Shown here piece by piece: positions 1-64,000 of a stretch of DNA of 64,000 nucleotides (positions are counted from its first letter, which is position 1; each line of letters starts with the position of its first letter). The notes under the pieces are model-generated. The model was not told where the DNA came from. It saw nothing but the letters and a program-made list of their open reading frames with translations, and did not search any database. Source of the DNA: Bacteroidaceae bacterium (GTDB lineage Bacteria > Bacteroidota > Bacteroidia > Bacteroidales > Bacteroidaceae); NCBI GenBank assembly GCA_017447625.1, contig JAFSNB010000002.1, forward strand, positions 1 to 64,000, read 5' to 3'. The translations under genes were made by a program, and so were the position numbers.

Positions 1-55
1 AGAGACGGAAACATCGCCTCCTGAGCTAACGTTATTTGATTGAGGGGGCTTACTT

Positions 56-99
56 TTTCAAAAATAAGTCCGCAATGCCTGTTTATCGGCACTGCGGAC
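56..99 (-). terminator. Intrinsic terminator of the polyphosphate/carbohydrate-binding operon
   Basis: On the minus strand a 12-bp stem (GTCCGCAGTGCC with GGCATTGCGGAC, one mismatch, 8-base loop; plus coordinates 68-99) is followed at once by a T-rich run (TTATTTTTG). It lies downstream of the last minus-strand gene, which ends at 290, so it probably ends that operon. Confidence 0.7.
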
Positions 100-161
100 A
101 CCTGATTTGTCGCTGTTCAACTTTTAGCGGACAGCAATATAACTTTTTAACTCTTTAACCT

Positions 162-279
162 CCAAAAAACATCACCAAATTATACAAAACATCACCAAAA
201 CATCACCCTTAACATCACCGTGCAATTTGTTTATTTGCAGTGTGTTATGTCAAAAAGTGATGTTGGTGATGTTTTTTGG
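162..279. repeat. Iteron-like CATCACC array bounded by a perfect 17-bp inverted repeat
   Basis: CCAAAAAACATCACCAA (162-178) and its exact reverse complement (263-279) enclose further copies of the core CATCACC near 190, 201 and 213, plus an inverted GTGATGT at 258. No gene covers the tract. Such closely spaced short direct repeats between inverted repeats resemble replication or regulatory iterons, but no replication gene is visible here. Bases 1-55 and 100-161 show nothing else recognisable. Confidence 0.6.
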
Positions 280-289
280 GGGAGAATTA

Positions 290-1615
290 TCAGAAGGTGG
301 GTGTCGGGGTTACGATGCCTCCGTTGTTGATGTAGCTGGAGGCGCTGTCGAGTTTGATTCCCTGACTCTTGTCGCCGTTTGTAGTGGCGCTAAGCGTGCC
401 GCCGTTAGCAATGAGAGAACCGGCGCGTACGGCACGTGAATACTTGCCGTTGGCGTTGGAGGTTACGGTGCCGCCGTCAATGGTCAGAGTGTATTCGCAC
501 TTGATGCCGGTGGAGCGGATTTTCTCGTCGTCGTCATCCTTGTAGCCTTCGCCGTTTACATCCACGGTTACGGTCATGGTCTCGTTCTCCTCGCTGATGG
601 TCATATTGCCGTCGCAGGCGATGCCCTTGGCGTCGGTGGCTGTGGTGCCGACCTCTACATATATATATCCGCCGTTGAGGTACATATTGGCAACGGTGGA
701 GTCGGCGCGGATGCCTTTGGTGTCGGGTTCCGTCATCTTCACGTTGATTGAGCCGCCGTTCATGATGAAGCTGCCGTTCATGGCTTCGTCGGAGTTCTCG
801 GCTGTCTCCATCTGCAGACCGTCGGCGTCCTGGCCGCTGATATTTACGGAGCCGCCGTTCATCTGGAACCATTCGCCGCAGTGGATACCGTCGGCCACAG
901 CCTTAGTGACGTTGATTATGCCGGTGCTCTTCTTCAGGAAGAGGTACTCCTTTGTGCGCAGACCGTGGTTGGTGTTACCGGCGATGTTGAGTGTGCCGCC
1001 GCCGGCGATTTCCAGATGTCCCTGACAGTTGAAGGCCGCTTTCTGTGTGCCGTTCGGAGCGTCAGTCAGGGTGTTGGTGGTGCCGTCGATCAGAAAGAGG
1101 TCGATGCGCTTGCCGCACCGGATGTCTATGGCTGCGCCTGTGGTGGATGTCAGCGACAGACCGTTCAGGTGGAACTTGGTCTTGTATTCGCCGTTGTACG
1201 TGAAACTGCCGTCGGAGCTTGCGCCCTGAAGTATGAACTCCTGCTCTGTGGCGGTGTTGGCGTTGGTGATTACTACGTTTCCGCCGTTCACTTGTGCCGT
1301 AACGCCTTCAACGTTCTCGGGGATATCCACGGTGGCTGAGGCTCCTTCCCAGGTGATGGTCACGGGGTTCACTATGGTGATGCTGTCTATCTCTGCGGTG
1401 GAGTATTCGTCGCCGCCGATGATGATGGTGCTGCCGCTCACGGTGTAGGGCATCGAGGCGGCATCGGTGATGGCATAGCGGGTGCTCTCAAGCCCCTGCC
1501 ACACACGAATCCATTGTGCTTGGGCACCAAGGCTGAAGACCGTGAGCAGGAGACCTGAAATCAGAACCTTGAACCATGAATCCTGAACCCTGAAACTAAA
1601 GTATTGTCTTTTCAT
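290..1615 (-). CDS. Secreted carbohydrate-binding beta-helix protein (Cthe_2159 / DUF4353 type)
   Basis: Secreted protein of about 441 residues. After a signal peptide ending near GAQAQ it consists of repeated short strands rich in Gly-Gly and Asn, as in the right-handed beta-helix of the Cthe_2159 carbohydrate-binding family (known to bind acidic polysaccharides in Clostridium). No catalytic motif is evident, so a binding role is inferred. The ATG at 1615 is preferred to the one at 1639 because the longer form would overlap the upstream gene and this one begins a regular signal peptide (MKRQYFSF). The signal peptide carries a 14-residue insert coded by a period-7 repeat. It is the last gene of a minus-strand operon led by a VTC polymerase. 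Confidence 0.8.
   Translation of the reverse strand: MKRQYFSFRVQDSWFKVLISGLLLTVFSLGAQAQWIRVWQGLESTRYAITDAASMPYTVSGSTIIIGGDEYSTAEIDSITIVNPVTITWEGASATVDIPENVEGVTAQVNGGNVVITNANTATEQEFILQGASSDGSFTYNGEYKTKFHLNGLSLTSTTGAAIDIRCGKRIDLFLIDGTTNTLTDAPNGTQKAAFNCQGHLEIAGGGTLNIAGNTNHGLRTKEYLFLKKSTGIINVTKAVADGIHCGEWFQMNGGSVNISGQDADGLQMETAENSDEAMNGSFIMNGGSINVKMTEPDTKGIRADSTVANMYLNGGYIYVEVGTTATDAKGIACDGNMTISEENETMTVTVDVNGEGYKDDDDEKIRSTGIKCEYTLTIDGGTVTSNANGKYSRAVRAGSLIANGGTLSATTNGDKSQGIKLDSASSYINNGGIVTPTPTF
1554..1595. repeat. Six-unit period-7 repeat inside a signal peptide
   Basis: Six heptamers of the form CCTGAAA, TCAGAAC, CTTGAAC, CATGAAT, CCTGAAC, CCTGAAA run without a gap. They encode 14 residues of the signal-peptide front of the beta-helix protein and keep the frame. 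Confidence 0.8.
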
Positions 1616-1628
1616 AATGGTCTGTGTT

Positions 1629-2081
1629 TTATTTCGCAATCTTCAGAGTATTGTTCCCTTGTTTCACGATGTAGATGCCGTGGGGCAGCGATGAGAGGTT
1701 CACCGAGGTGCGGGGGCTGGTGGTGTAGAGGTTACGTACCAAAGCACCTGAGGCGTTGTAGATCTGAATAGTGCCGGAGCCGTTGGCCACCAGCTGTCCG
1801 TTCTCGTATGCCAAGGGGCGCGAAGCTCCTGTGCGGCTGATGGCGGTGGCTGAATCTGAGAAGTAGAGGCGGTTGAGGTCGTTGAGCGCAAACGAGCTTT
1901 CGCTGCCGTCGGTGTTCGTCACCACCATGTCGTCGCCGACGAAGGTGATTCTCTTCAGTTGGCGCAGAGCAAAGCTCTTCTCTATGCTGCCGGAAGAGAC
2001 AGTCAGATAGTTGTAGGAGTCGGCCAGCGCCAGAGTTGCGGAGGCGACTGTGAGCGCAAGGCTCATGATGATTCTTTTCAT
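1629..2081 (-). CDS. Small secreted protein with C-terminal sorting-like domain
   Basis: 150 residues: a signal peptide (MKRIIMSLALTVASATLALA), a central part with LKRITFVGDDMVVT and a second, similar LNRLYFSDS motif, then a C-terminal domain (IQIYNASGALVRNL ... LPHGIYIVKQGNNTLKIAK). This end resembles the type A C-terminal sorting domains of Bacteroidota secreted proteins. No enzymatic motif is seen. It lies 23 bases after the outer-membrane gene and 13 bases before the beta-helix gene in the same operon. It may be a surface-displayed partner, which is inference. Confidence 0.65.
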   Translation of the reverse strand: MKRIIMSLALTVASATLALADSYNYLTVSSGSIEKSFALRQLKRITFVGDDMVVTNTDGSESSFALNDLNRLYFSDSATAISRTGASRPLAYENGQLVANGSGTIQIYNASGALVRNLYTTSPRTSVNLSSLPHGIYIVKQGNNTLKIAK

Positions 2082-2104
2082 GTTGAGAGTGTTTGTCTTG
2101 TGTT

Positions 2105-3091
2105 TCAGAATTTGAATTTGTACCCGATGCTGATGGCGTGGATGTTCTCGTTGCCGTCGTCATCGTTCTCGTGATTGAACACATAACCGGCGCTCAGCTT
2201 ATGCTGACCGCTTATGGCGTATTCTATGCCGGCAGAGGCGCGCACCTTATCTATCTTGAAGCGGCCTGCGAGGTCGTTGAACAATTCGACATAGACAAAT
2301 GGAGTCAAGGCCCACCCCTTCTTATCAAGCTCCAGCGTGAGGCGCGAGCGCAGCGTGTGCAGCGTCTTGCTGTTCTTGACTTTGGTGGTGTCTAAGACCT
2401 CGGGGTCGTAGGTCTCTACGTCGTCATATTCGCCGGTGAACTCCAGCGGGTAGCCTTCATAGACGGGGTCGCGGTATTTGGTAGTCACCTTGGTGCGCGT
2501 GCGGTTAACCTCTTTTGAGGGGTTCATGGACAACTGGTAGCGTTCGCGCAAGGTGAGGCGCAGGATTTTCCAGAACTTGTTGGTGTAGGCGACATCTACG
2601 TTGATGCGGTGCTTGGGGCGCCAGTGGGCATCTGTGACGCGGGTGTAGCGCTTGTCGTTATAGCCTCTGTAGGTGTAGTCCTTGCCGTCAACGGAGTATG
2701 TGGGAGCTCCCATAAAGTTGGGGAAGTCGGTGTTGCTGCTTTCTCCTACGGCCCTATACTTGTATTCGTATTCGGTCTTGTGAGCTGTTTCCTGAGAATA
2801 ATGTTTCATGAGGAAGGTATAGCCGACACCAAGTTTCCAATGTTTGGAGGCTTTCCAGCTTAGGCCCAGACCTATATCAAAGCGGCTGGCTTCCTTGAAC
2901 CAATCGTCGGTGCGGAAACCGGCATCGAGGCCCAGCGAGAGGTCATAGGGAAAAAGCTTCGTGAGGCCCACTTCCGTCCAGACAGCTCCCGTGGTCTTGC
3001 CTGCATCCTCGGAGACATAGTCGGTCTGTGCCACAGCCGGTCCGCACACGGCGGCCAGCAAGAGCGCGATTATAACCTTATGGCAATTCAT
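2105..3091 (-). CDS. DUF2490-like outer-membrane beta-barrel protein
   Basis: 328 residues with a signal peptide cut near AVAQ, alternating amphipathic strands rich in aromatic residues throughout, and a C-terminal end YKFKF of the type that marks outer-membrane barrels. The pattern (ASRFDIGLGLSWKASKHWKLGVGYTFL, then later strands ending in an aromatic residue) fits the DUF2490 family. It lies between the DUF4956 membrane gene and a small secreted-protein gene in one operon, so it could be the outer-membrane part of that system. Its function is not known. Confidence 0.7.
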   Translation of the reverse strand: MNCHKVIIALLLAAVCGPAVAQTDYVSEDAGKTTGAVWTEVGLTKLFPYDLSLGLDAGFRTDDWFKEASRFDIGLGLSWKASKHWKLGVGYTFLMKHYSQETAHKTEYEYKYRAVGESSNTDFPNFMGAPTYSVDGKDYTYRGYNDKRYTRVTDAHWRPKHRINVDVAYTNKFWKILRLTLRERYQLSMNPSKEVNRTRTKVTTKYRDPVYEGYPLEFTGEYDDVETYDPEVLDTTKVKNSKTLHTLRSRLTLELDKKGWALTPFVYVELFNDLAGRFKIDKVRASAGIEYAISGQHKLSAGYVFNHENDDDGNENIHAISIGYKFKF

Positions 3092-3146
3092 AAAAGCTCA
3101 ATCTATTTAATGGGTTAAGATTTTATATTTAAGGATTTATTAGGCT

Positions 3147-3203
3147 GCGCGACGTCCCCCCGCAGGTCTCCCCTCCCTTCACGGGAGGGGTTGGGGGTGG
3201 GTC
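3147..3203. repeat. G/C palindromic repeat, CCCCTCCC type
   Basis: Between the DUF4956 and DUF2490 genes: CCCCTCCC (3170-3177), loop TTCAC, GGGAGGGG (3183-3190), then TTGGGGGTGGGT. Nearly the same 33 bases lie inside rsgA at 5798-5830. The upstream part contains CTGCGCGACG and a C run, similar to the borders of other copies. Confidence 0.75.
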
Positions 3204-3212
3204 TGCATCCAA

Positions 3213-3926
3213 TCACATTTCCTTTGGCATACGGCCGTAGCGGGCGATGCTGTTGCCAACGTCCGAGGGGTCATTGTAGAAGATGCGAATCAGGGCGCAG
3301 TCCTTCAGGAAGTCCAGCATACCGATTTCGATGCGGGTAATCTTCACTCCCACACGCTTCTCCAAGTCTGCAATCAGCTCGGGGCGTTTCTCGGGGGTGA
3401 TGAGGCTCACGTTGTCGTACTTGATGATCTTCGAGCACTCCTGATGCAGCACCTTGCTGTTCTCGAACATCCAGGCCATCAGGATGAAGGCGAGGTTCAC
3501 GAACAGTATGGTGATGATGCCCACACCGTCCCAATAGTCAGCCTTCGGGTGGTAGTCGCCGCGTGCCAGAGCGTTGATGACACTCAGCGCAATGAGCATG
3601 AACAGATATGTCATCTCGCGGATAGGTACTGCCTCCGTGCGAAAACGCATGATGCCGAAGATGGCAAAGAGACCCATTGCGGCGCCGAGTGCCATTCCGC
3701 CTCCTTCCATGAGGCTCACGAGCAGGAAGATGCTCATGGACATCAGGATGAAGATGAACATGAAGTCGCGGCGCAGGCTGCGGGGATAATAGAATTTGTT
3801 GGCGATGAATGACACCACTCCGAGGTTGATAATGAAACGTATCACCAGCGATATAAACTGCTGGGGGTCGAACAGCGTCACGCCGAACATCTCGCCTAAC
3901 GCATAGTTAATTTGGTTAATGTCCAT
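3213..3926 (-). CDS. DUF4956 integral membrane protein
   Basis: 237 residues. The first 160 contain about four hydrophobic segments (near 22-45, 53-72, 76-96 and 105-155) with the family pattern GLFAIFGIMRFRTEAVPIREMTYLF. A cytoplasmic C-terminal domain of about 75 residues follows. DUF4956 genes are widely found next to VTC-domain polyphosphate polymerase genes, as here, where it is the second gene of the operon. In yeast VTC the polymerase is held in the membrane by its partner subunits; DUF4956 may do this here, which is inference. The start at 3926 gives a normal N-terminus (MDINQINYALGEMFG). Confidence 0.8.
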   Translation of the reverse strand: MDINQINYALGEMFGVTLFDPQQFISLVIRFIINLGVVSFIANKFYYPRSLRRDFMFIFILMSMSIFLLVSLMEGGGMALGAAMGLFAIFGIMRFRTEAVPIREMTYLFMLIALSVINALARGDYHPKADYWDGVGIITILFVNLAFILMAWMFENSKVLHQECSKIIKYDNVSLITPEKRPELIADLEKRVGVKITRIEIGMLDFLKDCALIRIFYNDPSDVGNSIARYGRMPKEM

Positions 3927-3936
3927 CGTATTGGGG

Positions 3937-4030
3937 AAGTTTAATGTTTAAAGTTTAAAGTTTAATGCAAATAGTTTCAAGTTTCAGGTTTAAGCGGCCT
4001 GCCCAATGTTCAATGGTCAATGGTCAATGG
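3937..4030. repeat. Period-7 repeat tracts between DUF4956 and VTC genes
   Basis: AAGTTTA/ATGTTTA units run from 3937 to about 3970. A second tract of TCAATGG units runs from about 4006 to 4030. The second tract contains the stop codon of the VTC gene and codes its last residues (FTIDH). Confidence 0.75.
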
Positions 4031-4808
4031 TGAAGTTGTATCCTGTGAGTTTGGATATGCTTACCAGTTTTGGCTTGAAGAGGTTGGTCTTCAGCTCACG
4101 GTTTGTCATCACAGAGCCGATGCAGTATTTGGAGAAGCCCGAAGGCTTGATGCGCACCTGGCGCAGGATGTCGAGTATGGGGGAGAAGACGTTGCCGTCG
4201 CGCTTCAGCTCTATGATTACCAGGTCGCCTGTTCCGGCATCCGTGTCGGTCTCGTAGTTGTGGAACGAGACGTTGAAGTCTATGGTCAGGCGCTCAGTCT
4301 TCCCGTAGTTCACCAGTGTGATACGCTGGAAACGGTTCTGCACGGTTTGTATTATGTCGTCGAACGTAGCGCCTGTGAGCTTGCTTATGAATTCGTTGCC
4401 GCCCGCTTCGACCAGCAGCTGTCTGTCGTGGTCGGGAACGGTGATGCGCTTCTTCTTAGTGCGCCCGTGGTTGTTCTTCGTCTTCACCTCAAGGAAAGTG
4501 AGGTCGCTGTCGAGATAGGTCCGCACGCGGATCTTCTGGCGGGGCGCCCGCCCGTTGTGGTGCTCCAAGAAGAAACGGTGCCAAGGCGTGTCCCAATAGA
4601 CCGTGCGGTAGTTCGCTATGCGGTTTCCGTCGATCTGCTGGGCGAAATATTTGCCTTGGGCCAGCTCGAGCATGGCAGCCAGTTTGGCCTTGCTGGTGAC
4701 GAACTTCGTGTCAGTTCGGTTCATCAGCTTTATTCCGCTCATCTCATCCAGTGAGATTGGCTCAAGTTGACTCAGCCAAGAGGCGATTATAGTGTCTGTT
4801 TGTGTCAT
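4017..4808 (-). CDS. VTC-domain polyphosphate polymerase
   Basis: 263 residues from the ATG at 4808; the upstream in-frame codons to 4859 lie in an A/T-rich promoter region and are unlikely to be coding. The VTC catalytic tunnel residues are visible: LMNRTDTKFV (28-37), YWDTP (71-75), RQKIRVRTY (90-98), FLEVKTK (105-111) and, near the end, VIIELKRDG. The fold is that of triphosphate tunnel enzymes, which make polyphosphate from ATP in yeast VTC4. No SPX or membrane domain is present; the following DUF4956 gene may supply the membrane part. The last residues are coded by a period-7 repeat, so the natural C-terminus has been rewritten. Confidence 0.85.
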   Translation of the reverse strand: MTQTDTIIASWLSQLEPISLDEMSGIKLMNRTDTKFVTSKAKLAAMLELAQGKYFAQQIDGNRIANYRTVYWDTPWHRFFLEHHNGRAPRQKIRVRTYLDSDLTFLEVKTKNNHGRTKKKRITVPDHDRQLLVEAGGNEFISKLTGATFDDIIQTVQNRFQRITLVNYGKTERLTIDFNVSFHNYETDTDAGTGDLVIIELKRDGNVFSPILDILRQVRIKPSGFSKYCIGSVMTNRELKTNLFKPKLVSISKLTGYNFTIDH

Positions 4809-4827
4809 AAAAGCACCAAAAACGGCA

Positions 4828-4860
4828 CAAATGTAATTCTTTTTATAGTAAAATCGCAAA
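4828..4860 (-). promoter_or_regulatory. Promoter of the VTC operon
   Basis: On the minus strand TACATTTG (4828-4835) matches the Bacteroidota -7 element TAnnTTTG, with TTTG (4857-4860) 21 bases further upstream. It is back to back with the frr promoter. Confidence 0.6.
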
Positions 4861-4864
4861 AAAA

Positions 4865-4895
4865 TTGGTTAAATTAAAGAAAAGACATACTTTTG
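4865..4895 (+). promoter_or_regulatory. Promoter of frr
   Basis: TTGG (4865-4868), 19 bases, then TACTTTTG (4888-4895), matching the Bacteroidota -33/-7 pattern. The start codon of frr follows 54 bases later. Confidence 0.7.
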
Positions 4896-4949
4896 CCACC
4901 AAGAAACCGTGTTTTTGCACCTTTTAATAACATTTAGAACTCAAATACT

Positions 4950-5510
4950 ATGCCAGAAGTTAAGACTTTTCTCGCCTCTGCCGAAGAAAGAATGGAAGAG
5001 GCCGTAATGTACCTCGAAGAGGCTCTCTCGCACATCCGTGCAGGTAAGGCAAACATCAAACTGCTCGACGGAATCCGAGTGAATAACTACGGAGCGCTTG
5101 TGCCCATCAACCAGTGTGCAGCCGTAACCACCCCCGATGCACGCACTATTGCCATCAAGCCCTGGGACAAGTCCCTGTTCAAGGCCATCGAGAAGGCAAT
5201 CATTGACAGCCCGCTCGGAATTATGCCCGAGAACAACGGCGAAATCATCCGCATCGGCATCCCGCCACTCACCGAAGAGCGCCGCAAGCAACTGGCCAAA
5301 CAGTGCGGTCAGGAGGCTGAACAGGCCAAGGTGAGCATCCGCAACGCCCGTCGTGACACCATAGAAAAGCTGAAGAAAGCCATCAAGGACGGCCTCTCAG
5401 AAGATATGGAGAAGGACGGTGAGGCTGACCTGCAGAAGATGCACGACAAGTACATCAAGCAGATCGAAGCCCTCTTCGATGCCAAGGAGAAGGAAATTAT
5501 GACAGTTTAA
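4950..5510 (+). CDS. frr: Ribosome recycling factor
   Basis: 186 residues, the normal length. RRF acts with EF-G to split the post-termination ribosome. The family blocks are present: [63 protein letters not shown] and the long C-terminal helix [17 protein letters not shown]. It has its own promoter, divergent from the VTC operon. A clean core gene. Confidence 0.98.
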
Positions 5511-5646
5511 ATCAATGCTGATTTCAATGCATAATTTTTAATTCATAATGCATAATAGCCTGCGGGATGTGGCCATAATTAAGAATTGTGAATCCTTCCA
5601 AGCGTAGCCATAATTATGAATTATGAATTCTGCATTATGAATTAAT
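5511..5646. repeat. Period-7 A/T repeat region between frr and rsgA
   Basis: Units of the type AATTCATAATGCATAAT and AATTATGAATTATG fill 5525-5646 on both sides of a short unique part. The tract ends within a few bases of the rsgA start codon, so it forms most of the leader. Confidence 0.75.
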
Positions 5647-6594
5647 ATGAGGGGGCTAGTCATCAAGAACACAGGAAGCTGGTACGACGTCCGAACGGAC
5701 GACGGCCAGCTTTTTGCCTGTAAGGTGAAGGGCAACTTCCGTCTGCGCGGCATCCGCAGCACCAACCCCGTCGCCGTCGGTGACTGGGTGGAAATAACCC
5801 CTCCCTCCACGGGAGGGGAAGGGGGTGGGTCTTTTATCACCGAAATCCACGACCGCCGCAATTACATCATACGTCGCGCCTCGAACCTCTCTAAGCAGAG
5901 CCATATCATTGCCGCAAACGTTGACCTCGCCTGCCTCATTGTCACCATAGCCCACCCGGAGACATCCACCACCTTCATAGACCGTTTCCTCGCTTCAGCC
6001 GAGGCATACCGCGTCCCCGTCGCCATCATTTTCAATAAGATAGACCTTTATGACGAGGACGAGCGCCGCTATCTCGATGCCGTGATGAACCTCTACCGCT
6101 ATCTTGACTACCCCTGTTTCGCCGTCTCTGCCGAAACTGGCGAGGGCATAGAGGAGATGTTTTCTTTCCTTCAGGGCAAGACCTCCCTTTTCAGTGGCAA
6201 CAGCGGCGTCGGCAAGAGCACCCTCCTGAACCGTCTTGTCCCGGAGGCACGCGCCAAGACTGCCGCCCTCAGCGAAGCCCACGACCAGGGCCTCCACACC
6301 ACCACCTTCTCCGAGATGTTCGAAATAAGGGGAGCGGGGAGAGGGTCCTACATCATCGACACTCCCGGCATCCGTGGCTTTGGCACCTTCGATTTTGAGC
6401 GCGCCGAAGTCTCTCATTACTTCCGCGAGATATTCCGTTTTAGTCAGGACTGCCGTTTCGGCAACTGCACACACACCCACGAGCCCGGCTGTGCCGTTCT
6501 CAAAGCCTTGGAAAATCACGAAATCGCCGAAAGCCGCTACCAGTCCTACCTATCCATCCTCGAAGACAAGGATGAAGACCGCTACCGCCACTAA
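5647..6594 (+). CDS. rsgA: Small ribosomal subunit biogenesis GTPase RsgA
   Basis: 315 residues. A circularly permuted GTPase that helps mature the 30S subunit. An N-terminal OB fold (1-80) is followed by the G motifs in permuted order: [14 protein letters not shown]-loop GNSGVGKS (184-191) and DTPGIRG. The zinc site has Cys-X4-Cys-X-His-X5-Cys spacing ([14 protein letters not shown]). In the OB fold, after WVEI, the loop [12 protein letters not shown] is coded by a G/C palindromic repeat also found at 3170; most RsgA proteins have a different short loop there. It probably still works because the insert is a surface loop. Confidence 0.96.
5798..5830. repeat. G/C palindromic repeat inside the rsgA coding sequence
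   Basis: CCCCTCCC, loop TCCAC, GGGAGGGG, then AAGGGGGTGGGT. It differs from the intergenic copy at 3170-3202 by only a few bases and is read as Pro/Gly/Ser-rich residues in RsgA. Confidence 0.8.
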
Positions 6595-6706
6595 AACTGT
6601 ACCAGTTTATTTACAGTTGACGAGTTGATAGTTGACGAGCTTCGGGGCAGGACATACGTCTCTTAACTTCCTTAACTTCTTTAACTTCCCAACTTGCATT
6701 GGGGGC

Positions 6707-6995
6707 CTATTTTAGGCAGAGGCGGAAACCGTAGATGAAATCGCGGGAATTGGGATAGCTGGAAGTACGGAACGTGACTTCGTGGAACGAGGATGCGTGT
6801 GTCCAGTCGCCTCCGCGCAGCACATGCTCCGTGCCGGATGCGGGACCTGTCGGGTTAGTAACATCGCTGCTGCCGTAGGAACCCATCCAGTCAGCAACCC
6901 ACTCCACGAGGTTACCGCTCATGTCATAAAGTCCGAGCTCATTTGCCTTCAGGCTCGCTACAGGCTGCGAGGATTCAATATCGCTCCACACGTAC
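6707..6995 (-). pseudogene. SUMF1 / formylglycine-generating-enzyme-like domain, C-terminal fragment
   Basis: About 95 residues match the C-terminal part of SUMF1-type C-lectin folds: NELGLYDMSGNLVEWVADW, then NPTGPASGT, VLRGGDW and the end GFRLCLK. The family needs 200 or more residues, and the front part is absent. The reading frame continues upstream to an ATG at 7066, but those residues (MFADTSEDVDEVKS...) come from an inverted-repeat element, not from the domain. The gene therefore seems to have lost its 5' part where the element begins. Confidence 0.75.
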
Positions 6996-7218
6996 CATGA
7001 ATTTAATATACAAAAAGAAAACGTGGACTTCACTTCGTCTACGTCTTCTGAGGTATCGGCAAACACCTAAACAACCTTAACGAGTAAAAGCCCACACCAT
7101 CGACGTGAGCATCCTAGCCTTTACTCTTGGTTGTTTTCTTTAATTTTTGCCGAAATTTCAGAAGACAAGAATCTAAGCGGACGCTTCAGTCTGTATGTCT
7201 AATATAAATTTAATTCAT
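6993..7218. repeat. Long imperfect inverted repeat (MITE-like or structured RNA)
   Basis: The left arm at about 7042-7090 (TCTTCTGA...TCGGCAAA...AACAACC...GAGTAAA) pairs with the right arm at 7119-7168, leaving a loop of about 28 bases. The pairing weakens further out, but similar A/T-rich ends (ATGAATTTAATATA near 6996 and its approximate complement near 7200-7216) suggest a palindromic unit of about 220 bases. It touches the broken end of the SUMF1 fragment. Bases 6595-6706 hold only period-7 and period-9 repeats, and 7219-7274 only GTTTAA-type repeats. Confidence 0.55.
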
Positions 7219-7274
7219 TGGCTCTAAAGAGGTTTAAAAGTTTAAGATGTTTAATAGTTTAAAATAGTTTAAGT

Positions 7275-7649
7275 TTATACGGCCACGCCAGTGCGCATGA
7301 CCTCACGATAGATAGGCGAGTCTTCGCCACTTTCTAAAAGAATAGGCTCAAGATAGCAACTCACAGAATCGGTAGCACGGCCAAGAGATACTGACGTATC
7401 CCACCACTTGTCATGGTCAACTTTTGGAACAATAACAGCTACGTCAATATCGCTCCATTCGTTAGGGCAATCCTTGGCATAAGATCCGAACATCATGACC
7501 TTCATTGCTGGGTCGAAACGCGGAGCGATGATTTCTTTGTAGCGGCGCACCAGCTCCAGGGCAAACTCCTTTGGTAGGATGCCCTGCACCGTATCGGGGG
7601 TGAAGTTCACCGGGTCGATAACTTTGCCTTTAGTCTTTCGAGTATCCAT
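7275..7649 (-). CDS. MNT-type minimal nucleotidyltransferase (probable antitoxin)
   Basis: 124 residues. The nucleotidyltransferase signature G-S-X10-D-X-D is exact: G55-S56, D67 and D69 (FGSYAKD...SDIDVAV). Proteins of this size next to a HEPN gene are known MntA-type antitoxins that add AMP to the HEPN partner. The gene begins inside the last 43 bases of the HEPN gene, so the two are translationally coupled. Its N-terminal 30 residues (VIDPVNFTPDTVQGILPKEFA) are an extension before the core fold. Substrate and partner are inferred from family and context. Confidence 0.85.
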   Translation of the reverse strand: MDTRKTKGKVIDPVNFTPDTVQGILPKEFALELVRRYKEIIAPRFDPAMKVMMFGSYAKDCPNEWSDIDVAVIVPKVDHDKWWDTSVSLGRATDSVSCYLEPILLESGEDSPIYREVMRTGVAV

Positions 7650-8020
7650 GCGTGCATTTGTTTGGTTTGGTCTAATATTGCACCTGTATTCTCACGGTTG
7701 AGGGTACGGGCCACTTCATATTTATATTCCTGATATCGGGCTTCGATATTTAAACGTTTGATGCCTTCAAGGAAGTCTTTCTGCTCTTCACTCATTTTCG
7801 TGTAAAGCCCACAACCTTTGGCTATACGCTCATGATCATGAAGATATGGCGGGTCGTCATCACGACATACACACCAATATGCCTTGAGTGTTTTCTCAAT
7901 GACTTGATGGCACATGAAACCAGTATAGAGCCAATGCCCCAACTTAAAGAGGTCTTCGGCCACAACCAAGTCCTCTGCCACAATACCGAGCCATTTTTCA
8001 GCTCTTTCTTTGTTTTCCAT
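7607..8020 (-). CDS. HEPN-domain protein (probable toxin of a HEPN/MNT pair)
   Basis: 137 residues, all helical, of the HEPN family: KWLGIVAEDLVVAEDLFKLGHWLYTGFMCHQVIEKTLKAYWCV and a second helical hairpin ending in ARYQEYKYEVARTLNRENTG. The usual RX4-6H ribonuclease motif is not evident: the ARYQEYK stretch lacks the His, and the nearest candidate, R-X7-H in RDDDPPYLH, has different spacing. It may therefore be a non-nuclease HEPN or use another site. It is the first gene of the pair and has its own strong promoter. Such pairs occur in mobile or accessory regions. Confidence 0.8.
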   Translation of the reverse strand: MENKERAEKWLGIVAEDLVVAEDLFKLGHWLYTGFMCHQVIEKTLKAYWCVCRDDDPPYLHDHERIAKGCGLYTKMSEEQKDFLEGIKRLNIEARYQEYKYEVARTLNRENTGAILDQTKQMHAWILERLKAKLSTR

Positions 8021-8045
8021 AATAACATTCTGTTATTTCTTGCCG

Positions 8046-8076
8046 CAAAAGTAAGGTTTTATTGGTAATTGGCAAA
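8046..8076 (-). promoter_or_regulatory. Promoter of the HEPN/MNT pair
   Basis: On the minus strand TTTG (8073-8076), exactly 19 bases, then TACTTTTG (8046-8053): a full match to the Bacteroidota promoter. The HEPN start codon lies 26 bases downstream. Confidence 0.75.
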
Positions 8077-8140
8077 GGATTTATATAGAAAAATGCAGAA
8101 TTAGTCGTCTGACACTACAAAACTGCCATTTTAGCAAAAT

Positions 8141-8596
8141 ACCTACACCCTACACGAAACGCTTGTATTTTGTTGTATATCAAAACGTTATAGTCGTGCA
8201 ACCCTACGCAAACCCTACACAACCCAGCACGATGCTAACACAAATTTGTTCGATTTTATTCACCCGTGCAGGGGTTGTGCAAGGTTTGCGTAGGGTTGTG
8301 CAGGGTTTAAGAGAGTATAAGTTGTTGAAGAACATAGCGTTAAGCCCTTTTGTGCAGGGTATGAAGAGTTTTAGAGATTTTAGAAGTTTAAGGAAGTACA
8401 AATCGAACAATAGAGGGCGGTTTTGGGGCGATTAATCTTGATGAAAATGACAAAATAGAAGGGGGAAATGGGCTTTTACTAAGGAATAAGGGCGATTTTC
8501 ACGAGCAAGATGCCAAAATTGTACAGGGTGTATGGAGCATTCGCACGAGGTCGAATGACCATTTGACCAGCATCAAAACACCATTCGACCCTGTGC
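8141..8596. repeat. ACCCTGCAC iteron-like array with a 27-bp inverted repeat
   Basis: The core 9-mer (ACCCTACAC, ACCCTACGC and complement GTGCAGGGT) recurs at about 8147, 8201, 8212, 8279, 8290, 8298, 8352, 8521 and 8588. Two clusters form an inverted repeat: 8199-8225 and 8272-8298 match at 25 of 27 positions. No gene of normal length lies in 8077-8855. The remainder (8600-8855) shows only weak short inverted repeats (CTCTCTGA with TCAGAGAG). The layout is like the CATCACC array at 162-279 but with a different core. Confidence 0.65.
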
Positions 8597-8855
8597 AAAT
8601 TGAGGACGGGCCTTAATATACAGGATTTTAGGTCTTTTAGTAACAAAAAGTCGCTTATGGGCAATCGAATTTTCTGTATTGACCGCAAAACCAAACACAA
8701 AATTGGGGTATAATGAATTGAGTCTTATAGTGTTACGACAAAAATCGCTCTCTGATAATCGCTTGTTTCGCGACGCGAGCAATTATGCGAGCATATAGAT
8801 AAATCTCAGAGAGGGTGATTGTTCGATTTGTGGGGGTGGCGGAAGTGAAAAACCT

Positions 8856-9755
8856 TTACTTTTTCTTCACAATGCTGGTTTGAGGCCAGCGGAGGCCGGA
8901 GGCAGAGGTGAGGAAGGCTTTTGCGGTGCCGAAACGGAGGAAGAGGTCGAGGCGGACGGGGAGGTGGTTCTGGTCGTCAGTGATGTAGAAGGTGACTACC
9001 TCACGCTCTTTTTGCTTATTTCCGACATATTCCACGAAGGAGAAGACGAGGCAGTGGTAAGTGGTGTCGGTGTTCTCCATCTTAAAGTCTTTCTTACCAC
9101 GATAGATGAGGGTCTCTTCCTTCACGCGCTTGCCGTCGGCCATAGGGAAGCGGAGCTTCAAGCCGGGTTTGTAGTCGGCCGGGTCGAAGGAACGGGCCCG
9201 CATCATCATGGAAACCATATCGTAGGCGCACTCGTCGGTGGTGGTTTCTGCGGTGGTGACGATACCGTCGGTGTTCACGTAACGGTGGCGGATATTGACT
9301 TTATCGTCTGCGTAACTGTACCAGGCTTCATCGACATTGTGGCTCTTGCCTTCGAGCGCGCCCTTGCGGTAATAGAGGGGAACGAGGTCTGGGGTGATGT
9401 AGGCCTGCAGGGTGTCGCGCATCATGAAGAAGCGGTCGGTGCGCTTGCTGCCCCGAGTGAGCAGTCCGCAGCGGAAGGCGGGCTGTCCCTTGTAGCTGAC
9501 AGAGTCTATGTTCAGGGTGGCGGTGCCTGCCTTTATCCAGATGAACTTCCAGTTGAAGTAGAGACGGTACTCCAGGTTCTCGCCACTGAGGAAAGCCCTG
9601 TTCTCAAAGGAGCACTGGGCAGAGAGAGAGGGGGGGAGAAAAAGGAGGAGAAAGAAAAGAAGCCCCTCTCTGGCTCCCCCCGTGGGGGGGAGAGAAGCCG
9701 TGGGGGGGAGAACAGCTGCGCGCAGAGTCGATATAATATCTTTGAAACTCATCAT
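8856..9755 (-). CDS. DUF3108 periplasmic protein
   Basis: 299 residues; the exported part begins after SLSAQ near residue 47. The DUF3108 pattern is clear: NRAFLSGENLEYRLYFNWKFIWIKAGTATLNI, RGSKRTDRFF, RDTLQAYITPDLVPLYY and EREVVTFYITDDQNHLPVRLDL. The family is found in cell-envelope settings; its function is unknown. The signal peptide is odd: between its start and its hydrophobic core stands RAAVLPPTASLPPTGGAREGL, coded by tandem G/C palindromic repeats. A very similar insert is found in the signal peptide of the GH2 enzyme at 41295. It is the last gene of the acpP-fabF-rnc-GH3 strand run. Confidence 0.85.
   Translation of the reverse strand: MMSFKDIISTLRAAVLPPTASLPPTGGAREGLLFFLLLFLPPSLSAQCSFENRAFLSGENLEYRLYFNWKFIWIKAGTATLNIDSVSYKGQPAFRCGLLTRGSKRTDRFFMMRDTLQAYITPDLVPLYYRKGALEGKSHNVDEAWYSYADDKVNIRHRYVNTDGIVTTAETTTDECAYDMVSMMMRARSFDPADYKPGLKLRFPMADGKRVKEETLIYRGKKDFKMENTDTTYHCLVFSFVEYVGNKQKEREVVTFYITDDQNHLPVRLDLFLRFGTAKAFLTSASGLRWPQTSIVKKK
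9670..9728. repeat. G/C palindromic repeats, CTCCCCCC type, in a signal peptide
   Basis: Two adjacent copies (CTCCCCCCGTGGGGGGGAG, then GCCGTGGGGGGGAG) followed by AACAGCTGCGCGCAG on the plus strand. The same unit with the same CTGCGCGCAG border stands at 41320-41365. Confidence 0.75.
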
Positions 9756-9764
9756 CAGACGAAT

Positions 9765-9859
9765 GTAAAATGTAGAATGTAAAATGTAGAATGTAAAAGA
9801 TAGACAGCGATTATGTTCAAAGGTTTAATGTTGGCCCCCCGTATCCCCCAAGGGGGGAG
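9765..9859. repeat. Period-7 tract followed by G/C palindrome
   Basis: ATGTAAA/ATGTAGA units run from about 9765 to 9799. A G/C unit (TCCCCC, AA, GGGGGGA at 9844-9858) then lies just before the stop of the lipoprotein gene. Both repeat families are adjacent here, as at several other sites. Confidence 0.7.
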
Positions 9860-9874
9860 TTGGGTTGGTCCGTC

Positions 9875-12013
9875 TTAGTTTCCGCTGCGCCGTTTGCTTT
9901 CACGTTGCATCGCGGCGTTGCGCTCGCTGTTGCGTTCCTTCTTCTTCTTCTGTTTGTCGGGTTTCTGCTTGGTGATCTTATCGGGCTTCTGCTTGATGGT
10001 GTCGATGCCGCGCAGCTCCCACTTCTGTTCCACTTCCCAGGCGGCACGCACGGGAATAACCTTCGGGAAATAGAAGGTCTCCTCAGGGAAACGCTTGGAT
10101 GCGTAATCGCCTGTGCTCCAGACGCCGTCGGCGTCAGTATCAGCAAAGCATCGCAGATAATACTCACCAGGCTTCAGGTAATAGAATTCTGCACGCCCGT
10201 CCTTGTTTGTCCGTTCCTGAGCCACAGGCTTGTCGCTGCCACTGAGTAGCTGAACAACCAAACCCGTGTCGGGGCCAATTATCTGAATGTATAGGGTGCC
10301 ATATTCCTCGGACTTGCCTACACGGAATTCCTGCTTGAAGGCTTTGTTCACGTGGCCCAACACGCCTTTCACCCCTGCGCTGTCAATCTCAAATCGGTAT
10401 TGTGTAGCTAGTTCCCACTCTGCATAAAGACGATAGGAGCGAGGGCTTCCCTCTTCCGGTTCGAACTCGAACGGTTCGGGATTCCACAGCGTATCTACTT
10501 TGACGTAGAGATGCATTGCGGTTGAGTCAGGCGGTGTAAGCACCGGCTCGGAGAATGTAAACAGGGGATTCTGGCTCGGAGTGATGTTGCCGGCGGGCTT
10601 GCACTGCACGCCGAGATATGTGGTGAGGTGGGGATTCTCCTGCGGTTTGAAGTTCTTGTCTTTCTTTGCCAACTTGCGCTGTTCCTTCTCCCACTCTGCT
10701 GTTTTCTCTGCAATCTCCTCAAGCTGGCGGGCTCGTGTCACTTTGGGAACAAGCGGCAGGGTGTCTGTGCGCCAATAGAGCTGGTGCAAGGTGTCGCTCT
10801 CGAGATAGGAGAAGTATATCTCAAGTGTGTCCTGATAGGCGATAAGAGTGTCTGGAATCCAATAGGTTACGGTGTCTCCGCGGGCGGATGCCTCGGTGAT
10901 GAAGCCTCCGTCGCCCTCGAAGTTGACACCCTGGATGCGGGGGAGGGTAGAGGGGGGACCTTCGGGTGACCCCGAAGGCACAGTGGCCGTAGCGGAATCT
11001 GGGGGCACTGTGGCTGTAGCGGAATCTGGGGGCACTGTGGCTGTAGCGGAATCTGAGGGGAGTGGCGCCGGAATATAGTTATCAGGGACGGGAGCGGTGA
11101 AGTAGGCTGTGAAATGGTCCAGGGCTTCACGCTGGATTTTCAGCAGATGACGATCCTGCCCGCTCTCTGTGAAAGCCCGAAGAACGATGTTGTCCGGGTA
11201 GAAATGGGTGTAGCCTACGGCCCGGATGCTGTCGTAGTGGGTGGAGTCGCGCCAGATGGTATCGAGACGGATATCCGGTCGCGAGTATGTGCTGAAGACA
11301 ACGGTGTCAAAGGCTATGGCCTCATTCTTCTGGCTGAACACGAAATCGCCATCTACGTCCTGAAGGGCAAAGACGCGGTAACGGCCGTCAGCAACCCCCT
11401 TAATCACGAACCGTCCGCTGCCGTTGGTGCGGGCAACACGTTCAAAGGGACGAGTGCGGAATATGGTGTCGGCATCGGCGCTGTGGAAGGCGGAGTCGCG
11501 GTAAAGTCCTACAAGCATACCTTTCACAGGTTCGAGATTTTCAGCAGAGAGGACATACCCGGCCACTTCCATCGTGTCTATGGTGGGCCCTGTGGAGAAT
11601 GAGAAGGTGTAGTTGCCCATGGGATTTCCCTCGTTGTTGTCCTCAATGGCATCGGAGAAGTCTATGGTGTAGGTGGTGTTCGCCTGTAAGGTGTCGAAGA
11701 GGTCTATGCGCACGCTCTTGCCGGAAGCGCGTACGTTGGCCATCTCCTTTTGTGGCGGTGAGACTATGACCTTTTCGGAAGGGTTCTCCAGTTTGATATA
11801 TTCGTCGAAATATATCTGGACACGCTGTTGCTTGGCATTTACGGCTTGGTTGTCAGGATAGGAACGGACCACACGCGGCGGAGTCTCGTCGTATGGACCT
11901 CCGTCGGGAGAGCCTATTCTGGCGCAGGCGCAGACGAGGAGTAGGATAAATAAAGGAATAAGGGATTCTCTCCCTGAAGAATGCGTGATATTATAAAAGA
12001 ATCCTTTATTCAT
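9875..12013 (-). CDS. Ig-like (Big_5) domain lipoprotein
   Basis: About 712 residues from the ATG at 12013; a longer form from 12025 is possible. The hydrophobic lead ends in LLLVCAC, giving a lipoprotein with lipid on C30, followed by the conserved ARIGSPDGGPYDETPPRVV of this Bacteroidota family. The Big_5 Ig-like domain comes first (about 40-130). A carboxypeptidase-regulatory-like part follows (RTNGSGRFVIKGVADGRYRVFALQDVDGD), then later domains and a Lys-rich tail (IKQKPDKITKQKPDKQKKKKE). Near residue 330 there are three 9-residue repeats (DSATATVPP) coded by a 27-bp tandem repeat. Likely an outer-membrane-anchored surface protein. Confidence 0.85.
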   Translation of the reverse strand: MNKGFFYNITHSSGRESLIPLFILLLVCACARIGSPDGGPYDETPPRVVRSYPDNQAVNAKQQRVQIYFDEYIKLENPSEKVIVSPPQKEMANVRASGKSVRIDLFDTLQANTTYTIDFSDAIEDNNEGNPMGNYTFSFSTGPTIDTMEVAGYVLSAENLEPVKGMLVGLYRDSAFHSADADTIFRTRPFERVARTNGSGRFVIKGVADGRYRVFALQDVDGDFVFSQKNEAIAFDTVVFSTYSRPDIRLDTIWRDSTHYDSIRAVGYTHFYPDNIVLRAFTESGQDRHLLKIQREALDHFTAYFTAPVPDNYIPAPLPSDSATATVPPDSATATVPPDSATATVPSGSPEGPPSTLPRIQGVNFEGDGGFITEASARGDTVTYWIPDTLIAYQDTLEIYFSYLESDTLHQLYWRTDTLPLVPKVTRARQLEEIAEKTAEWEKEQRKLAKKDKNFKPQENPHLTTYLGVQCKPAGNITPSQNPLFTFSEPVLTPPDSTAMHLYVKVDTLWNPEPFEFEPEEGSPRSYRLYAEWELATQYRFEIDSAGVKGVLGHVNKAFKQEFRVGKSEEYGTLYIQIIGPDTGLVVQLLSGSDKPVAQERTNKDGRAEFYYLKPGEYYLRCFADTDADGVWSTGDYASKRFPEETFYFPKVIPVRAAWEVEQKWELRGIDTIKQKPDKITKQKPDKQKKKKERNSERNAAMQRESKRRSGN
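10977..11057. repeat. Three 27-bp tandem repeats in the lipoprotein gene
   Basis: Three nearly identical 27-base units, each coding DSATATVP(P/S) on the minus strand. They sit next to a small palindrome (CCTTCGGGGTGACCCCGAAGG-like, 10960-10978) that codes the residues after them. Copy number could change without a frameshift. Confidence 0.8.
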
Positions 12014-12045
12014 AAATAAAAACAATTGTGGCCTATGGTTTTAGA

Positions 12046-13569
12046 CTATTCAGGAGAGTCAGCGTTGTTTAGCAGTAGCATCTCCTCGATATACGTGCGC
12101 TGGTTGCTGAGACGCGGCACCTTATGTTGTCCGCCCAGCTTGCCCTTGCCTTTGAGCCAGTCGTTGAAGAGCCCCTTGCGGGCCGTCACAATCTGCAGAC
12201 GTTGCAGGGTGATGTCTTTGAAGCGTTTGGCTTCGTAGTCGGAATTGATGCGCTGGAGTGCGCGGTCGAGGATTTCTGCGAACTGAACAGTGTTGGCAGG
12301 CGGACAGGCGAACTCTATGAGCCACTGATGGCGGCAGAAGCCGTGCTCGTCCATAAACACCGGCGCGGCTGTGTATTCCAGCACTTCCGCTCCCGTCTGT
12401 AGGCAGGCTTCCCGGAGACCCTGTTCGGCATTATCTACAATGAGTTCCTCGCCGAAGGCATTGATAAAGAACTTCGTGCGCCCGGTGATTACGAATTTAT
12501 ACGGATTCGTTGATGTGAAACGTACGGTGTCCCCGATTTCATAGCGCCATAGTCCGCTGGAGGTGGTTATCACCATAGCGTAGTTGCGTCCGGTCTCAAC
12601 CTCCCAGAGCGGAAGGACTGTGGGGTTCTCACTTTCTATCTCGTCCATCGGGATAAATTCGTAGAAGACACCGTAGTCCAGCATCAGCAGCATCGACGGG
12701 TCAGCAGGGTCATCCTGTATGCCGAAGAAACCCTCGGAGGCGTTGTATGTCTCCATATAATTCATCTTGTCCGAAGGAATCAGGTGACGGTACTGCTCGC
12801 GGTAAGGTGTGAACGCCACGCCTCCGTGCCAGAACACTTCCAGATTAGGCCACACCTCGCTGAGGTTCTTTTTCCCAGAAATCTCTACCACCCGCGACAA
12901 GACGCTCAGCATCCAAGACGGCACGCCGCTGATGCTTCGCACGTCGCGGTGCAATGCATCCTGTGCAATAAGTTCGCGTTTCTTCTCAAAATCACTGAGC
13001 AGAGCCACACGCTTGTGCGGCACACGGAGGACGTTAACAAGTGGATTTATGTTCTCGATAAGGATGGCGCTGAGGTCGCCGACGAGGGAATGTCGCAGAT
13101 TGTAGTTTGAAGCGTGGCTGCCGCCGAGGATGAGCGTGCGGCCGTCGAGTATCCGACTCTCCGGGTGCAGACGCAAGTACAAGGCAGCTGAATCGGTGCC
13201 GCCGGCATAATGAGTGTCGCGCAAGCCCTCGGGTGATACGGGGATAAACTTGCTCTTGTCGTTGGTCGTACCGCTGCTCTTGGCATACCATCGGACACGC
13301 CCGGGCCACAGGATGTCTGCCTCACCGTGGCGCATACGGTCAATGTCCTCTTTGAGCTCCTCGTAAGTGTTGACAGGCGTCTGGCTGGCCCAAGCCTCGT
13401 ATCCAAGTGAGGCTGTATATTCGTGCTTATTTCCCCATTCTGTGTCTGCGGCTTTGGAGACCAGCTTGTGCAAGACGCCAAGCTGGATGTCCTTAGCCTG
13501 AGTGGCAAAAGCATCGATCCGGCGCGCACGGCTGACGATGAACGGTCGTATAAGTGATGTGATACTCAT
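12046..13569 (-). CDS. GH3 auxin-responsive-promoter family acyl-acid-amido synthetase
   Basis: 507 residues, full length for bacterial GH3 proteins, which belong to the adenylate-forming superfamily and join acids to amino acids. Visible motifs: the phosphate-binding WYAKSSGTTNDKSKFIPVS (about 94-112), the second motif YNASEGFFGIQDD and the third YEIGDTVRFTSTNPYKFVITGRTKFFINAFGEE. The substrate in Bacteroidota is unknown. The start overlaps the rnc stop by four bases (ATGA), so the two are co-translated. A conserved neighbour of rnc in this order. Confidence 0.9.
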   Translation of the reverse strand: MSITSLIRPFIVSRARRIDAFATQAKDIQLGVLHKLVSKAADTEWGNKHEYTASLGYEAWASQTPVNTYEELKEDIDRMRHGEADILWPGRVRWYAKSSGTTNDKSKFIPVSPEGLRDTHYAGGTDSAALYLRLHPESRILDGRTLILGGSHASNYNLRHSLVGDLSAILIENINPLVNVLRVPHKRVALLSDFEKKRELIAQDALHRDVRSISGVPSWMLSVLSRVVEISGKKNLSEVWPNLEVFWHGGVAFTPYREQYRHLIPSDKMNYMETYNASEGFFGIQDDPADPSMLLMLDYGVFYEFIPMDEIESENPTVLPLWEVETGRNYAMVITTSSGLWRYEIGDTVRFTSTNPYKFVITGRTKFFINAFGEELIVDNAEQGLREACLQTGAEVLEYTAAPVFMDEHGFCRHQWLIEFACPPANTVQFAEILDRALQRINSDYEAKRFKDITLQRLQIVTARKGLFNDWLKGKGKLGGQHKVPRLSNQRTYIEEMLLLNNADSPE

Positions 13570-14369
13570 GATTCTACGACATTGGGTTCAGCTGAAATCA
13601 GTGCTCTCTCTGCTATCAGGGTGACAAGTGAATCGTCCTGCTTGAGTGTCCGAAGGGCAGCCTTGGATGCGTCCTGATGGCTCTCTTTCTTTGAATAACC
13701 TTCACCACGACCACATTCAATGCCCTCGATGAGGACTAATGAGGAGAAACGAGGCGACGAGTCACCACCTACACGTTCATCTACAATACGGAACTCCAGC
13801 CGGTAGTGGTTCTTCTGACTCCACTCGATTAGTTTGCTCTTGAAGTTCGTCTCCTTGCGTGCCATTCGGTCGATATTTATTATATCTCCGATGACGTGAT
13901 CCCGCATGAAATGCATACAGGCATCGTAGCCTCTGTCGAGATAAATAGCGCCGACAAGGGCCTCGAATGCGTTGCCGCCCATATAATTGTTGTGGGCTGT
14001 GTTGTGGGCATCCGACTGTATCAGTCTGTCCAGACCAATCTCTATGGCAAGTTTGTTGAGCGTCTCGCGCTGGACAATCTTGCTGCGGGTGTTGGTGAGA
14101 AATCCTTCGGCTTTGTCGCGGAAGTGCCTATAGACGATGTCTCCGACGATGGCGTCCAGGATGGCATCGCCCAGGAATTCCAACCGCTCGTTGTGTCCCT
14201 CTACTCCTTCACGGGACCGCATGGCAATGGACTTGTGGCGCAGGGCCTGCTTGTAGAACCGTATGCGGTGAGGATAGAATCCCAGCATTTCGTGTAACAA
14301 CAGACGAAGCTCCCTGTCCGACTGGAACGGGAGCTTCATTCTATCTATGAACGGGATGTTGAGAAACAC
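13566..14369 (-). CDS. rnc: Ribonuclease III
   Basis: 267 residues. Cuts double-stranded RNA in rRNA and mRNA maturation. The signature NERLEFLGDAILD (60-72) holds the metal-binding Glu and Asp; the second site is in NAFEALVGAIYLDRG. A double-stranded-RNA-binding domain fills the C-terminal 70 residues (EWSQKNHYRLEF ... KKESHQDASKAALRTL). It follows fabF by 10 bases and overlaps the GH3 gene. A start at Met11 (14339) is also possible. Confidence 0.97.
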   Translation of the reverse strand: MFLNIPFIDRMKLPFQSDRELRLLLHEMLGFYPHRIRFYKQALRHKSIAMRSREGVEGHNERLEFLGDAILDAIVGDIVYRHFRDKAEGFLTNTRSKIVQRETLNKLAIEIGLDRLIQSDAHNTAHNNYMGGNAFEALVGAIYLDRGYDACMHFMRDHVIGDIINIDRMARKETNFKSKLIEWSQKNHYRLEFRIVDERVGGDSSPRFSSLVLIEGIECGRGEGYSKKESHQDASKAALRTLKQDDSLVTLIAERALISAEPNVVES

Positions 14370-14379
14370 AACGTGATGA

Positions 14380-15648
14380 TTATTCGGCGTACTTACGGAA
14401 AATCACGCATGCGTTATGTCCTCCGAAACCGAACGTGTTGCTGAGAGCTGCACGGACTGTGCGGCGCTGTGCGGTGTTGAAGGTAAAATTGAGACGGTAG
14501 TCTATTTCCTCGTCCTCGTCGCCCTCTTCGTGGTTGATAGTCGGAGGAACAATGTCATTCTTCACAGCAAGCACTGAAGCAAGAGCCTCTACTGCACCGG
14601 CGGCACCGAGCAGGTGGCCTGTCATCGACTTCGTGGATGAGATGTTCAGCTTGTAGGCGTGCTCACCGAAGACTTCCTTGATGGCCTTTGCCTCACTGAT
14701 ATCACCTACGTGGGTGGATGTTCCGTGAACATTGATGTAGTCGATATCCTCAGGTGACATACCGGCATCCTCAAGCGCGTTCTTCATCACGAGAATGGCA
14801 CCGAGGCCTTCCGGGTGGGAAGCTGTGATGTGGTGAGCGTCGGCAGACATGCCCTCGCCTGCCATTTCGGCATAAATCTTGGCACCACGAGCCTTGGCGT
14901 GCTCCAGTTCCTCGAGGATGAGACATCCGGCACCCTCGCCCATGATGAATCCGTCGCGGCTGGCGCTGAACGGGCGGCTGGCGTGTGTCGGGTCGTCATT
15001 GCGGGTGGAGAGAGCCTTCATAGCAGTGAAGCCGCCTACACCTGCGGGGAAGATTGCAGCCTCGGCACCGCCACTGACAATGACATCAGCCTTGCCCAGG
15101 CGGATGAGGTTGAAGGCATCTGCCAGAGCGTTTGTGCTGGATGCACATGCAGAGCTGGTGATGTAGTTGGGGCCGTGGAATCCGTACATTATGGAGATGT
15201 GTCCGGCGCAGATGTCGGAAATCATCTTCGGCACGAAGAACGGGCTGAAACGCGGACCGATGGTCTCGGCTGTCTTGGCATAGTTGGAGACTTCCTCCTC
15301 GAAGGTATGCATACCTCCGATGCCAACGCCATAGACAACACCGATACGGTTCTTGTCAACAGTCTCCATGTCCAACTCGCTGTCCGTAAGGGCTTCACGT
15401 GCTGCTGCGATAGCATACTGGCAATAGAGGTCCATCTTGCGAGCCTCCTTGCGGTCTATGCCTGCAGCCTCTGCATTGAAATCCTTGACTTCGCAAGCGA
15501 ACTGAGCCTTGAACTGCGAAGCGTCAAAATGTGTGATAGGGCCGGCACCACTTACGCCTTTAACGAGATTCTGCCAAGTTTCCTCGGCAGAATTTCCCAG
15601 AGGCGTAACGGCACCAAGGCCTGTTACAACAACTCTTTTAAGTTCCAT
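14380..15648 (-). CDS. fabF: 3-oxoacyl-ACP synthase II
   Basis: 422 residues. Elongates fatty acids by condensing malonyl-ACP with acyl-ACP. Catalytic triad: Cys168 in TSSACASSTNA, His in NVHGTSTHVGD and His in MTGHLLGAAGAVE. C-terminal GFGGHNACVIF is standard. It follows acpP by 17 bases and forms the usual acpP-fabF-rnc cluster. Confidence 0.98.
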   Translation of the reverse strand: MELKRVVVTGLGAVTPLGNSAEETWQNLVKGVSGAGPITHFDASQFKAQFACEVKDFNAEAAGIDRKEARKMDLYCQYAIAAAREALTDSELDMETVDKNRIGVVYGVGIGGMHTFEEEVSNYAKTAETIGPRFSPFFVPKMISDICAGHISIMYGFHGPNYITSSACASSTNALADAFNLIRLGKADVIVSGGAEAAIFPAGVGGFTAMKALSTRNDDPTHASRPFSASRDGFIMGEGAGCLILEELEHAKARGAKIYAEMAGEGMSADAHHITASHPEGLGAILVMKNALEDAGMSPEDIDYINVHGTSTHVGDISEAKAIKEVFGEHAYKLNISSTKSMTGHLLGAAGAVEALASVLAVKNDIVPPTINHEEGDEDEEIDYRLNFTFNTAQRRTVRAALSNTFGFGGHNACVIFRKYAE

Positions 15649-15665
15649 GTGAAATGGGGATAGGT

Positions 15666-15974
<309 letters not shown>

Positions 15975-16032
15975 GTATTTGGCCTTTTTTTTGCTTTTTG
16001 GCATAATTTTGCGGGTAATTATATGCCTGTTT

Positions 16033-17073
16033 TTATGTGAAGCGTTCACGTCTTAGTGGATAATGGCCTCTTTGGTACTCAAACATTTCGGGGGCGGAAC
16101 GTAACTGTTCGCTGTCCTTGCGCGGGTCGTATAGTTGCAGGGTCAGAGTGTCCGGGTCGGCTGAAGGACAGAAACTCTCAGGCAGGGCGGGCGGCTGGAT
16201 TTCGAACGTCATAGGACGATTCAAGAAATGGCAGACTGCCTCCAAGGACATCCTCGTCGCATTTGCTTTGCCGTCGGCACTGTAACCGGCTATGTGTGGA
16301 GTTCCAATATATACATTTTCGAGAAGCGAGCGGTTGATGTCCGGCTCATTCTCCCAAGTGTCAATGACAGCATCACGGATTATCCCGTCCGTCAAGGCTT
16401 CTGTCAGAGCCTGGTTATCTACCACTTCACCGCGACTCGTGTTAATAACTACGGGCCGTTGCTTAAGAGCCTTAAGACGTTTGCCATCAAGCAGATGATA
16501 AGTAGGCCACGGGCCAGAGTGTGTCAGAGGAGTATGGAACGAAATAATATCACATTCATTAAGGACTGTTTCATAGGAAGCCCATTCAAGGCCGCGAGGA
16601 GCTGTATCTCCGCAAGCCTCGCGCGGCGGATCGCAGAGGAGAATTCTCTTTAGTCCCAGAGTGCAGGCGGTTTCCAGAACAGCACTTCCCACGTGTCCGA
16701 CTCCGACTATGCCAAACACGGATTTAGCCAGCTGAATGTTGCGCTCCTGTTGGAGTAGAAGAAGCGAAGAATGAACATATTGAGCTACGCTGGTCGCATT
16801 GCAGCCCGGGCAATTATGCCACTCAATTCCCGCCTCGTCAAGATAAGCAGTGTCCAAATGGTCAAAGCCGATAGTCGCGGTCACGACCAGACGAACGCTG
16901 GTTCCTTCGAGAAGGGCACGGTCGCAACGAGTGCGGGTTCTCACTATCAGGATATCCGCATCCATGACGTCAGCCCGAGTGATGCTCTGCCCGGGCAGAG
17001 CTACGACAGAATCTGCCAACTCTTGCAACGGAGGCAGAATCCAAGGGATTTTCTCGTCAACTACTATCTTCAC
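16033..17073 (-). CDS. pdxB: 4-phosphoerythronate dehydrogenase
   Basis: 346 residues. Second step of the DXP-independent vitamin B6 pathway. A D-2-hydroxyacid dehydrogenase fold with the Rossmann motif GIVGVGHVGSAV, catalytic Arg in INTSRGEVVDNQAL, Glu in the WENEPDIN region and His in YIGTPHIAGYSADGKANAT; the last stretch is typical of PdxB. It overlaps murF by four bases (ATGA) and so is its downstream partner. The C-terminal dimerisation part is shorter than in E. coli. Confidence 0.93.
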   Translation of the reverse strand: MKIVVDEKIPWILPPLQELADSVVALPGQSITRADVMDADILIVRTRTRCDRALLEGTSVRLVVTATIGFDHLDTAYLDEAGIEWHNCPGCNATSVAQYVHSSLLLLQQERNIQLAKSVFGIVGVGHVGSAVLETACTLGLKRILLCDPPREACGDTAPRGLEWASYETVLNECDIISFHTPLTHSGPWPTYHLLDGKRLKALKQRPVVINTSRGEVVDNQALTEALTDGIIRDAVIDTWENEPDINRSLLENVYIGTPHIAGYSADGKANATRMSLEAVCHFLNRPMTFEIQPPALPESFCPSADPDTLTLQLYDPRKDSEQLRSAPEMFEYQRGHYPLRRERFT

Positions 17074-18422
17074 AACAATGGAGGTAACTGATGAAGCCGT
17101 GTGCTGTTGGACCCTTTTATCAGTATGAAAGCATCTTTGGGAGCCTGTTCGGCGATGGCTGCTTTCACAGCATCTATATCTGCGAACAAGCGCACTTGCA
17201 AGTCTGCGGGAACAGAGAGCTTTGAGAGTGCGGCAGCAAACTTGCCACCAACGAACCAGACTTCTTTGATATCGCTGCCGATCACTTCAGTCGCTATGCG
17301 CAGATGTTCTGCCTCGCTATCTACGCCCAGCTCGTTCATGTCACCAAGTATAGCCATCTTACGCTCTGCGTTGATGTGGCGGAAGTTCTCAAGGGCTGCG
17401 TGCATGGATGTGGGATTCGCATTGTAGGCATCGACGATAAGACGGTTGTTGGCTGTCTGGCGGTACTCCGAGCGCCCGAGTCCGGGCTGGTATTCAGCAA
17501 GAGCGATGGAGATCTCTTCCTGACTGATGCCAAAATGAGTGCCGATGCAGGCAGCTGCGAGCAGATTGTCTATGTTATAGGCTCCGATGAGGTGTGTCTG
17601 TACCTCGGTGTCACCGTGGCCGTCTTGTCTCCACCACATCTTCACGAACGGGTCGCAGCCAAGTACGTCGCCCTCTACTGCCCAAGTCTGTGTCAGAGCC
17701 TGTTCACGTGCATAGCAGATGCATTTTTCAGTGTCTATGTCAATGTCGCGTTCCACAAGCATATCCTGCAAATCGTAGTTGCTCTCATTGACGAATATCT
17801 GTGCTTTCCTTTTCCTGGCAAGGTAATCGTAGAGCTCGCCCTTTGTGGCCTTCACGCCCTCGAACGAGCCGAACCCCTCGATATGCGCATGTCCTACATT
17901 CGTCACAAGTCCGTAGTCCGGATCAACGATGTTTGTCAGGAAGGCAATTTCACCAGGGTGATTTGCACCGGTCTCTATTACAGCAATGTCGTGACTGTCA
18001 TTTATTCGAAGCAGAGTCAAAGGCACTCCGATGTGGTTGTTCAGGTTCCCCTGGGTGTAAAGCACATTGTATTTACGGCTGAGTACTGCGGCTATGAGTT
18101 CCTTGGTCGTTGTCTTTCCGTTTGTTCCCGTCACCTGAATCACCGGTTTGTGGAACTTATGCCGATGGTAAGAGGCGAGTTGCTGTAAGGCTGATAATAC
18201 GTCCGGTACAATTATGTATCTGGAGTCCCCGTCAGGTACCACGGATGCATCGTCAACTACTGCAACTGCGCAGCCCGACTCAAGGGCTGAACCGGCAAAG
18301 AGGTTGCCATTAAACGCATCACCTCGCAAGGCAAAGAAAATACTGTCTTCCGGACAGCGTCGGCTGTCTGTTGTAACGGTCGGGTGTTGCAAGAACACCT
18401 CATATAACTGCTCAATTTTCAT
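17070..18422 (-). CDS. murF: UDP-N-acetylmuramoyl-tripeptide--D-alanyl-D-alanine ligase
   Basis: 450 residues from the ATG at 18422 (MKIEQLYEVFLQHP); 18 more in-frame codons upstream lie in the promoter region and are unlikely. Adds D-Ala-D-Ala to the peptidoglycan precursor in the cytoplasm. The ATP site is GTNGKTTT (99-106), followed by NNHIGVPLTLL and later ETGANHPGEIAFL, all family blocks. It leads a two-gene unit with pdxB and is divergent from folP. Confidence 0.95.
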   Translation of the reverse strand: MKIEQLYEVFLQHPTVTTDSRRCPEDSIFFALRGDAFNGNLFAGSALESGCAVAVVDDASVVPDGDSRYIIVPDVLSALQQLASYHRHKFHKPVIQVTGTNGKTTTKELIAAVLSRKYNVLYTQGNLNNHIGVPLTLLRINDSHDIAVIETGANHPGEIAFLTNIVDPDYGLVTNVGHAHIEGFGSFEGVKATKGELYDYLARKRKAQIFVNESNYDLQDMLVERDIDIDTEKCICYAREQALTQTWAVEGDVLGCDPFVKMWWRQDGHGDTEVQTHLIGAYNIDNLLAAACIGTHFGISQEEISIALAEYQPGLGRSEYRQTANNRLIVDAYNANPTSMHAALENFRHINAERKMAILGDMNELGVDSEAEHLRIATEVIGSDIKEVWFVGGKFAAALSKLSVPADLQVRLFADIDAVKAAIAEQAPKDAFILIKGSNSTRLHQLPPLL

Positions 18423-18442
18423 GTTTCGATTGATTTTTGGCG

Positions 18443-18469
18443 CAAAATTATATAATCCTTTTGGATTAT
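18443..18469. promoter_or_regulatory. murF/folP intergenic region: -7 element and palindrome
   Basis: On the minus strand TAATTTTG (18443-18450) fits the -7 element for murF. Directly upstream lies a perfect palindrome ATAATCC-TTTT-GGATTAT (18452-18469), which could be an operator. The motif TGGCGCAAAA also occurs twice (near 18438 and 18490). Confidence 0.4.
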
Positions 18470-18578
18470 TGGGCAAAAAACACTTATTTTGTGGCGCAAA
18501 AATAAATAATAACCACTCTGAACCCCCAATATGGGCCTTTTAAGCCACATAAAGACAGCACAGGAACGCCCCTCGCAC

Positions 18579-19406
18579 ATGTCTGTAAACGTGCGTGGGC
18601 GGTTGCTTGATCTGGACGTTCCGATAGCGATGGGAATTCTCAACGCTACGCCGGATTCCTTCTATGAAGCCTCTCGTTCAAATGGGCCGGAAGATGCAGT
18701 CAGCAGGGCAGGCCAGATGCTGGCTGAGGGGGCGGCCATAATCGATGTCGGTGCTTGCAGTACCCGTCCCGGTTCGGAACCCGTGAGTGAGGATGAAGAG
18801 ATGCGCCGTCTTGCCCCGACATTAAGTCAGTTGCGTAAGCACTTCCCGGATGCAATCCTCTCCTTGGACACCTTCCGGGCGGATGTGGCTGAACGTTGCA
18901 TAAGAGAGTTTGGCATCGACATCATAAATGACATTAGCGGGGGGGATTTGGACGCAAGGATATACGACGTAGCGGCTCTCGCGCGTGTACCTTATATATT
19001 AACACATGCACAGAAGATGGAGCCGGAGAACTATCCTACGCCAGATGACCTTATGGCTGCCATCTGTGAATGGATGGCTCGGAGGGTTGAAGATCTGCGC
19101 CAAAAGGGTGTGGCTGACATCATCCTAGATCCAGGTTTTGGATTCGGTAAGACGCTGGAGCAGAACTATTGGATAATGAACCGTCTGGAAGACCTCCATC
19201 TGTTCAAACTGCCCATTCTGGTCGGAATCTCACGCAAATCTATGATTAACCGTCTGCTTGATATTACTCCTGCGGAAGCGTTGGACGGGACAACGGTGCT
19301 AAACACTGTCTCACTAATGGCCGGAGCCCACATCCTGCGGGTACACGATGTACGACCTGCAGTTGAAGCAATCAAGATAATAGGAAAATTAAAAAGTAAT
19401 AATTAA
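18579..19406 (+). CDS. folP: Dihydropteroate synthase
   Basis: 275 residues from ATG 18579 (MSVNVRGRLLDLDVP); an in-frame ATG at 18531 would add 16 residues not usual for the family. Makes dihydropteroate from p-aminobenzoate and the pterin diphosphate in folate synthesis; target of sulfonamides. Motifs: MGILNATPDSFYE, IIDVGACSTRPGSEPVS, NDISGG, ILDPGFGFGKT, GISRKS and the terminal RVHDVRPAVEA. Upstream of cdaA, an arrangement common in Bacteroidota. Confidence 0.95.
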   Translation: MSVNVRGRLLDLDVPIAMGILNATPDSFYEASRSNGPEDAVSRAGQMLAEGAAIIDVGACSTRPGSEPVSEDEEMRRLAPTLSQLRKHFPDAILSLDTFRADVAERCIREFGIDIINDISGGDLDARIYDVAALARVPYILTHAQKMEPENYPTPDDLMAAICEWMARRVEDLRQKGVADIILDPGFGFGKTLEQNYWIMNRLEDLHLFKLPILVGISRKSMINRLLDITPAEALDGTTVLNTVSLMAGAHILRVHDVRPAVEAIKIIGKLKSNN

Positions 19407-19419
19407 AAGCGGCTCATTT

Positions 19420-19515
19420 GACGTTATTACGTTATACCGTTATATCGTTATTACGCCGCGCCGCATATCGTAAATAGTAAATCGTCAAATCGTAAATTAA
19501 TTCAGATCGTCAAAT
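19420..19515. repeat. Short-period repeat tract between folP and cdaA
   Basis: ACGTTATT-type units of period 8 (19420-19455) are followed by GTAAATCGTCAAATC units of about period 7 up to the cdaA start codon. The element CGCCGCGCCGCAT stands between them. Confidence 0.7.
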
Positions 19516-19519
19516 CAAT

Positions 19520-20287
19520 ATGCTTTTCCCCTTCGGTATAAAAGACATAATAGATATCTTTCTGGTGGCACTAATATTGTATTATTGCTACCGACTGATG
19601 AAAGAGTCACGTTCTCTAAATATCTTCTTTGGCGTACTTGTCTTTGTCGTCTTTTGGCTGTTTGTGTCGCAAATCATGGAAATGCGCTTGCTCGGCACGC
19701 TTCTCGACCGAATCGTAAGCGTGGGAGCCATAGCGCTTATCATCCTTTTCCAAGATGAGATCAAACGTTTCTTCTTCACCATCGGCACTCATGAGCGTGT
19801 GCGCTCAATTATGAGCTTCTTCAGCGGAGAGAAGAGAGTAACTCACACACGAGAAGACATTATCCCGATAGTAATGGCTTGTCTGAGTATGTCAAAACAG
19901 AAGGTCGGAGCATTGATTGTTATACAAAGGTCGCTGCCGCTCAACGACTTTGTGCGTTCTGGAGAATTCATTGATGCCAAGATTTCCCAGCGTCTCATAG
20001 AAAATATATTCTTCAAGAACTCCCCGTTGCACGATGGCGGACTGATAATCTCCAACAAGCGAATCACGGCTGCCGGATGCATCCTGCCTGTGACACATGA
20101 TATGAATATGCCGAAGGAACTCGGCCTGCGTCATCGTGCTGCAATGGGCATCTCGCAGGAGACTGATGCTCTTGCTATTGTGGTTAGTGAAGAGACAGGT
20201 AACATAAGTGTAGCCTTCAGAGGCTCGTTCCAGTTGCGCATATCAGCAGAAGACCTGGAGCGTATTCTCACTGAGGATTCTTTCTAA
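19520..20287 (+). CDS. cdaA: Diadenylate cyclase (CdaA type)
   Basis: 255 residues: three membrane helices in the first 80, then a DisA_N catalytic domain making cyclic di-AMP from two ATP. RHR (204-206) and SEETG (223-227) are present. The usual DGA motif reads DGG here (172-174, in SPLHDGGLII), a conservative change at a substrate-binding turn. Cyclic di-AMP controls potassium and osmotic balance, and an OPT transporter and other membrane genes follow. Probably active, though the DGG variant deserves notice. Confidence 0.93.
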   Translation: MLFPFGIKDIIDIFLVALILYYCYRLMKESRSLNIFFGVLVFVVFWLFVSQIMEMRLLGTLLDRIVSVGAIALIILFQDEIKRFFFTIGTHERVRSIMSFFSGEKRVTHTREDIIPIVMACLSMSKQKVGALIVIQRSLPLNDFVRSGEFIDAKISQRLIENIFFKNSPLHDGGLIISNKRITAAGCILPVTHDMNMPKELGLRHRAAMGISQETDALAIVVSEETGNISVAFRGSFQLRISAEDLERILTEDSF

Positions 20288-20302
20288 AAACAGATAAAAG
20301 TC

Positions 20303-21937
20303 ATGAATATCCCTTCAGACATCCAGATTTGCAATGCGACGGCAAGTAATTGGCGGCGCCTGAATGCGAAGTCTCAAGGGAAACTGACATCACGAGCCAA
20401 CAAGACCCTGTCTGAGCGTAAGGTGATTGCCGCCGGATACGGCCGTACAGCGAAGGCTAAGGCTTGGCTCGCTATGGCTCAGGACATGGAGGGGACAGTG
20501 GAAGAGGTGATGAGCGAACTATGTCGTAAGGCTCTTGCCGAACCGTCAGCTGTGAGCGGTGATGTTCTGGGCTTTGTCTATCAGTCCCTACGCACAGAGG
20601 GCGAACGCAACCGGGCCGGCATCTATTATACACATGAAGCGGTGACGAAACGGATGCTGCAAGGCGTGTACATAAAAGCCGGTGAACGCTTTCTGGACCC
20701 TTGTTGCGGGAGCGGAGCTTTTCTTCTCGGTGTTGAAGCTGAAAATCCAGAATCTCTCTATGGATTTGATGCAGACCCGATAGCTGTGATGATTGCCAGA
20801 ACCAATCTGCGAATAAAATACCATAACTGCGACTTCACCCCAAACATCTATTGTACGGATTTCCTCAGTATGGAGGATGTGCCGCAAGCGCAGTACGACT
20901 ATATATACACAAATCCGCCCTGGGGAACAGACAAGATGAGACTATATGTCTGCCCGCCTTTGCGGTCGCACGAGAAAGCATCTATGTTCCTTTACCGAGC
21001 TCTGCAATGGATTAAGCCTGAAGGCCACCTGAATTTCCTGCTCCCCACGTCTCTGTTCAAGGTCAAGACGCATGCCGACATCCGAAGCTATCTGCTTCAT
21101 AATACACGCATCGAGGATATAATACGCTTTGACCGCCGTTTTGACGGTGTGTTCACGGATTTCGTGAGTATAAGACTTCGTCCGGGAGGCAGCGGCGAGC
21201 AACACTATGACGTTCATGACGGATGCATCCAGGAACGCATAGATATAACAAGTGTGACAGCAGCTATGACGGATATCCCGTTAGAACCCGTCAATCCTCT
21301 TTCTCTGAGCATAATCGACAAGATGGAGCGATTGCGCTACGACGACCTCTCACATAGCCGTTGGGCTTTGGGAATAGTTACCGGCAACAACAAAGAGAAG
21401 TTGAAGTCTTCACCTAATCCGATGTTGGAGCCAGTATATTCGGGCAAACAAGTGTATCCGTTTGTGATGAAGCCGGCCACGTACTATGTCCGTTTCTCGC
21501 CCGAAGAGTTCCAACAGTGTGCCAAGGAAGAACTGTACCGTGCTCCAGAGAAACTCGTCTATCGTTTTATAGCCAATAGGCCCGTGGTAGCTTACGATGA
21601 TGGGAGGAATTTGTGCTTGAACAGTGCCAACGTGATAATCCCCGATGTGAAAGGCTGTTCTGTCAAGAGTGCCGCAGCCCTGCTTAACTCATCATTATAC
21701 GGTTTCTACTATTCAGCTATCTGTAAGGATATTAAAGTGCTGAAGTCTCAGTTGGGACGTTTGCCCTTTCCGCAACTCACCACAAAACAAGATGAGGCTC
21801 TTGCCAGCATAGTTGATGGCGCGCGGGCTTACGGCTTTAATCAGGCGTTGCAGCACCAGCTTAACAATTATGTTTATAGTCTCTTTGGTATCAGCGAGAC
21901 AGAGCGCAAGCATATAGAAAAACAACAAAACAGATAA
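20303..21937 (+). CDS. Orphan N6-adenine DNA methyltransferase (Eco57I/TaqI-like)
   Basis: 544 residues. The SAM site is FLDPCCGSGAFLLG (130-143) and the catalytic motif NPPW (204-207), which defines N6-adenine or N4-cytosine enzymes. The first 40 residues hold a helix-turn-helix-like part (ICNATASNWRRLNAKSQGKL). The C-terminal third, from NPMLEPVYSGKQVYPF to the end, resembles TaqI-type target-recognition domains. No nuclease motif is seen and no restriction gene lies nearby, so it is probably a regulatory or orphan methylase. It lies 15 bases after cdaA and 5 bases before the OPT gene, inside a housekeeping run. Confidence 0.85.
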   Translation: MNIPSDIQICNATASNWRRLNAKSQGKLTSRANKTLSERKVIAAGYGRTAKAKAWLAMAQDMEGTVEEVMSELCRKALAEPSAVSGDVLGFVYQSLRTEGERNRAGIYYTHEAVTKRMLQGVYIKAGERFLDPCCGSGAFLLGVEAENPESLYGFDADPIAVMIARTNLRIKYHNCDFTPNIYCTDFLSMEDVPQAQYDYIYTNPPWGTDKMRLYVCPPLRSHEKASMFLYRALQWIKPEGHLNFLLPTSLFKVKTHADIRSYLLHNTRIEDIIRFDRRFDGVFTDFVSIRLRPGGSGEQHYDVHDGCIQERIDITSVTAAMTDIPLEPVNPLSLSIIDKMERLRYDDLSHSRWALGIVTGNNKEKLKSSPNPMLEPVYSGKQVYPFVMKPATYYVRFSPEEFQQCAKEELYRAPEKLVYRFIANRPVVAYDDGRNLCLNSANVIIPDVKGCSVKSAAALLNSSLYGFYYSAICKDIKVLKSQLGRLPFPQLTTKQDEALASIVDGARAYGFNQALQHQLNNYVYSLFGISETERKHIEKQQNR

Positions 21938-21942
21938 GATAT

Positions 21943-23937
21943 ATGGAAAAAGACCAACAGATGGGCTCTCAACTGCCCGAAAACGCTTTCCGTGAGCTGC
22001 GCGACGGCGAACAATACGAACCTCTGATGCGACCGGACAAGACATATCCTGAGGTTAATGTGTGGAGTGTCACATGGGGTATCCTTATGGCCATCCTTTT
22101 TTCCGCCGCTGCCGCCTATCTGGGATTGAAAGTAGGCCAGGTGTTCGAGGCTGCGATTCCAATTGCCATAATCGCTGTCGGGGTAGGCACGGTCGCAAAG
22201 CGCAAGGGAGCGTTGGGCGAGAACGTCATCATTCAGAGCATCGGAGCCTGTTCTGGCGCAGTCGTGGCAGGAGCCATCTTCACCCTTCCGGCAATCTATA
22301 TTCTGCAAAGCAAATATCCGGAAGTGAGTGCATCTTTCATTAACATATTCCTGAGCTCACTTCTTGGCGGAATCCTCGGAATCCTATTCCTTATTCCTTT
22401 CCGCAAATATTTCGTCAAGGATATGCATGGAAAGTACCCCTTTCCTGAAGCTACAGCTACCACCCAAGTGTTAGTCAGTGGAGAGAAGGGTGGCGAGCAG
22501 GCGCGTCCGTTGCTCTTGGCTGGAATAATCGGAGGTCTTTATGATTTCATCGTTGCCACTTTCGGATGGTGGAACGAGAATTTCACGACAAGAGTGGTCG
22601 GATGGGGCGAAATGTTGGCAGACAAGGCAAAGCTGGTCTTCAAGGTGAACACCGGAGCAGCCGTACTTGGTCTTGGTTATATTATTGGCTTGAAATACGC
22701 ATTCATCATCTGCTGTGGTTCGTTTGCCGTCTGGTATCTGATTGTCCCTGGGATGGCGCTGCTCTTCCCCGATACTGTTCTCAACCAATGGGATCCAAGT
22801 ATCACCACCGCCGTTGGGGCTATGGCACCGGAGCAGATATTCAGGGCTTATGCAAAGAGCATAGGCATCGGAGGCATAGCAATGGCTGGAATAATCGGCA
22901 TCTGGAAGAGCCGTAATATTATCGTTCAGGCTGTAACCAGACTGAAGCCTTCGCCAGCTGCCAGTTCGGAACCAGTCAACAGCGTAGATATCCGCACGGA
23001 ACGTGACCTCTCGTTCAAAATCATTGCCATCGGCGCAGTGGTAACCATAATCGTTACGTTCCTCTTTTTCTGGTTCGGCGTGATGCAGGGCAATCTGCTA
23101 TTTGCCTTAGTCGGAATCTTGTTGGTGGCAGTTATCGCATTCCTTTTTACCACCGTCGCAGCAAATGCCATTGCAATCGTGGGTTCAAACCCGGTGTCTG
23201 GAATGACGCTTATGACTCTGATTCTTGCCTCTGTGGTTATGGTAGCTGTGGGGCTCAACGGCACTGCGGGAATGGTCGCAGCTCTGATTATGGGAGGAGT
23301 GGTTTGTACCGCGCTGTCTGTCGCAGGTTCGTTTATTACTGATTTGAAGATAGGCTATTGGCTTGGCACCACACCGCAGAAACAGGAGACGTGGAAATTT
23401 CTTGGAATTCTGGTGTCAGCAGCCACAGTTGGAGGCGTGATGCTTTTGCTGAATGAGACTTATGATTTCGCTTCTGGCGAACTGGCTGCACCGCAGGCAA
23501 ATGCGATGGCAGCAGTAATTGAACCGCTGATGAGTGGCATCGGAGCCCCTTGGGTACTGTATGCAATAGGAGCCGCCATAGCCCTGATTCTGACATGGTT
23601 CGGAGTTCCGGCGCTGGCTTTTGCGCTCGGTATGTTTATTCCGTTGGAACTGAATGTGCCGTTGCTTATCGGTGGTGCTATCAACTGGTACATAACCACA
23701 CGCTCCACAGACGCAGCCTTAAATTCAGCCCGCGGCGAGCGTGGCACTTTGCTTGCCAGTGGCTTCATTGCCGGCGGTGCGCTGATGGGAGTCGTTTCAG
23801 CACTGTTGCGTTTTGTCGGTTTCAACCCCATTAACGAAGCCTGGTTGCAGAACCCGCTCTCCGAGGTGTGCTCACTCATAGCTTATATAATTCTAATCAT
23901 CTATCTGGCAAAAGCCAGCTTGATAAAGAAAGCATAG
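21943..23937 (+). CDS. OPT family oligopeptide transporter
   Basis: 664 residues with many hydrophobic segments over the whole length. The OPT start PEVNVWSVTWGILMAILFSAAAAYLGLKVGQVFEAAIPIAI and the block VLVSGEKGGEQAR are typical of bacterial OPT proteins, which import small peptides or metal chelates. The cytoplasmic N-terminal tail is about 38 residues. It begins 5 bases after the methyltransferase stop and is followed closely by the TrhA gene. Confidence 0.93.
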   Translation: MEKDQQMGSQLPENAFRELRDGEQYEPLMRPDKTYPEVNVWSVTWGILMAILFSAAAAYLGLKVGQVFEAAIPIAIIAVGVGTVAKRKGALGENVIIQSIGACSGAVVAGAIFTLPAIYILQSKYPEVSASFINIFLSSLLGGILGILFLIPFRKYFVKDMHGKYPFPEATATTQVLVSGEKGGEQARPLLLAGIIGGLYDFIVATFGWWNENFTTRVVGWGEMLADKAKLVFKVNTGAAVLGLGYIIGLKYAFIICCGSFAVWYLIVPGMALLFPDTVLNQWDPSITTAVGAMAPEQIFRAYAKSIGIGGIAMAGIIGIWKSRNIIVQAVTRLKPSPAASSEPVNSVDIRTERDLSFKIIAIGAVVTIIVTFLFFWFGVMQGNLLFALVGILLVAVIAFLFTTVAANAIAIVGSNPVSGMTLMTLILASVVMVAVGLNGTAGMVAALIMGGVVCTALSVAGSFITDLKIGYWLGTTPQKQETWKFLGILVSAATVGGVMLLLNETYDFASGELAAPQANAMAAVIEPLMSGIGAPWVLYAIGAAIALILTWFGVPALAFALGMFIPLELNVPLLIGGAINWYITTRSTDAALNSARGERGTLLASGFIAGGALMGVVSALLRFVGFNPINEAWLQNPLSEVCSLIAYIILIIYLAKASLIKKA

Positions 23938-23944
23938 ACGAAAA

Positions 23945-24595
23945 GTGATACGTTATACAATCCACGAAGAGCGCATTAACACCTGGAGCCACGCCGCCGG
24001 CATTTTGCTTGGCGTCGTGGTGGGAACGGTGTTTCTCGTATGGTGTATGCGTGCAGACGACGGATGGGCGGCTACAGCAATATCCCTCTATCTCGCAGGG
24101 ATGTTGGGCAGTTACATAGCCAGCACGGTCTATCACGCATTGCCCTCAACATGGCACTTTCGGACGATAATGCGAAAGTTTGACCACGCGGCAATTTATT
24201 GGCACATCGCAGGCTCTTATTCTCCCATAACCCTGTTGGCTATGAAAGACGTCGGGGCGTGGGGTTGGGGACTCTTCTGTTTCGTGTGGTTGTGCGCAAT
24301 TGCAGGCACCATAGCCAGTTTTATAAACTTGAAAGAACACAGCCATCTGGAAACCGTTTGCTACGTTCTTATGGGGTTGTCCGTGCTGGTCGCTTTCCGT
24401 CCTCTTATGCAGTGCGTTGACACCCAAGCCATAGTTTGGCTTATTGCCGAAGGCGTAATGTATATTACTGGAGCTGTCTTTTATGCCGTGGGACCACGTC
24501 GCCCTTACGCTCATAGCGTATTCCATTTCTTCGTCTTGGCGGGGAGCCTGTGTCATATAGCTTGTGTCTGGGATATACTGTCCAAATACCTATAA
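23945..24595 (+). CDS. trhA: Hemolysin III / TrhA (PAQR-like) membrane protein
   Basis: 216 residues, seven membrane helices. Family motifs with the metal-binding residues: NTWSHAAG, SYIASTVYHALP, KFDHAAIYWHIAGSYSP and YAHSVFHFFVLAGSLCH. Related bacterial TrhA proteins affect membrane energy and fluidity; the hemolysin name is historical. The start is a GTG at 23945, 7 bases after the OPT stop, since no ATG precedes the conserved part. Confidence 0.9.
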   Translation: MIRYTIHEERINTWSHAAGILLGVVVGTVFLVWCMRADDGWAATAISLYLAGMLGSYIASTVYHALPSTWHFRTIMRKFDHAAIYWHIAGSYSPITLLAMKDVGAWGWGLFCFVWLCAIAGTIASFINLKEHSHLETVCYVLMGLSVLVAFRPLMQCVDTQAIVWLIAEGVMYITGAVFYAVGPRRPYAHSVFHFFVLAGSLCHIACVWDILSKYL

Positions 24596-24684
24596 AAGGT
24601 CTGTGTAATAAAGAAAGAATGTTAAAAGCGAGGGAAACTTTTCAAAAAAGACCTTTCAACTGTCTCCTTCCCATTTTTTTGATG

Positions 24685-24692
24685 TAATTTTG
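24685..24692 (+). promoter_or_regulatory. Promoter -7 element of pta-ackA
   Basis: TAATTTTG matches TAnnTTTG and lies 51 bases before the pta start; no good -33 element is seen. Confidence 0.45.
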
Positions 24693-24743
24693 CGCACGAT
24701 TTGCGACCATTATATGACAATCAATCATTAAAACATCATAATT

Positions 24744-25751
24744 ATGTCTATCATCAATCAAATTATCGAACGCGCTAAGGCCAATCGCCAGCGTATCGTT
24801 TTGCCAGAAGCCACAGAAGAGCGCACCCTCACGGCTGCAGACCGTGCACTTGCCGACGGACTTGCCGATATAATCCTTCTTGGTAATATTGACGAGATTC
24901 ATGCTCTTGCAGAACGTCTGGGCCTTAAGAACATAGACAAAGCTACACTTATAGGCCCAGCCACCTCTCCACAGCGTGAAGAATATGCAGAGTTGCTTTT
25001 TGAACTGCGTAAGAGTAAAGGACTGACCATAGAGCAGGCACGCGAGAAAGTGCTTGACCCGCTTTATTACGGATGCCTTATCATCAAGCGCGGCGATGCT
25101 GACGGCCAGATTAGCGGAGCTTTGTCCACAACTGGTGACACTCTGCGTCCCGCTCTGCAGATTATCAAGTGCGCCCCTGGCATAACCTGTGTCAGCGGAG
25201 CTATGCTCATGATAACAAAGGCTCCTGAATATGGAGAAGAAGGTGTGTTGGTTGTTGGCGACGTCGCCGTTACCCCAATGCCTGATGCTTCACAGTTGGC
25301 ACAGATTGCAGTATGCACAGCCCAGACTGCTCGCAGCGTGGCTGGCTTTGCCGATCCGCGTGTGGCTATGCTGTCATTCTCTACAAAGGGCAGTGCAAAG
25401 CATGAGGTTGTGGATAAGGTCGTTGAGGCTACACGCTTGGCCCGCGAATTAGACCCGACGCTTAAGGTCGATGGCGAACTTCAGGCAGATGCCGCTCTTG
25501 TTCCTGGTGTTGGAGCCAAGAAAGCTCCCGGCAGTGATATCGCAGGTAAGGCAAACGTGCTCGTGTTCCCGTGTCTTGAAGTGGGTAACATAGCATATAA
25601 GTTGGTTGAACGCCTTGGCCACGCTGATGCCATTGGTCCGATCCTTCAGGGTATTGCCCGTCCGGTTAACGACCTCAGCCGTGGCTGTTCCGTAGATGAC
25701 ATTTACAAGATGATTGCAATTACCGCATGTCAGGCTATGGACGCTAAATAA
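24744..25751 (+). CDS. pta: Phosphate acetyltransferase
   Basis: 335 residues: the short form with only the PTA_PTB catalytic domain. Converts acetyl-CoA and phosphate to acetyl phosphate. Motifs: [78 protein letters not shown] and [18 protein letters not shown]. Together with ackA 27 bases downstream it makes ATP and acetate in fermentation. Confidence 0.98.
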
Positions 25752-25778
25752 AGTTTAGAGTTTAACGTTTAATGTAAA

Positions 25779-26975
25779 ATGAAGATATTAGTGCTTAACT
25801 GCGGAAGCAGCAGTATAAAATACGCGCTTTACAATATGGAAGATCAGAGTGTCGTTACCAGTGGCGGCATAGAGAAGATCGGTCTTCCCGATTCCTTTAT
25901 CAAACTGAAATATAACGGTAAGAAGGTGCAGATTGATGCTCCTGTGCCGGAACATACGGCTGGTGTGCAGCTTATATTCAAGGTGCTTACAGAAGGTGAT
26001 TATGCCGTAATCTCTGATTTGCACGAGTTGGATGCTGTGGGACACCGAATGGTCCACGGAGGCGAGCGTTTCTCAAAGAGCGTCCTGCTTACTCCCGAAG
26101 TCATGGAGCAGTTCGCAGCCTGCAATGATCTGGCTCCGCTTCACAACCCTGCCAACATCAAGGGCGTGAACGCTGTCAAGGCTCTTCTTCCTGATATCCC
26201 TCAGGTCGGTGTGTTTGACACAGCCTTCCATCAGACTATGCCGGACTACGCATATATGTATGCTCTGCCCTATGACCTCTATAAGCAGCACGGCGTGCGC
26301 CGCTACGGCTTCCACGGAACCAGCCATCGATATGTGTCGCAGCGCGTATGTGAGTTCCTTGGCGTTAAGCCGGAAGGGCTGCGCCTGATTACCTGCCACA
26401 TCGGAAATGGGGGAAGTATCACAGCCGTAAAGGACGGCCGCAGCGTTGACACCTCAATGGGTCTGACTCCGTTAGAGGGCCTGATGATGGGTACGCGTTC
26501 CGGCGATATCGATGCGGGAGCTATCACCTTCCTCATGGACAAATTCAATCTTGATACTAAGGGCATATCCAACCTGCTGAATAAACAGAGCGGTCTGGCA
26601 GGCGTGAGTGGTCTCAGCAGTGACTTCCGCGACATTCTCGCCGGTATCGCTGACGGCAACGAACGTGCTCGTCTGGCCAAAGAGATGTACTGCTACCGCA
26701 TAAAGAAGTACATCGGAGCCTATGCAGCTGCTATGGGAGGTGTTGATGTAATTCTCTTCACAGCTGGAGCTGGTGAAAACCAGTATGAGGTTCGTGAGGG
26801 AGCTACAAAAGGTCTGGAATTCCTGGGCGTGAAACTGGACGATGCACGTAATCGCGCTTGCCGCGCAACAGAGGCCGTCATCAGCTCAGATGACTCTAAA
26901 GTCAAAATCGTGGTTATTCCTACCGATGAGGAACTTATGATAGCCCTTGACACTCTTGCCATTGTTCAGGGATAA
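25779..26975 (+). CDS. ackA: Acetate kinase
   Basis: 398 residues, full length. Forms ATP from acetyl phosphate. Motifs: LVLNCGSSSIKYALY, GHRMVHGGERF, FDTAFHQTMP, RRYGFHGTSHRYVSQR, HIGNGGSI and FTAGAGENQYEVR. The short gap to pta is filled by period-7 repeats (GTTTAGA, GTTTAAC, GTTTAAT). Same operon as pta. Confidence 0.98.
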   Translation: MKILVLNCGSSSIKYALYNMEDQSVVTSGGIEKIGLPDSFIKLKYNGKKVQIDAPVPEHTAGVQLIFKVLTEGDYAVISDLHELDAVGHRMVHGGERFSKSVLLTPEVMEQFAACNDLAPLHNPANIKGVNAVKALLPDIPQVGVFDTAFHQTMPDYAYMYALPYDLYKQHGVRRYGFHGTSHRYVSQRVCEFLGVKPEGLRLITCHIGNGGSITAVKDGRSVDTSMGLTPLEGLMMGTRSGDIDAGAITFLMDKFNLDTKGISNLLNKQSGLAGVSGLSSDFRDILAGIADGNERARLAKEMYCYRIKKYIGAYAAAMGGVDVILFTAGAGENQYEVREGATKGLEFLGVKLDDARNRACRATEAVISSDDSKVKIVVIPTDEELMIALDTLAIVQG

Positions 26976-26993
26976 GAAACAAATACAAAGTAA

Positions 26994-28142
26994 ATGAAAC
27001 TCTTTGACGTATATCCCCTCTTTCCCGTAAATATAGTCCGCGGCAAAGGCTGCCGCGTCTGGGACGAACAGGGTACGGAGTATCTTGATTTATATGGCGG
27101 ACATGCTGTAATCTCTATCGGACACGCTCATCCGCATTATATTGAGGCAATAAACCGTCAGGTCTCTGAAATAGGCTTCTACTCCAACTCTGTCATAAAC
27201 CGCCTTCAACAGCAATTGGCAGAGCGCCTTGGTAAAGCCTGTGGGTACGAGGATTACAGCCTCTTCCTCATAAACAGCGGTGCCGAAGCCAACGAGAATG
27301 CTCTGAAACTGGCTTCGTTCCATACAGGGCGCAGTCGAGTATTGTCTGCCGCCAAAGCTTTCCACGGACGCACATCATTGGCAGTTGAGGTTACGAATAA
27401 CCCGAAGATAATTGCTCCGATAAACGCCAACGGACATGCTACCTTCCTTCCTCTGAACGATTTGGAGGCGTGGCGGACCGAATTGCAAAAAGGCGATGTT
27501 GCTGCTTGTATAGTGGAGTGCATCCAGGGCGTCGGAGGCATACAGCTTGCTACTGCTGAATTTATGCAGGGCTTGCGTAAGGCCTGCGACGAGACTGGAA
27601 CTGTTCTCATCTGTGATGAGATACAGTGTGGTTACGGCCGTAGCGGTAAGTTCTTTGCACATCAGCATCTTGGGATACGTCCCGACATAATCACCGTGGC
27701 TAAAGGTATAGCTAACGGCTTCCCCATGGGAGCTGTGCTTATCTCTCCTAAGTTTGAGGCTGTTTATGGCCAGCTCGGTACCACTTTCGGAGGAAACCAT
27801 CTTGCTTGTGCAGGCGCCTTGGCTGTCCTTGACGTAATTGAGGGCGAAGGACTGGTTGAGAATGCAGCTCGCGTCGGAGAATATCTTATTAAGAACCTGA
27901 AGGAAATCTCCGCTTCTGAAAGTGGAAGTGCCGCAGCCAGAATCACAGACATCCGTGGTCGCGGCCTGATGATAGGCATAGAGCTTGACACCCCCTACAA
28001 AGAGATTCGCAATAGACTTCTCTTCGACCAAAATGTCTTCACGGGCTGTGCAGGCACTAATGTGCTGCGTCTTCTTCCGCCACTATGTCTGAGCGTTGCA
28101 GAAGCAGACGAATTCTTGGATAAACTACAGAAAGTACTTTAA
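26994..28142 (+). CDS. argD: Acetyl/succinylornithine aminotransferase
   Basis: 382 residues. A PLP enzyme of class III that makes N-acyl-ornithine from the N-acyl-glutamate semialdehyde. Motifs: LDLYGGHAVISIGHAHP, LFLINSGAEANENALKLA, AKAFHGRTSLAVEVT, ICDEIQCGYGRSGKFFAHQHLGIRPDI and the PLP lysine in VAKGIANGFPMGAV. Since the carbamoyltransferase at 33414 is of the succinylornithine type, the acyl group here may be succinyl. Followed within 11 bases by the XRE-cupin gene. Confidence 0.93.
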   Translation: MKLFDVYPLFPVNIVRGKGCRVWDEQGTEYLDLYGGHAVISIGHAHPHYIEAINRQVSEIGFYSNSVINRLQQQLAERLGKACGYEDYSLFLINSGAEANENALKLASFHTGRSRVLSAAKAFHGRTSLAVEVTNNPKIIAPINANGHATFLPLNDLEAWRTELQKGDVAACIVECIQGVGGIQLATAEFMQGLRKACDETGTVLICDEIQCGYGRSGKFFAHQHLGIRPDIITVAKGIANGFPMGAVLISPKFEAVYGQLGTTFGGNHLACAGALAVLDVIEGEGLVENAARVGEYLIKNLKEISASESGSAAARITDIRGRGLMIGIELDTPYKEIRNRLLFDQNVFTGCAGTNVLRLLPPLCLSVAEADEFLDKLQKVL

Positions 28143-28153
28143 TCGGACTAATT

Positions 28154-28711
28154 ATGAACGAGCAACTAAAACAGATTGGAGAACGTCTGCGGGGCTTGCG
28201 CGATGCTCTCGACATTGAGGCGCAGGAGGTGGCAGATCTCTGCGGTATCACTTTGGACAAATACGAGCAGATAGAACGCGGCGAGGTTGATATTACAATC
28301 AGCAACCTCATGAAAATAGCCCGCCAATATGGAGTGTCCGCAGATGCCTTGATTTTCGATGAGGAACCGCACATGCGCTCATATTCCGTAGTCCGCAAAG
28401 GCCAGGGCGTTAGCATTGAGCGCACCAAGGCTTATAAATACCAGAGTCTCACCAGCGGTTTTGCAGGCTGTAAGGCTGAGGTGTTTATTGTTACCGTGGA
28501 GCCGAAGCCCAACGCACATACTATTTACAAGAATACGCATCCAGGACAGGAGTTTAACCTCGTGCTTGAGGGGGCAATGGAACTCTTCATCGGTGGTAAG
28601 ACCATAGTATTGGAAGAAGGGGACAGTATTTATTTCGACTCAACACAGCCCCACGGAATGCGAGCCATTGGCGATCAGTCGGTGCGTTTTCTCGCCTTTA
28701 CAGTAGAATAA
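28154..28711 (+). CDS. XRE-family regulator with cupin sensor domain
   Basis: 185 residues. An N-terminal helix-turn-helix (about 6-65: QIGERLRGLRDALDIEAQEVADLCGITLDKYEQIERGEVDITISNLMKIA) is joined to a C-terminal cupin (about 110-180: HTHPGQEFNLVLEGAMELFIGGKTIVLEEGDSIYFDSTQPHGMRA). Such regulators sense a small ligand in the cupin. It lies between argD and an acyl-CoA ligase gene, 11 bases from each, and most likely controls the ligase; the pair is common in Bacteroidales. The ligand is unknown. Confidence 0.9.
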   Translation: MNEQLKQIGERLRGLRDALDIEAQEVADLCGITLDKYEQIERGEVDITISNLMKIARQYGVSADALIFDEEPHMRSYSVVRKGQGVSIERTKAYKYQSLTSGFAGCKAEVFIVTVEPKPNAHTIYKNTHPGQEFNLVLEGAMELFIGGKTIVLEEGDSIYFDSTQPHGMRAIGDQSVRFLAFTVE

Positions 28712-28722
28712 GATAGCAGGTT

Positions 28723-30444
28723 ATGGTAGAAAGATTCTTAAAACAGACACAGTTCTCTTCTTTTGAGGACTACAATGAACATCTGGAGTTCATTATCCCG
28801 GAACACTTCAACTTCGCATACGATGTAATGGATGTCTGGGCCGAGGAAAAGCCGGATGGCCTGGCTCTCCTCTGGACCAATGACGAGGGAGAAGAGCGCC
28901 GTACGACATTTGCCCAATTGAAGTCAGAGACAGATCGGGCTGCCGCATACTTACAAAGCCTCGGCATCTGTAAGGGCGACCCCGTAATGCTTATTCTCAA
29001 GCGCCGCTATGAGTGGTGGATAGCTATGCTTGCCTTGCATAAACTGGGAGCAGTTGTTATTCCTGCCACACACATGCTTACCAAACATGATATTATATAT
29101 AGGAACACGCGCGCGAGTGTGAAAGCCATAATTTGCGTTGACGACCCTTATGTCATGTCCCAGATTGAGGCCGCAATGCCCGAAAGTCCAACCGTTAAAA
29201 CCTTGATTAAGGTTGCCGCATCCAAAGATGCCGCCGCAAAAGGTGCCGCCTCTCAACCAGCAGACCGTGTGTCCGATGGTTTACCAATCGGAATCACCTT
29301 CCTCGACTGGCATAGCGGAATAGACGCCACCCCCGCAGCTCCTTTCACCCGCATATTCAATGACAACGGAGATACGATGCTGATGTATTTCACCAGCGGC
29401 ACCAGTGGCGAGCCAAAGATGGTTGCTCACGACTTCCTTTATGCCATGGGCCACCTCACTACAGGTGTGTTCTGGCATAATCTTTCACAAGACAGCATCC
29501 ACCTCACCGTGGCAGATACCGGTTGGGGTAAAGCCGTCTGGGGGAAGTTCTATGGACAGTGGTTTGCTGGTGCTACCGTCTTTGTCTTTGACCATGAGAA
29601 ATTCGATGCAGACCGTCTCCTTCGTCAGATGGAACGCTACCACGTCACCTCATTCTGTGCACCTCCTACAATTTACCGTTTCATGATTCGCGAGGATTTG
29701 TCGCGCTATGACCTCTCTGCACTTCGTTATTGCTGCACGGCTGGTGAGGCTCTGAATCCCGCTGTTTATGATAAGTTCTTGGAGCAGACCGGCATACGAC
29801 TCATGGAGGGTTTCGGACAAACCGAAACGACTATGACTCTCGGCACAATGCCTTGGATGGAGCCTAAACCTGGTTCTATGGGTAAGCCTAATGGCCAGTA
29901 CGAGATTGTGCTGCTGAAAGCCGACGGTACCCTTTGTGAAGATGGTGAAAAGGGAGAAATCGCCATCAGGGTAAATGAGAATAAACCTCTTGGCTTATTT
30001 AAAGAGTATTACCGTGACCCGGAGCTGACCCATGAGGCTTGGCACGACGGCTATTACTTCACCGGTGACATGGCGTGGCGCGACGAGGACGGTTATTATT
30101 GGTTCGAGGGTCGCAAGGATGATGTCATCAAGTCCAGCGGCTACCGTATCGGTCCGTTTGAAGTGGAGTCTGCCCTCATGACTCACCCGGCGGTTGTAGA
30201 GTGCGCAATTACAGGCGTGCCGGACGACATCCGCGGAATGGTCGTAAAGGCAACCATCGTACTTGGTCGCGAATGGAAAGACAAAGCGGGCGAAGACCTG
30301 ATCAAGGAATTGCAGCAGCACGTGAAGCGGGAGACCGCCCCGTATAAATATCCGAGAATAATTGAATTTGTTGACGAACTGCCAAAGACCATTAGCGGAA
30401 AGATACGCCGCGTGGAGATAAGGCAAAAAGATAATAAAAAATGA
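28723..30444 (+). CDS. AMP-dependent acyl-CoA synthetase
   Basis: 573 residues, adenylate-forming acyl-CoA ligase close to acetyl/medium-chain types. Motifs: MYFTSGTSGEPKMVAHD, GFGQTETTMT, YFTGDMAWRDEDGYYWFEGRKDDVIKSSGYRIGPFEVE and the catalytic Lys in PKTISGKIRRVE. Between residues 165 and 190 is an Ala-rich insert (AASKDAAAKGAASQPADRVSD) not usual for the family. It overlaps proC by four bases (ATGA). The acid it activates cannot be told from the sequence. Confidence 0.9.
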   Translation: MVERFLKQTQFSSFEDYNEHLEFIIPEHFNFAYDVMDVWAEEKPDGLALLWTNDEGEERRTTFAQLKSETDRAAAYLQSLGICKGDPVMLILKRRYEWWIAMLALHKLGAVVIPATHMLTKHDIIYRNTRASVKAIICVDDPYVMSQIEAAMPESPTVKTLIKVAASKDAAAKGAASQPADRVSDGLPIGITFLDWHSGIDATPAAPFTRIFNDNGDTMLMYFTSGTSGEPKMVAHDFLYAMGHLTTGVFWHNLSQDSIHLTVADTGWGKAVWGKFYGQWFAGATVFVFDHEKFDADRLLRQMERYHVTSFCAPPTIYRFMIREDLSRYDLSALRYCCTAGEALNPAVYDKFLEQTGIRLMEGFGQTETTMTLGTMPWMEPKPGSMGKPNGQYEIVLLKADGTLCEDGEKGEIAIRVNENKPLGLFKEYYRDPELTHEAWHDGYYFTGDMAWRDEDGYYWFEGRKDDVIKSSGYRIGPFEVESALMTHPAVVECAITGVPDDIRGMVVKATIVLGREWKDKAGEDLIKELQQHVKRETAPYKYPRIIEFVDELPKTISGKIRRVEIRQKDNKK

Positions 30445-31247
30445 AATTCGCTATTATAGGAGCCGGTAATATCGGCAGCGCGCTGGCCTTCGGCCTCGCA
30501 CAAAGTGGCCTTGTACGCCCGGAAGACATCTGCATCAGTAACACTCACCCTGAGAAGCTTGGACGCATCAAAGAGCGTGAGCCTCTTATCCGCACAACGA
30601 CAGACAACCGCATCTGCACAGACGGCGCAGATGTTGTGGTGCTGGCTGTAAAGCCCTGGAAATTGTCACCGCTCGTGGAACAGCTGAAGGACTTGCTGGA
30701 CTACAAGACACAGATTGTGGCATCAATGGTCGGAGGCGTCGGCCTGGCCGACCTGCAGTCGCTGTTCCGCAAACCTGGTGATGACACATTGCCTCCTATT
30801 TATTATCTAATTCCCAACACAGCCATAGCCACCCGCCAGAGTATGACATTCCTGTCTTCGGTCGGGGCGACTCAGGAGCAGGACGAGCAACTCTTAGCCA
30901 TCTTCAAGAGCCTTGGTGATGCTATGCTTGTCGAGGAGCGATTGATGAATGCAGGTCTTGTGCTTGCCTCTTGTGGTATCGCCTACGCGCTCCGTTATAT
31001 TCGTGCGAACACTCAGGGTGGTGTGCTACTTGGCTTTACTCCGGCCGACGCCCAGCGTATCGTGGCTCAGACCATGAAGGGCGCAGCCAGTCTGTTGAGC
31101 GTTGACGGTTCGCACCCAGAATCAGAGATAGACCGCGTCACGACCCCCGCCGGATTGACTATTCGCGGTCTCAACGCCATGGAGCGCAACGGCTTCACCA
31201 CTTCCATTATCGAAGGCCTCATGGCCTCTATCCCTCACGCTAAATAG
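30441..31247 (+). CDS. proC: Pyrroline-5-carboxylate reductase
   Basis: 268 residues. Last step of proline synthesis. Rossmann start FAIIGAGNIGSALAFGLAQ, AVKPW, MVGGVGL and the C-terminal pattern VTTPAGLTIRGLNAMERNGF (usual TSPGGTT block, varied). It overlaps the ligase gene by four bases and precedes proB by four bases, so it is part of a proC-proB-proA unit. Confidence 0.95.
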   Translation: MKFAIIGAGNIGSALAFGLAQSGLVRPEDICISNTHPEKLGRIKEREPLIRTTTDNRICTDGADVVVLAVKPWKLSPLVEQLKDLLDYKTQIVASMVGGVGLADLQSLFRKPGDDTLPPIYYLIPNTAIATRQSMTFLSSVGATQEQDEQLLAIFKSLGDAMLVEERLMNAGLVLASCGIAYALRYIRANTQGGVLLGFTPADAQRIVAQTMKGAASLLSVDGSHPESEIDRVTTPAGLTIRGLNAMERNGFTTSIIEGLMASIPHAK

Positions 31248-31251
31248 CCCT

Positions 31252-32037
31252 ATGCCATATAAACGCATCGCCATAAAAGTCGGAAGTAATGTCCTCACCC
31301 GCAAGGATGGGACTTTGGATATTACTCGTATGTCTGCTTTGGTAGATCAGATGGCAGATGCCAGACGTGCAGGCATTGAGGTTATCCTGATCTCTTCCGG
31401 AGCCGTGGCCAGCGGTCGCAGTGAGCTCCATCTGCCAGCAACCGAGGCTGCACAACTCGACAGCGTGGAACAGCGCCAGCTCTTCTCTGCAGTAGGTCAG
31501 GCAAAGCTGATGGGACGTTATGTCGAACTGTTTCGCGACCACGAGATACATGTCGGACAAGTCCTGACCATGAAGGAGAACTTCCAGCAGGGAGAACAGT
31601 ACGACAACCAGCAGCAATGTATGACGGCAATGCTCAGACATGGAGTTCTGCCTATAGTAAATGAAAACGATACGGTCTGTGTCACCGAACTTATGTTCAC
31701 CGACAACGATGAGCTGAGTGGTCTCGTGGCTCAGATGCTTAACTGCGACACACTGATAATCCTTTCGAATATCGATGGCATATACTCAGGACATCCGTCT
31801 GATCCGGACTCCACGCTAATCCGTGAAGTGGCACATGGCACAGACCTGTCGCAATACATCCAGACAGAGCGTTCTTCAGCCGGACGGGGCGGAATGCAAA
31901 GCAAATACCACACGGCTCAGCAGGTCGCTGACGCCGGAATCCATGTGTTTATCGCTAATGGAAAGCGCGATGCAATCATCACAGATGTGTTGTGCAATCC
32001 AGACAAAGTTCCCTTTACCCATTTCCTGCCAAGATGA
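31252..32037 (+). CDS. proB: Glutamate 5-kinase, short form without PUA domain
   Basis: 261 residues. Phosphorylates glutamate to start proline synthesis. The amino-acid-kinase domain is complete: [54 protein letters not shown] and [22 protein letters not shown]. The C-terminal PUA domain of the E. coli enzyme (367 residues) is absent, as in several other phyla. Overlaps proA by ATGA. Confidence 0.95.
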
Positions 32038-33266
32038 ATAAAGACTTCGCTGTCGTGCGTGATGCCAGTCGTATGCTGGCACAAGCCGGTACAGACCGCA
32101 TAAACTCCATCCTGATTGACCTCGCAGCTGCAACCGAGGCCAGTACTGAGGCTCTGCTCTCAGCCAACGCTCTTGATCTGGAGCGTATGGATAAGAGTGA
32201 CCCGCGCTATGACCGCCTGCAGCTTACTGAGACCCGTCTGAGAGACATTGCCCACGACTTGCGCCATGTAGCAGACCTGCCGTCACCGTTAGGACGTGTC
32301 TTGCGTCATAGCATTCTGCCTAACGGTTTGGAACTTACCCGCGTAAGCGTTCCTTTTGGCGTAATAGGTATAATCTTCGAGGCACGTCCCAACGTCTGTT
32401 TTGACTGCTTTGCCCTATGCCTGAAGGCGGGTAGCGCCTGTATCCTCAAGGGTGGAAGTGATGCCGAACAGTCCTGCCGTGCCATAGTCGGACTCATTCA
32501 TGAGGTGCTCCGCCGCCACGGCCTGCCGACAGAGACGGTAATGCTACTGACCAGTCACGCTGACACCGACCGCCTGCTTGCGGCTCAGGGACAGGTGGAT
32601 CTCATTATACCGCGAGGCAGCAGTCGTCTGATTGCATACGTCCGTGACCACGCCCGGGTTCCTGTCATCGAGACTGGAGCGGGAGTTGTGCATTGTTACA
32701 TAGATCAGGCAGCAGACTTGGAGAAAGCCAAGGCAATAGTCCTCAACGCCAAGACACGTCGCGTCAGCGTTTGCAATGCGCTCGACTGTCTTATCGTTCA
32801 CCGCGACCGTCTCTCAGATCTACAGGCCTTATGCCGACCTTTGTTAGAGAAGGATGTCGTTATTGAGGCAGACGAGGAAGCCTACGGCGTTCTGAATGGA
32901 TTAGGCGAAAACATCAAGAGTGCCGATGAGGCTTCTTTCGGAACAGAGTTCCTTGCCCTGCGCATGGCCATAAAGACAGTCGGCTCCTTAGACGAGGCCA
33001 TCGATCACATCCGGGTCTTCGGCTCCGGACATAGCGAGAGTATAGTCACTGAGGACAAAGCGGCCGCCGACCGTTTCCTTAAAAGCGTGGATGCGGCCTG
33101 TGTCTATCACAATGCTCCCACCAGTTTCACCGATGGCGGACAGTTCGGTTTGGGAGCCGAGATTGGCATCAGTACGCAGAAGCTGCACGCCCGCGGCCCG
33201 ATGGCTTTGGAAGAGATCACTACCTACAAGTGGCTCATTCGCGGCAACGGACAGACAAGGAAATAA
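32034..33266 (+). CDS. proA: Gamma-glutamyl phosphate reductase
   Basis: 410 residues from ATG 32034 ([15 protein letters not shown]), which overlaps the proB stop by four bases; an earlier in-frame ATG at 31992 lies inside proB and is unlikely. Makes glutamate semialdehyde with NADPH. Motifs: [38 protein letters not shown], the catalytic Cys in [19 protein letters not shown] and [15 protein letters not shown]. Confidence 0.96.
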
Positions 33267-33268
33267 GG

Positions 33269-33412
33269 CCCCCTGCCCCCCAGAGGGGGGAGAGAAAAGA
33301 GAAAAAAAAGAGAGTTATTAAGAGAAAAAATAAACGGCCCGCATAATCGTAAATAAACTCAATTGTAAATAAATTGTAAATTGTAAATCGTAAAATCGTA
33401 AAATAAGATTTA
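33269..33412. repeat. G/C palindrome and period-7 tract before argF'
   Basis: Directly after the proA stop stands a G/C unit (CCCCCC, AGA, GGGGGG at 33276-33290, next to GCCCCCTG). After a purine run, GTAAATT/GTAAATC units fill 33345-33410 up to the argF' start. Confidence 0.75.
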
Positions 33413-33413
33413 T

Positions 33414-34394
33414 ATGAGGATATTCCAGCATGTAACAGATATCGGTGACCTCAGCGCAGCTCTTGCCGAGGCACAGGAAGTGAAGCGTAACCGCTTTGCG
33501 TGGCAGAATCTTGGCCACAACAAGACAGCTCTGCTCATATTCTTCAATAACTCCCTTCGCACACGCCTCTCTACACAAAAGGCGGCAATGAATCTTGGTA
33601 TGAATGTTATTGTCCTCGATGTGAACCAGGGCGCGTGGAAGTTAGAGACTGAGCGAGGTGTCATTATGGACGGAGACAAGAGCGAGCATCTGCTTGAAGC
33701 GATTCCCGTTATGGCCAGCTATTGTGATATTATCGGAGTGCGCAGTTTCGCTCGTTTTGAGAACCGCGCAGACGATTATGAGGAGCGCATCCTCAACCAG
33801 TTTATCCAGTATAGCGGCCGTCCCGTATTCTTCATGGAGAGTGCAACTGTACACCCTCTGCAGGCGTTCGCTGATTTAATAACTATAGAAGAGAACTGGA
33901 AGCCATCCAATGCATCCAAGCCCAAGGTCGTTATGACATGGGCGCCTCACCCCAAGGCTCTTCCGCAGGCTGTTCCCAATTCCTTTGCCGAGTGGATGCT
34001 GGCCGCAGATGTTGATTTTGTGATTACCCATCCTGAAGGCTATGAGCTCGACCCGCAATTCGTAGGCAGTGCCCGCGTGGAATACGACCAGATGAAAGCC
34101 TTCGAGGGAGCAGACTTCGTCTATGCCAAGAACTGGAGCTGCCCGGGTGTTACCCGCCCGGAGGATTACGGCAAGGTCCTTGACGACTATCATAAGATGA
34201 TGAACTGGACTGTGGATGCCGCTCACATGGCTGTCACCAACAATGCAGCCTTCTTGCATTGCCTGCCCGTGCGTCGCAATATGATAGTTACGGATGACGT
34301 CATCGAGTCCCCGCGCTCGCTCGTTATACCCGAAGCTGCCAACCGTGAGATTTCTGCCCAAGTCGTTCTGAAGCGTATGCTTGAAAGCCTATGA
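33414..34394 (+). CDS. argF': N-succinylornithine carbamoyltransferase
   Basis: 326 residues. Carbamoylates N-acyl-L-ornithine in the arginine pathway. It closely follows the Bacteroides fragilis enzyme: FFNNSLRTRLSTQKAAMNLGMNVIVLD, QGAWKLETERGVIMDGDK, VMTWAPHPKALPQAVPNSFAEWM, FVITHPEGYELDP and HCLPVRRNMIVTDDVIESP. The residue that decides the substrate is Pro90 in B. fragilis and Glu92 in Xanthomonas; here it is Ser90 (GDKSEH). Published changes of Glu92 to Ser, Pro, Val or Ala gave succinylornithine activity, so succinyl is the likely substrate. Overlaps the next gene by four bases. Confidence 0.9.
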   Translation: MRIFQHVTDIGDLSAALAEAQEVKRNRFAWQNLGHNKTALLIFFNNSLRTRLSTQKAAMNLGMNVIVLDVNQGAWKLETERGVIMDGDKSEHLLEAIPVMASYCDIIGVRSFARFENRADDYEERILNQFIQYSGRPVFFMESATVHPLQAFADLITIEENWKPSNASKPKVVMTWAPHPKALPQAVPNSFAEWMLAADVDFVITHPEGYELDPQFVGSARVEYDQMKAFEGADFVYAKNWSCPGVTRPEDYGKVLDDYHKMMNWTVDAAHMAVTNNAAFLHCLPVRRNMIVTDDVIESPRSLVIPEAANREISAQVVLKRMLESL

Positions 34395-35683
34395 AGACTA
34401 CGCGTACCCTCCTCTTAATTGCCGTTCTTCTGTCAACTGTGGCAGTAAGTGTTCAGGCACAGTCTCCTGGCTGGCATTTCAAGCTGACTGGTGAGAAACT
34501 GAAACAAGGGCATTGGACACAGGTCTTGCCTGCTGACCGCTACGATGCTGAACATGACTACGGTTATGATTTCATTTCGTCTCCTGCAAAGCTGGACGAG
34601 GGTAAGACCGTGTTCTTCAGTCTCCGTGTTCCTGATGGCAATTACCGTGTCACCGTAACTGTCGGCAGCAAGAAGCGTGCCGCCGAAACAACTGTCCGTG
34701 CCGAAAGCCGCCGACTTATGGCTGAAAACGTGGCTACGCGCAAAGGTGAGTACAAGACCGTTTCTTTCGTTGTTAATAAGCACTCACCCGTTATAGACAA
34801 GGAACACAGCGTCCGGATAAAGGAACGCGAGCGTACAAAACTGAATTGGGACGACCGTCTGACGATAGAGATAAACGGCACAGCACCCGCCGTAGCCACG
34901 ATAGACATCGAGCCAGACACCACAGCCACAACCATATTCCTTTGTGGCAACAGCACAGTCGTGGATCAGGACTATGAGCCGTGGGCGTCTTGGGGCCAGA
35001 TGATTACACGCTGGTTCGGCCCAGATGTGTGCATAGCCAATTTCGGCGAGAGCGGCGAGAGCGCAAGTACCTTCATTCAGGTCGGTCGTTTGGCTAAAGC
35101 TCTTTCGATGATGCGTCCGGGCGACTACCTCATTGCTGAATTCGGGCATAACGACCAGAAACAGAAATTCCCCGGAGCCGGAGCCTACTATAATTATGCC
35201 ACTGCTCTCAAAACCTTCATCGATGAAGTAAGGGTCCGCAGGGGGAATATCATCTTCGCCACCCCGACCCAGCGACGTTCATTTGCCGACGGGAAGATAC
35301 GTGAGACTCACGGAGACTACCCCGATGCAATGCGATGGGTGGCTGTCCGGGAGCAGGTTCCCGTCATAGAACTGCACGATATGACACGTACTCTCTTCGA
35401 GACGTTAGGGGAGGAGGGTAGCAAGCAGTGCCTTGTTCACTATCCCGCCAACACCTTCCCCGGTCAGGCAAAGCCTTTAGCTGATAACACCCACTTCAAT
35501 CCTTACGGGGCATACGAGGTGGCAAAATTGGTAATCGAGGGGATGCGTACACATGAATTCCCCTTCTTGAAGGCCTTGAGTAAAGACTATATCCCCTTCA
35601 ATCCTGCCAAACCGGACGACCCGAAGTCGTTCCGATGGCAGCAAAGCCCCTTCTACGAAGGCCTCAAGCCCGATGGCAACTGA
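34391..35683 (+). CDS. Secreted SGNH/GDSL esterase (rhamnogalacturonan acetylesterase-like)
   Basis: 430 residues with a signal peptide cut after VSVQA. An N-terminal galactose-binding-like domain (about 28-165) precedes an SGNH hydrolase domain. Block I is FLCGNSTVVDQ with the Ser nucleophile, then FGESGESASTF (Gly block), EFGHNDQK (Asn block) and DNTHFNPYGA (Asp and His). The order fits RhgT-type esterases that take acetyl groups from pectin. It begins inside the argF' stop (ATGA), although no metabolic link to arginine is evident. Confidence 0.88.
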   Translation: MKTTRTLLLIAVLLSTVAVSVQAQSPGWHFKLTGEKLKQGHWTQVLPADRYDAEHDYGYDFISSPAKLDEGKTVFFSLRVPDGNYRVTVTVGSKKRAAETTVRAESRRLMAENVATRKGEYKTVSFVVNKHSPVIDKEHSVRIKERERTKLNWDDRLTIEINGTAPAVATIDIEPDTTATTIFLCGNSTVVDQDYEPWASWGQMITRWFGPDVCIANFGESGESASTFIQVGRLAKALSMMRPGDYLIAEFGHNDQKQKFPGAGAYYNYATALKTFIDEVRVRRGNIIFATPTQRRSFADGKIRETHGDYPDAMRWVAVREQVPVIELHDMTRTLFETLGEEGSKQCLVHYPANTFPGQAKPLADNTHFNPYGAYEVAKLVIEGMRTHEFPFLKALSKDYIPFNPAKPDDPKSFRWQQSPFYEGLKPDGN

Positions 35684-35722
35684 TAATTGACCAATAAAAC
35701 CATCCATCTTCCTCATTCTGCT

Positions 35723-35755
35723 CCCTCCCTACAGGGAGGGCGGGGGGAGAGTCCG
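35723..35755. repeat. G/C palindromic repeat, CCCTCCCT type
   Basis: CCCTCCCT (35723-35730), AC, AGGGAGGG (35733-35740), then CGGGGGGAGAGTCC, between the esterase gene and the DUF6055 gene. Confidence 0.7.
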
Positions 35756-35774
35756 AATTTAAATATTTCAAAAT

Positions 35775-38015
35775 ATGAACACAAACAACCTATTACACAA
35801 GTGGGCTTGCCTCGCCCTCTTATTCATCTGCACGCTGAACGCAGCTGCCGAGAAAACCGTCTATATCCCCAATGAGTGGCGCAATCCGTGGAATCCGGAC
35901 ACTCTGCTCTATGCCGAGAGTGACCCCAACAACCAATACACGTGGTCTAAGAGCCGCTCTGTGGAGACAGACAACTTCATCATCTTCTGGGATAAATACT
36001 GGGGAAAGACTGCGCCGGACAAGCTCCCAAGCAGCAACTTCTTCTATTTCGACCTCGCATATATGAAGCAGCAGCTGGAGGCTTTCTATGATTTAGAAAT
36101 CAACACGCTGGGATTCGTGGATCCTGAAACCAGCAACGTGGCCAAGTACAAGATTATGGTACTGCTAAACCACACAGAGACCTGGACCTGCTATGGCGGC
36201 GGTTACGACTATATGGTACCTGCCCTTTGGCTCAATCCTGCAACGAGCAAGCCCGTAGGACACTCTGTGGCACATGAGGTGGGCCATTCGTTCCATTATA
36301 TGTGTTATGCCGAGGCTGTTAATCACTATGAGAACAACAACATCGGCACAGGCTTCCACCTGCAGGTCGGCAATGGACAGACCATCTGGGAACAGACAGC
36401 CCAGTGGCAGGCCAATCAGAGTTTCCCGGAATTGATGTATTTGCAGAGCTGGGGCGTGTTCCGCAACTCGCACAACTATGCCTTCACTCACGAGTGGCAC
36501 CGCTATCAGAGCTATTGGCTCCACTACCATCTGGCAGATAAATATGGGATAACTACGGTGGCTGATGTGTGGAACACCCCGATGCGTAAGTCATCGGACT
36601 TCACTACAGATGGCTGCGACTTCAACCAAAGCCTGATGAAGCTGAAAGGCTGGAAGCCCGTGGACCTCTATCGCGAATACTACGACTATGCCGCCCACTG
36701 CGCCACTCAGGACTGGGCTGCCTGCGCCCCTTACCGCAATGCGTATATCGGTGATTTCAACTACGAGGCTGTCCTCACCGAAGACGGGGCCTATCAGGTG
36801 GCTATGGGGAGCTGCCCGCAGAGCACGGGCTTCAACATTATTCCTTTGGAGGTTCCTGCTGCCGGCACTACCATCAAGGCCGACTTTACGGCGCTTCGCA
36901 CAAGCTCAAAACTCGCCACAGGCGATGCCAAACGCTGTATGGATGGAGAGACCTCATGGGGCTCTTGGGCTTCAGACGCCTACAACACCTCCAACAATGG
37001 TGCCCGCGATTCCCGTAAAGGCTTCCGTCTGGGATATGTGGCTCTGCTCGACGACGGCACACGCGTCTATCTGAATGCCGACTCCGTCTATTGCAAGGGC
37101 ACAGGAAATCGCTCAGCAGAGGTGGAAGCCGTTGTTCCGGAGGGAACACAAAGACTGTGGATGATTGTGTCGCCCGCTCCGACCGAGTATTTCCAGCATC
37201 TCTGGGACGAGGATCTCACTCGCAACGACGATTTCTGGCCCTATCAGGTGAGCTTCACAGGCACCGACATAGACCAGGCAACTGCCATTGTTTATGCTCA
37301 GCCGACGCTCGACGGGCGTGACATAGCTGACGCCACCTTTGAATACGATCTCAATCTGGCTCTTGATGCCCACGCCTATACTGGCACCACGGTGGCCATC
37401 AGCGGTAAGGTCGCTGCAACACTCGGCACCGCTTTCCAGATTGTTCCCGCAGATCTCAGGACAAAGATGGTGACTTGGAGCAGCACCGGACCTCAGAAGG
37501 ACCAGATCATGTTCTACGCCGCTACCTACAATAACGGCCGCATCAGCCAGCAGAGCACAGGCAGCACCGCTAATGGCTATGGCCATTGGTTCAATGCTAG
37601 CGGACGGGCTATCAGCTATGGAGACTCTGGCTCAAGAGTCTATTCCGAGTTCTCTTCCGGTAACAACACCTTCTACATAGGTCAGTACCCAGGCCGATGC
37701 CGTGCCGGCGACCAATATACCATCTGTCAGTTGTTCCGCTACAAAGACCAGAACAACAAAGTGGCCAAAGCCGCCTTCGTCTTCCATATCACAATGGGCT
37801 CAACCACCAGCGTTTCCCTGCGTAGCATATCCTATTCCAACCCGACTGGAATTGAAGAAATTCATAATTCTCAATTCACAATGCATAATGAGGCTGGCGC
37901 AGTATATGATCTCAGCGGACGCCGAGTCTCTGTGTCCTCTGTCTCCTCTGTGCCCTCTGTGCTCCCGAAGGGAGTCTATATCGTCAACGGAAAGAAGGTT
38001 TACATTAATAAATAG
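35775..38015 (+). CDS. DUF6055 secreted protein, putative zinc metallopeptidase, with C-terminal sorting-like domain
   Basis: 746 residues. Signal peptide to about residue 25 (LNAAAEK). The DUF6055 region follows (about 45-320: NFIIFWDKYWG, FYFDLAYMKQQLEAFYDLEINTLGF). HEVGH (167-171) matches the HExxH zinc motif, and IWEQTAQW downstream could give the third ligand, so peptidase activity is possible but unproved. A lectin-like middle part and a C-terminal GAVYDLSGRRVS...GVYIVNGKKVYINK sorting-like domain complete it. Two repeats lie just before and in this end: a period-7 tract coding IHNSQFTMHNEA, and a 9-bp tandem coding SSVSSVPSV. Confidence 0.8.
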   Translation: MNTNNLLHKWACLALLFICTLNAAAEKTVYIPNEWRNPWNPDTLLYAESDPNNQYTWSKSRSVETDNFIIFWDKYWGKTAPDKLPSSNFFYFDLAYMKQQLEAFYDLEINTLGFVDPETSNVAKYKIMVLLNHTETWTCYGGGYDYMVPALWLNPATSKPVGHSVAHEVGHSFHYMCYAEAVNHYENNNIGTGFHLQVGNGQTIWEQTAQWQANQSFPELMYLQSWGVFRNSHNYAFTHEWHRYQSYWLHYHLADKYGITTVADVWNTPMRKSSDFTTDGCDFNQSLMKLKGWKPVDLYREYYDYAAHCATQDWAACAPYRNAYIGDFNYEAVLTEDGAYQVAMGSCPQSTGFNIIPLEVPAAGTTIKADFTALRTSSKLATGDAKRCMDGETSWGSWASDAYNTSNNGARDSRKGFRLGYVALLDDGTRVYLNADSVYCKGTGNRSAEVEAVVPEGTQRLWMIVSPAPTEYFQHLWDEDLTRNDDFWPYQVSFTGTDIDQATAIVYAQPTLDGRDIADATFEYDLNLALDAHAYTGTTVAISGKVAATLGTAFQIVPADLRTKMVTWSSTGPQKDQIMFYAATYNNGRISQQSTGSTANGYGHWFNASGRAISYGDSGSRVYSEFSSGNNTFYIGQYPGRCRAGDQYTICQLFRYKDQNNKVAKAAFVFHITMGSTTSVSLRSISYSNPTGIEEIHNSQFTMHNEAGAVYDLSGRRVSVSSVSSVPSVLPKGVYIVNGKKVYINK
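37859..37970. repeat. Period-7 and 9-bp repeats in the DUF6055 C-terminal coding region
   Basis: AATTCAT, AATTCTC, AATTCAC, AATGCAT, AATGAGG (37859-37893) keep the frame between the catalytic part and the sorting-like domain. Units such as GTCTCCTCT/GTGCCCTCT follow at about 37935-37970. Confidence 0.75.
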
Positions 38016-38090
38016 TGCGTGTGCGCGAGCCGCAGATTGCCTCAATTCATTAAAATTAGGTACTTGCGGTATAAAAAAGAGCGCAAAAGT

Positions 38091-38121
38091 TTTGGCAGAT
38101 GCTCAGAAATAGGTACATTTG
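38091..38121 (+). promoter_or_regulatory. Promoter of the ferredoxin gene
   Basis: TTTG (38091-38094), exactly 19 bases, then TACATTTG (38114-38121); full consensus. Confidence 0.75.
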
Positions 38122-38194
38122 CAGCGGCAAAGGCACAATTGAGCTGTCTGCCACCTCCAAAAAGTATTGAGTAACCCTTAAAAAACAGACAATT

Positions 38195-38359
38195 ATGGCT
38201 TACGTAATCAGTAACGACTGTGTAGCATGCGGCACCTGCATTGATGAGTGCCCCGTTGGAGCTATCTCCGAAGGCGACATCTACTCCATCAATCCGGACG
38301 AATGCACCGAGTGTGGCACTTGTGCCGACGCTTGCCCCTCAGGAGCTATCAGCCTCTGA
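38195..38359 (+). CDS. 2[4Fe-4S] ferredoxin
   Basis: 54 residues. Two Cys-X2-Cys-X2-Cys-X3-Cys-Pro clusters are complete: CVACGTCIDECPVGAI and CTECGTCADACPSGAI. A small cytoplasmic electron carrier of the clostridial type. It has its own promoter and terminator, so it is a single-gene unit. The start ATG (MAYVISNDC) is the usual one for Bacteroidota ferredoxins. Confidence 0.97.
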   Translation: MAYVISNDCVACGTCIDECPVGAISEGDIYSINPDECTECGTCADACPSGAISL

Positions 38360-38389
38360 ACCGTTGCACACATCTAAACGTCAACTTAA

Positions 38390-38421
38390 AGCCTTTACCC
38401 TTTGTGGTAGAGGCTTTTTTT
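38390..38421 (+). terminator. Intrinsic terminator after the ferredoxin gene
   Basis: AGCCTTTACC (38390-38399), 6-base loop, GGTAGAGGCT (38406-38415), then a run of T to 38421. Confidence 0.85.
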
Positions 38422-38451
38422 GTTCTATTTCGTAAAAATAAGCCTTTTTTG

Positions 38452-38482
38452 TTGGCGGAATAAATAAAAAGGCATACTTTTG
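38452..38482 (+). promoter_or_regulatory. Promoter of the fasciclin lipoprotein gene
   Basis: TTGG (38452-38455), 19 bases, TACTTTTG (38475-38482); the start codon follows 28 bases later. Confidence 0.7.
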
Positions 38483-38510
38483 CAGACAAATCCCTTATAA
38501 ACCATCTATT

Positions 38511-40712
38511 ATGCGTACGAGTTTCTTTCGCCTCTGCGCCATCGTGTTGATAGCATGTGGCTGCCTTGCAAGCTGCAAGGAAGATATAGATGTATCTAAC
38601 CGCTATACCTTTACAGACCAGACTGTGCTGAGTTATCTGCAGGCTAACGACAGCATATTCAGCGACTATCTGCGTCTGCTCGGTGAGACCAAAGTGAGCG
38701 ACTATTCAGAGTCGTTGATGTCAAGCCGTCTCTCTGCCCGTGGCCATTTCACAGTCTTTGCCCCGAGCAACGACGCCATCCAGCTTTATCTTGACACCCT
38801 TTACCGTAAGGGCATTCTGACTGAGCCTTCGTGGAAGGGATTCAAGAACACCAACGACGAGGATTCTATCCGCAGGGTCATCGTCTTCAACAGCATCATT
38901 GACGGTGGCGACCAGGTATCCTATGCCACGGCGAACTTCCCTCCGAAAGAGAATGAGGAATTCGACATCTCCAACATGAACGACCGTCCCCTGTCCGTCT
39001 CCCGCGACAGCATAAATTCCGATATTATTCGTATCAATGGTTTATATCCGATATCCCTTCGCAACCGAGATATCGAGGTAATCAACGGATATGTGCATCA
39101 GATGGAAGCGGTGATTGCCCCGAGTAACGACCGCATCTCGGACTTCATAGAGACGTGGGCCACCACTCCGGGCAGCGGTTATATGGTGATGTCCAAACTG
39201 CTGCTGGCCTGCGGACTGCAGGACACCCTCAGCGCTTATCGCGATGACACTTGGGAACGGATGTACCTGACTAAGCAGGTGTTAGACCTGCCCGTACATA
39301 ACACATTCGGTCAGGTAGGAACGATGCCGGAGCACCGCTATTTCGGCTTCACCATCTTTGCGGAGACCGATGACTTCTGGCTCAGCGCAATCCCCGGAAA
39401 GGCCAGAGTGGAAGACATCACGGTCGAGGACGTGAAGGCATATCTCGAAGGACTGGATGTGTTCGGGAATGTCGTGGGGACGACCTACGATGACGACTAC
39501 CAGAATCCGCTGAACATCATAAACCAGTTCACCACCTATCACGTGCTGCCGCAGCGTATCGGGCGTGACAAGCTGGTAATCCACTACAACGAGTTGGGTT
39601 ATACTTATGGCACAAGTCAGGTTCCCACGATTCCCATAATGGACTATTACCAGACGCTTGGCGTCCCGCGTCTGCTGAAGACCTACGAGAGCCGCGAGAG
39701 CAACGGCATATACCTGAACCGCTTCCCAATTCTGCAAAACGGGCGCGGACGCTTCTCACCAGAGAACGAGAACAAGAACGACTACCACGAGTGTGGTGAC
39801 TTCTTTGAGATTCGCGGCGCAGCCACCACCCCGACTGAGAACGAGGGAATCGAGATTCTCAATCCGCTTGAGCTGAATGTGGATAACACCAGCATCCTCA
39901 ATGGCATCATCTATCCCATAAACAAACTCCTGGTCTGCACCGAGAATGTCTGCACTCAGATGATGAACCAGCGCGTACGCATAGATGTGGGCTGTATTAT
40001 GCCCGAGATAATGACCAACGGCATCCGTTCCAACCGCTCTTACTTCCCCACGGGCGCGACCAACTGCCGTGGTTTCCCGGACAACTATCAGTACATCAAC
40101 AATGTTGATATCGCCGAGGGCACAGAGTTCTATTACCTGCCGGGCTACTTATGCAATTGGTACAATCTGCAGGGAGACGAGTTCAATATCATCGGTCAAT
40201 ATGACTTCACTATCAAGTTGCCGCCAGTGCCCAAGTCGGGCCAATATGAGATTCGTTTCGGCGTTGCCTCTGGTACCCAGTGGCGTTCTATGGCTCAGGT
40301 CTATTTCGGCGCGTCTAAGGATAATATGCCGGCTGTCGGCATTCCTATGGATCTGCGCATGGGCGGTGTCTATCGCCGACTGGTCGGTGTAACCCAAGAG
40401 TCCGGCGTGGGCTGGGAGGACGACACCAACGATCAGGAGTACGACGACGAGGTAAACAAGCGGATGCGTGCCATCGGTTTCATGAAGGCTCCGAACTCAT
40501 GGAGTAACCAGTTCGGCGGCAAGTCCGTAAGACACGCCGAGTTCACCACCCGCCGTGTGATGGTCAGTCAGCACCTCGAAGCAAACAAGAACTATTATAT
40601 CCGTTTCAAGAGCGTATTGAAGGACAAGAAGAAGGAGTTCTTCATGGACTACTTCGAGTACGTCGCCAAGGAAGTCTATGATAATCCAAACGAAAGCGAG
40701 GATATCTGGTAA
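38511..40712 (+). CDS. Fasciclin-domain lipoprotein
   Basis: 733 residues. A lipoprotein signal ends in GCLASC (Cys at about 23). FAS1-type blocks are visible early (SDYSESLMSSRLSARGHFTVFAPSNDAIQLYLDTL, then INGYVHQMEAVIAPSNDRISDFI), as in fasciclin-domain proteins of Bacteroidales that stand at the cell surface. The C-terminal 250 residues (PPVPKSGQYEIRFGVASGTQWRSMAQVYFG) look like a carbohydrate- or ligand-binding beta-sandwich. It is followed by tRNA-Met. No SusC/SusD partner is seen beside it. Confidence 0.85.
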   Translation: MRTSFFRLCAIVLIACGCLASCKEDIDVSNRYTFTDQTVLSYLQANDSIFSDYLRLLGETKVSDYSESLMSSRLSARGHFTVFAPSNDAIQLYLDTLYRKGILTEPSWKGFKNTNDEDSIRRVIVFNSIIDGGDQVSYATANFPPKENEEFDISNMNDRPLSVSRDSINSDIIRINGLYPISLRNRDIEVINGYVHQMEAVIAPSNDRISDFIETWATTPGSGYMVMSKLLLACGLQDTLSAYRDDTWERMYLTKQVLDLPVHNTFGQVGTMPEHRYFGFTIFAETDDFWLSAIPGKARVEDITVEDVKAYLEGLDVFGNVVGTTYDDDYQNPLNIINQFTTYHVLPQRIGRDKLVIHYNELGYTYGTSQVPTIPIMDYYQTLGVPRLLKTYESRESNGIYLNRFPILQNGRGRFSPENENKNDYHECGDFFEIRGAATTPTENEGIEILNPLELNVDNTSILNGIIYPINKLLVCTENVCTQMMNQRVRIDVGCIMPEIMTNGIRSNRSYFPTGATNCRGFPDNYQYINNVDIAEGTEFYYLPGYLCNWYNLQGDEFNIIGQYDFTIKLPPVPKSGQYEIRFGVASGTQWRSMAQVYFGASKDNMPAVGIPMDLRMGGVYRRLVGVTQESGVGWEDDTNDQEYDDEVNKRMRAIGFMKAPNSWSNQFGGKSVRHAEFTTRRVMVSQHLEANKNYYIRFKSVLKDKKKEFFMDYFEYVAKEVYDNPNESEDIW

Positions 40713-40729
40713 GTTTTTCCCCGTTTTGT

Positions 40730-40760
40730 TTGGCAGTTCCGAAAAAATCGCTTACCTTTG
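40730..40760 (+). promoter_or_regulatory. Promoter of tRNA-Met
   Basis: TTGG (40730-40733), 19 bases, TACCTTTG (40753-40760). The tRNA begins 51 bases after it, downstream of a CCGCAAGG-rich leader. Confidence 0.65.
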
Positions 40761-40810
40761 CACCCGCAAAACCGCAAGGGGGCTCTTTGAGGCCCCTGAG
40801 CCGCAAGGCT

Positions 40811-40884
40811 GGCGGGGTAGCTCAGCTGGTTAGAGCGTCGGATTCATAATCCGAAGGTCGCGGGTTCAAGCCCCGCCCCCGCTA
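40811..40884 (+). tRNA. tRNA-Met (anticodon CAU)
   Basis: 74 bases with a full cloverleaf: acceptor GGCGGGG/CCCCGCT (G-U at the first pair), D arm AGCTCAGCTGGTTAGAGC, anticodon stem TCGGA/TCCGA with loop TTCATAA, T arm GCGGG TTCAAGC CCCGC. CCA is not encoded. A CAU anticodon could also be tRNA-Ile2; the elongator Met form seems more likely. Confidence 0.93.
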
Positions 40885-40901
40885 CAAGGTTAGACAATTG
40901 C

Positions 40902-40937
40902 AAAAGGGCATTGACGGAACACGCCAATGCTCTTTTT
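40902..40937 (+). terminator. Intrinsic terminator after tRNA-Met
   Basis: GGGCATTG (40906-40913) pairs with CAATGCTC (40925-40932), followed by TTTTT; upstream AAAA extends the stem. Confidence 0.8.
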
Positions 40938-40950
40938 GCATGTGAAGGAG

Positions 40951-41294
40951 GACCCACCCCCCAAACGGACTCTCCCCCCGCCGGCCCTCTGTCGCAAGTG
41001 GTGACTTGCTCCCCTTTGTGGGGCCGAAGCCACATTCAGTGGCTTCTCTAAAGACCCCAGTCGCCCTAAAGGGAGGGAGCAATATGAGGACAAGAGATGC
41101 TATCAATAAACGAACACGAATTATCACAAATATAATTAATGAGAAATTAATGGAAAATGAATGATAATTATATGTGAAAAATCCTAAGCAGCGCGCAGCC
41201 TAAATCGTAAATAAGCTCAATCGTAAATAAATAGTAATTTGGACTCGCTACGCGCTTGACACTTCAAGAAATCGTCAAATCGTAAATTAATTCT
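40951..41294. repeat. Repeat-rich gap between tRNA-Met and the GH2 gene
   Basis: No gene is seen in this gap. 40951-41086 holds G/C-rich repeat material (ACCCACCCCCCAAACGG, GCTCCCCTTTGTGGGG, AAGCCACATTCAGTGGCTT, CCCTAAAGGGAGGG). 41203-41294 holds AATCGTAAATAA-type period-7 units up to the GH2 start codon, with GCAGCGCGCAGC between. Confidence 0.65.
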
Positions 41295-43916
41295 ATGATT
41301 AAATCATTATTATCCAATCTGCGCGCAGCAGTTCTCCCCCCTACGGGGGGAGTTAGAGAGGGGCTTGTTCTTTTTCTGCTCTTTTCTTTCTTTTGTATTG
41401 TATGTTCTGCCCAACCCCTCCGCACTGACTCCGTCATTAACTTCGACTGGCGCTTCCACGCTGGCGATGTCATTGGTGGCGAACGGCCCGAGACACCAGA
41501 CGACTCATGGCGCGTGCTCTCTCTGCCCCACGATTTCCAGATAGAACAGCCTTGGGAAGTCCCCGGCGATGACGAACGGCCGGACAACAGCGACCCGGGA
41601 GCGAACCGCCGCAGCCGCCTCAGTTCACGCGGGTTCAAGGAGATGGGCATCGGATGGTATCGCAAGACCTTCACACCTCCCGCTTCGTGGCAGGGCAGAC
41701 GTATCCTCATAGACTTCGAGGGCATTATGCTCGTTGGCGATGCCTGGCTCAACGGCCAGCCCATAGGCAAGACCGATTACGGATACCTCGGCTTCGAGGC
41801 TGACATAACGAAGATGATAAAATTCGGTCAACCGAATGTGATTGCGGTGCGGGCAGACACCCGCTATGCCAACTCGTCACGTTGGTACACGGGCGGCGGC
41901 CTCTATCGCGACGTGCATCTTGTCACCACTCACCCCATGGTCTATTTCAACCGCCACCCCCTGAAGATTACCACCAATAATGGTCAATGGTCAATGGTCA
42001 ATGGTCAATCCCTCTCCCCCCAACGGGGGGAGTCGGAGAGGGGCCTCGTATCCATCCAAGCCGACGTAACCTGTCTTGGCCCGGCTCCGAAAGACCTGAC
42101 CTTCGGCATCCGTATTCTCGACCGTGAAGGGCGCGTCGTTGCGGAGAAGAATTGCTATGAGACATTCCGCGCAAACCAGCGCAGTCGCGAATACCAGCTT
42201 ACTGACATCCAGATTCCCAACGCTCATCTCTGGGATCTCGACGACCCGTATCTCTACACCGCCGAGGTGTCTGTATATAGTAAGGGTGAGGTGGCCGACT
42301 GTGTCCGGAGCACTTTCGGCGTGCGCACCATAGAATACGGCCCCGACTTCGGCTTCAAGCTGAACGGCAAGAAAGTAATCCTCAAGGGCATAGCAAACCA
42401 CCACACCCTTGGAGCGCTCGGTGCAGCCGCATATCCTCGAGCCATAGAAAAGCGTGTCAAACTGCTCAAGGACTTTGGCTTCAACCATATCCGTACCAGC
42501 CACAACCCCTATTCAGACGACCTGCTCGACCTCTGCGACAAATACGGAATCCTCGTCGTAGATGAACTATATGACAAGTGGTTAAAGCAGTTTGCCGGCG
42601 ACCGCGTCTCCTGGACAGAGCTTTGGCAACATGACGTCCCTGAGTGGATTCGTCGCGACCGCAACCACCCGTGTGTGGTTATGTGGAGTCTCGGCAATGA
42701 GCTACAGACCTATTGGGCTATTCCTTATGCAGACTGGGGCGTGACGCCTTACCGTCTGCAGAAGGCGCTGCTCCAACGCTACGACCAGACACGCCCGATC
42801 ACCGTGGCTATGCATCCGCGCGGACGCAGTCAGGAGACCGACTCCCTGCCGGCCCCGCTTGTGATGGAGACCGACATCGCCGCTTATAACTATCGTTATA
42901 TGTACTTCCCGGGCGACGGGCGCCGCTTCCCGTGGATGAAGTTCTACCAGAGCGAGGCCACCACAGCTGCCATGGGACCCAACTACTATGAGATGGACCT
43001 GAATAAAGTCATCGGTCTTGCCTACTGGGGAGCCATCGACTATCTGGGCGAGAGTCAGGGCTGGCCTGCCAAAGGGTGGGCTCAGGGTGTCTTCTATATA
43101 GACCTCTCCACGAAACCCAACGCCTATCTCGCCAAGTCTATCTTCTCCGACGAGCCCGTTGTCCACATCTGCGTCCAGGAGCAGAGTCAGGACATCGAGT
43201 GGAACGGCGTGAAGCAGAAAATCCGCCGCCTCACAGACCACTGGACCCGCACCGAAGGTGAACAACTCAGCATCACCACCTACACCAACGCCGATGAGGT
43301 GGAGCTGGTCGTCAACGGCAAGAGTCTCGGCAAGAAACAGAACGAACTTTCCAACCCGAAGGTACGCAACCAGATTCGTTGGGACAAAGTCGATTATCAC
43401 AAAGGCTACATAGAGGCCATCGCCCGCAGCGGCGGCAAAATCGTTGCCCGCCACCGCGTCGAGACCGCCGGTCCCGCAAAGAAACTCAGCCTACAACCCG
43501 ACCTCACTTCCTCAACAGACAAAGGTCAACAGTCTAAGGTCGAAGGTCAACAGTCAACTGTCAACTCCCCCCTCCGGGGGGCAGGGGGGCCGTCAATCCC
43601 AGGGGGGCCGTCAATCCCCTGGTTAGCCGACGGTCGCGACCTCCAGCACATCGTCGTCACCGCCACCGACAGCAAAGGCCGCGTTGTGCCTTCTGCCAAC
43701 ACCGACATCACCTTCTCTGTTGACGGCCCGGCTGAGATTATTGCAGTCAGCAGCGGCGACCACTACAGCGACGAGCTCACCTTCACCAACCACCGCCGCC
43801 TCTACGACGGCCGCTGCCTCGTGATCCTCCGTTCCGGCCGCACCCCGGGCAAAGTGACCCTCACCGCCACCGGCGAAGGCTTCAAACCCACCCGCTTGGT
43901 GATGACCACAAAGTAG
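41295..43916 (+). CDS. Glycoside hydrolase family 2 (beta-galactosidase-like), with three repeat-coded inserts
   Basis: 873 residues, secreted. GH2 layout: sugar-binding domain (about 45-210: SLPHDFQIEQPW, GIGWYRKTFTPP, DAWLNGQPIGKTDYGYLGF), Ig-like domain (about 250-355), TIM barrel (about 360-660), C-terminal domains. The acid/base Glu469 is in MWSLGNE and the likely nucleophile Glu554 in FYQSEATT. Three stretches are coded by dispersed repeats: RAAVLPPTGGVREGL in the signal peptide; NGQWSMVNGQ...ESERGL near 230-250; KGQQSKVEGQQSTVNSPLRG plus a doubled GGPSIP near 745-775. All lie outside core folds. The natural substrate is not clear. Confidence 0.9.
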   Translation: MIKSLLSNLRAAVLPPTGGVREGLVLFLLFSFFCIVCSAQPLRTDSVINFDWRFHAGDVIGGERPETPDDSWRVLSLPHDFQIEQPWEVPGDDERPDNSDPGANRRSRLSSRGFKEMGIGWYRKTFTPPASWQGRRILIDFEGIMLVGDAWLNGQPIGKTDYGYLGFEADITKMIKFGQPNVIAVRADTRYANSSRWYTGGGLYRDVHLVTTHPMVYFNRHPLKITTNNGQWSMVNGQSLSPQRGESERGLVSIQADVTCLGPAPKDLTFGIRILDREGRVVAEKNCYETFRANQRSREYQLTDIQIPNAHLWDLDDPYLYTAEVSVYSKGEVADCVRSTFGVRTIEYGPDFGFKLNGKKVILKGIANHHTLGALGAAAYPRAIEKRVKLLKDFGFNHIRTSHNPYSDDLLDLCDKYGILVVDELYDKWLKQFAGDRVSWTELWQHDVPEWIRRDRNHPCVVMWSLGNELQTYWAIPYADWGVTPYRLQKALLQRYDQTRPITVAMHPRGRSQETDSLPAPLVMETDIAAYNYRYMYFPGDGRRFPWMKFYQSEATTAAMGPNYYEMDLNKVIGLAYWGAIDYLGESQGWPAKGWAQGVFYIDLSTKPNAYLAKSIFSDEPVVHICVQEQSQDIEWNGVKQKIRRLTDHWTRTEGEQLSITTYTNADEVELVVNGKSLGKKQNELSNPKVRNQIRWDKVDYHKGYIEAIARSGGKIVARHRVETAGPAKKLSLQPDLTSSTDKGQQSKVEGQQSTVNSPLRGAGGPSIPGGPSIPWLADGRDLQHIVVTATDSKGRVVPSANTDITFSVDGPAEIIAVSSGDHYSDELTFTNHRRLYDGRCLVILRSGRTPGKVTLTATGEGFKPTRLVMTTK
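41334..41365. repeat. G/C palindrome, CTCCCCCC type, in the GH2 signal peptide
   Basis: CTCCCCCC (41334-41341), TAC, GGGGGGAG (41345-41352), then TTAGAGAGGGGC. The preceding CTGCGCGCAGCAG is shared with the copy in the DUF3108 gene. Confidence 0.8.
41983..42046. repeat. Period-7 tract joined to a G/C palindrome inside the GH2 gene
   Basis: Four GTCAATG units (41983-42010) are followed by CTCCCCCC (42014-42021), AAC, GGGGGGAG (42025-42032) and TCGGAGAGGGGCC, all read in frame. Confidence 0.8.
43520..43618. repeat. Period-7 tract, G/C palindrome and 18-bp tandem inside the GH2 gene
   Basis: CAAAGGT/CAACAGT-type heptamers run from 43520 to 43568. CCCCCC-TCC-GGGGGG (43567-43581) follows, then two exact 18-base copies of AGGGGGGCCGTCAATCCC (43583-43618). 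The frame is kept throughout. Confidence 0.85.
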
Positions 43917-43917
43917 C

Positions 43918-43973
43918 CTCACTCAATAACTACATAAACATTTCAGGGCAGCCCATCATTTGAGCCGCCCTGA
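43918..43973 (+). terminator. Terminator after GH2; left copy of a duplicated 56-bp sequence
   Basis: TTCAGGGC (43942-43949) pairs with GCCCTGAA (43967-43974) around a CATCATTTGAG loop. The whole 56 bases, beginning right after the stop codon, recur at 53737-53792 with two differences. 43975-44296 holds no gene: AATCCG repeats, A/T-rich sequence and a pyrimidine run. Confidence 0.75.
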
Positions 43974-44296
43974 ATAATTAACGCCATACTTTGGAAAAGA
44001 ATCCGCAAGAATCCGCAAAAATTCTTGTTTATTGTTGCATGTTGTTTTCGTTTAATCCGAAACAAATGTGAATAATATGAATAATCTAATCCATAAATTA
44101 TTATTATTCGTGGGGCAAATTATTCTGATTATTCCTATTCGTTTCAGAGCTAAATCCGTTGAATCCGTGTAATCCGTTGTTAATAGTTTAAGGAGTTTAA
44201 GTGAGGGGCTTTATTTTTTCTCTTTAAATCTCTCTTTTCTCTTTTTTCGCCTTCGCTTGGGCAATTCGTCTCTTTTATTTTCGCCATCGCCATGTT

Positions 44297-45520
44297 TTAT
44301 TTGAAGAAAGATGTTAGCTTCTTGCTGTTATTCTCCATGTCGAGCATGAAGTCAAACATGAACTCTCCAAAGGTCAGTTCCATGTCGCCAGCATATCTGT
44401 ACAGATATTTCAACTTAGATGGATTAACCTTCGCAAAATGAGCCAGTCCGTCATGCATGGGAAGACCGAAAAACATTTGCTCTGGCTGCATATAGCGCAT
44501 CAGATAGGGCGAGTGACTCGTCATCAGTATTTTGGTATTTGATGCATATGCCTGTATGGTAAGAAGAAGATTCTCCATCAGCTTTGGATGGACGGAGTTT
44601 TCTGGTTCCTCGACCATAATCATTGGTATGTCTTGCTTCTGAGCAGCCATACACAATGTGAATAAGAAGATCATACGCTTGCTACCGCTTGACAACAACC
44701 GGATACTGGTGGGCTGTGAATTAAATTCCTCCTGTATTCTTATATCATAGACTTTGCTGCGTCCGTCACTCAATGTTATTTCATCTGGTTCGAATGACAC
44801 CACGCCAGAAATCAGCTGCTTAATACCATCTGACAAGATGCTGAAACTATCAGCATCCGTCTCCTTCATCCGATAGATATATTCGCTTAGAGTCATGCCA
44901 CCGAGCATGGCGATTCCGTTGCCCCCGTCTATGGAGAAGTATGATTCGGGGTTATCCAAAGTCTGCAGGTTCGGGATGCTTATGCTACATATTTCCTTGG
45001 CTAAGTCCGACAGAAACAATCCACCGTTGGCTATCATTGGCAAGGATAGTTGTTTAGGGGTGGCGGCAAAAGGTTTGTTACAGCGCCCCATAGCCGACGG
45101 AACGATCATAGAGTAGTAGCCGTCCTGTCTGTTTATCATTTGTCGATAGCGTTGCTCACCCTCGGTCTTAATCTTTAACCACTCCGAAAGCACATAGCCA
45201 GGAATCGCGCCCTCTGCCCATTGGCATTCATAGCCATACTGCACGAGTTCTGTACGTCCATCACGCTGTAATCTGCCAAGAATCTCAAAGTGGAACTTCT
45301 TTTCCTTGATGGAGACATTAATGGGGAGAAAGCGGCTTTGAAGCATCTGACCTTTTGTTTCTTCATTAGCATTCAGATACATCAAACCAAAACTGATGGC
45401 ACTGAGAACGTTACTCTTGCCATAACCGTTAGGGGCGATGAGGGCATTTATCTCTCCTACATCTAAACGTATATGCTCAATGTTTGAAAATCCCTCAATG
45501 ATAAAACTGTCTATAATCAT
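44297..45520 (-). CDS. AAA family ATPase (AAA_21/OLD-like)
   Basis: 407 residues from ATG 45520 (MIIDSFIIEGFSNIEHI); the ORF extends to 45619 but that part is a promoter with repeats. Walker A is APNGYGKSN (29-37), the ABC-like signature LLSSGSKRMIFLFTL, Walker B MIMVEEPENSVHP and the switch His MTSHSPYLM. Such single-subunit ATPases are related to OLD/RecF-type proteins and are often found in defence or mobile loci. No nuclease (TOPRIM) domain is seen and no partner gene is adjacent. It may have a regulatory circuit of its own, given the duplicated operator-like repeat. Function unknown. Confidence 0.85.
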   Translation of the reverse strand: MIIDSFIIEGFSNIEHIRLDVGEINALIAPNGYGKSNVLSAISFGLMYLNANEETKGQMLQSRFLPINVSIKEKKFHFEILGRLQRDGRTELVQYGYECQWAEGAIPGYVLSEWLKIKTEGEQRYRQMINRQDGYYSMIVPSAMGRCNKPFAATPKQLSLPMIANGGLFLSDLAKEICSISIPNLQTLDNPESYFSIDGGNGIAMLGGMTLSEYIYRMKETDADSFSILSDGIKQLISGVVSFEPDEITLSDGRSKVYDIRIQEEFNSQPTSIRLLSSGSKRMIFLFTLCMAAQKQDIPMIMVEEPENSVHPKLMENLLLTIQAYASNTKILMTSHSPYLMRYMQPEQMFFGLPMHDGLAHFAKVNPSKLKYLYRYAGDMELTFGEFMFDFMLDMENNSKKLTSFFK

Positions 45521-45611
45521 AACTCGTGCAAATATTTTTGCGTCAGTATCACTTAAATCTGTTGCAAATATACTAAATAAAAGCAACTCGTGCAAATATT
45601 TTTGCGCCAGT
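45521..45611 (-). promoter_or_regulatory. AAA ATPase promoter flanked by a duplicated 27-bp operator-like repeat
   Basis: Two copies of a 27-base sequence containing GCAAAAATATTTGC (minus strand) lie at 45521-45547 and 45585-45611, one base different. On the minus strand TTTG (45593-45596, in the upstream copy), 20 bases, TATATTTG (45565-45572) form a Bacteroidota promoter between them. The downstream copy touches the start codon. The core is a near-palindrome, as expected for a repressor site. Confidence 0.65.
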
Positions 45612-45953
45612 TGGGTCAATTTTTAATTATTTTTATCGCTATATACCCTAAAGCAGAGCAATATGTGACAATTTTCAGACTCATTATAAACATCTGAACG
45701 GATTCTGAGCAACAGATTATAGTCTATAAATTCAAAAGAAACCGTCCAATCCCAGTTATTGTGCATTGATCCCACATATTATCAGTCGCTATAATCGCTC
45801 AAAAAATCTTGTTTTATCCACGAATAACAGCCAAAAACGGGGCTCAACTGCGTGATTGTTTCGTGATGCACCCGTTATTTAAAAGTGGCTTGCCCTCCGA
45901 TTCGTAACGGGGTTCCTTTGCAGCACGATTCCACTAAAGGGTCGTGTTGTAAA

Positions 45954-46064
45954 ATGACAAATAATCAAATCACGTTCAATGACCTTCCGCAGGTCGTTGC
46001 CGAACTTCGGGATGAAGTGTCGGGCATGAAGGCGTTACTGCTGAACGTTTTCGTTAAGCCATGA
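45954..46064 (+). pseudogene. Excisionase/HTH-like gene, N-terminal fragment
   Basis: 36 residues, MTNNQITFNDLPQVVAELRDEVSGM..., match the start of small helix-turn-helix (excisionase-like) proteins of Bacteroidales mobile elements, which are about 90-130 residues. The frame stops before the DNA-binding part. The upstream TTGC, 19 bases, TTCCTTTG is promoter-like. 45612-45953 shows no gene. Taken as a remnant of an integrated element. Confidence 0.5.
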
Positions 46065-46222
46065 GCAGAGAAAACTTGTTTGCTATGCCATGGCGAGAAA
46101 ACGAAGGATGGAATCCAACCTACAGAACAGACCAACTCAGCAGAGAGAGAACAGACACCGCCCTGTCACACCAGAGCAGCGTGCCGAGAAATCGGCTTGC
46201 CGATGCCACATTTTTCAAGTAG
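46061..46222 (+). CDS. Short ORF after the HTH fragment, unknown
   Basis: 53 residues (MSRENLFAMPWRENEGWNP...), overlapping the preceding stop by ATGA, so coupled translation is possible. No family is recognised. Basic and polar, without hydrophobic segments. It may be chance in decayed mobile DNA; the coupling is the only argument for it. Confidence 0.25.
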   Translation: MSRENLFAMPWRENEGWNPTYRTDQLSRERTDTALSHQSSVPRNRLADATFFK

Positions 46223-46339
46223 TGGGTAGCCTAATACCCCATCTCCACGTCGTTTGATTGGAGGATTCCACTTCAAGGCAAGCCTGTCGTAGATGCTATT
46301 TCTTGATAGCTCTGCGAACACAAACAACTCTGTATATTA

Positions 46340-46516
46340 GAGAGAAAGTGTTATCGCAAAAGCAAAGCCCATAGGTTTCCGTACATCTTTAGGAGCATAG
46401 AAGGCGTATGGATTTCCACAAAACTGTTCTACATTGTCGGCTCCCTTTCCCTCCTGTCAATTATAACGATTGTATTGGAGATTGCCTTCTATGTGTATTT
46501 CCATTGGACTCAATAA
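46340..46516 (+). pseudogene. Remnant coding a C-terminal membrane segment
   Basis: An open frame without a clear start ends in KLFYIVGSLSLLSIITIVLE followed by IAFYVYFHWTQ and a stop at 46514. It has one strong membrane helix and reads like the end of a small membrane or mobilisation protein cut at its 5' side. No family can be named. It ends 27 bases before the IS element. Confidence 0.3.
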
Positions 46517-46543
46517 GTATTATCTCGAAGTACTGTGGAAAAA

Positions 46544-48390
46544 GAGGGTGTGTCAAAATAGGCACATCCTCTTTTTTTGCATCCCAATCGCTGCATAGGA
46601 GAGCATTTCTTCCTATGCGGCTATTTTCGTGAAAAGACGCCCTGTGATGCTGATGCGGCGGCATTTGGCCGCATCAATTCTGTATATAGGCTCCAAGATG
46701 TCATTACGATGCTGCTTATTGGGCATTTCTCGCCTTTTTGCAGCCATTTTCTTGATGTCAAAGGCAATGGCGAAGAAGGCAAAGTCCATAGTGACCTTGT
46801 CTTTACCGAAATGGCGGAAGCGTTTGTATTGCATATTGTATTTCATCTGTCCGAATACAGCCTCCGGTTCTGTCGGTCGCCTGGATCTGTGCTCCTGTCC
46901 TCTCTCCGATGTCAGCCTCTCCCTGGCTTTCCGCTTGTATTCCATCAGGCGGTGGTTGACCTCTATCTCCCTGTCACCTCGTTTTTTCTTGTAGCATCCC
47001 CATCTGAGCGGGCATCCCTCGCACCTTTGCTCCCGATAGACGGCACTCTCCGTCCTGTAGCCGCTGCCTGTCTTGTCATGGCGTGTGCCGGCCCTTGTCA
47101 TGTGCTGCCCCATCGGACAGACGAAGTAGTCTTCATCCTGATTATAATACAGGTTCTCGATGCGGAAGATGTCGTTCTTGAAGGCACGTTTCTGCTCCTT
47201 GTGGAAGTAGTTGTACTTGACGTATGCCTCTGTGCCGTTGGCCTCCATGTATGCATAGTTCTCCTCGCTACCGTAGCCTGCATCGGCACAGACCTCCTTG
47301 GGCTGGCGGTCATAACGCATAGAGAATGAGGAGAGGAAGGGAATCATTGTAAGCGTGTCGGTTGGATTGGGGAAGAATCCGAAGTCGGTAATGAACTGGT
47401 TCTCCGTACCTGTCTGCAGGTTGTAGCCGGGCTTGGTCTGCCCGTTGTTCATCGCATCCTCCTTCATGCGCATGAAGGTCGCTTCCTTGTCGGTCTTGCT
47501 GTAGGAGTTGCGCTCTCCCAGCGTCTCCAAGTGGCTGTTATATTCTGAGAGCTTGTCTGCCATCTCCTCCAGATGCCTTACTTGTTTTTGCTTCTTCCGC
47601 AATGCCTTCTTTCCTTCCTTACTTTTAGAAGCAGGCTGTTCCGCCAGGGCATCACGCAGCTCTGTGGCAATCTCCGTCAGCGTCTCAGGAGTGAAACTGA
47701 CCGCCTCCTCCTCCGCCTTATCCTGTGCAATGGCATCATCCACCTGTGAGAGCAATACACGTATCTTCTCCAGCAGCTTCGCGCGGTTCTTCTCCACTGT
47801 CTTGCGCCAGACAAAAGTGTACTTGTTTGCCTTAGACTCAATCTTGGTCCCATCTATGTATTCCACGTCAAGTGTTACCAGCCCCTTTGCATTAAGTAAA
47901 AGGACCAGCTGGGTGAACACGTTGTTAATCTCATGCTTGACACGATTGCGGAAGCGGTTGATGGTGATGAAGTCCGGCTGCTCATAGCCAGCCAGCCAAA
48001 TGAAATGGACGTCGCGCTTCAGGCTCCGCTCTATCTTACGACAGGAGTAGATGTTGTTCATATAGGCGTAGATGATGACCTTAAGGAGCATCTTAGGATC
48101 ATACGGACTGCGGCCACGCTCCTTGTAGAGCTTGCGGAAACTACTCAGATCAAGGCTCTCTACAATGCCGCTGACAAGGCGGACGGGATCCTCTTCCGCA
48201 ATATCTTTGTCGATTCTTTGCGGAAAAAGCACCATTTGGTTTGGTGAATACGGACGAAAGTGGTACTTTTGCATAACTTTTGAATTCTGTCGTAAAGGTA
48301 CAACATTTTTGCGACATAACAAAGCCCTGGCTTGAGAAAGTCGGGGCTTTGCGAAAAAAAAAGAGGATGTGCCTATTTTGACACACCCTC
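46544..48390 (-). mobile_element. IS1182-family insertion sequence
   Basis: About 1847 bases. The first 35 bases (GAGGGTGTGTCAAAATAGGC...) and the complement of the last 35 are identical. Each end can itself fold as a hairpin (GAGGGTGTG with CACATCCTC). One transposase gene fills the inside. No clear target duplication is visible at the flanks (GGAAAAA on the left, CTTAGGT on the right). The element looks intact and therefore recent. Confidence 0.9.
46613..48274 (-). CDS. IS1182-family transposase
   Basis: 553 residues from ATG 48274 (MQKYHFRPYSPNQMVLFPQ); an upstream in-frame ATG at 48322 is less likely. A DUF772 N-terminal domain (IDKDIAEEDPVRLVSGIV, GRSPYDPKMLLKVIIYAYMNNIYSCRKIE) precedes a DDE domain: Asp in VEYIDGTKIESKANKYTF, Asp in VCADAGYGSEENYAYM and Glu in RPTEPEAVFGQMKYN. 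A Cys-rich part (CPMGQH, CEGCPLRWGCYKK) lies before the last acidic residue. No frameshift or stop, so probably active. Confidence 0.93.
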   Translation of the reverse strand: MQKYHFRPYSPNQMVLFPQRIDKDIAEEDPVRLVSGIVESLDLSSFRKLYKERGRSPYDPKMLLKVIIYAYMNNIYSCRKIERSLKRDVHFIWLAGYEQPDFITINRFRNRVKHEINNVFTQLVLLLNAKGLVTLDVEYIDGTKIESKANKYTFVWRKTVEKNRAKLLEKIRVLLSQVDDAIAQDKAEEEAVSFTPETLTEIATELRDALAEQPASKSKEGKKALRKKQKQVRHLEEMADKLSEYNSHLETLGERNSYSKTDKEATFMRMKEDAMNNGQTKPGYNLQTGTENQFITDFGFFPNPTDTLTMIPFLSSFSMRYDRQPKEVCADAGYGSEENYAYMEANGTEAYVKYNYFHKEQKRAFKNDIFRIENLYYNQDEDYFVCPMGQHMTRAGTRHDKTGSGYRTESAVYREQRCEGCPLRWGCYKKKRGDREIEVNHRLMEYKRKARERLTSERGQEHRSRRPTEPEAVFGQMKYNMQYKRFRHFGKDKVTMDFAFFAIAFDIKKMAAKRREMPNKQHRNDILEPIYRIDAAKCRRISITGRLFTKIAA

Positions 48391-48481
48391 CTTAGGTGCC
48401 TATAGGACTTTTGAACAAAAATTACTTTGTTTGTTTAACTGATCTTCTTTTATTTACTATTTACTAACTGTTTTAACTGTC

Positions 48482-48670
48482 TTATAACTTAAACGTTGCC
48501 CTGAGCAGGGCGGTGCGGCCGCAGAGGGTGTAGTCGTAGGTGTAGGTGTTGATGCCGTTGAAGATGGTGTAGGCGTAGTGGCGCTGGTTCAGGAGGTTGT
48601 CGAGTTCGAGGCGGAGGACGAGGCGCTTCCATTTGTACTGGGCGGAGGCGAAGGACACATCATAGAAACA
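48482..48670 (-). pseudogene. TonB-dependent receptor, C-terminal fragment
   Basis: About 62 residues, FYDVSFASAQYKWKRLVLRLELDNLLNQRHYAYTIFNGINTYTYDYTL...LLRATFKL, are the last strands of an outer-membrane TonB-dependent receptor, with the usual DNLLNQRHY turn and terminal aromatic. The frame continues upstream to an ATG at 48769, but those residues do not fit. The remaining 700 or more residues of the receptor are missing. It lies about 90 bases from the IS end and directly downstream of the ECF operon, so it may once have been that operon's target receptor. Confidence 0.7.
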
Positions 48671-48819
48671 ACGTGTTTTATTGGTGTAGGTTTTTTTCAG
48701 TGTGAGCCACTGATCCGACTTTTGGATAAAATTGTTGCAAAAGTTACGAAAAAAGGGAGGAAGTTCCAAACTTCCTGCCCTGTTTTTTTCGATACACCGT
48801 ATAGCTTATGGTGATTGTT

Positions 48820-49680
48820 TCAGAAGGCAGCAGGGGCCTGCCAATTGGCAATAGGCACATCAGTGCCAAAGAGCTTCTGGAAAACCTGGGGCATACCAGA
48901 GCGTTTCCAAAGTTCCTCGACAATGGTGCCGTCACCGCGATCGAATTTTAGGACGAACGAGTCGGCGTTCCGCCATGTGATGGCACACTCATTGTTGTCA
49001 CCCTCCTTGATGCTAACTTCGCCCTTAACAACGAGTGGCTTGTAGTAGACGGTGGCACCGTTGAGACGGTCGCCCTGACAGAAAAGGAAGGTGACGTCCT
49101 TCTCGCCGTAGACCTTGAAGAGGTCGGAGTTGGGCTTCATCAGCATGCGCTCGCCGTCCATCGTAGTGTAGTTGCCCATCATACGCCAGCAGCCGGCAAA
49201 GCGGTGCTTGGGTTGCTGGTGTTTCATCTCAAGCATTTCAATGGAGCGTTGCATCTGCTGCTCCATGTCACGGCGGTCATAGTACTCGATGATAAACTCG
49301 TTCATCGGGAACACCTTGCCTTCGTTGGGCCGCACGGTGTTGTACCATTTCAACGTGAAGTGTTCGCTGTCTGAGTCGTAGATACGGGTGCCATAACCAT
49401 CCTGTCCCACAGCTATGTTGCCGGTGAAATTGTAGGGGTGTGGCTCGTCCATTCGCATGACGTAGACATAGTCCATCGGTGTGTTCTTCATCACCATCAG
49501 GGTCATGGGAACGTAGTCGGTACTGTATTTGTACTGCGTCATCTCGGGCAAGTGGTCTGGCTGTCCGTTCTCGTAGCCAAGACGCTGTAGTTTGTAGAGT
49601 CCGCGAGGGTTTTCGCTCTGAGCGAGAGTGCTTGCCGTAGCTATCGCTAAGCAAGCGATGAGGGTTGATAATCTTTTCAT
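48820..49680 (-). CDS. Secreted protein of unknown function (DUF4488-like)
   Basis: 286 residues with a signal peptide cut after ASTLAQ. Two similar halves are visible: NPRGLYKLQRLGY and, later, RFAGCWRMMGNYT, each opening a lipocalin-like strand set (about 25-140 and 160-280). This resembles the DUF4488 proteins of Bacteroidales, though the match is from pattern only. Last intact gene of the ECF sigma operon, 18 bases after the preceding gene. No catalytic motif. Confidence 0.55.
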   Translation of the reverse strand: MKRLSTLIACLAIATASTLAQSENPRGLYKLQRLGYENGQPDHLPEMTQYKYSTDYVPMTLMVMKNTPMDYVYVMRMDEPHPYNFTGNIAVGQDGYGTRIYDSDSEHFTLKWYNTVRPNEGKVFPMNEFIIEYYDRRDMEQQMQRSIEMLEMKHQQPKHRFAGCWRMMGNYTTMDGERMLMKPNSDLFKVYGEKDVTFLFCQGDRLNGATVYYKPLVVKGEVSIKEGDNNECAITWRNADSFVLKFDRGDGTIVEELWKRSGMPQVFQKLFGTDVPIANWQAPAAF

Positions 49681-49698
49681 TTTGTTGTTTTTATTAAT

Positions 49699-50727
49699 TT
49701 ATTTAATTCGTTGTTTCCAGTTCCTTGGTATCCAATATTCTCCGTCAACATCGAGGCGCAGAATATAGAGTTTGCCATCCTTGTCGAGGTCGGCCATGAG
49801 AAAGGCCGATTCAGCGATGTCGTTGACGCGATACTTGGTGGTGTTCTTAATGCCGCTCAGCTTGAAGTGGCGATTGGTGTACTCCAACACACAACATTGT
49901 GTGGGGTTCGTGTCCAAGTGATGCTTGGCGGCATTGAGCAAACGGTGGTATAAGTCACCGCCATCGTTGACAACGTAGAGTGTGCCCAGCGATTCGCTCT
50001 TGCCCTTCGTCTTCGGCAACAAGTAGTCGGTAAAGTAATAGGTGTCACTAATGAGGATGGGCGCACCAGAGGCATGGGAATAGTGGACAGGGCGACTGTC
50101 AGCGATACCATTGAGCAGACTGTCTAATGGCGAAATGTCGAAGTGATAGTACATGCCCTGTGCCTCGTTCACCTGCGTCGTCATGGCGATGATGTTACCA
50201 CGCCCCTGGACATAGTCAAACATCACGGCTTCGCGAGCACCGAAGTACATCTTGCGGTTATTACCTCCAAGCAGTTCGAAGAAGCGCCTTTCCTGCTGCA
50301 TGTAGGGGTTGGGATAGAGATAGCTATGCGTCTTGCGGAAGTCGCTGTAGTCGTTGGTCCAGCTGCTGGATGGGTCTTCCACGCGAGCCAAGTCCAACAC
50401 ATAGTCATCCTTTATGCCGTAGCCGCGCATGGCGATGCTGTAGGTGATGGTGTCGTTGCCGTTACGGTGGCTCTCATAGCGGTAGGACTCCACGGCGTAA
50501 CGGGCCATGCGGTCAAGTACCGTACAGATGCTATCTGCCATGGAAAGGTCGTTGTCGAAAGTCACATTATAGCGGCGTGACAGGTGAAATTTGTCGTTGA
50601 TGCGTGACACCGACATCCTGACGCCCCGTTCTGCCAAGTGCTTCATCAGGTCATCCAATTGTGCGTCTTGTGCCGCAACGCCTATTGCGCAGCTGACAAG
50701 CAGGATAAAACTCAGTATTCGTCTCAT
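49699..50727 (-). CDS. Secreted protein of unknown function in the ECF operon
   Basis: 342 residues with a signal peptide cut after AIGVAAQ. No family is recognised. The front part (LDDLMKHLAERGVRMSVSRINDKFHLSRRY) looks helical and the rest mixed. The central EAVMFDYVQGRGNIIAMTTQVNEAQ and the end SAFLMADLDKDGKLYILRLDVDGEYWIPRNWK show no active-site pattern. It starts 4 bases after the anti-sigma gene, so it is surely co-expressed, and is likely a periplasmic effector or sensor of that system. Confidence 0.6.
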   Translation of the reverse strand: MRRILSFILLVSCAIGVAAQDAQLDDLMKHLAERGVRMSVSRINDKFHLSRRYNVTFDNDLSMADSICTVLDRMARYAVESYRYESHRNGNDTITYSIAMRGYGIKDDYVLDLARVEDPSSSWTNDYSDFRKTHSYLYPNPYMQQERRFFELLGGNNRKMYFGAREAVMFDYVQGRGNIIAMTTQVNEAQGMYYHFDISPLDSLLNGIADSRPVHYSHASGAPILISDTYYFTDYLLPKTKGKSESLGTLYVVNDGGDLYHRLLNAAKHHLDTNPTQCCVLEYTNRHFKLSGIKNTTKYRVNDIAESAFLMADLDKDGKLYILRLDVDGEYWIPRNWKQRIK

Positions 50728-50731
50728 AACC

Positions 50732-51301
50732 TTAATTTGTTTCTAATAATTCCTGATTCATAATTGCCATCGCCAGGCGCAGGTCTTCTCCCTGCTGCTG
50801 CACCGCCTCCATGTCGATGTCGAGTAGAGACGGTTCGGATGGTTCATCGGCTACGGCAACAAGCCGCTCCACCTTTTTCACAGTCCTCTTTCTTTTGGAT
50901 TTCTGTGGTTCCGATTTCTGCTCAACCTCCGTATCCATTTCAGGCAGTTCCACATTGGTCAGTTCAGCCTTTGGCGTAACTACTGCCACTGGCTTCGCTG
51001 CCCCGGCCGGGATGTCTGCCTTCGGCCTCAATAATCTGAGAAAATACCAACTAAGACCGAAAATCACCAACACCGAAGCAGCAACGGAAAGCCAACGCTT
51101 CATGGGCACTATTTTAGCATGATGATTAGAAGAGGCGGCCTGCTGACGGAATCCTCGGAACATCACAGCGTATGCTTCCCACTCTGCGGGCAAATCTACT
51201 GCCTCACAGAAGTAGTCGGTCAATAGCCGCTCTTCCGCCTCCGTTGTCGTACCGGCCATAAACCGGTCGAGCATTCGTTGTATGTCATGTCTGTCTGTCA
51301 T
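50732..51301 (-). CDS. Anti-sigma factor-like membrane protein
   Basis: 189 residues. The N-terminal cytoplasmic part (IQRMLDRFMAGTTTEAEERLLTDYF) is the usual front of Bacteroidota anti-sigma proteins. One membrane helix follows (about 70-90: WLSVAASVLVIFGLSWYFL), then a periplasmic Pro/Lys-rich stalk (EQKSEPQKSKRKRTVKK) and an acidic end. It overlaps the sigma gene by four bases. It lacks a FecR sensor domain, so the signal must reach it in another way, perhaps through the two secreted proteins coded after it. Confidence 0.75.
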   Translation of the reverse strand: MTDRHDIQRMLDRFMAGTTTEAEERLLTDYFCEAVDLPAEWEAYAVMFRGFRQQAASSNHHAKIVPMKRWLSVAASVLVIFGLSWYFLRLLRPKADIPAGAAKPVAVVTPKAELTNVELPEMDTEVEQKSEPQKSKRKRTVKKVERLVAVADEPSEPSLLDIDMEAVQQQGEDLRLAMAIMNQELLETN

Positions 51302-51801
51302 CTTATCTGCTGATTGATTAGTTCCACCATTCTTGTTCGTGCTTTCGAAAGCAGTCCGCGCACAGACGATTCTGATGTGCCGAGCACTGCGGCAATCTCT
51401 GCGAAACTCATGTCCTCAATATTGCGCATCTGGAGCACTCGTCGCCACACTATGGGCAGCTGCTGCAAGGCTTGGCTGAAAGCAGAGTCGGCATCAGAAG
51501 CCTCCATACGGCGCAGCGGTGTTTCGCTTGTCTCGCAGTCGTGTCGACTGAGCAACCTCAGAATAGGCCATCGTCGCTTCTGACGGAGGCGGTTTTGTGC
51601 CAAATTCCGTGCCGTCACAGCGGCAAAGGCTTTCGCTCGCCTTGCGTCATCGTCTAACCTTTCGACATTCTCCCACATCCTAAGCATCGTTTCCTGTGCC
51701 ACGTCCTCAGCCTCCTCACAGTCATCAAGAATGGCAAGCGCTGCACCTACGGCAGCGCACCGCAAGTCTGGTACCAAGGATATGAAATCTTGTTTGTTCA
51801 T
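51298..51801 (-). CDS. ECF-type RNA polymerase sigma factor
   Basis: 167 residues. Region 2 is CEEAEDVAQETMLRMWENVERLDDDARRAKAFAAVTARNLAQNRLR and region 4 is LPIVWRRVLQMRNIEDMSFAEIAAVLGTSESSVRGLLSKARTRMVELI, with the helix-turn-helix near the end. First gene of a four-gene operon with its anti-sigma factor. Its targets are unknown; the truncated receptor at the end of the operon suggests an earlier link to TonB-dependent uptake. Confidence 0.93.
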   Translation of the reverse strand: MNKQDFISLVPDLRCAAVGAALAILDDCEEAEDVAQETMLRMWENVERLDDDARRAKAFAAVTARNLAQNRLRQKRRWPILRLLSRHDCETSETPLRRMEASDADSAFSQALQQLPIVWRRVLQMRNIEDMSFAEIAAVLGTSESSVRGLLSKARTRMVELINQQIR

Positions 51802-52047
51802 CTGTTACTTTCGTGACCTTCTACTCTATTATACACCAAAAGCGAGAAAATGCTACGCTAAATGGCAACTTTTTTCATTGCATCTGCTTTTTTTCTTTGC
51901 ATGTGAATGATTAGCCATTGTTTTTGCGCCAATCCCCCACCGTATTCTTTTGTTTCTTATGTCGTTCCCTATATCAGCCAATCCGATCATGTGCTTATTC
52001 CTCTATTTGCTTACAGCTCCACACCTTCGCTCTCTGTCTGTATGCTC

Positions 52048-52209
52048 TTACACTCCATCATGCACATCTCTCCATGCACTCCCGTAGGTGATCAGCTTGC
52101 CACTTCGCTCGTCGAAGAACTCTAGGTCCATTTTCTCCTTGTAGAATTGAAGTGCTTGTTTGGTATCATATTCGCCAATTTCCTGATTCGTGGGTACAAA
52201 GGTAGTCAT
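52048..52209 (-). CDS. Short ORF, unknown
   Basis: 53 residues (MTTFVPTNQEIGEYDTKQ...), ending with a plain stop at 52048. It reads like the front of a larger protein but no family is recognised. TACCTTTG falls in codons 3-5, so a shorter start is possible. The rest of 51802-52320 holds no gene that can be supported. Confidence 0.3.
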   Translation of the reverse strand: MTTFVPTNQEIGEYDTKQALQFYKEKMDLEFFDERSGKLITYGSAWRDVHDGV

Positions 52210-52320
52210 TTCTCAGCACAAATCGTTTCTTTTTGTTATACCACAGCCTTGTTTTAGACTAAATTTGCTTAAATTATTCGTGAAACGCTAAATAAATGCT
52301 CGCCTTTCGATAAAAATGAG

Positions 52321-52328
52321 TACCTTTG
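52321..52328 (+). promoter_or_regulatory. Promoter -7 element before the AlbA-type gene
   Basis: TACCTTTG fits TAnnTTTG and lies 26 bases before the start codon; the -33 part is weak. Confidence 0.45.
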
Positions 52329-52353
52329 CAAGGTAAAAGAGAATTCATATAAA

Positions 52354-53735
52354 ATGGAATTAAAGACTCTGATAGCTGAATGTACAGCATACGACTTCAA
52401 GGTGATGCTTGAAGAGAAGAAACCTAAGAGCTGGCTGAAGAGCGTAAGTGCTTTTGCCAATGGCTTGGGTGGTTCCCTTTTCTTCGGCATTGATAATGAT
52501 GGGATCGTCAAAGGTCTTGATGACGTGCAGCATATTTGTGAGACTATCAGTAGCAAGATTCGCGATTACATGGATCCCCTGCCAGAGGTGGAAATGATTC
52601 CGCATGATATGGATGGCTTGCGCATCTTGCATCTCAAAGTCAATTCAGGACATTATACACCATATTACTACGTTGGTGATGGTCAGCGCATAGCCTGATG
52701 AGAGCCTTCCTGCTACGGCAGAGCAAATGGTACGCTTGGTACTGAAAGGCTCAAACAAAACATACGACTCCCTTCATACTGATTATAAAGCAGAGGACTA
52801 CTCTTTTACCATTCTGGCCAACACGTTCAAAAAGCGCACCAATCAGGAATGGGACAAGAAATACCTTTTGTCGTTTGGGCTGGTAACAGGTACAGGGAAC
52901 CTAACGAATGCTGGTGCATTGTTCGCCGATGATTGTCCTTTATGGCAATCACGTCTCTATTGTACACGATGGGATGGTAAGGAAAAGGGTGATGCCATCA
53001 ATGATGCAGAGTTTACAGGCAATGTCCTCATGTTGCTCCGTGAAGCCATGAACTTTGTGAAGTCAAACACCAAGAGAGGCTGGGAGAAATTGCCTGATGG
53101 ACGGAAGAACAAACCCGAGTATGCCGAACGAGCAGTTCTTGAAGCAATGGTAAACCATTTCATCCATCGTGACTACACCGTGATGGGTAGTGAAGTTCAT
53201 CTTGACATCTATGATGACCGTCTCACTGTAACGTCTCCTGGAGGCATGTATAATGGATTGTTGATACAGAATTTGGATATTGCTGATGTGTCTTCTGAAA
53301 GGCGCAATCCCATTCTTGCAAACGTAATGGCTCAATTGGATTATATGGAAAAGCGTGGTAGTGGACTCACACGCATCTGTAATGAGACCAAAGCCTTGGA
53401 AGGTTATAAGGACGAACTGAAACCAGTCTTCAAATCTACTCCGACCCAATTCCAGACCGTTATCTTCGCCTCCTCCGATACACAAAATGTCGGAGACCAT
53501 GTCGGAGACGAAACTCACTGAGCGTCAGCAGAAAATCCTCAATCTCATCAAAGAGTCTCCGACAATCACCGGCAAACAAATGTCGGAGACTTTGTCGGTG
53601 AGCCAACGCACCATCGAACGAGACCTTTCAGCTTTACAAAAGCTTGGCGTTCTGAAGCGTGAAGGCAAGGATAATGATGGTAAGTGGGTTGTAATCAAAG
53701 CCGATGGCACCGCAACCAAACTCCTGGTTAAGTAA
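52354..53735 (+). pseudogene. AlbA/Schlafen-type DNA-binding protein with RecG-like C-terminal part, broken in three pieces
   Basis: Three frames read as one ancestral protein of about 460 residues. Piece 1 (52354-52698) holds the AlbA_2 domain (KSWLKSVSAFANGLGGSLFFGIDNDGIVKGL). Piece 2 (to 53521) holds the ATPase-like C-terminal region (EAMVNHFIHRDYTVMGSEVHLDIYDDRLTVTSPGGM, NPILANVMAQLDYMEKRGSGLTRI). Piece 3 (53487-53735) holds a winged helix (LTERQQKILNLIKESPTITGKQMSETLSVSQRTIERDLSALQKLGVL). The first break near 52690 looks like a small deletion. The second lies in a GTCGGAGAC tandem repeat, so slippage is possible. Piece 1-2 order is normal for the family. Confidence 0.75.
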
Positions 53736-53736
53736 T

Positions 53737-53792
53737 CTCACTCAATAACTACATAAACATTTCAGGGCGGCCCATCAATTGAGCCGCCCTGA
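53737..53792 (+). terminator. Terminator; right copy of the duplicated 56-bp sequence
   Basis: Same sequence as 43918-43973 (54 of 56 bases), with stem TCAGGGCGGC/GCCGCCCTGA. It begins one base after the stop codon of the third AlbA piece, just as the other copy follows the GH2 stop. Confidence 0.75.
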
Positions 53793-53954
53793 TTATATAA
53801 TAACCAGAAGCATTATTGGCTGCTTTGTGGCATTAAAGATCAAATTATGTTGCAGGCTGTGCGTTGTTATATGAAGGATAACAACCCTTTAGGCCAAGGT
53901 GGAAAATGTGTTAGACCTTGGGACACAATCCTTTTGTAGTCGTTGCAAATTGAA

Positions 53955-54035
53955 ATTCTCGGCGTGGTTTGTTGGATTCTCGGCCTGGATTTAATAATCC
54001 TCGGCGTGGATTATTAAATCCGTGGCTTGGTTTTA
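53955..54035. repeat. TCGGCGTGGATT repeats with a 14-bp inverted repeat
   Basis: ATTCTCGGCGTGG, ATTCTCGGCCTGG, TCCTCGGCGTGG and TCCGTGGCTTGG follow each other. GGATTTAATAATCC (53987-54000) and its exact complement (54008-54021) flank one unit. 53793-53954 and 54036-54185 show no gene. Confidence 0.65.
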
Positions 54036-54185
54036 TCGTTTTTCTGCTCTTTAGCTACAACTTGAAGTATGGCGGAAAACGTATCTTTTAACGCTGCAAA
54101 GATACAACTTTTTCCTGAATTATGCAAATTTGCGGCCAACAAAAAAACGGGAACACTCATATAAGAGCGCTCCCGCTTTTTTAAA

Positions 54186-54250
54186 TGTCAACTTGTCAAC
54201 TTGTCAACTATCAACTATCAACTGTCCACCCCCACCGGGGGCAGGGGGCA
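54186..54250. repeat. CAACTGT-type repeats joined to a G/C palindrome after gpmI
   Basis: CAACTTGT, CAACTAT and CAACTGT units (54188-54225) are followed by CCACCCCCACCGGGGGCAGG, ending at the gpmI stop codon. Confidence 0.75.
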
Positions 54251-55771
54251 TTAGTCCTTGATGAGGCAGTGGCCTGTCATGTCCTTGGGCTGCTTGAGGC
54301 CCATGATGTGGAGGATAGAGGGAGCCACGTCGGCAAGGATGCCGTTCTCGACCTTGGCCTGAGTGTTCTCTGTGACGTAGATGAAGGGAACGGGGTTGAG
54401 GCTGTGGGCGGTGTTGGGTGTGCCGTCGGGGTTGATGGCGTTGTCGGCGTTGCCGTGGTCGGCGATGATGATGACCTCGTAGTCGCCCATGGCCTTGGCG
54501 GTCTCCACTACTTCCTTGACGCAGGCATCAACGGCCACGACTGCTTTCTCGATGGCCTCATAGACTCCGGTGTGGCCCACCATGTCGCCGTTGGCGAAGT
54601 TGATGACGATGAAGTCGTACTTGTCCTCCTTGATGGCAGCGACGAGCTTGTCCTTGACCTCGTAGGCAGACATCTCGGGCTTGAGGTCGTAGGTGGCTAC
54701 CTTGGGACTGGCCACGAGGATGCGGTCTTCGCCCTCGTAGGGCTGCTCGCGTCCGCCGTTGAAAAAGAAGGTGACGTGTGCGTACTTCTCGGTCTCGGCT
54801 GTGTGGAGCTGCTTGAGTCCCTGATTGCTGATGTACTCGCCGAGGGTGTTCTCCACGTTCTCCTTGGGGAAGAGGATGTGCACGCCCTTGAACGATGCGT
54901 CGTAGGGGGTCATGCAGTAGTACTGCAGGCCGGGGATAGTCTTCATTCCCTGCTCGGGCATATCCTGCTGAGTGAGGACTATGGTTAGCTCCTTGGCGCG
55001 GTCGTTGCGGTAGTTGAAGAAGATGATGACGTCGCCCTCCTTGATGGTGCCGTCGATGTTGGCGTTGTTGATGGGTTTGATGAACTCGTCGGTGACGCCG
55101 TCGGCGTAGCTGAGTTCCATGGCCTCAATCAAGTCCTTGGCCTGATAGCCTTCGCCGGAGATGAGCAGGTCGTAGGCAATCTTGACGCGTTCCCAGCGCT
55201 TGTCGCGGTCCATGGCGTAGAAGCGGCCGATGATGCTGGCTATGGCGGCTCCGGTCTGCTGGCATTTGTCCTGCAGCTGGCGGATGAAACCGATGCCGGA
55301 CTTCGGGTCGGTGTCGCGGCCGTCCATGAAGCAGTGGATGAATGTCTTCTGCACCTTGTACTCTTTGGAGATGTCGCAGAGCTTGAAGAGGTGTTCGAGG
55401 CTGGAGTGCACGCCGCCGTCGGAGGTGAGGCCCATGAAGTGCACGGCTTTGCCTTCGCGCACGGCGTAGTTGAATGCGCTTTGGATCTCGGGGTTCTCAA
55501 GGATTGAACCGTCCTTGCAGGCGCGGTTGATCTTCACGAGGTCCTGATAGACGACGCGTCCGGCGCCGATGTTGAGGTGTCCTACTTCGGAGTTACCCAT
55601 CTGTCCGTCGGGCAGGCCTACGTTCTCGCCGCTGGCCTGGAGCTGGCTGTTAGGGTAGGTCTTGTTGAGATAGTCCATGTAAGGCGTGGGCGTCTGGTAG
55701 ATGACATCGCCTTTTCCTTTGTTTCCGATGCCCCATCCGTCGAGGATCATCAGTAGAGCTTTCTTTGCCAT
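54251..55771 (-). CDS. gpmI: 2,3-bisphosphoglycerate-independent phosphoglycerate mutase
   Basis: 506 residues, full length. Interconverts 3- and 2-phosphoglycerate in glycolysis with two Mn ions. Motifs: [10 protein letters not shown], the nucleophile Ser in [66 protein letters not shown] and [10 protein letters not shown]. The leader between the promoter and the start carries a G/C palindrome. Confidence 0.97.
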
Positions 55772-55788
55772 AATATTTATTGTTTAGG

Positions 55789-55871
55789 GTCCACCCCCGT
55801 CCCCTCCCAAGGGAGGGGGGATATGGGGGGTAGAGCGGTTTATAGTTTTTGAGTTTGCGGGTGCAAAGGTA
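55789..55871 (-). promoter_or_regulatory. gpmI promoter with a G/C palindrome in the leader
   Basis: On the minus strand TACCTTTG (55864-55871) is a -7 element. Between it and the gpmI start lies CCCCTCCC, AA, GGGAGGGG (55801-55818), so the palindrome would be transcribed into the mRNA leader. The sequence upstream of the -7 element is a period-7 tract (55876-55910). Confidence 0.55.
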
Positions 55872-55935
55872 CAATTAATTCATAATTCTTAATTCATAAT
55901 GCATAATTTTTTCTCTTTTCACTCATTTTTTCTCC

Positions 55936-55973
55936 TTAACATTTTACATTTTACATTATAAATTGTACCTTTG
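55936..55973 (+). promoter_or_regulatory. corA promoter within an ATTTTACATT repeat
   Basis: TACCTTTG (55966-55973) preceded by repeated ATTTTAC units that also give a weak -33 element. Transcription should start near 55980. Confidence 0.5.
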
Positions 55974-56001
55974 CCGCCGCTAAACCATACAACAAAAGTA
56001 A

Positions 56002-56037
56002 ATGGACGATTATCACCCGGAGAATTATCAATTCTAA
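56002..56037 (+). CDS. Upstream short ORF in the corA leader
   Basis: 11 residues, MDDYHPENYQF, a complete ORF about 20 bases after the expected transcription start. A second one beginning at 56090 (MEEPPDANILEH...) runs across the corA start in another frame. Both begin with acidic residues and prolines, a composition known to destabilise ribosomes at low magnesium in the MgtL leader of enterobacteria. Whether they are translated is not known. A possible hairpin (GCGGAG...CTCCCGC) lies between. Confidence 0.3.
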   Translation: MDDYHPENYQF

Positions 56038-56103
56038 GGGGGCGGAGTTAGCAGCAGATGTGCGGCTCCCGCTTCCCTGAAAAAAGCATGGAGGAACCGC
56101 CAG

Positions 56104-57030
56104 ATGCGAACATACTGGAACACAAAAAACGGTCTGCACACGCTGGACCAATGGCAGCCGGGCTGCTGGGTACAGGTCACCTGCCCGACACAGGACGATG
56201 CCCATTTCCTGCAGGAAGAGCTGCATATCCCTGACTATTTTATCGGTGACATCGCAGATACCGACGAGCGAGCCCGCTATGAGTTCGACGACGGCTGGAT
56301 GCTCATTATCCTGCGTATCCCTTATGTCAAGGAGGTGCGCTCGCGAACACCATATACCACTATCCCTCTGGGTATAATCCTGAACAAGGAGGTGTGCATT
56401 ACGGTTTGCCATTTCGAGACGAACATGATGATAGACTTCGTCACCTTCCAGCAGAAGCGCGGCGTAGGCTTCACCGACTCGGTAGATATGGTGTTCCGCC
56501 TGTTCCTCTCCTCGGCCGTGTGGTATCTGAAACGTCTGAAACAGATCAACGCCCTCATCGAGGCCGCCAAGCAGCATCTGGACCGCAAGGTGGACAATGT
56601 GGACCTGATCAGTCTGAGCCGACTGCAGGACAGTCTGACTTATTTTGCCACTTCAATCAGAGGCAACGAGACCCTGCTCTCGAAACTGAAATTCAAGCTG
56701 CCGGTGGATGAACTGGATGCAGACCTGATTGAGGACGTGAACATCGAGATGAACCAGGCGCGTGAGACTACGAACATCTACACGAACATCCTGGACTCAA
56801 CTATGGACACCTACGCAAACATTATTAATAATAATATGTCCACGGTGATGAAGACCCTCACGCTGGTGAGCATGTTCCTGATGGTGCCGACGTTGATAGC
56901 CAGCTTCTTCGGAATGAATCTGGTCAACGGAATGGAGACAAGTCCCATCGGTTTCCCCTTCGCTGTGGCACTTTCTGTGTTGCTAACAGCCGCTTTTTGG
57001 TGGTATGCAAGGCATAAAACATGGATTTAA
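56104..57030 (+). CDS. corA: CorA-family magnesium/divalent cation transporter
   Basis: 308 residues. A large cytoplasmic domain (1-240) is followed by two C-terminal membrane helices with the channel motif GMN in ASFFGMNLVNGMETSPIG and a short cytoplasmic end (RHKTWI). An in-frame TGA at about 56083 excludes a longer form, so the ATG at 56104 is the first possible. Divergent from gpmI. The leader carries short acidic/proline ORFs, which could tie expression to magnesium. Confidence 0.92.
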   Translation: MRTYWNTKNGLHTLDQWQPGCWVQVTCPTQDDAHFLQEELHIPDYFIGDIADTDERARYEFDDGWMLIILRIPYVKEVRSRTPYTTIPLGIILNKEVCITVCHFETNMMIDFVTFQQKRGVGFTDSVDMVFRLFLSSAVWYLKRLKQINALIEAAKQHLDRKVDNVDLISLSRLQDSLTYFATSIRGNETLLSKLKFKLPVDELDADLIEDVNIEMNQARETTNIYTNILDSTMDTYANIINNNMSTVMKTLTLVSMFLMVPTLIASFFGMNLVNGMETSPIGFPFAVALSVLLTAAFWWYARHKTWI

Positions 57031-57128
57031 CGCAGTTTTTTGCCAATTTGTTAGGCCAATTCAACAATTTTGCCGTAATTTGCAGCACTTTACGTGAACG
57101 AGTTTATCTCAAATAAAAACACAAGACT

Positions 57129-59306
57129 ATGACTGAGAACGAAGAACTGCAGCCCACAATGACCCCGGAGGTCGAGGCCGCAGAAACATCAAAGGAGCAG
57201 GCTGCCCCTCAGGTAGAGGCACAGACTGCAGAGACAACCACTGAATCAACAGTTGAAACTGAGGCTCCCGCAGCCGCAGAAGAACCCGTAATCGAGGAGG
57301 CTCCCGTAGCTGAGGCAGCTCCCGCTGAACCCGCAGCAGAGGAGGCCGCTGAAGAGCCCGCAGCTGAGGCCGCACCCGCAGAAGAGCCCGCAGCTGAGGC
57401 AGCACCCGCAGAAGAGCCTGCAGCCGCAGAAGAACCCGCAGCTGAGGCCGCACCCGCAGAAGAGCCTGCAGCTGAGGCAGCACCCGCAGAAGAACCCGCA
57501 GCTGAGGCAGCTTCCGAAGAAGAACCCGCTGCAGCCGAGACGGAGGACGCTGCCGAGGACAAAGTAATTTACGAAACCAAAGAGCAAGTGCTGGAGCGTC
57601 TGGATGCAATCCGCGAAGCCGGCGACGGCGGCGACCGTCAGGAGCTCGACCTGCTGAAGCAGGTATTCTATAAATTCCACAAGGCCGACCAGCTGGCCGC
57701 CCGCAACGCCTTTATCGAGGCTGGAGGGAACGTGGAGGACTATCGTCCCGAACCGGATGTGCTGGAAGAGAACTTCAAGGCTGCGATGCAGACCATACGC
57801 GACCAGCGCGCCAAAATAGCAGAAGAGGCCGAGCACCAGAAGGAAGAGAATCTGGCACGCAAGCTCTCTATCATAGAACGCATCAAACAGCTCGCCACCT
57901 CACCCGAGGAGGCTAACAGCCATTTCGATGAGTTCAAGCAGTTGCAGGCTGAGTGGAAGGAAATCAAGGCCGTTCCGGCAGAGAAAGCCACCGAGGTGTG
58001 GAAGACCTTCCAGCTCTATGTGGAGCAATTCTACGACCAGCTGAAACTGCATATCGAAGCCCGTGAATACGACTTCCGCAAGAATCTCGAGGCCAAGACC
58101 CGCCTGATTGAGGCTGCTGAGCGTCTGGCCGACGAGACAGATATAATCACCGCTTTCAACAAACTCCAGGCTCTGCATGCCGACTACAAGGAAATCGGCC
58201 CCGTGGCCAAGGATCTGCGCGAAAGCATTTGGGAGCGTTTCAAGGCTGCCAGCACCGTGATAAACAAACGTCATCAGGAACATTTCGAGGCTATCAAAGC
58301 ACGCGAAGAGGCAAATCTCACCCGCAAGACGGAGTTGTGCGAGCAGGTGGAAGCGATTGATACCGCTGCCCTCACATCCTTCGCCCTGTGGGACGAGAAG
58401 ACCAAGGAGGTTCTGGCTCTGCAGGCCGAGTGGAAGACCATAGGCTACGCTCCGCAGAAGATGAACCAGCGTGTGTTCGACCGCTTCCGCGTGGCCTGCG
58501 ACCATTTCTTCACCGCCAAGGCTGAGTTCTTCAAGACCATCAAGGACGAGCAGTCAGAGAATCTGGAACAGAAGCGTAAGCTGGTTGAAGAGGCCGAGGC
58601 TCTGCAGGAGAGCACCGAGTGGCGCAAGACCACAGACAAGCTGATAGACCTGCAGAAGCGATGGAAGGCCATCGGCGCCGTGCCTCGCAAGTACAGCGAG
58701 CAGTTGTGGAAGCGCTTCACCGCCGCCTGTGACCATTTCTTCGAGGCCAAGCAGGCTGCAACAGCCAGCGCACGCAGCGAGGAGCAGGCCAACCTCAGCG
58801 CCAAGCGCGACATCATAGAACAACTGAAGGCTCTCGCCGAGGATGCCGCTTCTGCAACCATCGATCAGGTGCGCCAGCTCCAGCAGCAATGGAACGAGGT
58901 CGGACATGTGCCTTTCCGCGACAAGGACAAGGTGTATGCCGCCTATCGTGAGATCACCGACCAGCTCTACAAGCAGTTCGGTCAGAGCGCTGCCCGCCGC
59001 CGTCTCGAGGGATTCCAGAAGACTATCCGTCGCGCAGCAGACCAGGGCGGAAGCGCATTGGCACGCGAGAAGGAGCGTCTGCTCCGCATCTATGAGCAGC
59101 AGAAGGCCGAGATTCAGACCTACGAGACGAACCTCACCTTCCTCAGCGCCAAGAGCAAGAGCGGTAACAGCCTCGTAGCTGAACTGACCAAGAAGGTCGA
59201 GAAGCTTAAGGGCGAACTCTCTCTCCTGGCCGAGAAAATCAAGGCCGTGGATGCAGAGATGCGTGCACCGAAAGAAGAGGAGCAGCCCGCCGAGACAAAG
59301 GACTGA
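57129..59306 (+). CDS. DUF349 repeat protein with acidic Ala/Pro/Glu-rich front
   Basis: 725 residues. The first 140 are low-complexity, built from units such as EEPAAEAAPA. Five or so DUF349 domains follow (about 215-660), each a helical hairpin with the family core LQAEWKEI...VWKTFQ, LHADYKEIGP...IWERFKAA, LQAEWKTIGYAP...VFDRFRVACDHFF, LQKRWKAIGAVP...LWKRFTAACDHFF and LQQQWNEVGHVP. The C-terminus is a coiled coil (FLSAKSKSGNSLVAELTKKVEKLKGELSLLAEKI). No signal peptide; cytoplasmic. The family's function is unsettled. Confidence 0.9.
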   Translation: MTENEELQPTMTPEVEAAETSKEQAAPQVEAQTAETTTESTVETEAPAAAEEPVIEEAPVAEAAPAEPAAEEAAEEPAAEAAPAEEPAAEAAPAEEPAAAEEPAAEAAPAEEPAAEAAPAEEPAAEAASEEEPAAAETEDAAEDKVIYETKEQVLERLDAIREAGDGGDRQELDLLKQVFYKFHKADQLAARNAFIEAGGNVEDYRPEPDVLEENFKAAMQTIRDQRAKIAEEAEHQKEENLARKLSIIERIKQLATSPEEANSHFDEFKQLQAEWKEIKAVPAEKATEVWKTFQLYVEQFYDQLKLHIEAREYDFRKNLEAKTRLIEAAERLADETDIITAFNKLQALHADYKEIGPVAKDLRESIWERFKAASTVINKRHQEHFEAIKAREEANLTRKTELCEQVEAIDTAALTSFALWDEKTKEVLALQAEWKTIGYAPQKMNQRVFDRFRVACDHFFTAKAEFFKTIKDEQSENLEQKRKLVEEAEALQESTEWRKTTDKLIDLQKRWKAIGAVPRKYSEQLWKRFTAACDHFFEAKQAATASARSEEQANLSAKRDIIEQLKALAEDAASATIDQVRQLQQQWNEVGHVPFRDKDKVYAAYREITDQLYKQFGQSAARRRLEGFQKTIRRAADQGGSALAREKERLLRIYEQQKAEIQTYETNLTFLSAKSKSGNSLVAELTKKVEKLKGELSLLAEKIKAVDAEMRAPKEEEQPAETKD

Positions 59307-59358
59307 GAAGCCCTTTCCTCGCGATAAATCCTCTATTGTTTCACTAAAGACAATTGAT

Positions 59359-61305
59359 ATGAATATTTTCTATAAGATATCATCGCATTACTTCTCGAAT
59401 AAGGCGGCGCCGTATTGGATAGTACTTCTGTTTGACTGCTTGGTGGTGGTGATCTCGATGCTGGTGACCTACACGTTGTACCAGGGTGCTTCGGCAACAG
59501 CTGTTACCTTTTGGCCTTTGGTAGGAACACTCATCTTGTATCTGGTTCCCTACATCGTGGGCTTCAGAGTAATGCATACCTATCAGGGAGTTGTCCGCTA
59601 TTCCGGATTCACCGACCTTTACCGTGTAGCCATAGCCAACTTCATAGGAATTGCTATCATTGAGTTCCTGCGACTGACCATAAACATGGATAAGTGGCTT
59701 GTTTCTATCAATTTCCGCGAGCTGCTGTTCTCCTGGCTGCTGGCAACGGTGGTTATGGTCGGAACCCGCATTGTTGTGAAGTATCTGTTTGACTTAGTCA
59801 GAGGCGCTGAGGCTTCAAAGAATGTATTCATCTACGGTTGTAAGGCTGGCGGCCTGATGCTGGCAAAGGCCATCCGGATGGAGGAGCCTGCACGCTTCAC
59901 GCTGAAGGGCTTTATCTCCGACTCAGAGGATATGCCCGGCCACATGCTCATGGGAACAATGGTCTTTGCCAACGATGAGCACTTGATAGAGAACATGCGC
60001 AAGGCAAATACGAAGACTCTTCTTGTGTCTCCGCTGAAGAAGAACCGTATCTCCGAAAACCAGGCTATGGTGGATAGACTGATAGAAGCCGGTATCACAC
60101 TTTATACGCTGAATCTGGCGCAGACGTGGGACGGCTCTTCGGACATCAACACCTCACAGTTGCAGGAGGTGCAGATTGAAGACCTGCTGCCGCGTGAGGA
60201 AATTGAGGTGGATATGGATGTCATCGGCAATATGCTGCGCGACAAATGCATCTTCATCACCGGTTCTGCCGGCTCTATAGGCTCGGAGATGGTGCGTCAG
60301 ATCTCCAAGTACTCGCCCAGACAGCTTGTGCTGGTCGATGAGGCTGAGACTCCGCAGCACGACATACGCCTGATGATGGCCAATGATTTCCCGGGAATCA
60401 AGGCGGAGACTGTGGTGACAAGCATCACAAAGAGCCGCCGGATGGAGAGCCTCTTTAAGGCTTACCGGCCAGATTACGTGTTCCACGCTGCTGCCTACAA
60501 GCATGTGCCTATGATGGAGGACAACCCCAGCGAGGCTGTGCAGAACAACATCGACGGTACACGAGTCATAGCCGACTTGGCTGTCAAGTACGGAGTCAAA
60601 AAGTTCGTGATGATTTCTACCGACAAGGCTGTGAATCCCACAAACGTCATGGGATGCTCCAAGCGTATTTGTGAGATTTACGTCCAGGCTCTCAACCGCA
60701 AGCTTCAGAAAGAAGCTGCTTCTACCGTGGGTGCGGAAGGCAAGCCAAAGGAGTACTGCCAGTTCGTGACCACTCGTTTCGGTAATGTCCTTGGTTCAAA
60801 CGGCTCTGTTATTCCTATCTTCAAGGAGCAGATTCGTAAGGGAGGTCCCGTAACGGTGACTCATCCTGACATCATCCGCTACTTCATGTTGATACCTGAA
60901 GCTTGTAAGCTGGTGCTTGAGGCTGGTACAATGGGCAAGGGCGGCGAGATATTCGTCTTCGACATGGGGCAGCCCGTGAAGATTGCCGATCTCGCACATC
61001 GAATGATCCGTCTGAGCGGCGCCAAGAACGTCGAAGTGAAGTTCACCGGTCTTCGTGATGGCGAGAAGCTCTACGAAGAGGTGCTTAACGACGAGGAACT
61101 GACCAAACCGACCTTCCACAAGAAAATCAAGATTGCACAGGTGCGCGAGTACGACTACGAGACAGCTGCTGCGCAGATTGATGCTCTCGTGGCTCAGAGT
61201 TATCTCTATGACGACATGGAGACTGTACGTCTGATGAAGCAGATCGTTCCGGAATACAAGTCCAAGCAGTCCAAGTACGAAGAACTGGACAAAGAGGAAA
61301 GTTAA
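59359..61305 (+). CDS. Polysaccharide biosynthesis nucleotide-sugar dehydratase (CapD/WbpM type)
   Basis: 648 residues from ATG 59359 (MNIFYKISSHYFSNKAAPYW); codons upstream to 59251 overlap the DUF349 gene in another frame. Four membrane helices in the first 150 residues, a CoA-binding-like Rossmann domain (about 150-280), then the catalytic domain with FITGSAGSIGSEMVRQI, HAAAYKHVPMMEDNP, the STDKAVNPTNVMGCSKR active site (Met-X3-Lys in place of Tyr-X3-Lys) and RFGNVLGSNGSVIPIF. Members remove water from UDP-GlcNAc for capsule or O-glycan sugars. Confidence 0.92.
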   Translation: MNIFYKISSHYFSNKAAPYWIVLLFDCLVVVISMLVTYTLYQGASATAVTFWPLVGTLILYLVPYIVGFRVMHTYQGVVRYSGFTDLYRVAIANFIGIAIIEFLRLTINMDKWLVSINFRELLFSWLLATVVMVGTRIVVKYLFDLVRGAEASKNVFIYGCKAGGLMLAKAIRMEEPARFTLKGFISDSEDMPGHMLMGTMVFANDEHLIENMRKANTKTLLVSPLKKNRISENQAMVDRLIEAGITLYTLNLAQTWDGSSDINTSQLQEVQIEDLLPREEIEVDMDVIGNMLRDKCIFITGSAGSIGSEMVRQISKYSPRQLVLVDEAETPQHDIRLMMANDFPGIKAETVVTSITKSRRMESLFKAYRPDYVFHAAAYKHVPMMEDNPSEAVQNNIDGTRVIADLAVKYGVKKFVMISTDKAVNPTNVMGCSKRICEIYVQALNRKLQKEAASTVGAEGKPKEYCQFVTTRFGNVLGSNGSVIPIFKEQIRKGGPVTVTHPDIIRYFMLIPEACKLVLEAGTMGKGGEIFVFDMGQPVKIADLAHRMIRLSGAKNVEVKFTGLRDGEKLYEEVLNDEELTKPTFHKKIKIAQVREYDYETAAAQIDALVAQSYLYDDMETVRLMKQIVPEYKSKQSKYEELDKEES

Positions 61306-61311
61306 ATAAAG

Positions 61312-61345
61312 CGAGGCTGCGTCAGTTGGCGCAGCCTCGTGTTTT
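61312..61345. terminator. Terminator between the dehydratase gene and pyrH
   Basis: CGAGGCTGCG (61312-61321), 8-base loop, CGCAGCCTCG (61330-61339), followed by TGTTTT on the plus strand and by CTTTATTT on the minus strand. It may serve both converging genes. Confidence 0.8.
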
Positions 61346-61366
61346 AAGGAGAATTCGTTGAGGTGG

Positions 61367-62077
61367 TTAGTTGTGGACTAATGTGCCGATTTGCTCTCCA
61401 TCCATCACCTTCTTCAGGTTACCATAGATGTCCATGTTGAAGACGTAGATGGGGAGGTTGTTCTCCTTGCACATCGTGGTGGCGGTGAGATCCATAACCT
61501 TAAGACCGCGAGTGTAGATTTCGTCGTAGGTGATGTCGGTGAACTTAACAGCTGTGGGATCATTCTCGGGATCGGCGGTATAGACTCCATCCACGCGGGT
61601 GCCTTTCAGCATCACGTCAGCTTCTATCTCAATGCCGCGCAGGCTTGAACCTGTATCTGTGGTGAAGTAAGGGTTGCCTGTGCCGCCGCTCATAATCACC
61701 ACCTCTCCGGCTTCCATAGCCTCGATTGCCTTCCACTTAGTGTAGAACTCGCCGATAGGTTCCATTCGGATGGCTGTGAGCACGCGGCTTTTAACGCCGA
61801 TGGTGCCAAGAGCGCTGCTCAAAGCGAGCGAATTGATAACTGTAGCGCACATGCCCATCTGGTCACCTTTGACGCGGTCGAAGCCCTTGCCGGCACCGCT
61901 CAGGCCGCGGAAGATGTTTCCGCCGCCGATGACGATACCTATCTGCACGCCCATAGCGTGTACTTCCTTGATTTGTTCTGCGTATTCGGCCAGACGCTGT
62001 TCGTCGATGCCGTACTTCTTTGCTCCCATGAGGCTTTCACCTGACAACTTGAGCAAGATGCGTTTGAATTGTGCCAT
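61367..62077 (-). CDS. pyrH: UMP kinase
   Basis: 236 residues. Phosphorylates UMP to UDP. Amino-acid-kinase fold: RILLKLSGESLMG, IVIGGGNIFRGLSG, DQMGMCATVINSLAL, GTGNPYFTTDTGSSLRGIEIEADVMLKGTRVDGVYTADP and TTMCKENNLPIYVFNM. Single gene on this strand, converging on the dehydratase gene. Confidence 0.98.
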   Translation of the reverse strand: MAQFKRILLKLSGESLMGAKKYGIDEQRLAEYAEQIKEVHAMGVQIGIVIGGGNIFRGLSGAGKGFDRVKGDQMGMCATVINSLALSSALGTIGVKSRVLTAIRMEPIGEFYTKWKAIEAMEAGEVVIMSGGTGNPYFTTDTGSSLRGIEIEADVMLKGTRVDGVYTADPENDPTAVKFTDITYDEIYTRGLKVMDLTATTMCKENNLPIYVFNMDIYGNLKKVMDGEQIGTLVHN

Positions 62078-62094
62078 AGTTTTTGAGGTTTTAT

Positions 62095-62215
62095 TGTAAT
62101 GTCGTTATAACGTTATTTTGTTATTTTGTTATTTTGTTTAATCGTTTAACCGTTTAATCGATTATTCGATAAATCCTAAAATCCTTAAATCTTTAATTCT
62201 TTAAATCCTTAAATG
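62095..62215. repeat. Short-period A/T repeats between pyrH and birA
   Basis: GTTATTTT, TTTAATCG/TTTAACCG and AAATCCTT units of 7 to 9 bases fill the gap up to the birA stop codon. Confidence 0.7.
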
Positions 62216-62985
62216 TGTTCAACTTCCTTGAAAGCATAGCGGCGGATACGCCCGTCCGTGTCGCGAAGACAGATGTGGCCGTCGGGCTCCACATCGCTGA
62301 TACTAGCTTGGAAACTGCCATCTGCATCCCGGAAACCATGAATCCCTGACCTGCGGTAGAGGTGTTGCAGAAAGGTCTCGTGGATTGAGGTATAGTTATG
62401 GCTCTGGATTTCTGCGTATAGAGATGTGAAGATGCTGATGATATGCGCGAGAATGAACTGACGCTCGTGCTCCTTGCCTGTGAGCTGAAGTAGGGATACC
62501 GGGTTCGGAGCATCGCTTAAGAACTCCTGTTGATTGACATTCAGCCCAATGCCTATTATTGCGCGAGATATGGTGCGACCTTGTAATTCATTCTCTATGA
62601 GGATGCCTGCGATCTTGCTGTCATCTACGTAGATGTCATTTGGCCATTTTACGGTTACGGCGTGGTTCGCTGCGCCGGATTCCTTCAGGGCTGTATCGAC
62701 AGCGTCCCGCACAGCGAGAGCTATAGCTTCGCTTAGTGTGAAGATGTTGGTTGGAGGGAGGGCTGTCGGATGAATCTTGATACTGAACAACAGGTTCTGT
62801 CTTGCTGCCGACTCCCAGTGATTTCCGGCCTGTCCACGGCCTGATGTCTGAAACTCAGCCGTGACAACTGTCATTTCGACTGGTCGCGGCGGCTGATATC
62901 CTGCAAGGAAAGAATTGGTCGAAACGGTCTCTGCCAATTCAACCAAATGGAAGCGGGGGGAGTCGTCGAGACAGTAATGTTTCAT
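62209..62985 (-). CDS. birA: Biotin--[acetyl-CoA carboxylase] ligase
   Basis: 258 residues, the short form without the DNA-binding domain. Attaches biotin to carboxylase carrier proteins. Motifs: TSGRGQAGNHWESAARQNLLFSI (biotin/ATP loop), VKWPNDIYVDDSKIAGILIEN and GIGLNVNQ. It overlaps rsmD by four bases. Confidence 0.95.
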   Translation of the reverse strand: MKHYCLDDSPRFHLVELAETVSTNSFLAGYQPPRPVEMTVVTAEFQTSGRGQAGNHWESAARQNLLFSIKIHPTALPPTNIFTLSEAIALAVRDAVDTALKESGAANHAVTVKWPNDIYVDDSKIAGILIENELQGRTISRAIIGIGLNVNQQEFLSDAPNPVSLLQLTGKEHERQFILAHIISIFTSLYAEIQSHNYTSIHETFLQHLYRRSGIHGFRDADGSFQASISDVEPDGHICLRDTDGRIRRYAFKEVEHI

Positions 62986-63560
62986 CTGAACAGAGAGAAA
63001 TTAACGCTTCCGTAAGCGCGGTGCTCTATGAAATGCGGATGTGACGAGAAATCGTTTGTATGGCCGTGCTCCAAGACGAAGAGGCCACCTGGTTTCAGAA
63101 TAGTTGAAGTCCCATCTGATGTCGCAGTGGAGTCTGCCTGTGACTCCTTGAAAATCAGGTCGGGTAGGAGAGGGAGCTCCGGCAGATTGTATGGCGGGTC
63201 GGCAAAGATGAAGTCAAAGCTGCTCGCGCGCGCGTTATTAATATAGTGTAAAGCATCAGCGCGGAGAACGATAGCGTTTTCTGCTCCCAATTGCTTCAGG
63301 AACTGATTGATGAAACGGCAGTGCAGGGGCTCTTTCTCAACAGAAATGACTTGCTTGCATCCCCGGCTTAGCAGTTCCAAGGTGATGCTCCCGGTTCCGG
63401 CAAACAGGTCAAGCGCCATTGTCTCCTCTTCTTCAAAATCCATATAGCCCTGCAGAACGTTGAAGATGTTCTCTTTGGCGAAGTCGGTCGTGGGACGCGC
63501 CTTGAATGTGCGTGGCACGTCGAAATGCCGCCCTTTGTATTTCCCTGTTATAACGCGCAT
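62982..63560 (-). CDS. rsmD: 16S rRNA (guanine(966)-N2)-methyltransferase
   Basis: 192 residues. RsmD start MRVITGKYKGRHFDVP, the block RPTTDFAKENIFNVL, SAM site ALDLFAGTGSITLELLSRG and catalytic FADPPYNLP (DPPY). Co-translated with birA (ATGA overlap). Upstream lies the DUF3822 gene, as is usual in Bacteroidota. Confidence 0.96.
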   Translation of the reverse strand: MRVITGKYKGRHFDVPRTFKARPTTDFAKENIFNVLQGYMDFEEEETMALDLFAGTGSITLELLSRGCKQVISVEKEPLHCRFINQFLKQLGAENAIVLRADALHYINNARASSFDFIFADPPYNLPELPLLPDLIFKESQADSTATSDGTSTILKPGGLFVLEHGHTNDFSSHPHFIEHRAYGSVNFSLFR

Positions 63561-63606
63561 CAGCTATGGTGATATTGAGTGTTTGAGTGCTTGTTGCCCG
63601 GAAGAA

Positions 63607-64000
63607 TCAGAGACGGTTGAGAAGCAGGGCTGCGGTGTCCAGCGGTACATCCTTCTCTTTGGCCAATGGGATATTCGGGAAAAGCATAGATGGGTTGATA
63701 CGGATAATGTTCGCTACGTAGTTCGGCAGCTCTTTCAACCACTGCGTTTGTCCAAGCAGCAGGCAGTGGTCACGCTCGGCATCCAGGCCGAGAGTCTTCC
63801 ATGCGTAGAGGATGAAATAGAGCGCATCCGGCGCGTTATGTGCGGTGAAGGTGTTGGACATCCGGAGCCTTCCATTGTCAAAGTGGAACACAGTCAGGTT
63901 GTCTCCATCCGGATAGATGAAGAACAGTCTGATGCCATCTGTCTTTTCGTTATCTAACCGCAACAGACGCTCCATGAGCATAGCGTGTGCCCCGAAGAAG
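63607..64000 (-). CDS. DUF3822 family protein (partial, cut by the window edge)
   Basis: The C-terminal 131 or so residues of a longer frame that stays open to base 64000 (FFGAHAMLMERLLRLD...). The pattern DGIRLFFIYPDGDNLTVFHFDNGRLRMSNTFTAHNAPDALYFILYAWKTLGLD fits DUF3822, a family of about 260-270 residues found next to rsmD in Bacteroidota, with an actin-like ATPase fold suggested. The start lies outside the window. Confidence 0.85.
   Translation of the reverse strand, partial: FFGAHAMLMERLLRLDNEKTDGIRLFFIYPDGDNLTVFHFDNGRLRMSNTFTAHNAPDALYFILYAWKTLGLDAERDHCLLLGQTQWLKELPNYVANIIRINPSMLFPNIPLAKEKDVPLDTAALLLNRL

What the first reader, a model, noticed from the sequence alone, without database searches (positions are those of the whole stretch)
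41295..43618. Three separate in-frame repeat insertions in one GH2 glycosidase gene
Seen: a CTCCCCCC/GGGGGGAG palindrome in the signal peptide (41334-41352), a heptamer tract plus palindrome at 41983-42046, and a heptamer tract plus palindrome plus exact 18-bp tandem at 43520-43618. All are read through without a stop and fall in the signal peptide or between domains. Inference: the repeats are mobile or self-expanding and persist in coding DNA where the protein tolerates linkers.
Basis: partly seen in the sequence, partly recalled or inferred. Interest (0 to 1): 0.75.

Follow-up and report, generated by a model that had tools for sequence, protein, structure and literature searches.

The report
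Palindromic DNA repeats inside essential genes
In this group of gut bacteria a short hairpin-forming DNA repeat has spread through the genome and sits, still in the right reading frame, inside many ordinary genes including essential ones, where it should be translated as an extra loop; the glycosidase gene in the window carries two copies plus other repeats.

Summary
In detail: GH2 gene 41295-43916 carries three separate in-frame repeat stretches, far above chance. Site 2 spans 23 residues against 3-16 in 37 genus orthologues (3-4 in 32); site 3 spans 40 against 3-53, in a linker where other species carry their own repeats. The site 1 and 2 palindromes are copies of a dispersed 31-nt hairpin, element A (45 exact copies in this genome, 0 reversed). 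Its apparent full form is an inverted pair, about 101-116 nt, like a REPIN or a Rickettsia palindromic element. Of 148 distinct copies, 127 lie in predicted genes: 109 in one frame, 18 in a second, 0 in the third. In genes, 46 of 49 pairs have spacers divisible by three. Hosts include PheT, ValS, HisS, CysS, KsgA and IspG. Heptamers are a separate class. No mobilising enzyme was identified; Y1 transposases show no association. In-frame palindromes in genes are known from Rickettsia and others; my searches of an open-licence library showed no report for this element. New variant of a known kind.

The parts
41295..43916 (+). Host gene: GH2 family glycosidase, 873 aa
   Evidence: open frame; Pfam GH2 domains, DUF4982, GH2_C5; best solved homologue 7rsk
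41334..41364 (+). Site 1: single element A, read as LPPTGGVREG in the apparent signal peptide
   Evidence: sequence; fits the element A pattern; 0 of 36 testable orthologues have a C4-G4 palindrome at the N-terminus
41979..42009 (+). Site 2: AATGGTC heptamer tract, read as NGQWSMVNGQ
   Evidence: TRF period 7, 4.4 copies, 100%
42014..42044 (+). Site 2: single element A, read as LSPQRGESERG (minor frame)
   Evidence: sequence; row WIN 42014; region 23 aa here against 3-16 aa in 37 orthologues
43512..43565 (+). Site 3: degenerate GGTCAAC-type heptamer tract
   Evidence: TRF period 7, 70% match
43565..43590 (+). Site 3: related palindrome of another type (ends GGCAGGGGGGC), here called B
   Evidence: sequence; a similar form follows TGTCAACT repeats at 54186-54241
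43582..43618 (+). Site 3: exact 18-bp tandem CAGGGGGGCCGTCAATCC
   Evidence: TRF period 18, 2.1 copies, 100%
9662..9692 (-). Element A in a DUF3108 gene (8856-9755, -), near its N-terminus, after the same LRAAVLPPT lead-in as GH2 site 1
   Evidence: row WIN 9662; Pfam DUF3108

Best explanation
The GH2 gene is one host of a genome-wide population of short repeats. Sites 1 and 2 hold single copies of element A, a 31-nt hairpin (GCCCCTCTCTAACTCCCCCCGTGGGGGGGAG or its reverse complement). The apparent complete unit is two such hairpins in inverted orientation around a spacer, most often 39-54 nt, about 101-116 nt in all, foldable into one long hairpin; single copies look like half elements. It works like a Rickettsia palindromic element or a REPIN: a non-autonomous repeat that spreads within the genome (agent unknown) and enters genes as well as intergenic DNA. 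Copies that stay in frame in loops, linkers or signal peptides are kept and translated as a flexible Pro/Gly/Ser-rich insert (PLSNSPRGGEDS...LPPTGGVGEG). Heptamer tracts are a second, independent class that collects in the same permissive linkers, probably by slippage; the 18-bp and 36-nt tandems are local duplications. Shown by comparison: dispersal, open-frame placement in predicted genes, codon-sized spacers, absence from orthologues examined, loops shared by several repeat families. Inferred: movement, its mechanism, translation, and selection as the filter.
For: Copy number: exact 30-nt pattern 45 times in G000, 52 in G073, 1-14 in 21 other genus genomes, 0 in 116 of 139; 0 for the reversed pattern in every row. 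Placement: 127 of 148 distinct copies in predicted CDS; 104 host proteins in 69 clusters. Frame: 109 major, 18 minor, 0 third, although 48 of the 127 copies are stop-free in the third frame over their own length. Pairs: 49 in CDS, 46 with spacer divisible by three; 32 of 49 have spacers of 39-54 nt, all 32 in codon steps. Hosts: 20 checked, best-matching models PheT, LpxB, KsgA, CysS, IspG, AroE, ValS, HisS, TruB, TruA, FeoB, AsnB, HemW, MutY, PrmC, MazG and others; 15 of 20 pass the curated cut-off of a model of that name. Absence: PheT loop compact in 20 of 29 other loci examined, element A in 1 of 29; GH2. Alignments to solved homologues break or gap at or near the inserts in ValS, HisS, AroE, KsgA and GH2. 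Hairpin of the PheT copy -79.4 kcal/mol, z -8.0.
Against: No transposase or autonomous partner was identified, and no excision or strain polymorphism was seen. PheT and GH2 site 2 show loop replacement rather than a pure insertion, and no target duplication was identified. In the own-genome sample only 12 of 19 copies are in predicted CDS, below the 82% for random positions (p 0.06); in the named-genome sample 108 of 119 against 84% (p 0.06). So enrichment in genes is not shown, only lack of strong avoidance. The gene caller calls only open frames, so a copy that breaks a gene would count as intergenic or split; I did not look for broken genes around the 21 intergenic copies. 3 of 49 CDS pairs do not fit a multiple of three. 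Many hosts recur at the same site in several species, so copies are not independent, and 25 of the 80 rows printed come from one assembly. 5 of 20 hosts score below the curated cut-off (LpxB, AroE, RlmB/TrmH type, dihydrolipoyl dehydrogenase, MutY). Named carriers are metagenome assemblies.
Confidence: 0.8

Rival explanations
1. Ordinary low-complexity linkers: Pro/Gly/Ser-rich interdomain segments that look repetitive only by codon bias.
For: Sites 2 and 3 are between domains; site 3 length varies from 3 to 53 residues in 37 orthologues, and some of those linkers show no obvious repeat by eye.
Against: The same 31-nt DNA occurs in unrelated proteins, in both orientations, in two frames and between genes; 0 hits for the reversed pattern.
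Confidence: 0.05
2. A classical REPIN moved by a RAYT (Y1 transposase) encoded in trans.
For: Inverted doublets with a spacer, hairpin fold, singlets beside doublets, as REPINs are described in PMC3116915 (passages seen). G067, with 13 copies, has one strong PF01797 hit; G042, G104 and G106 have weak ones.
Against: PF01797 was not found in the three genomes with most copies (G073, G000, G065), all incomplete; over 139 genomes strong hits (E<1e-15) are in 4 of 23 element-bearing genomes and 22 of 116 others, p 1.0. Location is mostly within predicted genes.
Confidence: 0.2
3. The insert is kept because it is useful: an RNA hairpin that tunes translation or mRNA stability, or a functional peptide.
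For: Frame bias 109:18:0 with 48 copies open in the unused frame over their own length; some sites are shared by several species; very stable hairpin.
Against: The 20 hosts checked have no common function, and most other genus members examined lack the insert in PheT (28 of 29) and GH2 (37 of 37). Function was not tested.
Confidence: 0.12
4. Assembly or binning artefact of metagenome-assembled genomes.
For: The named carriers are metagenome or uncultured assemblies, and hairpins can trouble assembly.
Against: The 80 rows printed carry 20 different record prefixes by my count, from several host animals; frames stay open and spacers change in codon steps; filled and empty sites differ between species.
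Confidence: 0.03

Closest known systems
Rickettsia palindromic elements (RPE; also in Wolbachia)
   Same: 100-150 bp palindromic repeats, some within ORFs without destroying the frame; PheT is among the genes shown there too (PMC3767692, abstract and passages seen).
   Different: Other phylum; sequence relation was not searched; here the unit is built of two 31-nt C/G-rich hairpins, and half elements and tandem copies occur.
REP / REPIN (with RAYT)
   Same: Inverted doublets of short palindromes with a spacer, foldable as one hairpin (PMC3116915, abstract and passages seen).
   Different: REPINs are described in extragenic space and RAYT-linked; here 127 of 148 copies are in predicted genes and no RAYT link was found.
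Intragenic GTAG/CGTC-tagged REPs
   Same: REP units and dimers within ORFs, such as tRNA synthetases and TruB, in several species; some CGTC repeats are reported from Bacteroidetes (PMC3733652, section 15 read whole, other passages seen).
   Different: There most REPs are intergenic and end in GTAG or CGTC; the left-arm consensus here carries neither.
Small dispersed repeats beside heptamer tracts in Nostoc (recalled; the paper is not held)
   Same: Tiny repeats and heptameric tandem repeats in one genome.
   Different: Here heptamers are not enriched near element A: 1 of 19 and 2 of 119 copies, against 40 of 2000 and 21 of 1193 random places.

Membership tests
Rickettsia palindromic elements | Palindromic repeat of about 100-150 bp | tested here: met
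   32 of 49 CDS pairs have spacers of 39-54 nt plus two 31-nt arms, 101-116 nt
Rickettsia palindromic elements | In-frame within ORFs of genes that look functional | tested here: met
   127 of 148 copies in predicted CDS, two frames only; 15 of 20 hosts checked pass a curated cut-off, 5 fall below it
Rickettsia palindromic elements | Occurs in Rickettsiales | tested here: not met
   named carriers are Bacteroidota; in the family sample the exact pattern is in one genus of 30
Rickettsia palindromic elements | Sequence related to a described RPE class | not tested
   no RPE sequences were compared
REPIN | REP doublet in inverted orientation forming a hairpin | tested here: met
   16 distinct strict doublets, 51 with relaxed arms, one folded
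REPIN | Extragenic location | tested here: not met
   127 of 148 copies in predicted CDS
REPIN | Linked to a RAYT (Y1 transposase) | tested here: not met
   no PF01797 in this genome; no association over 139 genomes; genomes are incomplete, and G067 with 13 copies does have a hit
GTAG/CGTC REP superfamilies | GTAG or CGTC tetranucleotide at one end of the palindrome | tested here: not met
   left-arm consensus GCCCCTCTCTAACTCCCCCCGTGGGGGGGAG
IS-derived MITE | Termini shared with an autonomous transposon; target-site duplication | tested here: inconclusive
   only a weak flank preference and no clear duplication; no systematic search for an autonomous partner

The most novel reading that the evidence does not exclude
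A REPIN-like element adapted to live inside genes: its sequence has evolved so that one of three frames gives a harmless flexible linker, so that genes, even essential ones, are its main habitat instead of the places it avoids. It would be a self-spreading 'mobile linker' without splicing, and the hot loops of PheT, AroE and GH2 would be recurrent landing sites for several unrelated repeat families.
Probability: 0.35. Interest if true: 0.85.

Novelty: new variant of a known kind. Interest (0 to 1): 0.72.

Why it matters
In-frame palindromes in genes are best known from Rickettsia, where reduced genomes and weak selection are usually blamed (recalled). Here the same kind of thing appears in Bacteroidota, many of them named for rumen or omasum samples, in one genus, with tens of exact copies in the two richest genomes and in housekeeping genes such as ValS, PheT and HisS. 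It shows how new loops and linkers, and perhaps gene fusions, can arise from a spreading DNA repeat, and gives natural empty and filled sites to test how proteins tolerate them.

Tried and rejected
Tried without result: a first pattern with the wrong loop length gave 0 matches; the Y1 transposase idea found no association; viral contigs held no exact copy; heptamer plus palindrome as one unit was tested and dropped; comparing G113 with G106 for clean empty sites gave 42 indels of 15 nt or more, but aligned blocks at about 66-87% identity were too distant for base-exact junctions; G000, G059 and G073 contigs gave only 7-9 reciprocal gene pairs per comparison. Paper searches listed 5-15 papers each out of up to thousands that matched; nothing listed described such an element in these bacteria. 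Not done: structure prediction, strain comparison, search for RPE sequence relatives, search for genes broken by the element.

Counting notes: CDS calls come from my own simple gene finder, which sees only open frames. The 148 copies are 19 own, 119 from named loci and 10 from other genus loci; GH2 site 1 is among the 21 counted intergenic. Exact-pattern counts see near-consensus copies only. Frame counts include several copies at shared sites; by cluster 54 of 69 are major only, 11 minor only, 4 both. A looser pattern gave 22 copies in the own sample, 14 in genes. The heptamer count counts overlapping matches. Site 1 was first tested on the first 180 nt of each open frame, which missed some N-termini; one search repeats it properly.

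Full report
What is in the window. The GH2 gene at 41295-43916 codes for 873 residues with an open frame and has the usual GH2 domains. Three stretches stand out. Site 1 is a C/G palindrome in the apparent signal peptide. Site 2 is an AATGGTC heptamer tract followed by the same palindrome type. Site 3 is a degenerate heptamer tract, a related palindrome and an exact 18-bp tandem. Neither the palindrome nor the heptamer is expected by chance.

Comparison with orthologues. In the genus, 61 of 61 genomes gave some hit to the protein in a first search, and 47 of 139 a strong one, the own gene included. I aligned 37 of the 46 other strong orthologues, those with fetched loci. At site 2 the region is 23 residues here and 3-16 elsewhere, 3 or 4 in 32 of 37. 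At site 3 it is 40 here and 3-53 elsewhere, 3 or 4 in 16 of 37. None of the 36 that reach the N-terminus has a C4-G4 palindrome there, and none of the 37 holds element A at up to 6 substitutions or the element peptides. Other species carry their own repeats at site 3, for example heptamer tracts in L017, L018 and L083 and a palindrome in L080; L080 and L083 are 90% identical in DNA over the gene and differ there. In the solved homologue 7rsk the alignment breaks from 738 to 777, and site 2 faces a gap.

The palindrome is a dispersed element. The pattern TCCCCCCNNNGGGGGGA occurs 70 times in this genome and 0 times read backwards. With its tail it becomes a 31-nt element, here called A. The exact 30-nt pattern has 45 copies in this genome, 52 in G073, and 1-14 in 21 further genus genomes; 116 of 139 have none. 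In a family sample 6 of 399 genomes have it, all in this genus, none in the 29 other genera sampled. No exact copy was found in viral contigs.

The unit. Sixteen distinct strict inverted doublets have spacers of 42 to 141 nt, all divisible by three. With relaxed arms I found 51 pairs, 49 in predicted genes; 46 of those 49 have a spacer divisible by three, and 32 of 49 have one of 39-54 nt. The common product is PLSNSPRGGEDSLSSG...SGNAALPPTGGAGRG. The PheT copy folds as one hairpin of -79.4 kcal/mol against a mean of -48.6 for shuffles. Some pairs enclose host sequence instead: in ValS of three loci two half elements flank 87 nt of the gene. Tandem copies at a 36-nt period also occur (6 by a strict pattern).

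Where it sits. Of 148 distinct copies, 127 lie in predicted genes and 21 between genes, GH2 site 1 being counted among the 21. By frame: 109, 18 and 0, although 48 of the 127 are stop-free in the third over their own length. My gene caller sees only open frames, so copies that break a gene would be missed; the absence of the third frame is therefore partly built in, but not for those 48. Against random positions, the share in genes is 12 of 19 versus 82% in the own-genome sample and 108 of 119 versus 84% in the named-genome sample; neither differs clearly, p 0.06 each, in opposite directions. So the element does not strongly avoid genes, but I cannot say that it prefers them. Other C/G palindromes are in genes less often in both sets (10 of 32 and 106 of 129; p 0.04 and 0.06).

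Hosts. The 104 host proteins form 69 clusters. Twenty were checked with curated models. Fifteen pass a cut-off of that name: PheT, KsgA, CysS, IspG, ValS, HisS, TruB, TruA, FeoB, LL-diaminopimelate aminotransferase, a GltA-type glutamate synthase, AsnB, HemW, PrmC, MazG. Five have these as best match but score below the cut-off: LpxB and AroE, an RlmB/TrmH-type methyltransferase, dihydrolipoyl dehydrogenase and MutY; LpxB passes Pfam's and AroE has solved homologues at E 7.6e-36. Alignments to solved structures break or gap at or near the insert in ValS, HisS, AroE and KsgA; in ValS the unaligned stretch also holds host residues.

Hot loops. PheT was found in 128 of 139 genomes; I compared 29 other loci. 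20 have a compact loop, 6 have 6-11 extra residues, and 3 have long inserts of different kinds: element A in G073, another palindrome in G136, an inverted heptamer tract in G105 (repeat types by eye). G059, the closest by PheT, has the compact loop. In AroE none of 29 other loci compared has element A, but one has a heptamer tract and two have other palindromes, one of them a complete inverted pair of a different family in G075 (by eye). Filled sites in PheT and GH2 lack about 4-6 native residues, so the change is a loop replacement or an insertion with loss.

How it may work. The pattern fits a non-autonomous hairpin repeat that spreads in the genome, enters genes, and is kept where it stays in frame in a tolerant loop. 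The agent is unknown. Y1 transposases were not found in this genome's incomplete assembly, nor in G073 or G065, and are not associated with the element over 139 genomes: 4 of 23 against 22 of 116; G067, with 13 copies, does have one. The heptamers are a separate class: 54 overlapping matches in this genome against 2 in the reversed control, not enriched beside element A.

What is known. Rickettsia palindromic elements are 100-150 bp repeats, some found in ORFs without destroying the frame, with PheT among the genes shown (PMC3767692, abstract and passages). REP units and dimers inside ORFs are reported in several species, including tRNA synthetases and TruB, while most REPs are intergenic (PMC3733652, section 15). 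REPINs are inverted REP doublets linked to RAYTs (PMC3116915, passages). The top listings of the paper searches made here showed no report of such an element in these Bacteroidota; the library holds open-licence papers only. I file it as a new variant of a known kind.

Noticed in passing
L121 5835-7412 (-) in G000; L139 3233-4840 (+): IspG (GcpE) is joined in one open frame, through a repeat-coded linker, to a DUF559 domain in two genomes; a repeat may have made a gene fusion.
   Followed up: partly
window 8856-9755 (-) and 41295-41400: Two unrelated proteins (DUF3108 and GH2) carry the same LRAAVLPPT lead-in before element A near the N-terminus.
   Followed up: partly
L332 (AroE loop, G075): A complete inverted pair of a different palindrome family (GACCCACCCC...GGGGTGGGTC) sits in frame in AroE; the window has single copies of a similar type at 3170 and 5798.
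   Followed up: no
window 54186-54241: TGTCAACT octamer and heptamer repeats followed by a B-type palindrome, like site 3.
   Followed up: no
window 43911-43981 and 53730-53800: A 71-nt direct repeat, 90% identical, begins at the end of the GH2 gene and recurs 9.8 kb on; by eye it holds an inverted repeat and may be a duplicated terminator.
   Followed up: no
window 57303-57529: Long tandem repeat with units of 30, 48, 60 and 78 nt, within ORF 57129-59306.
   Followed up: no
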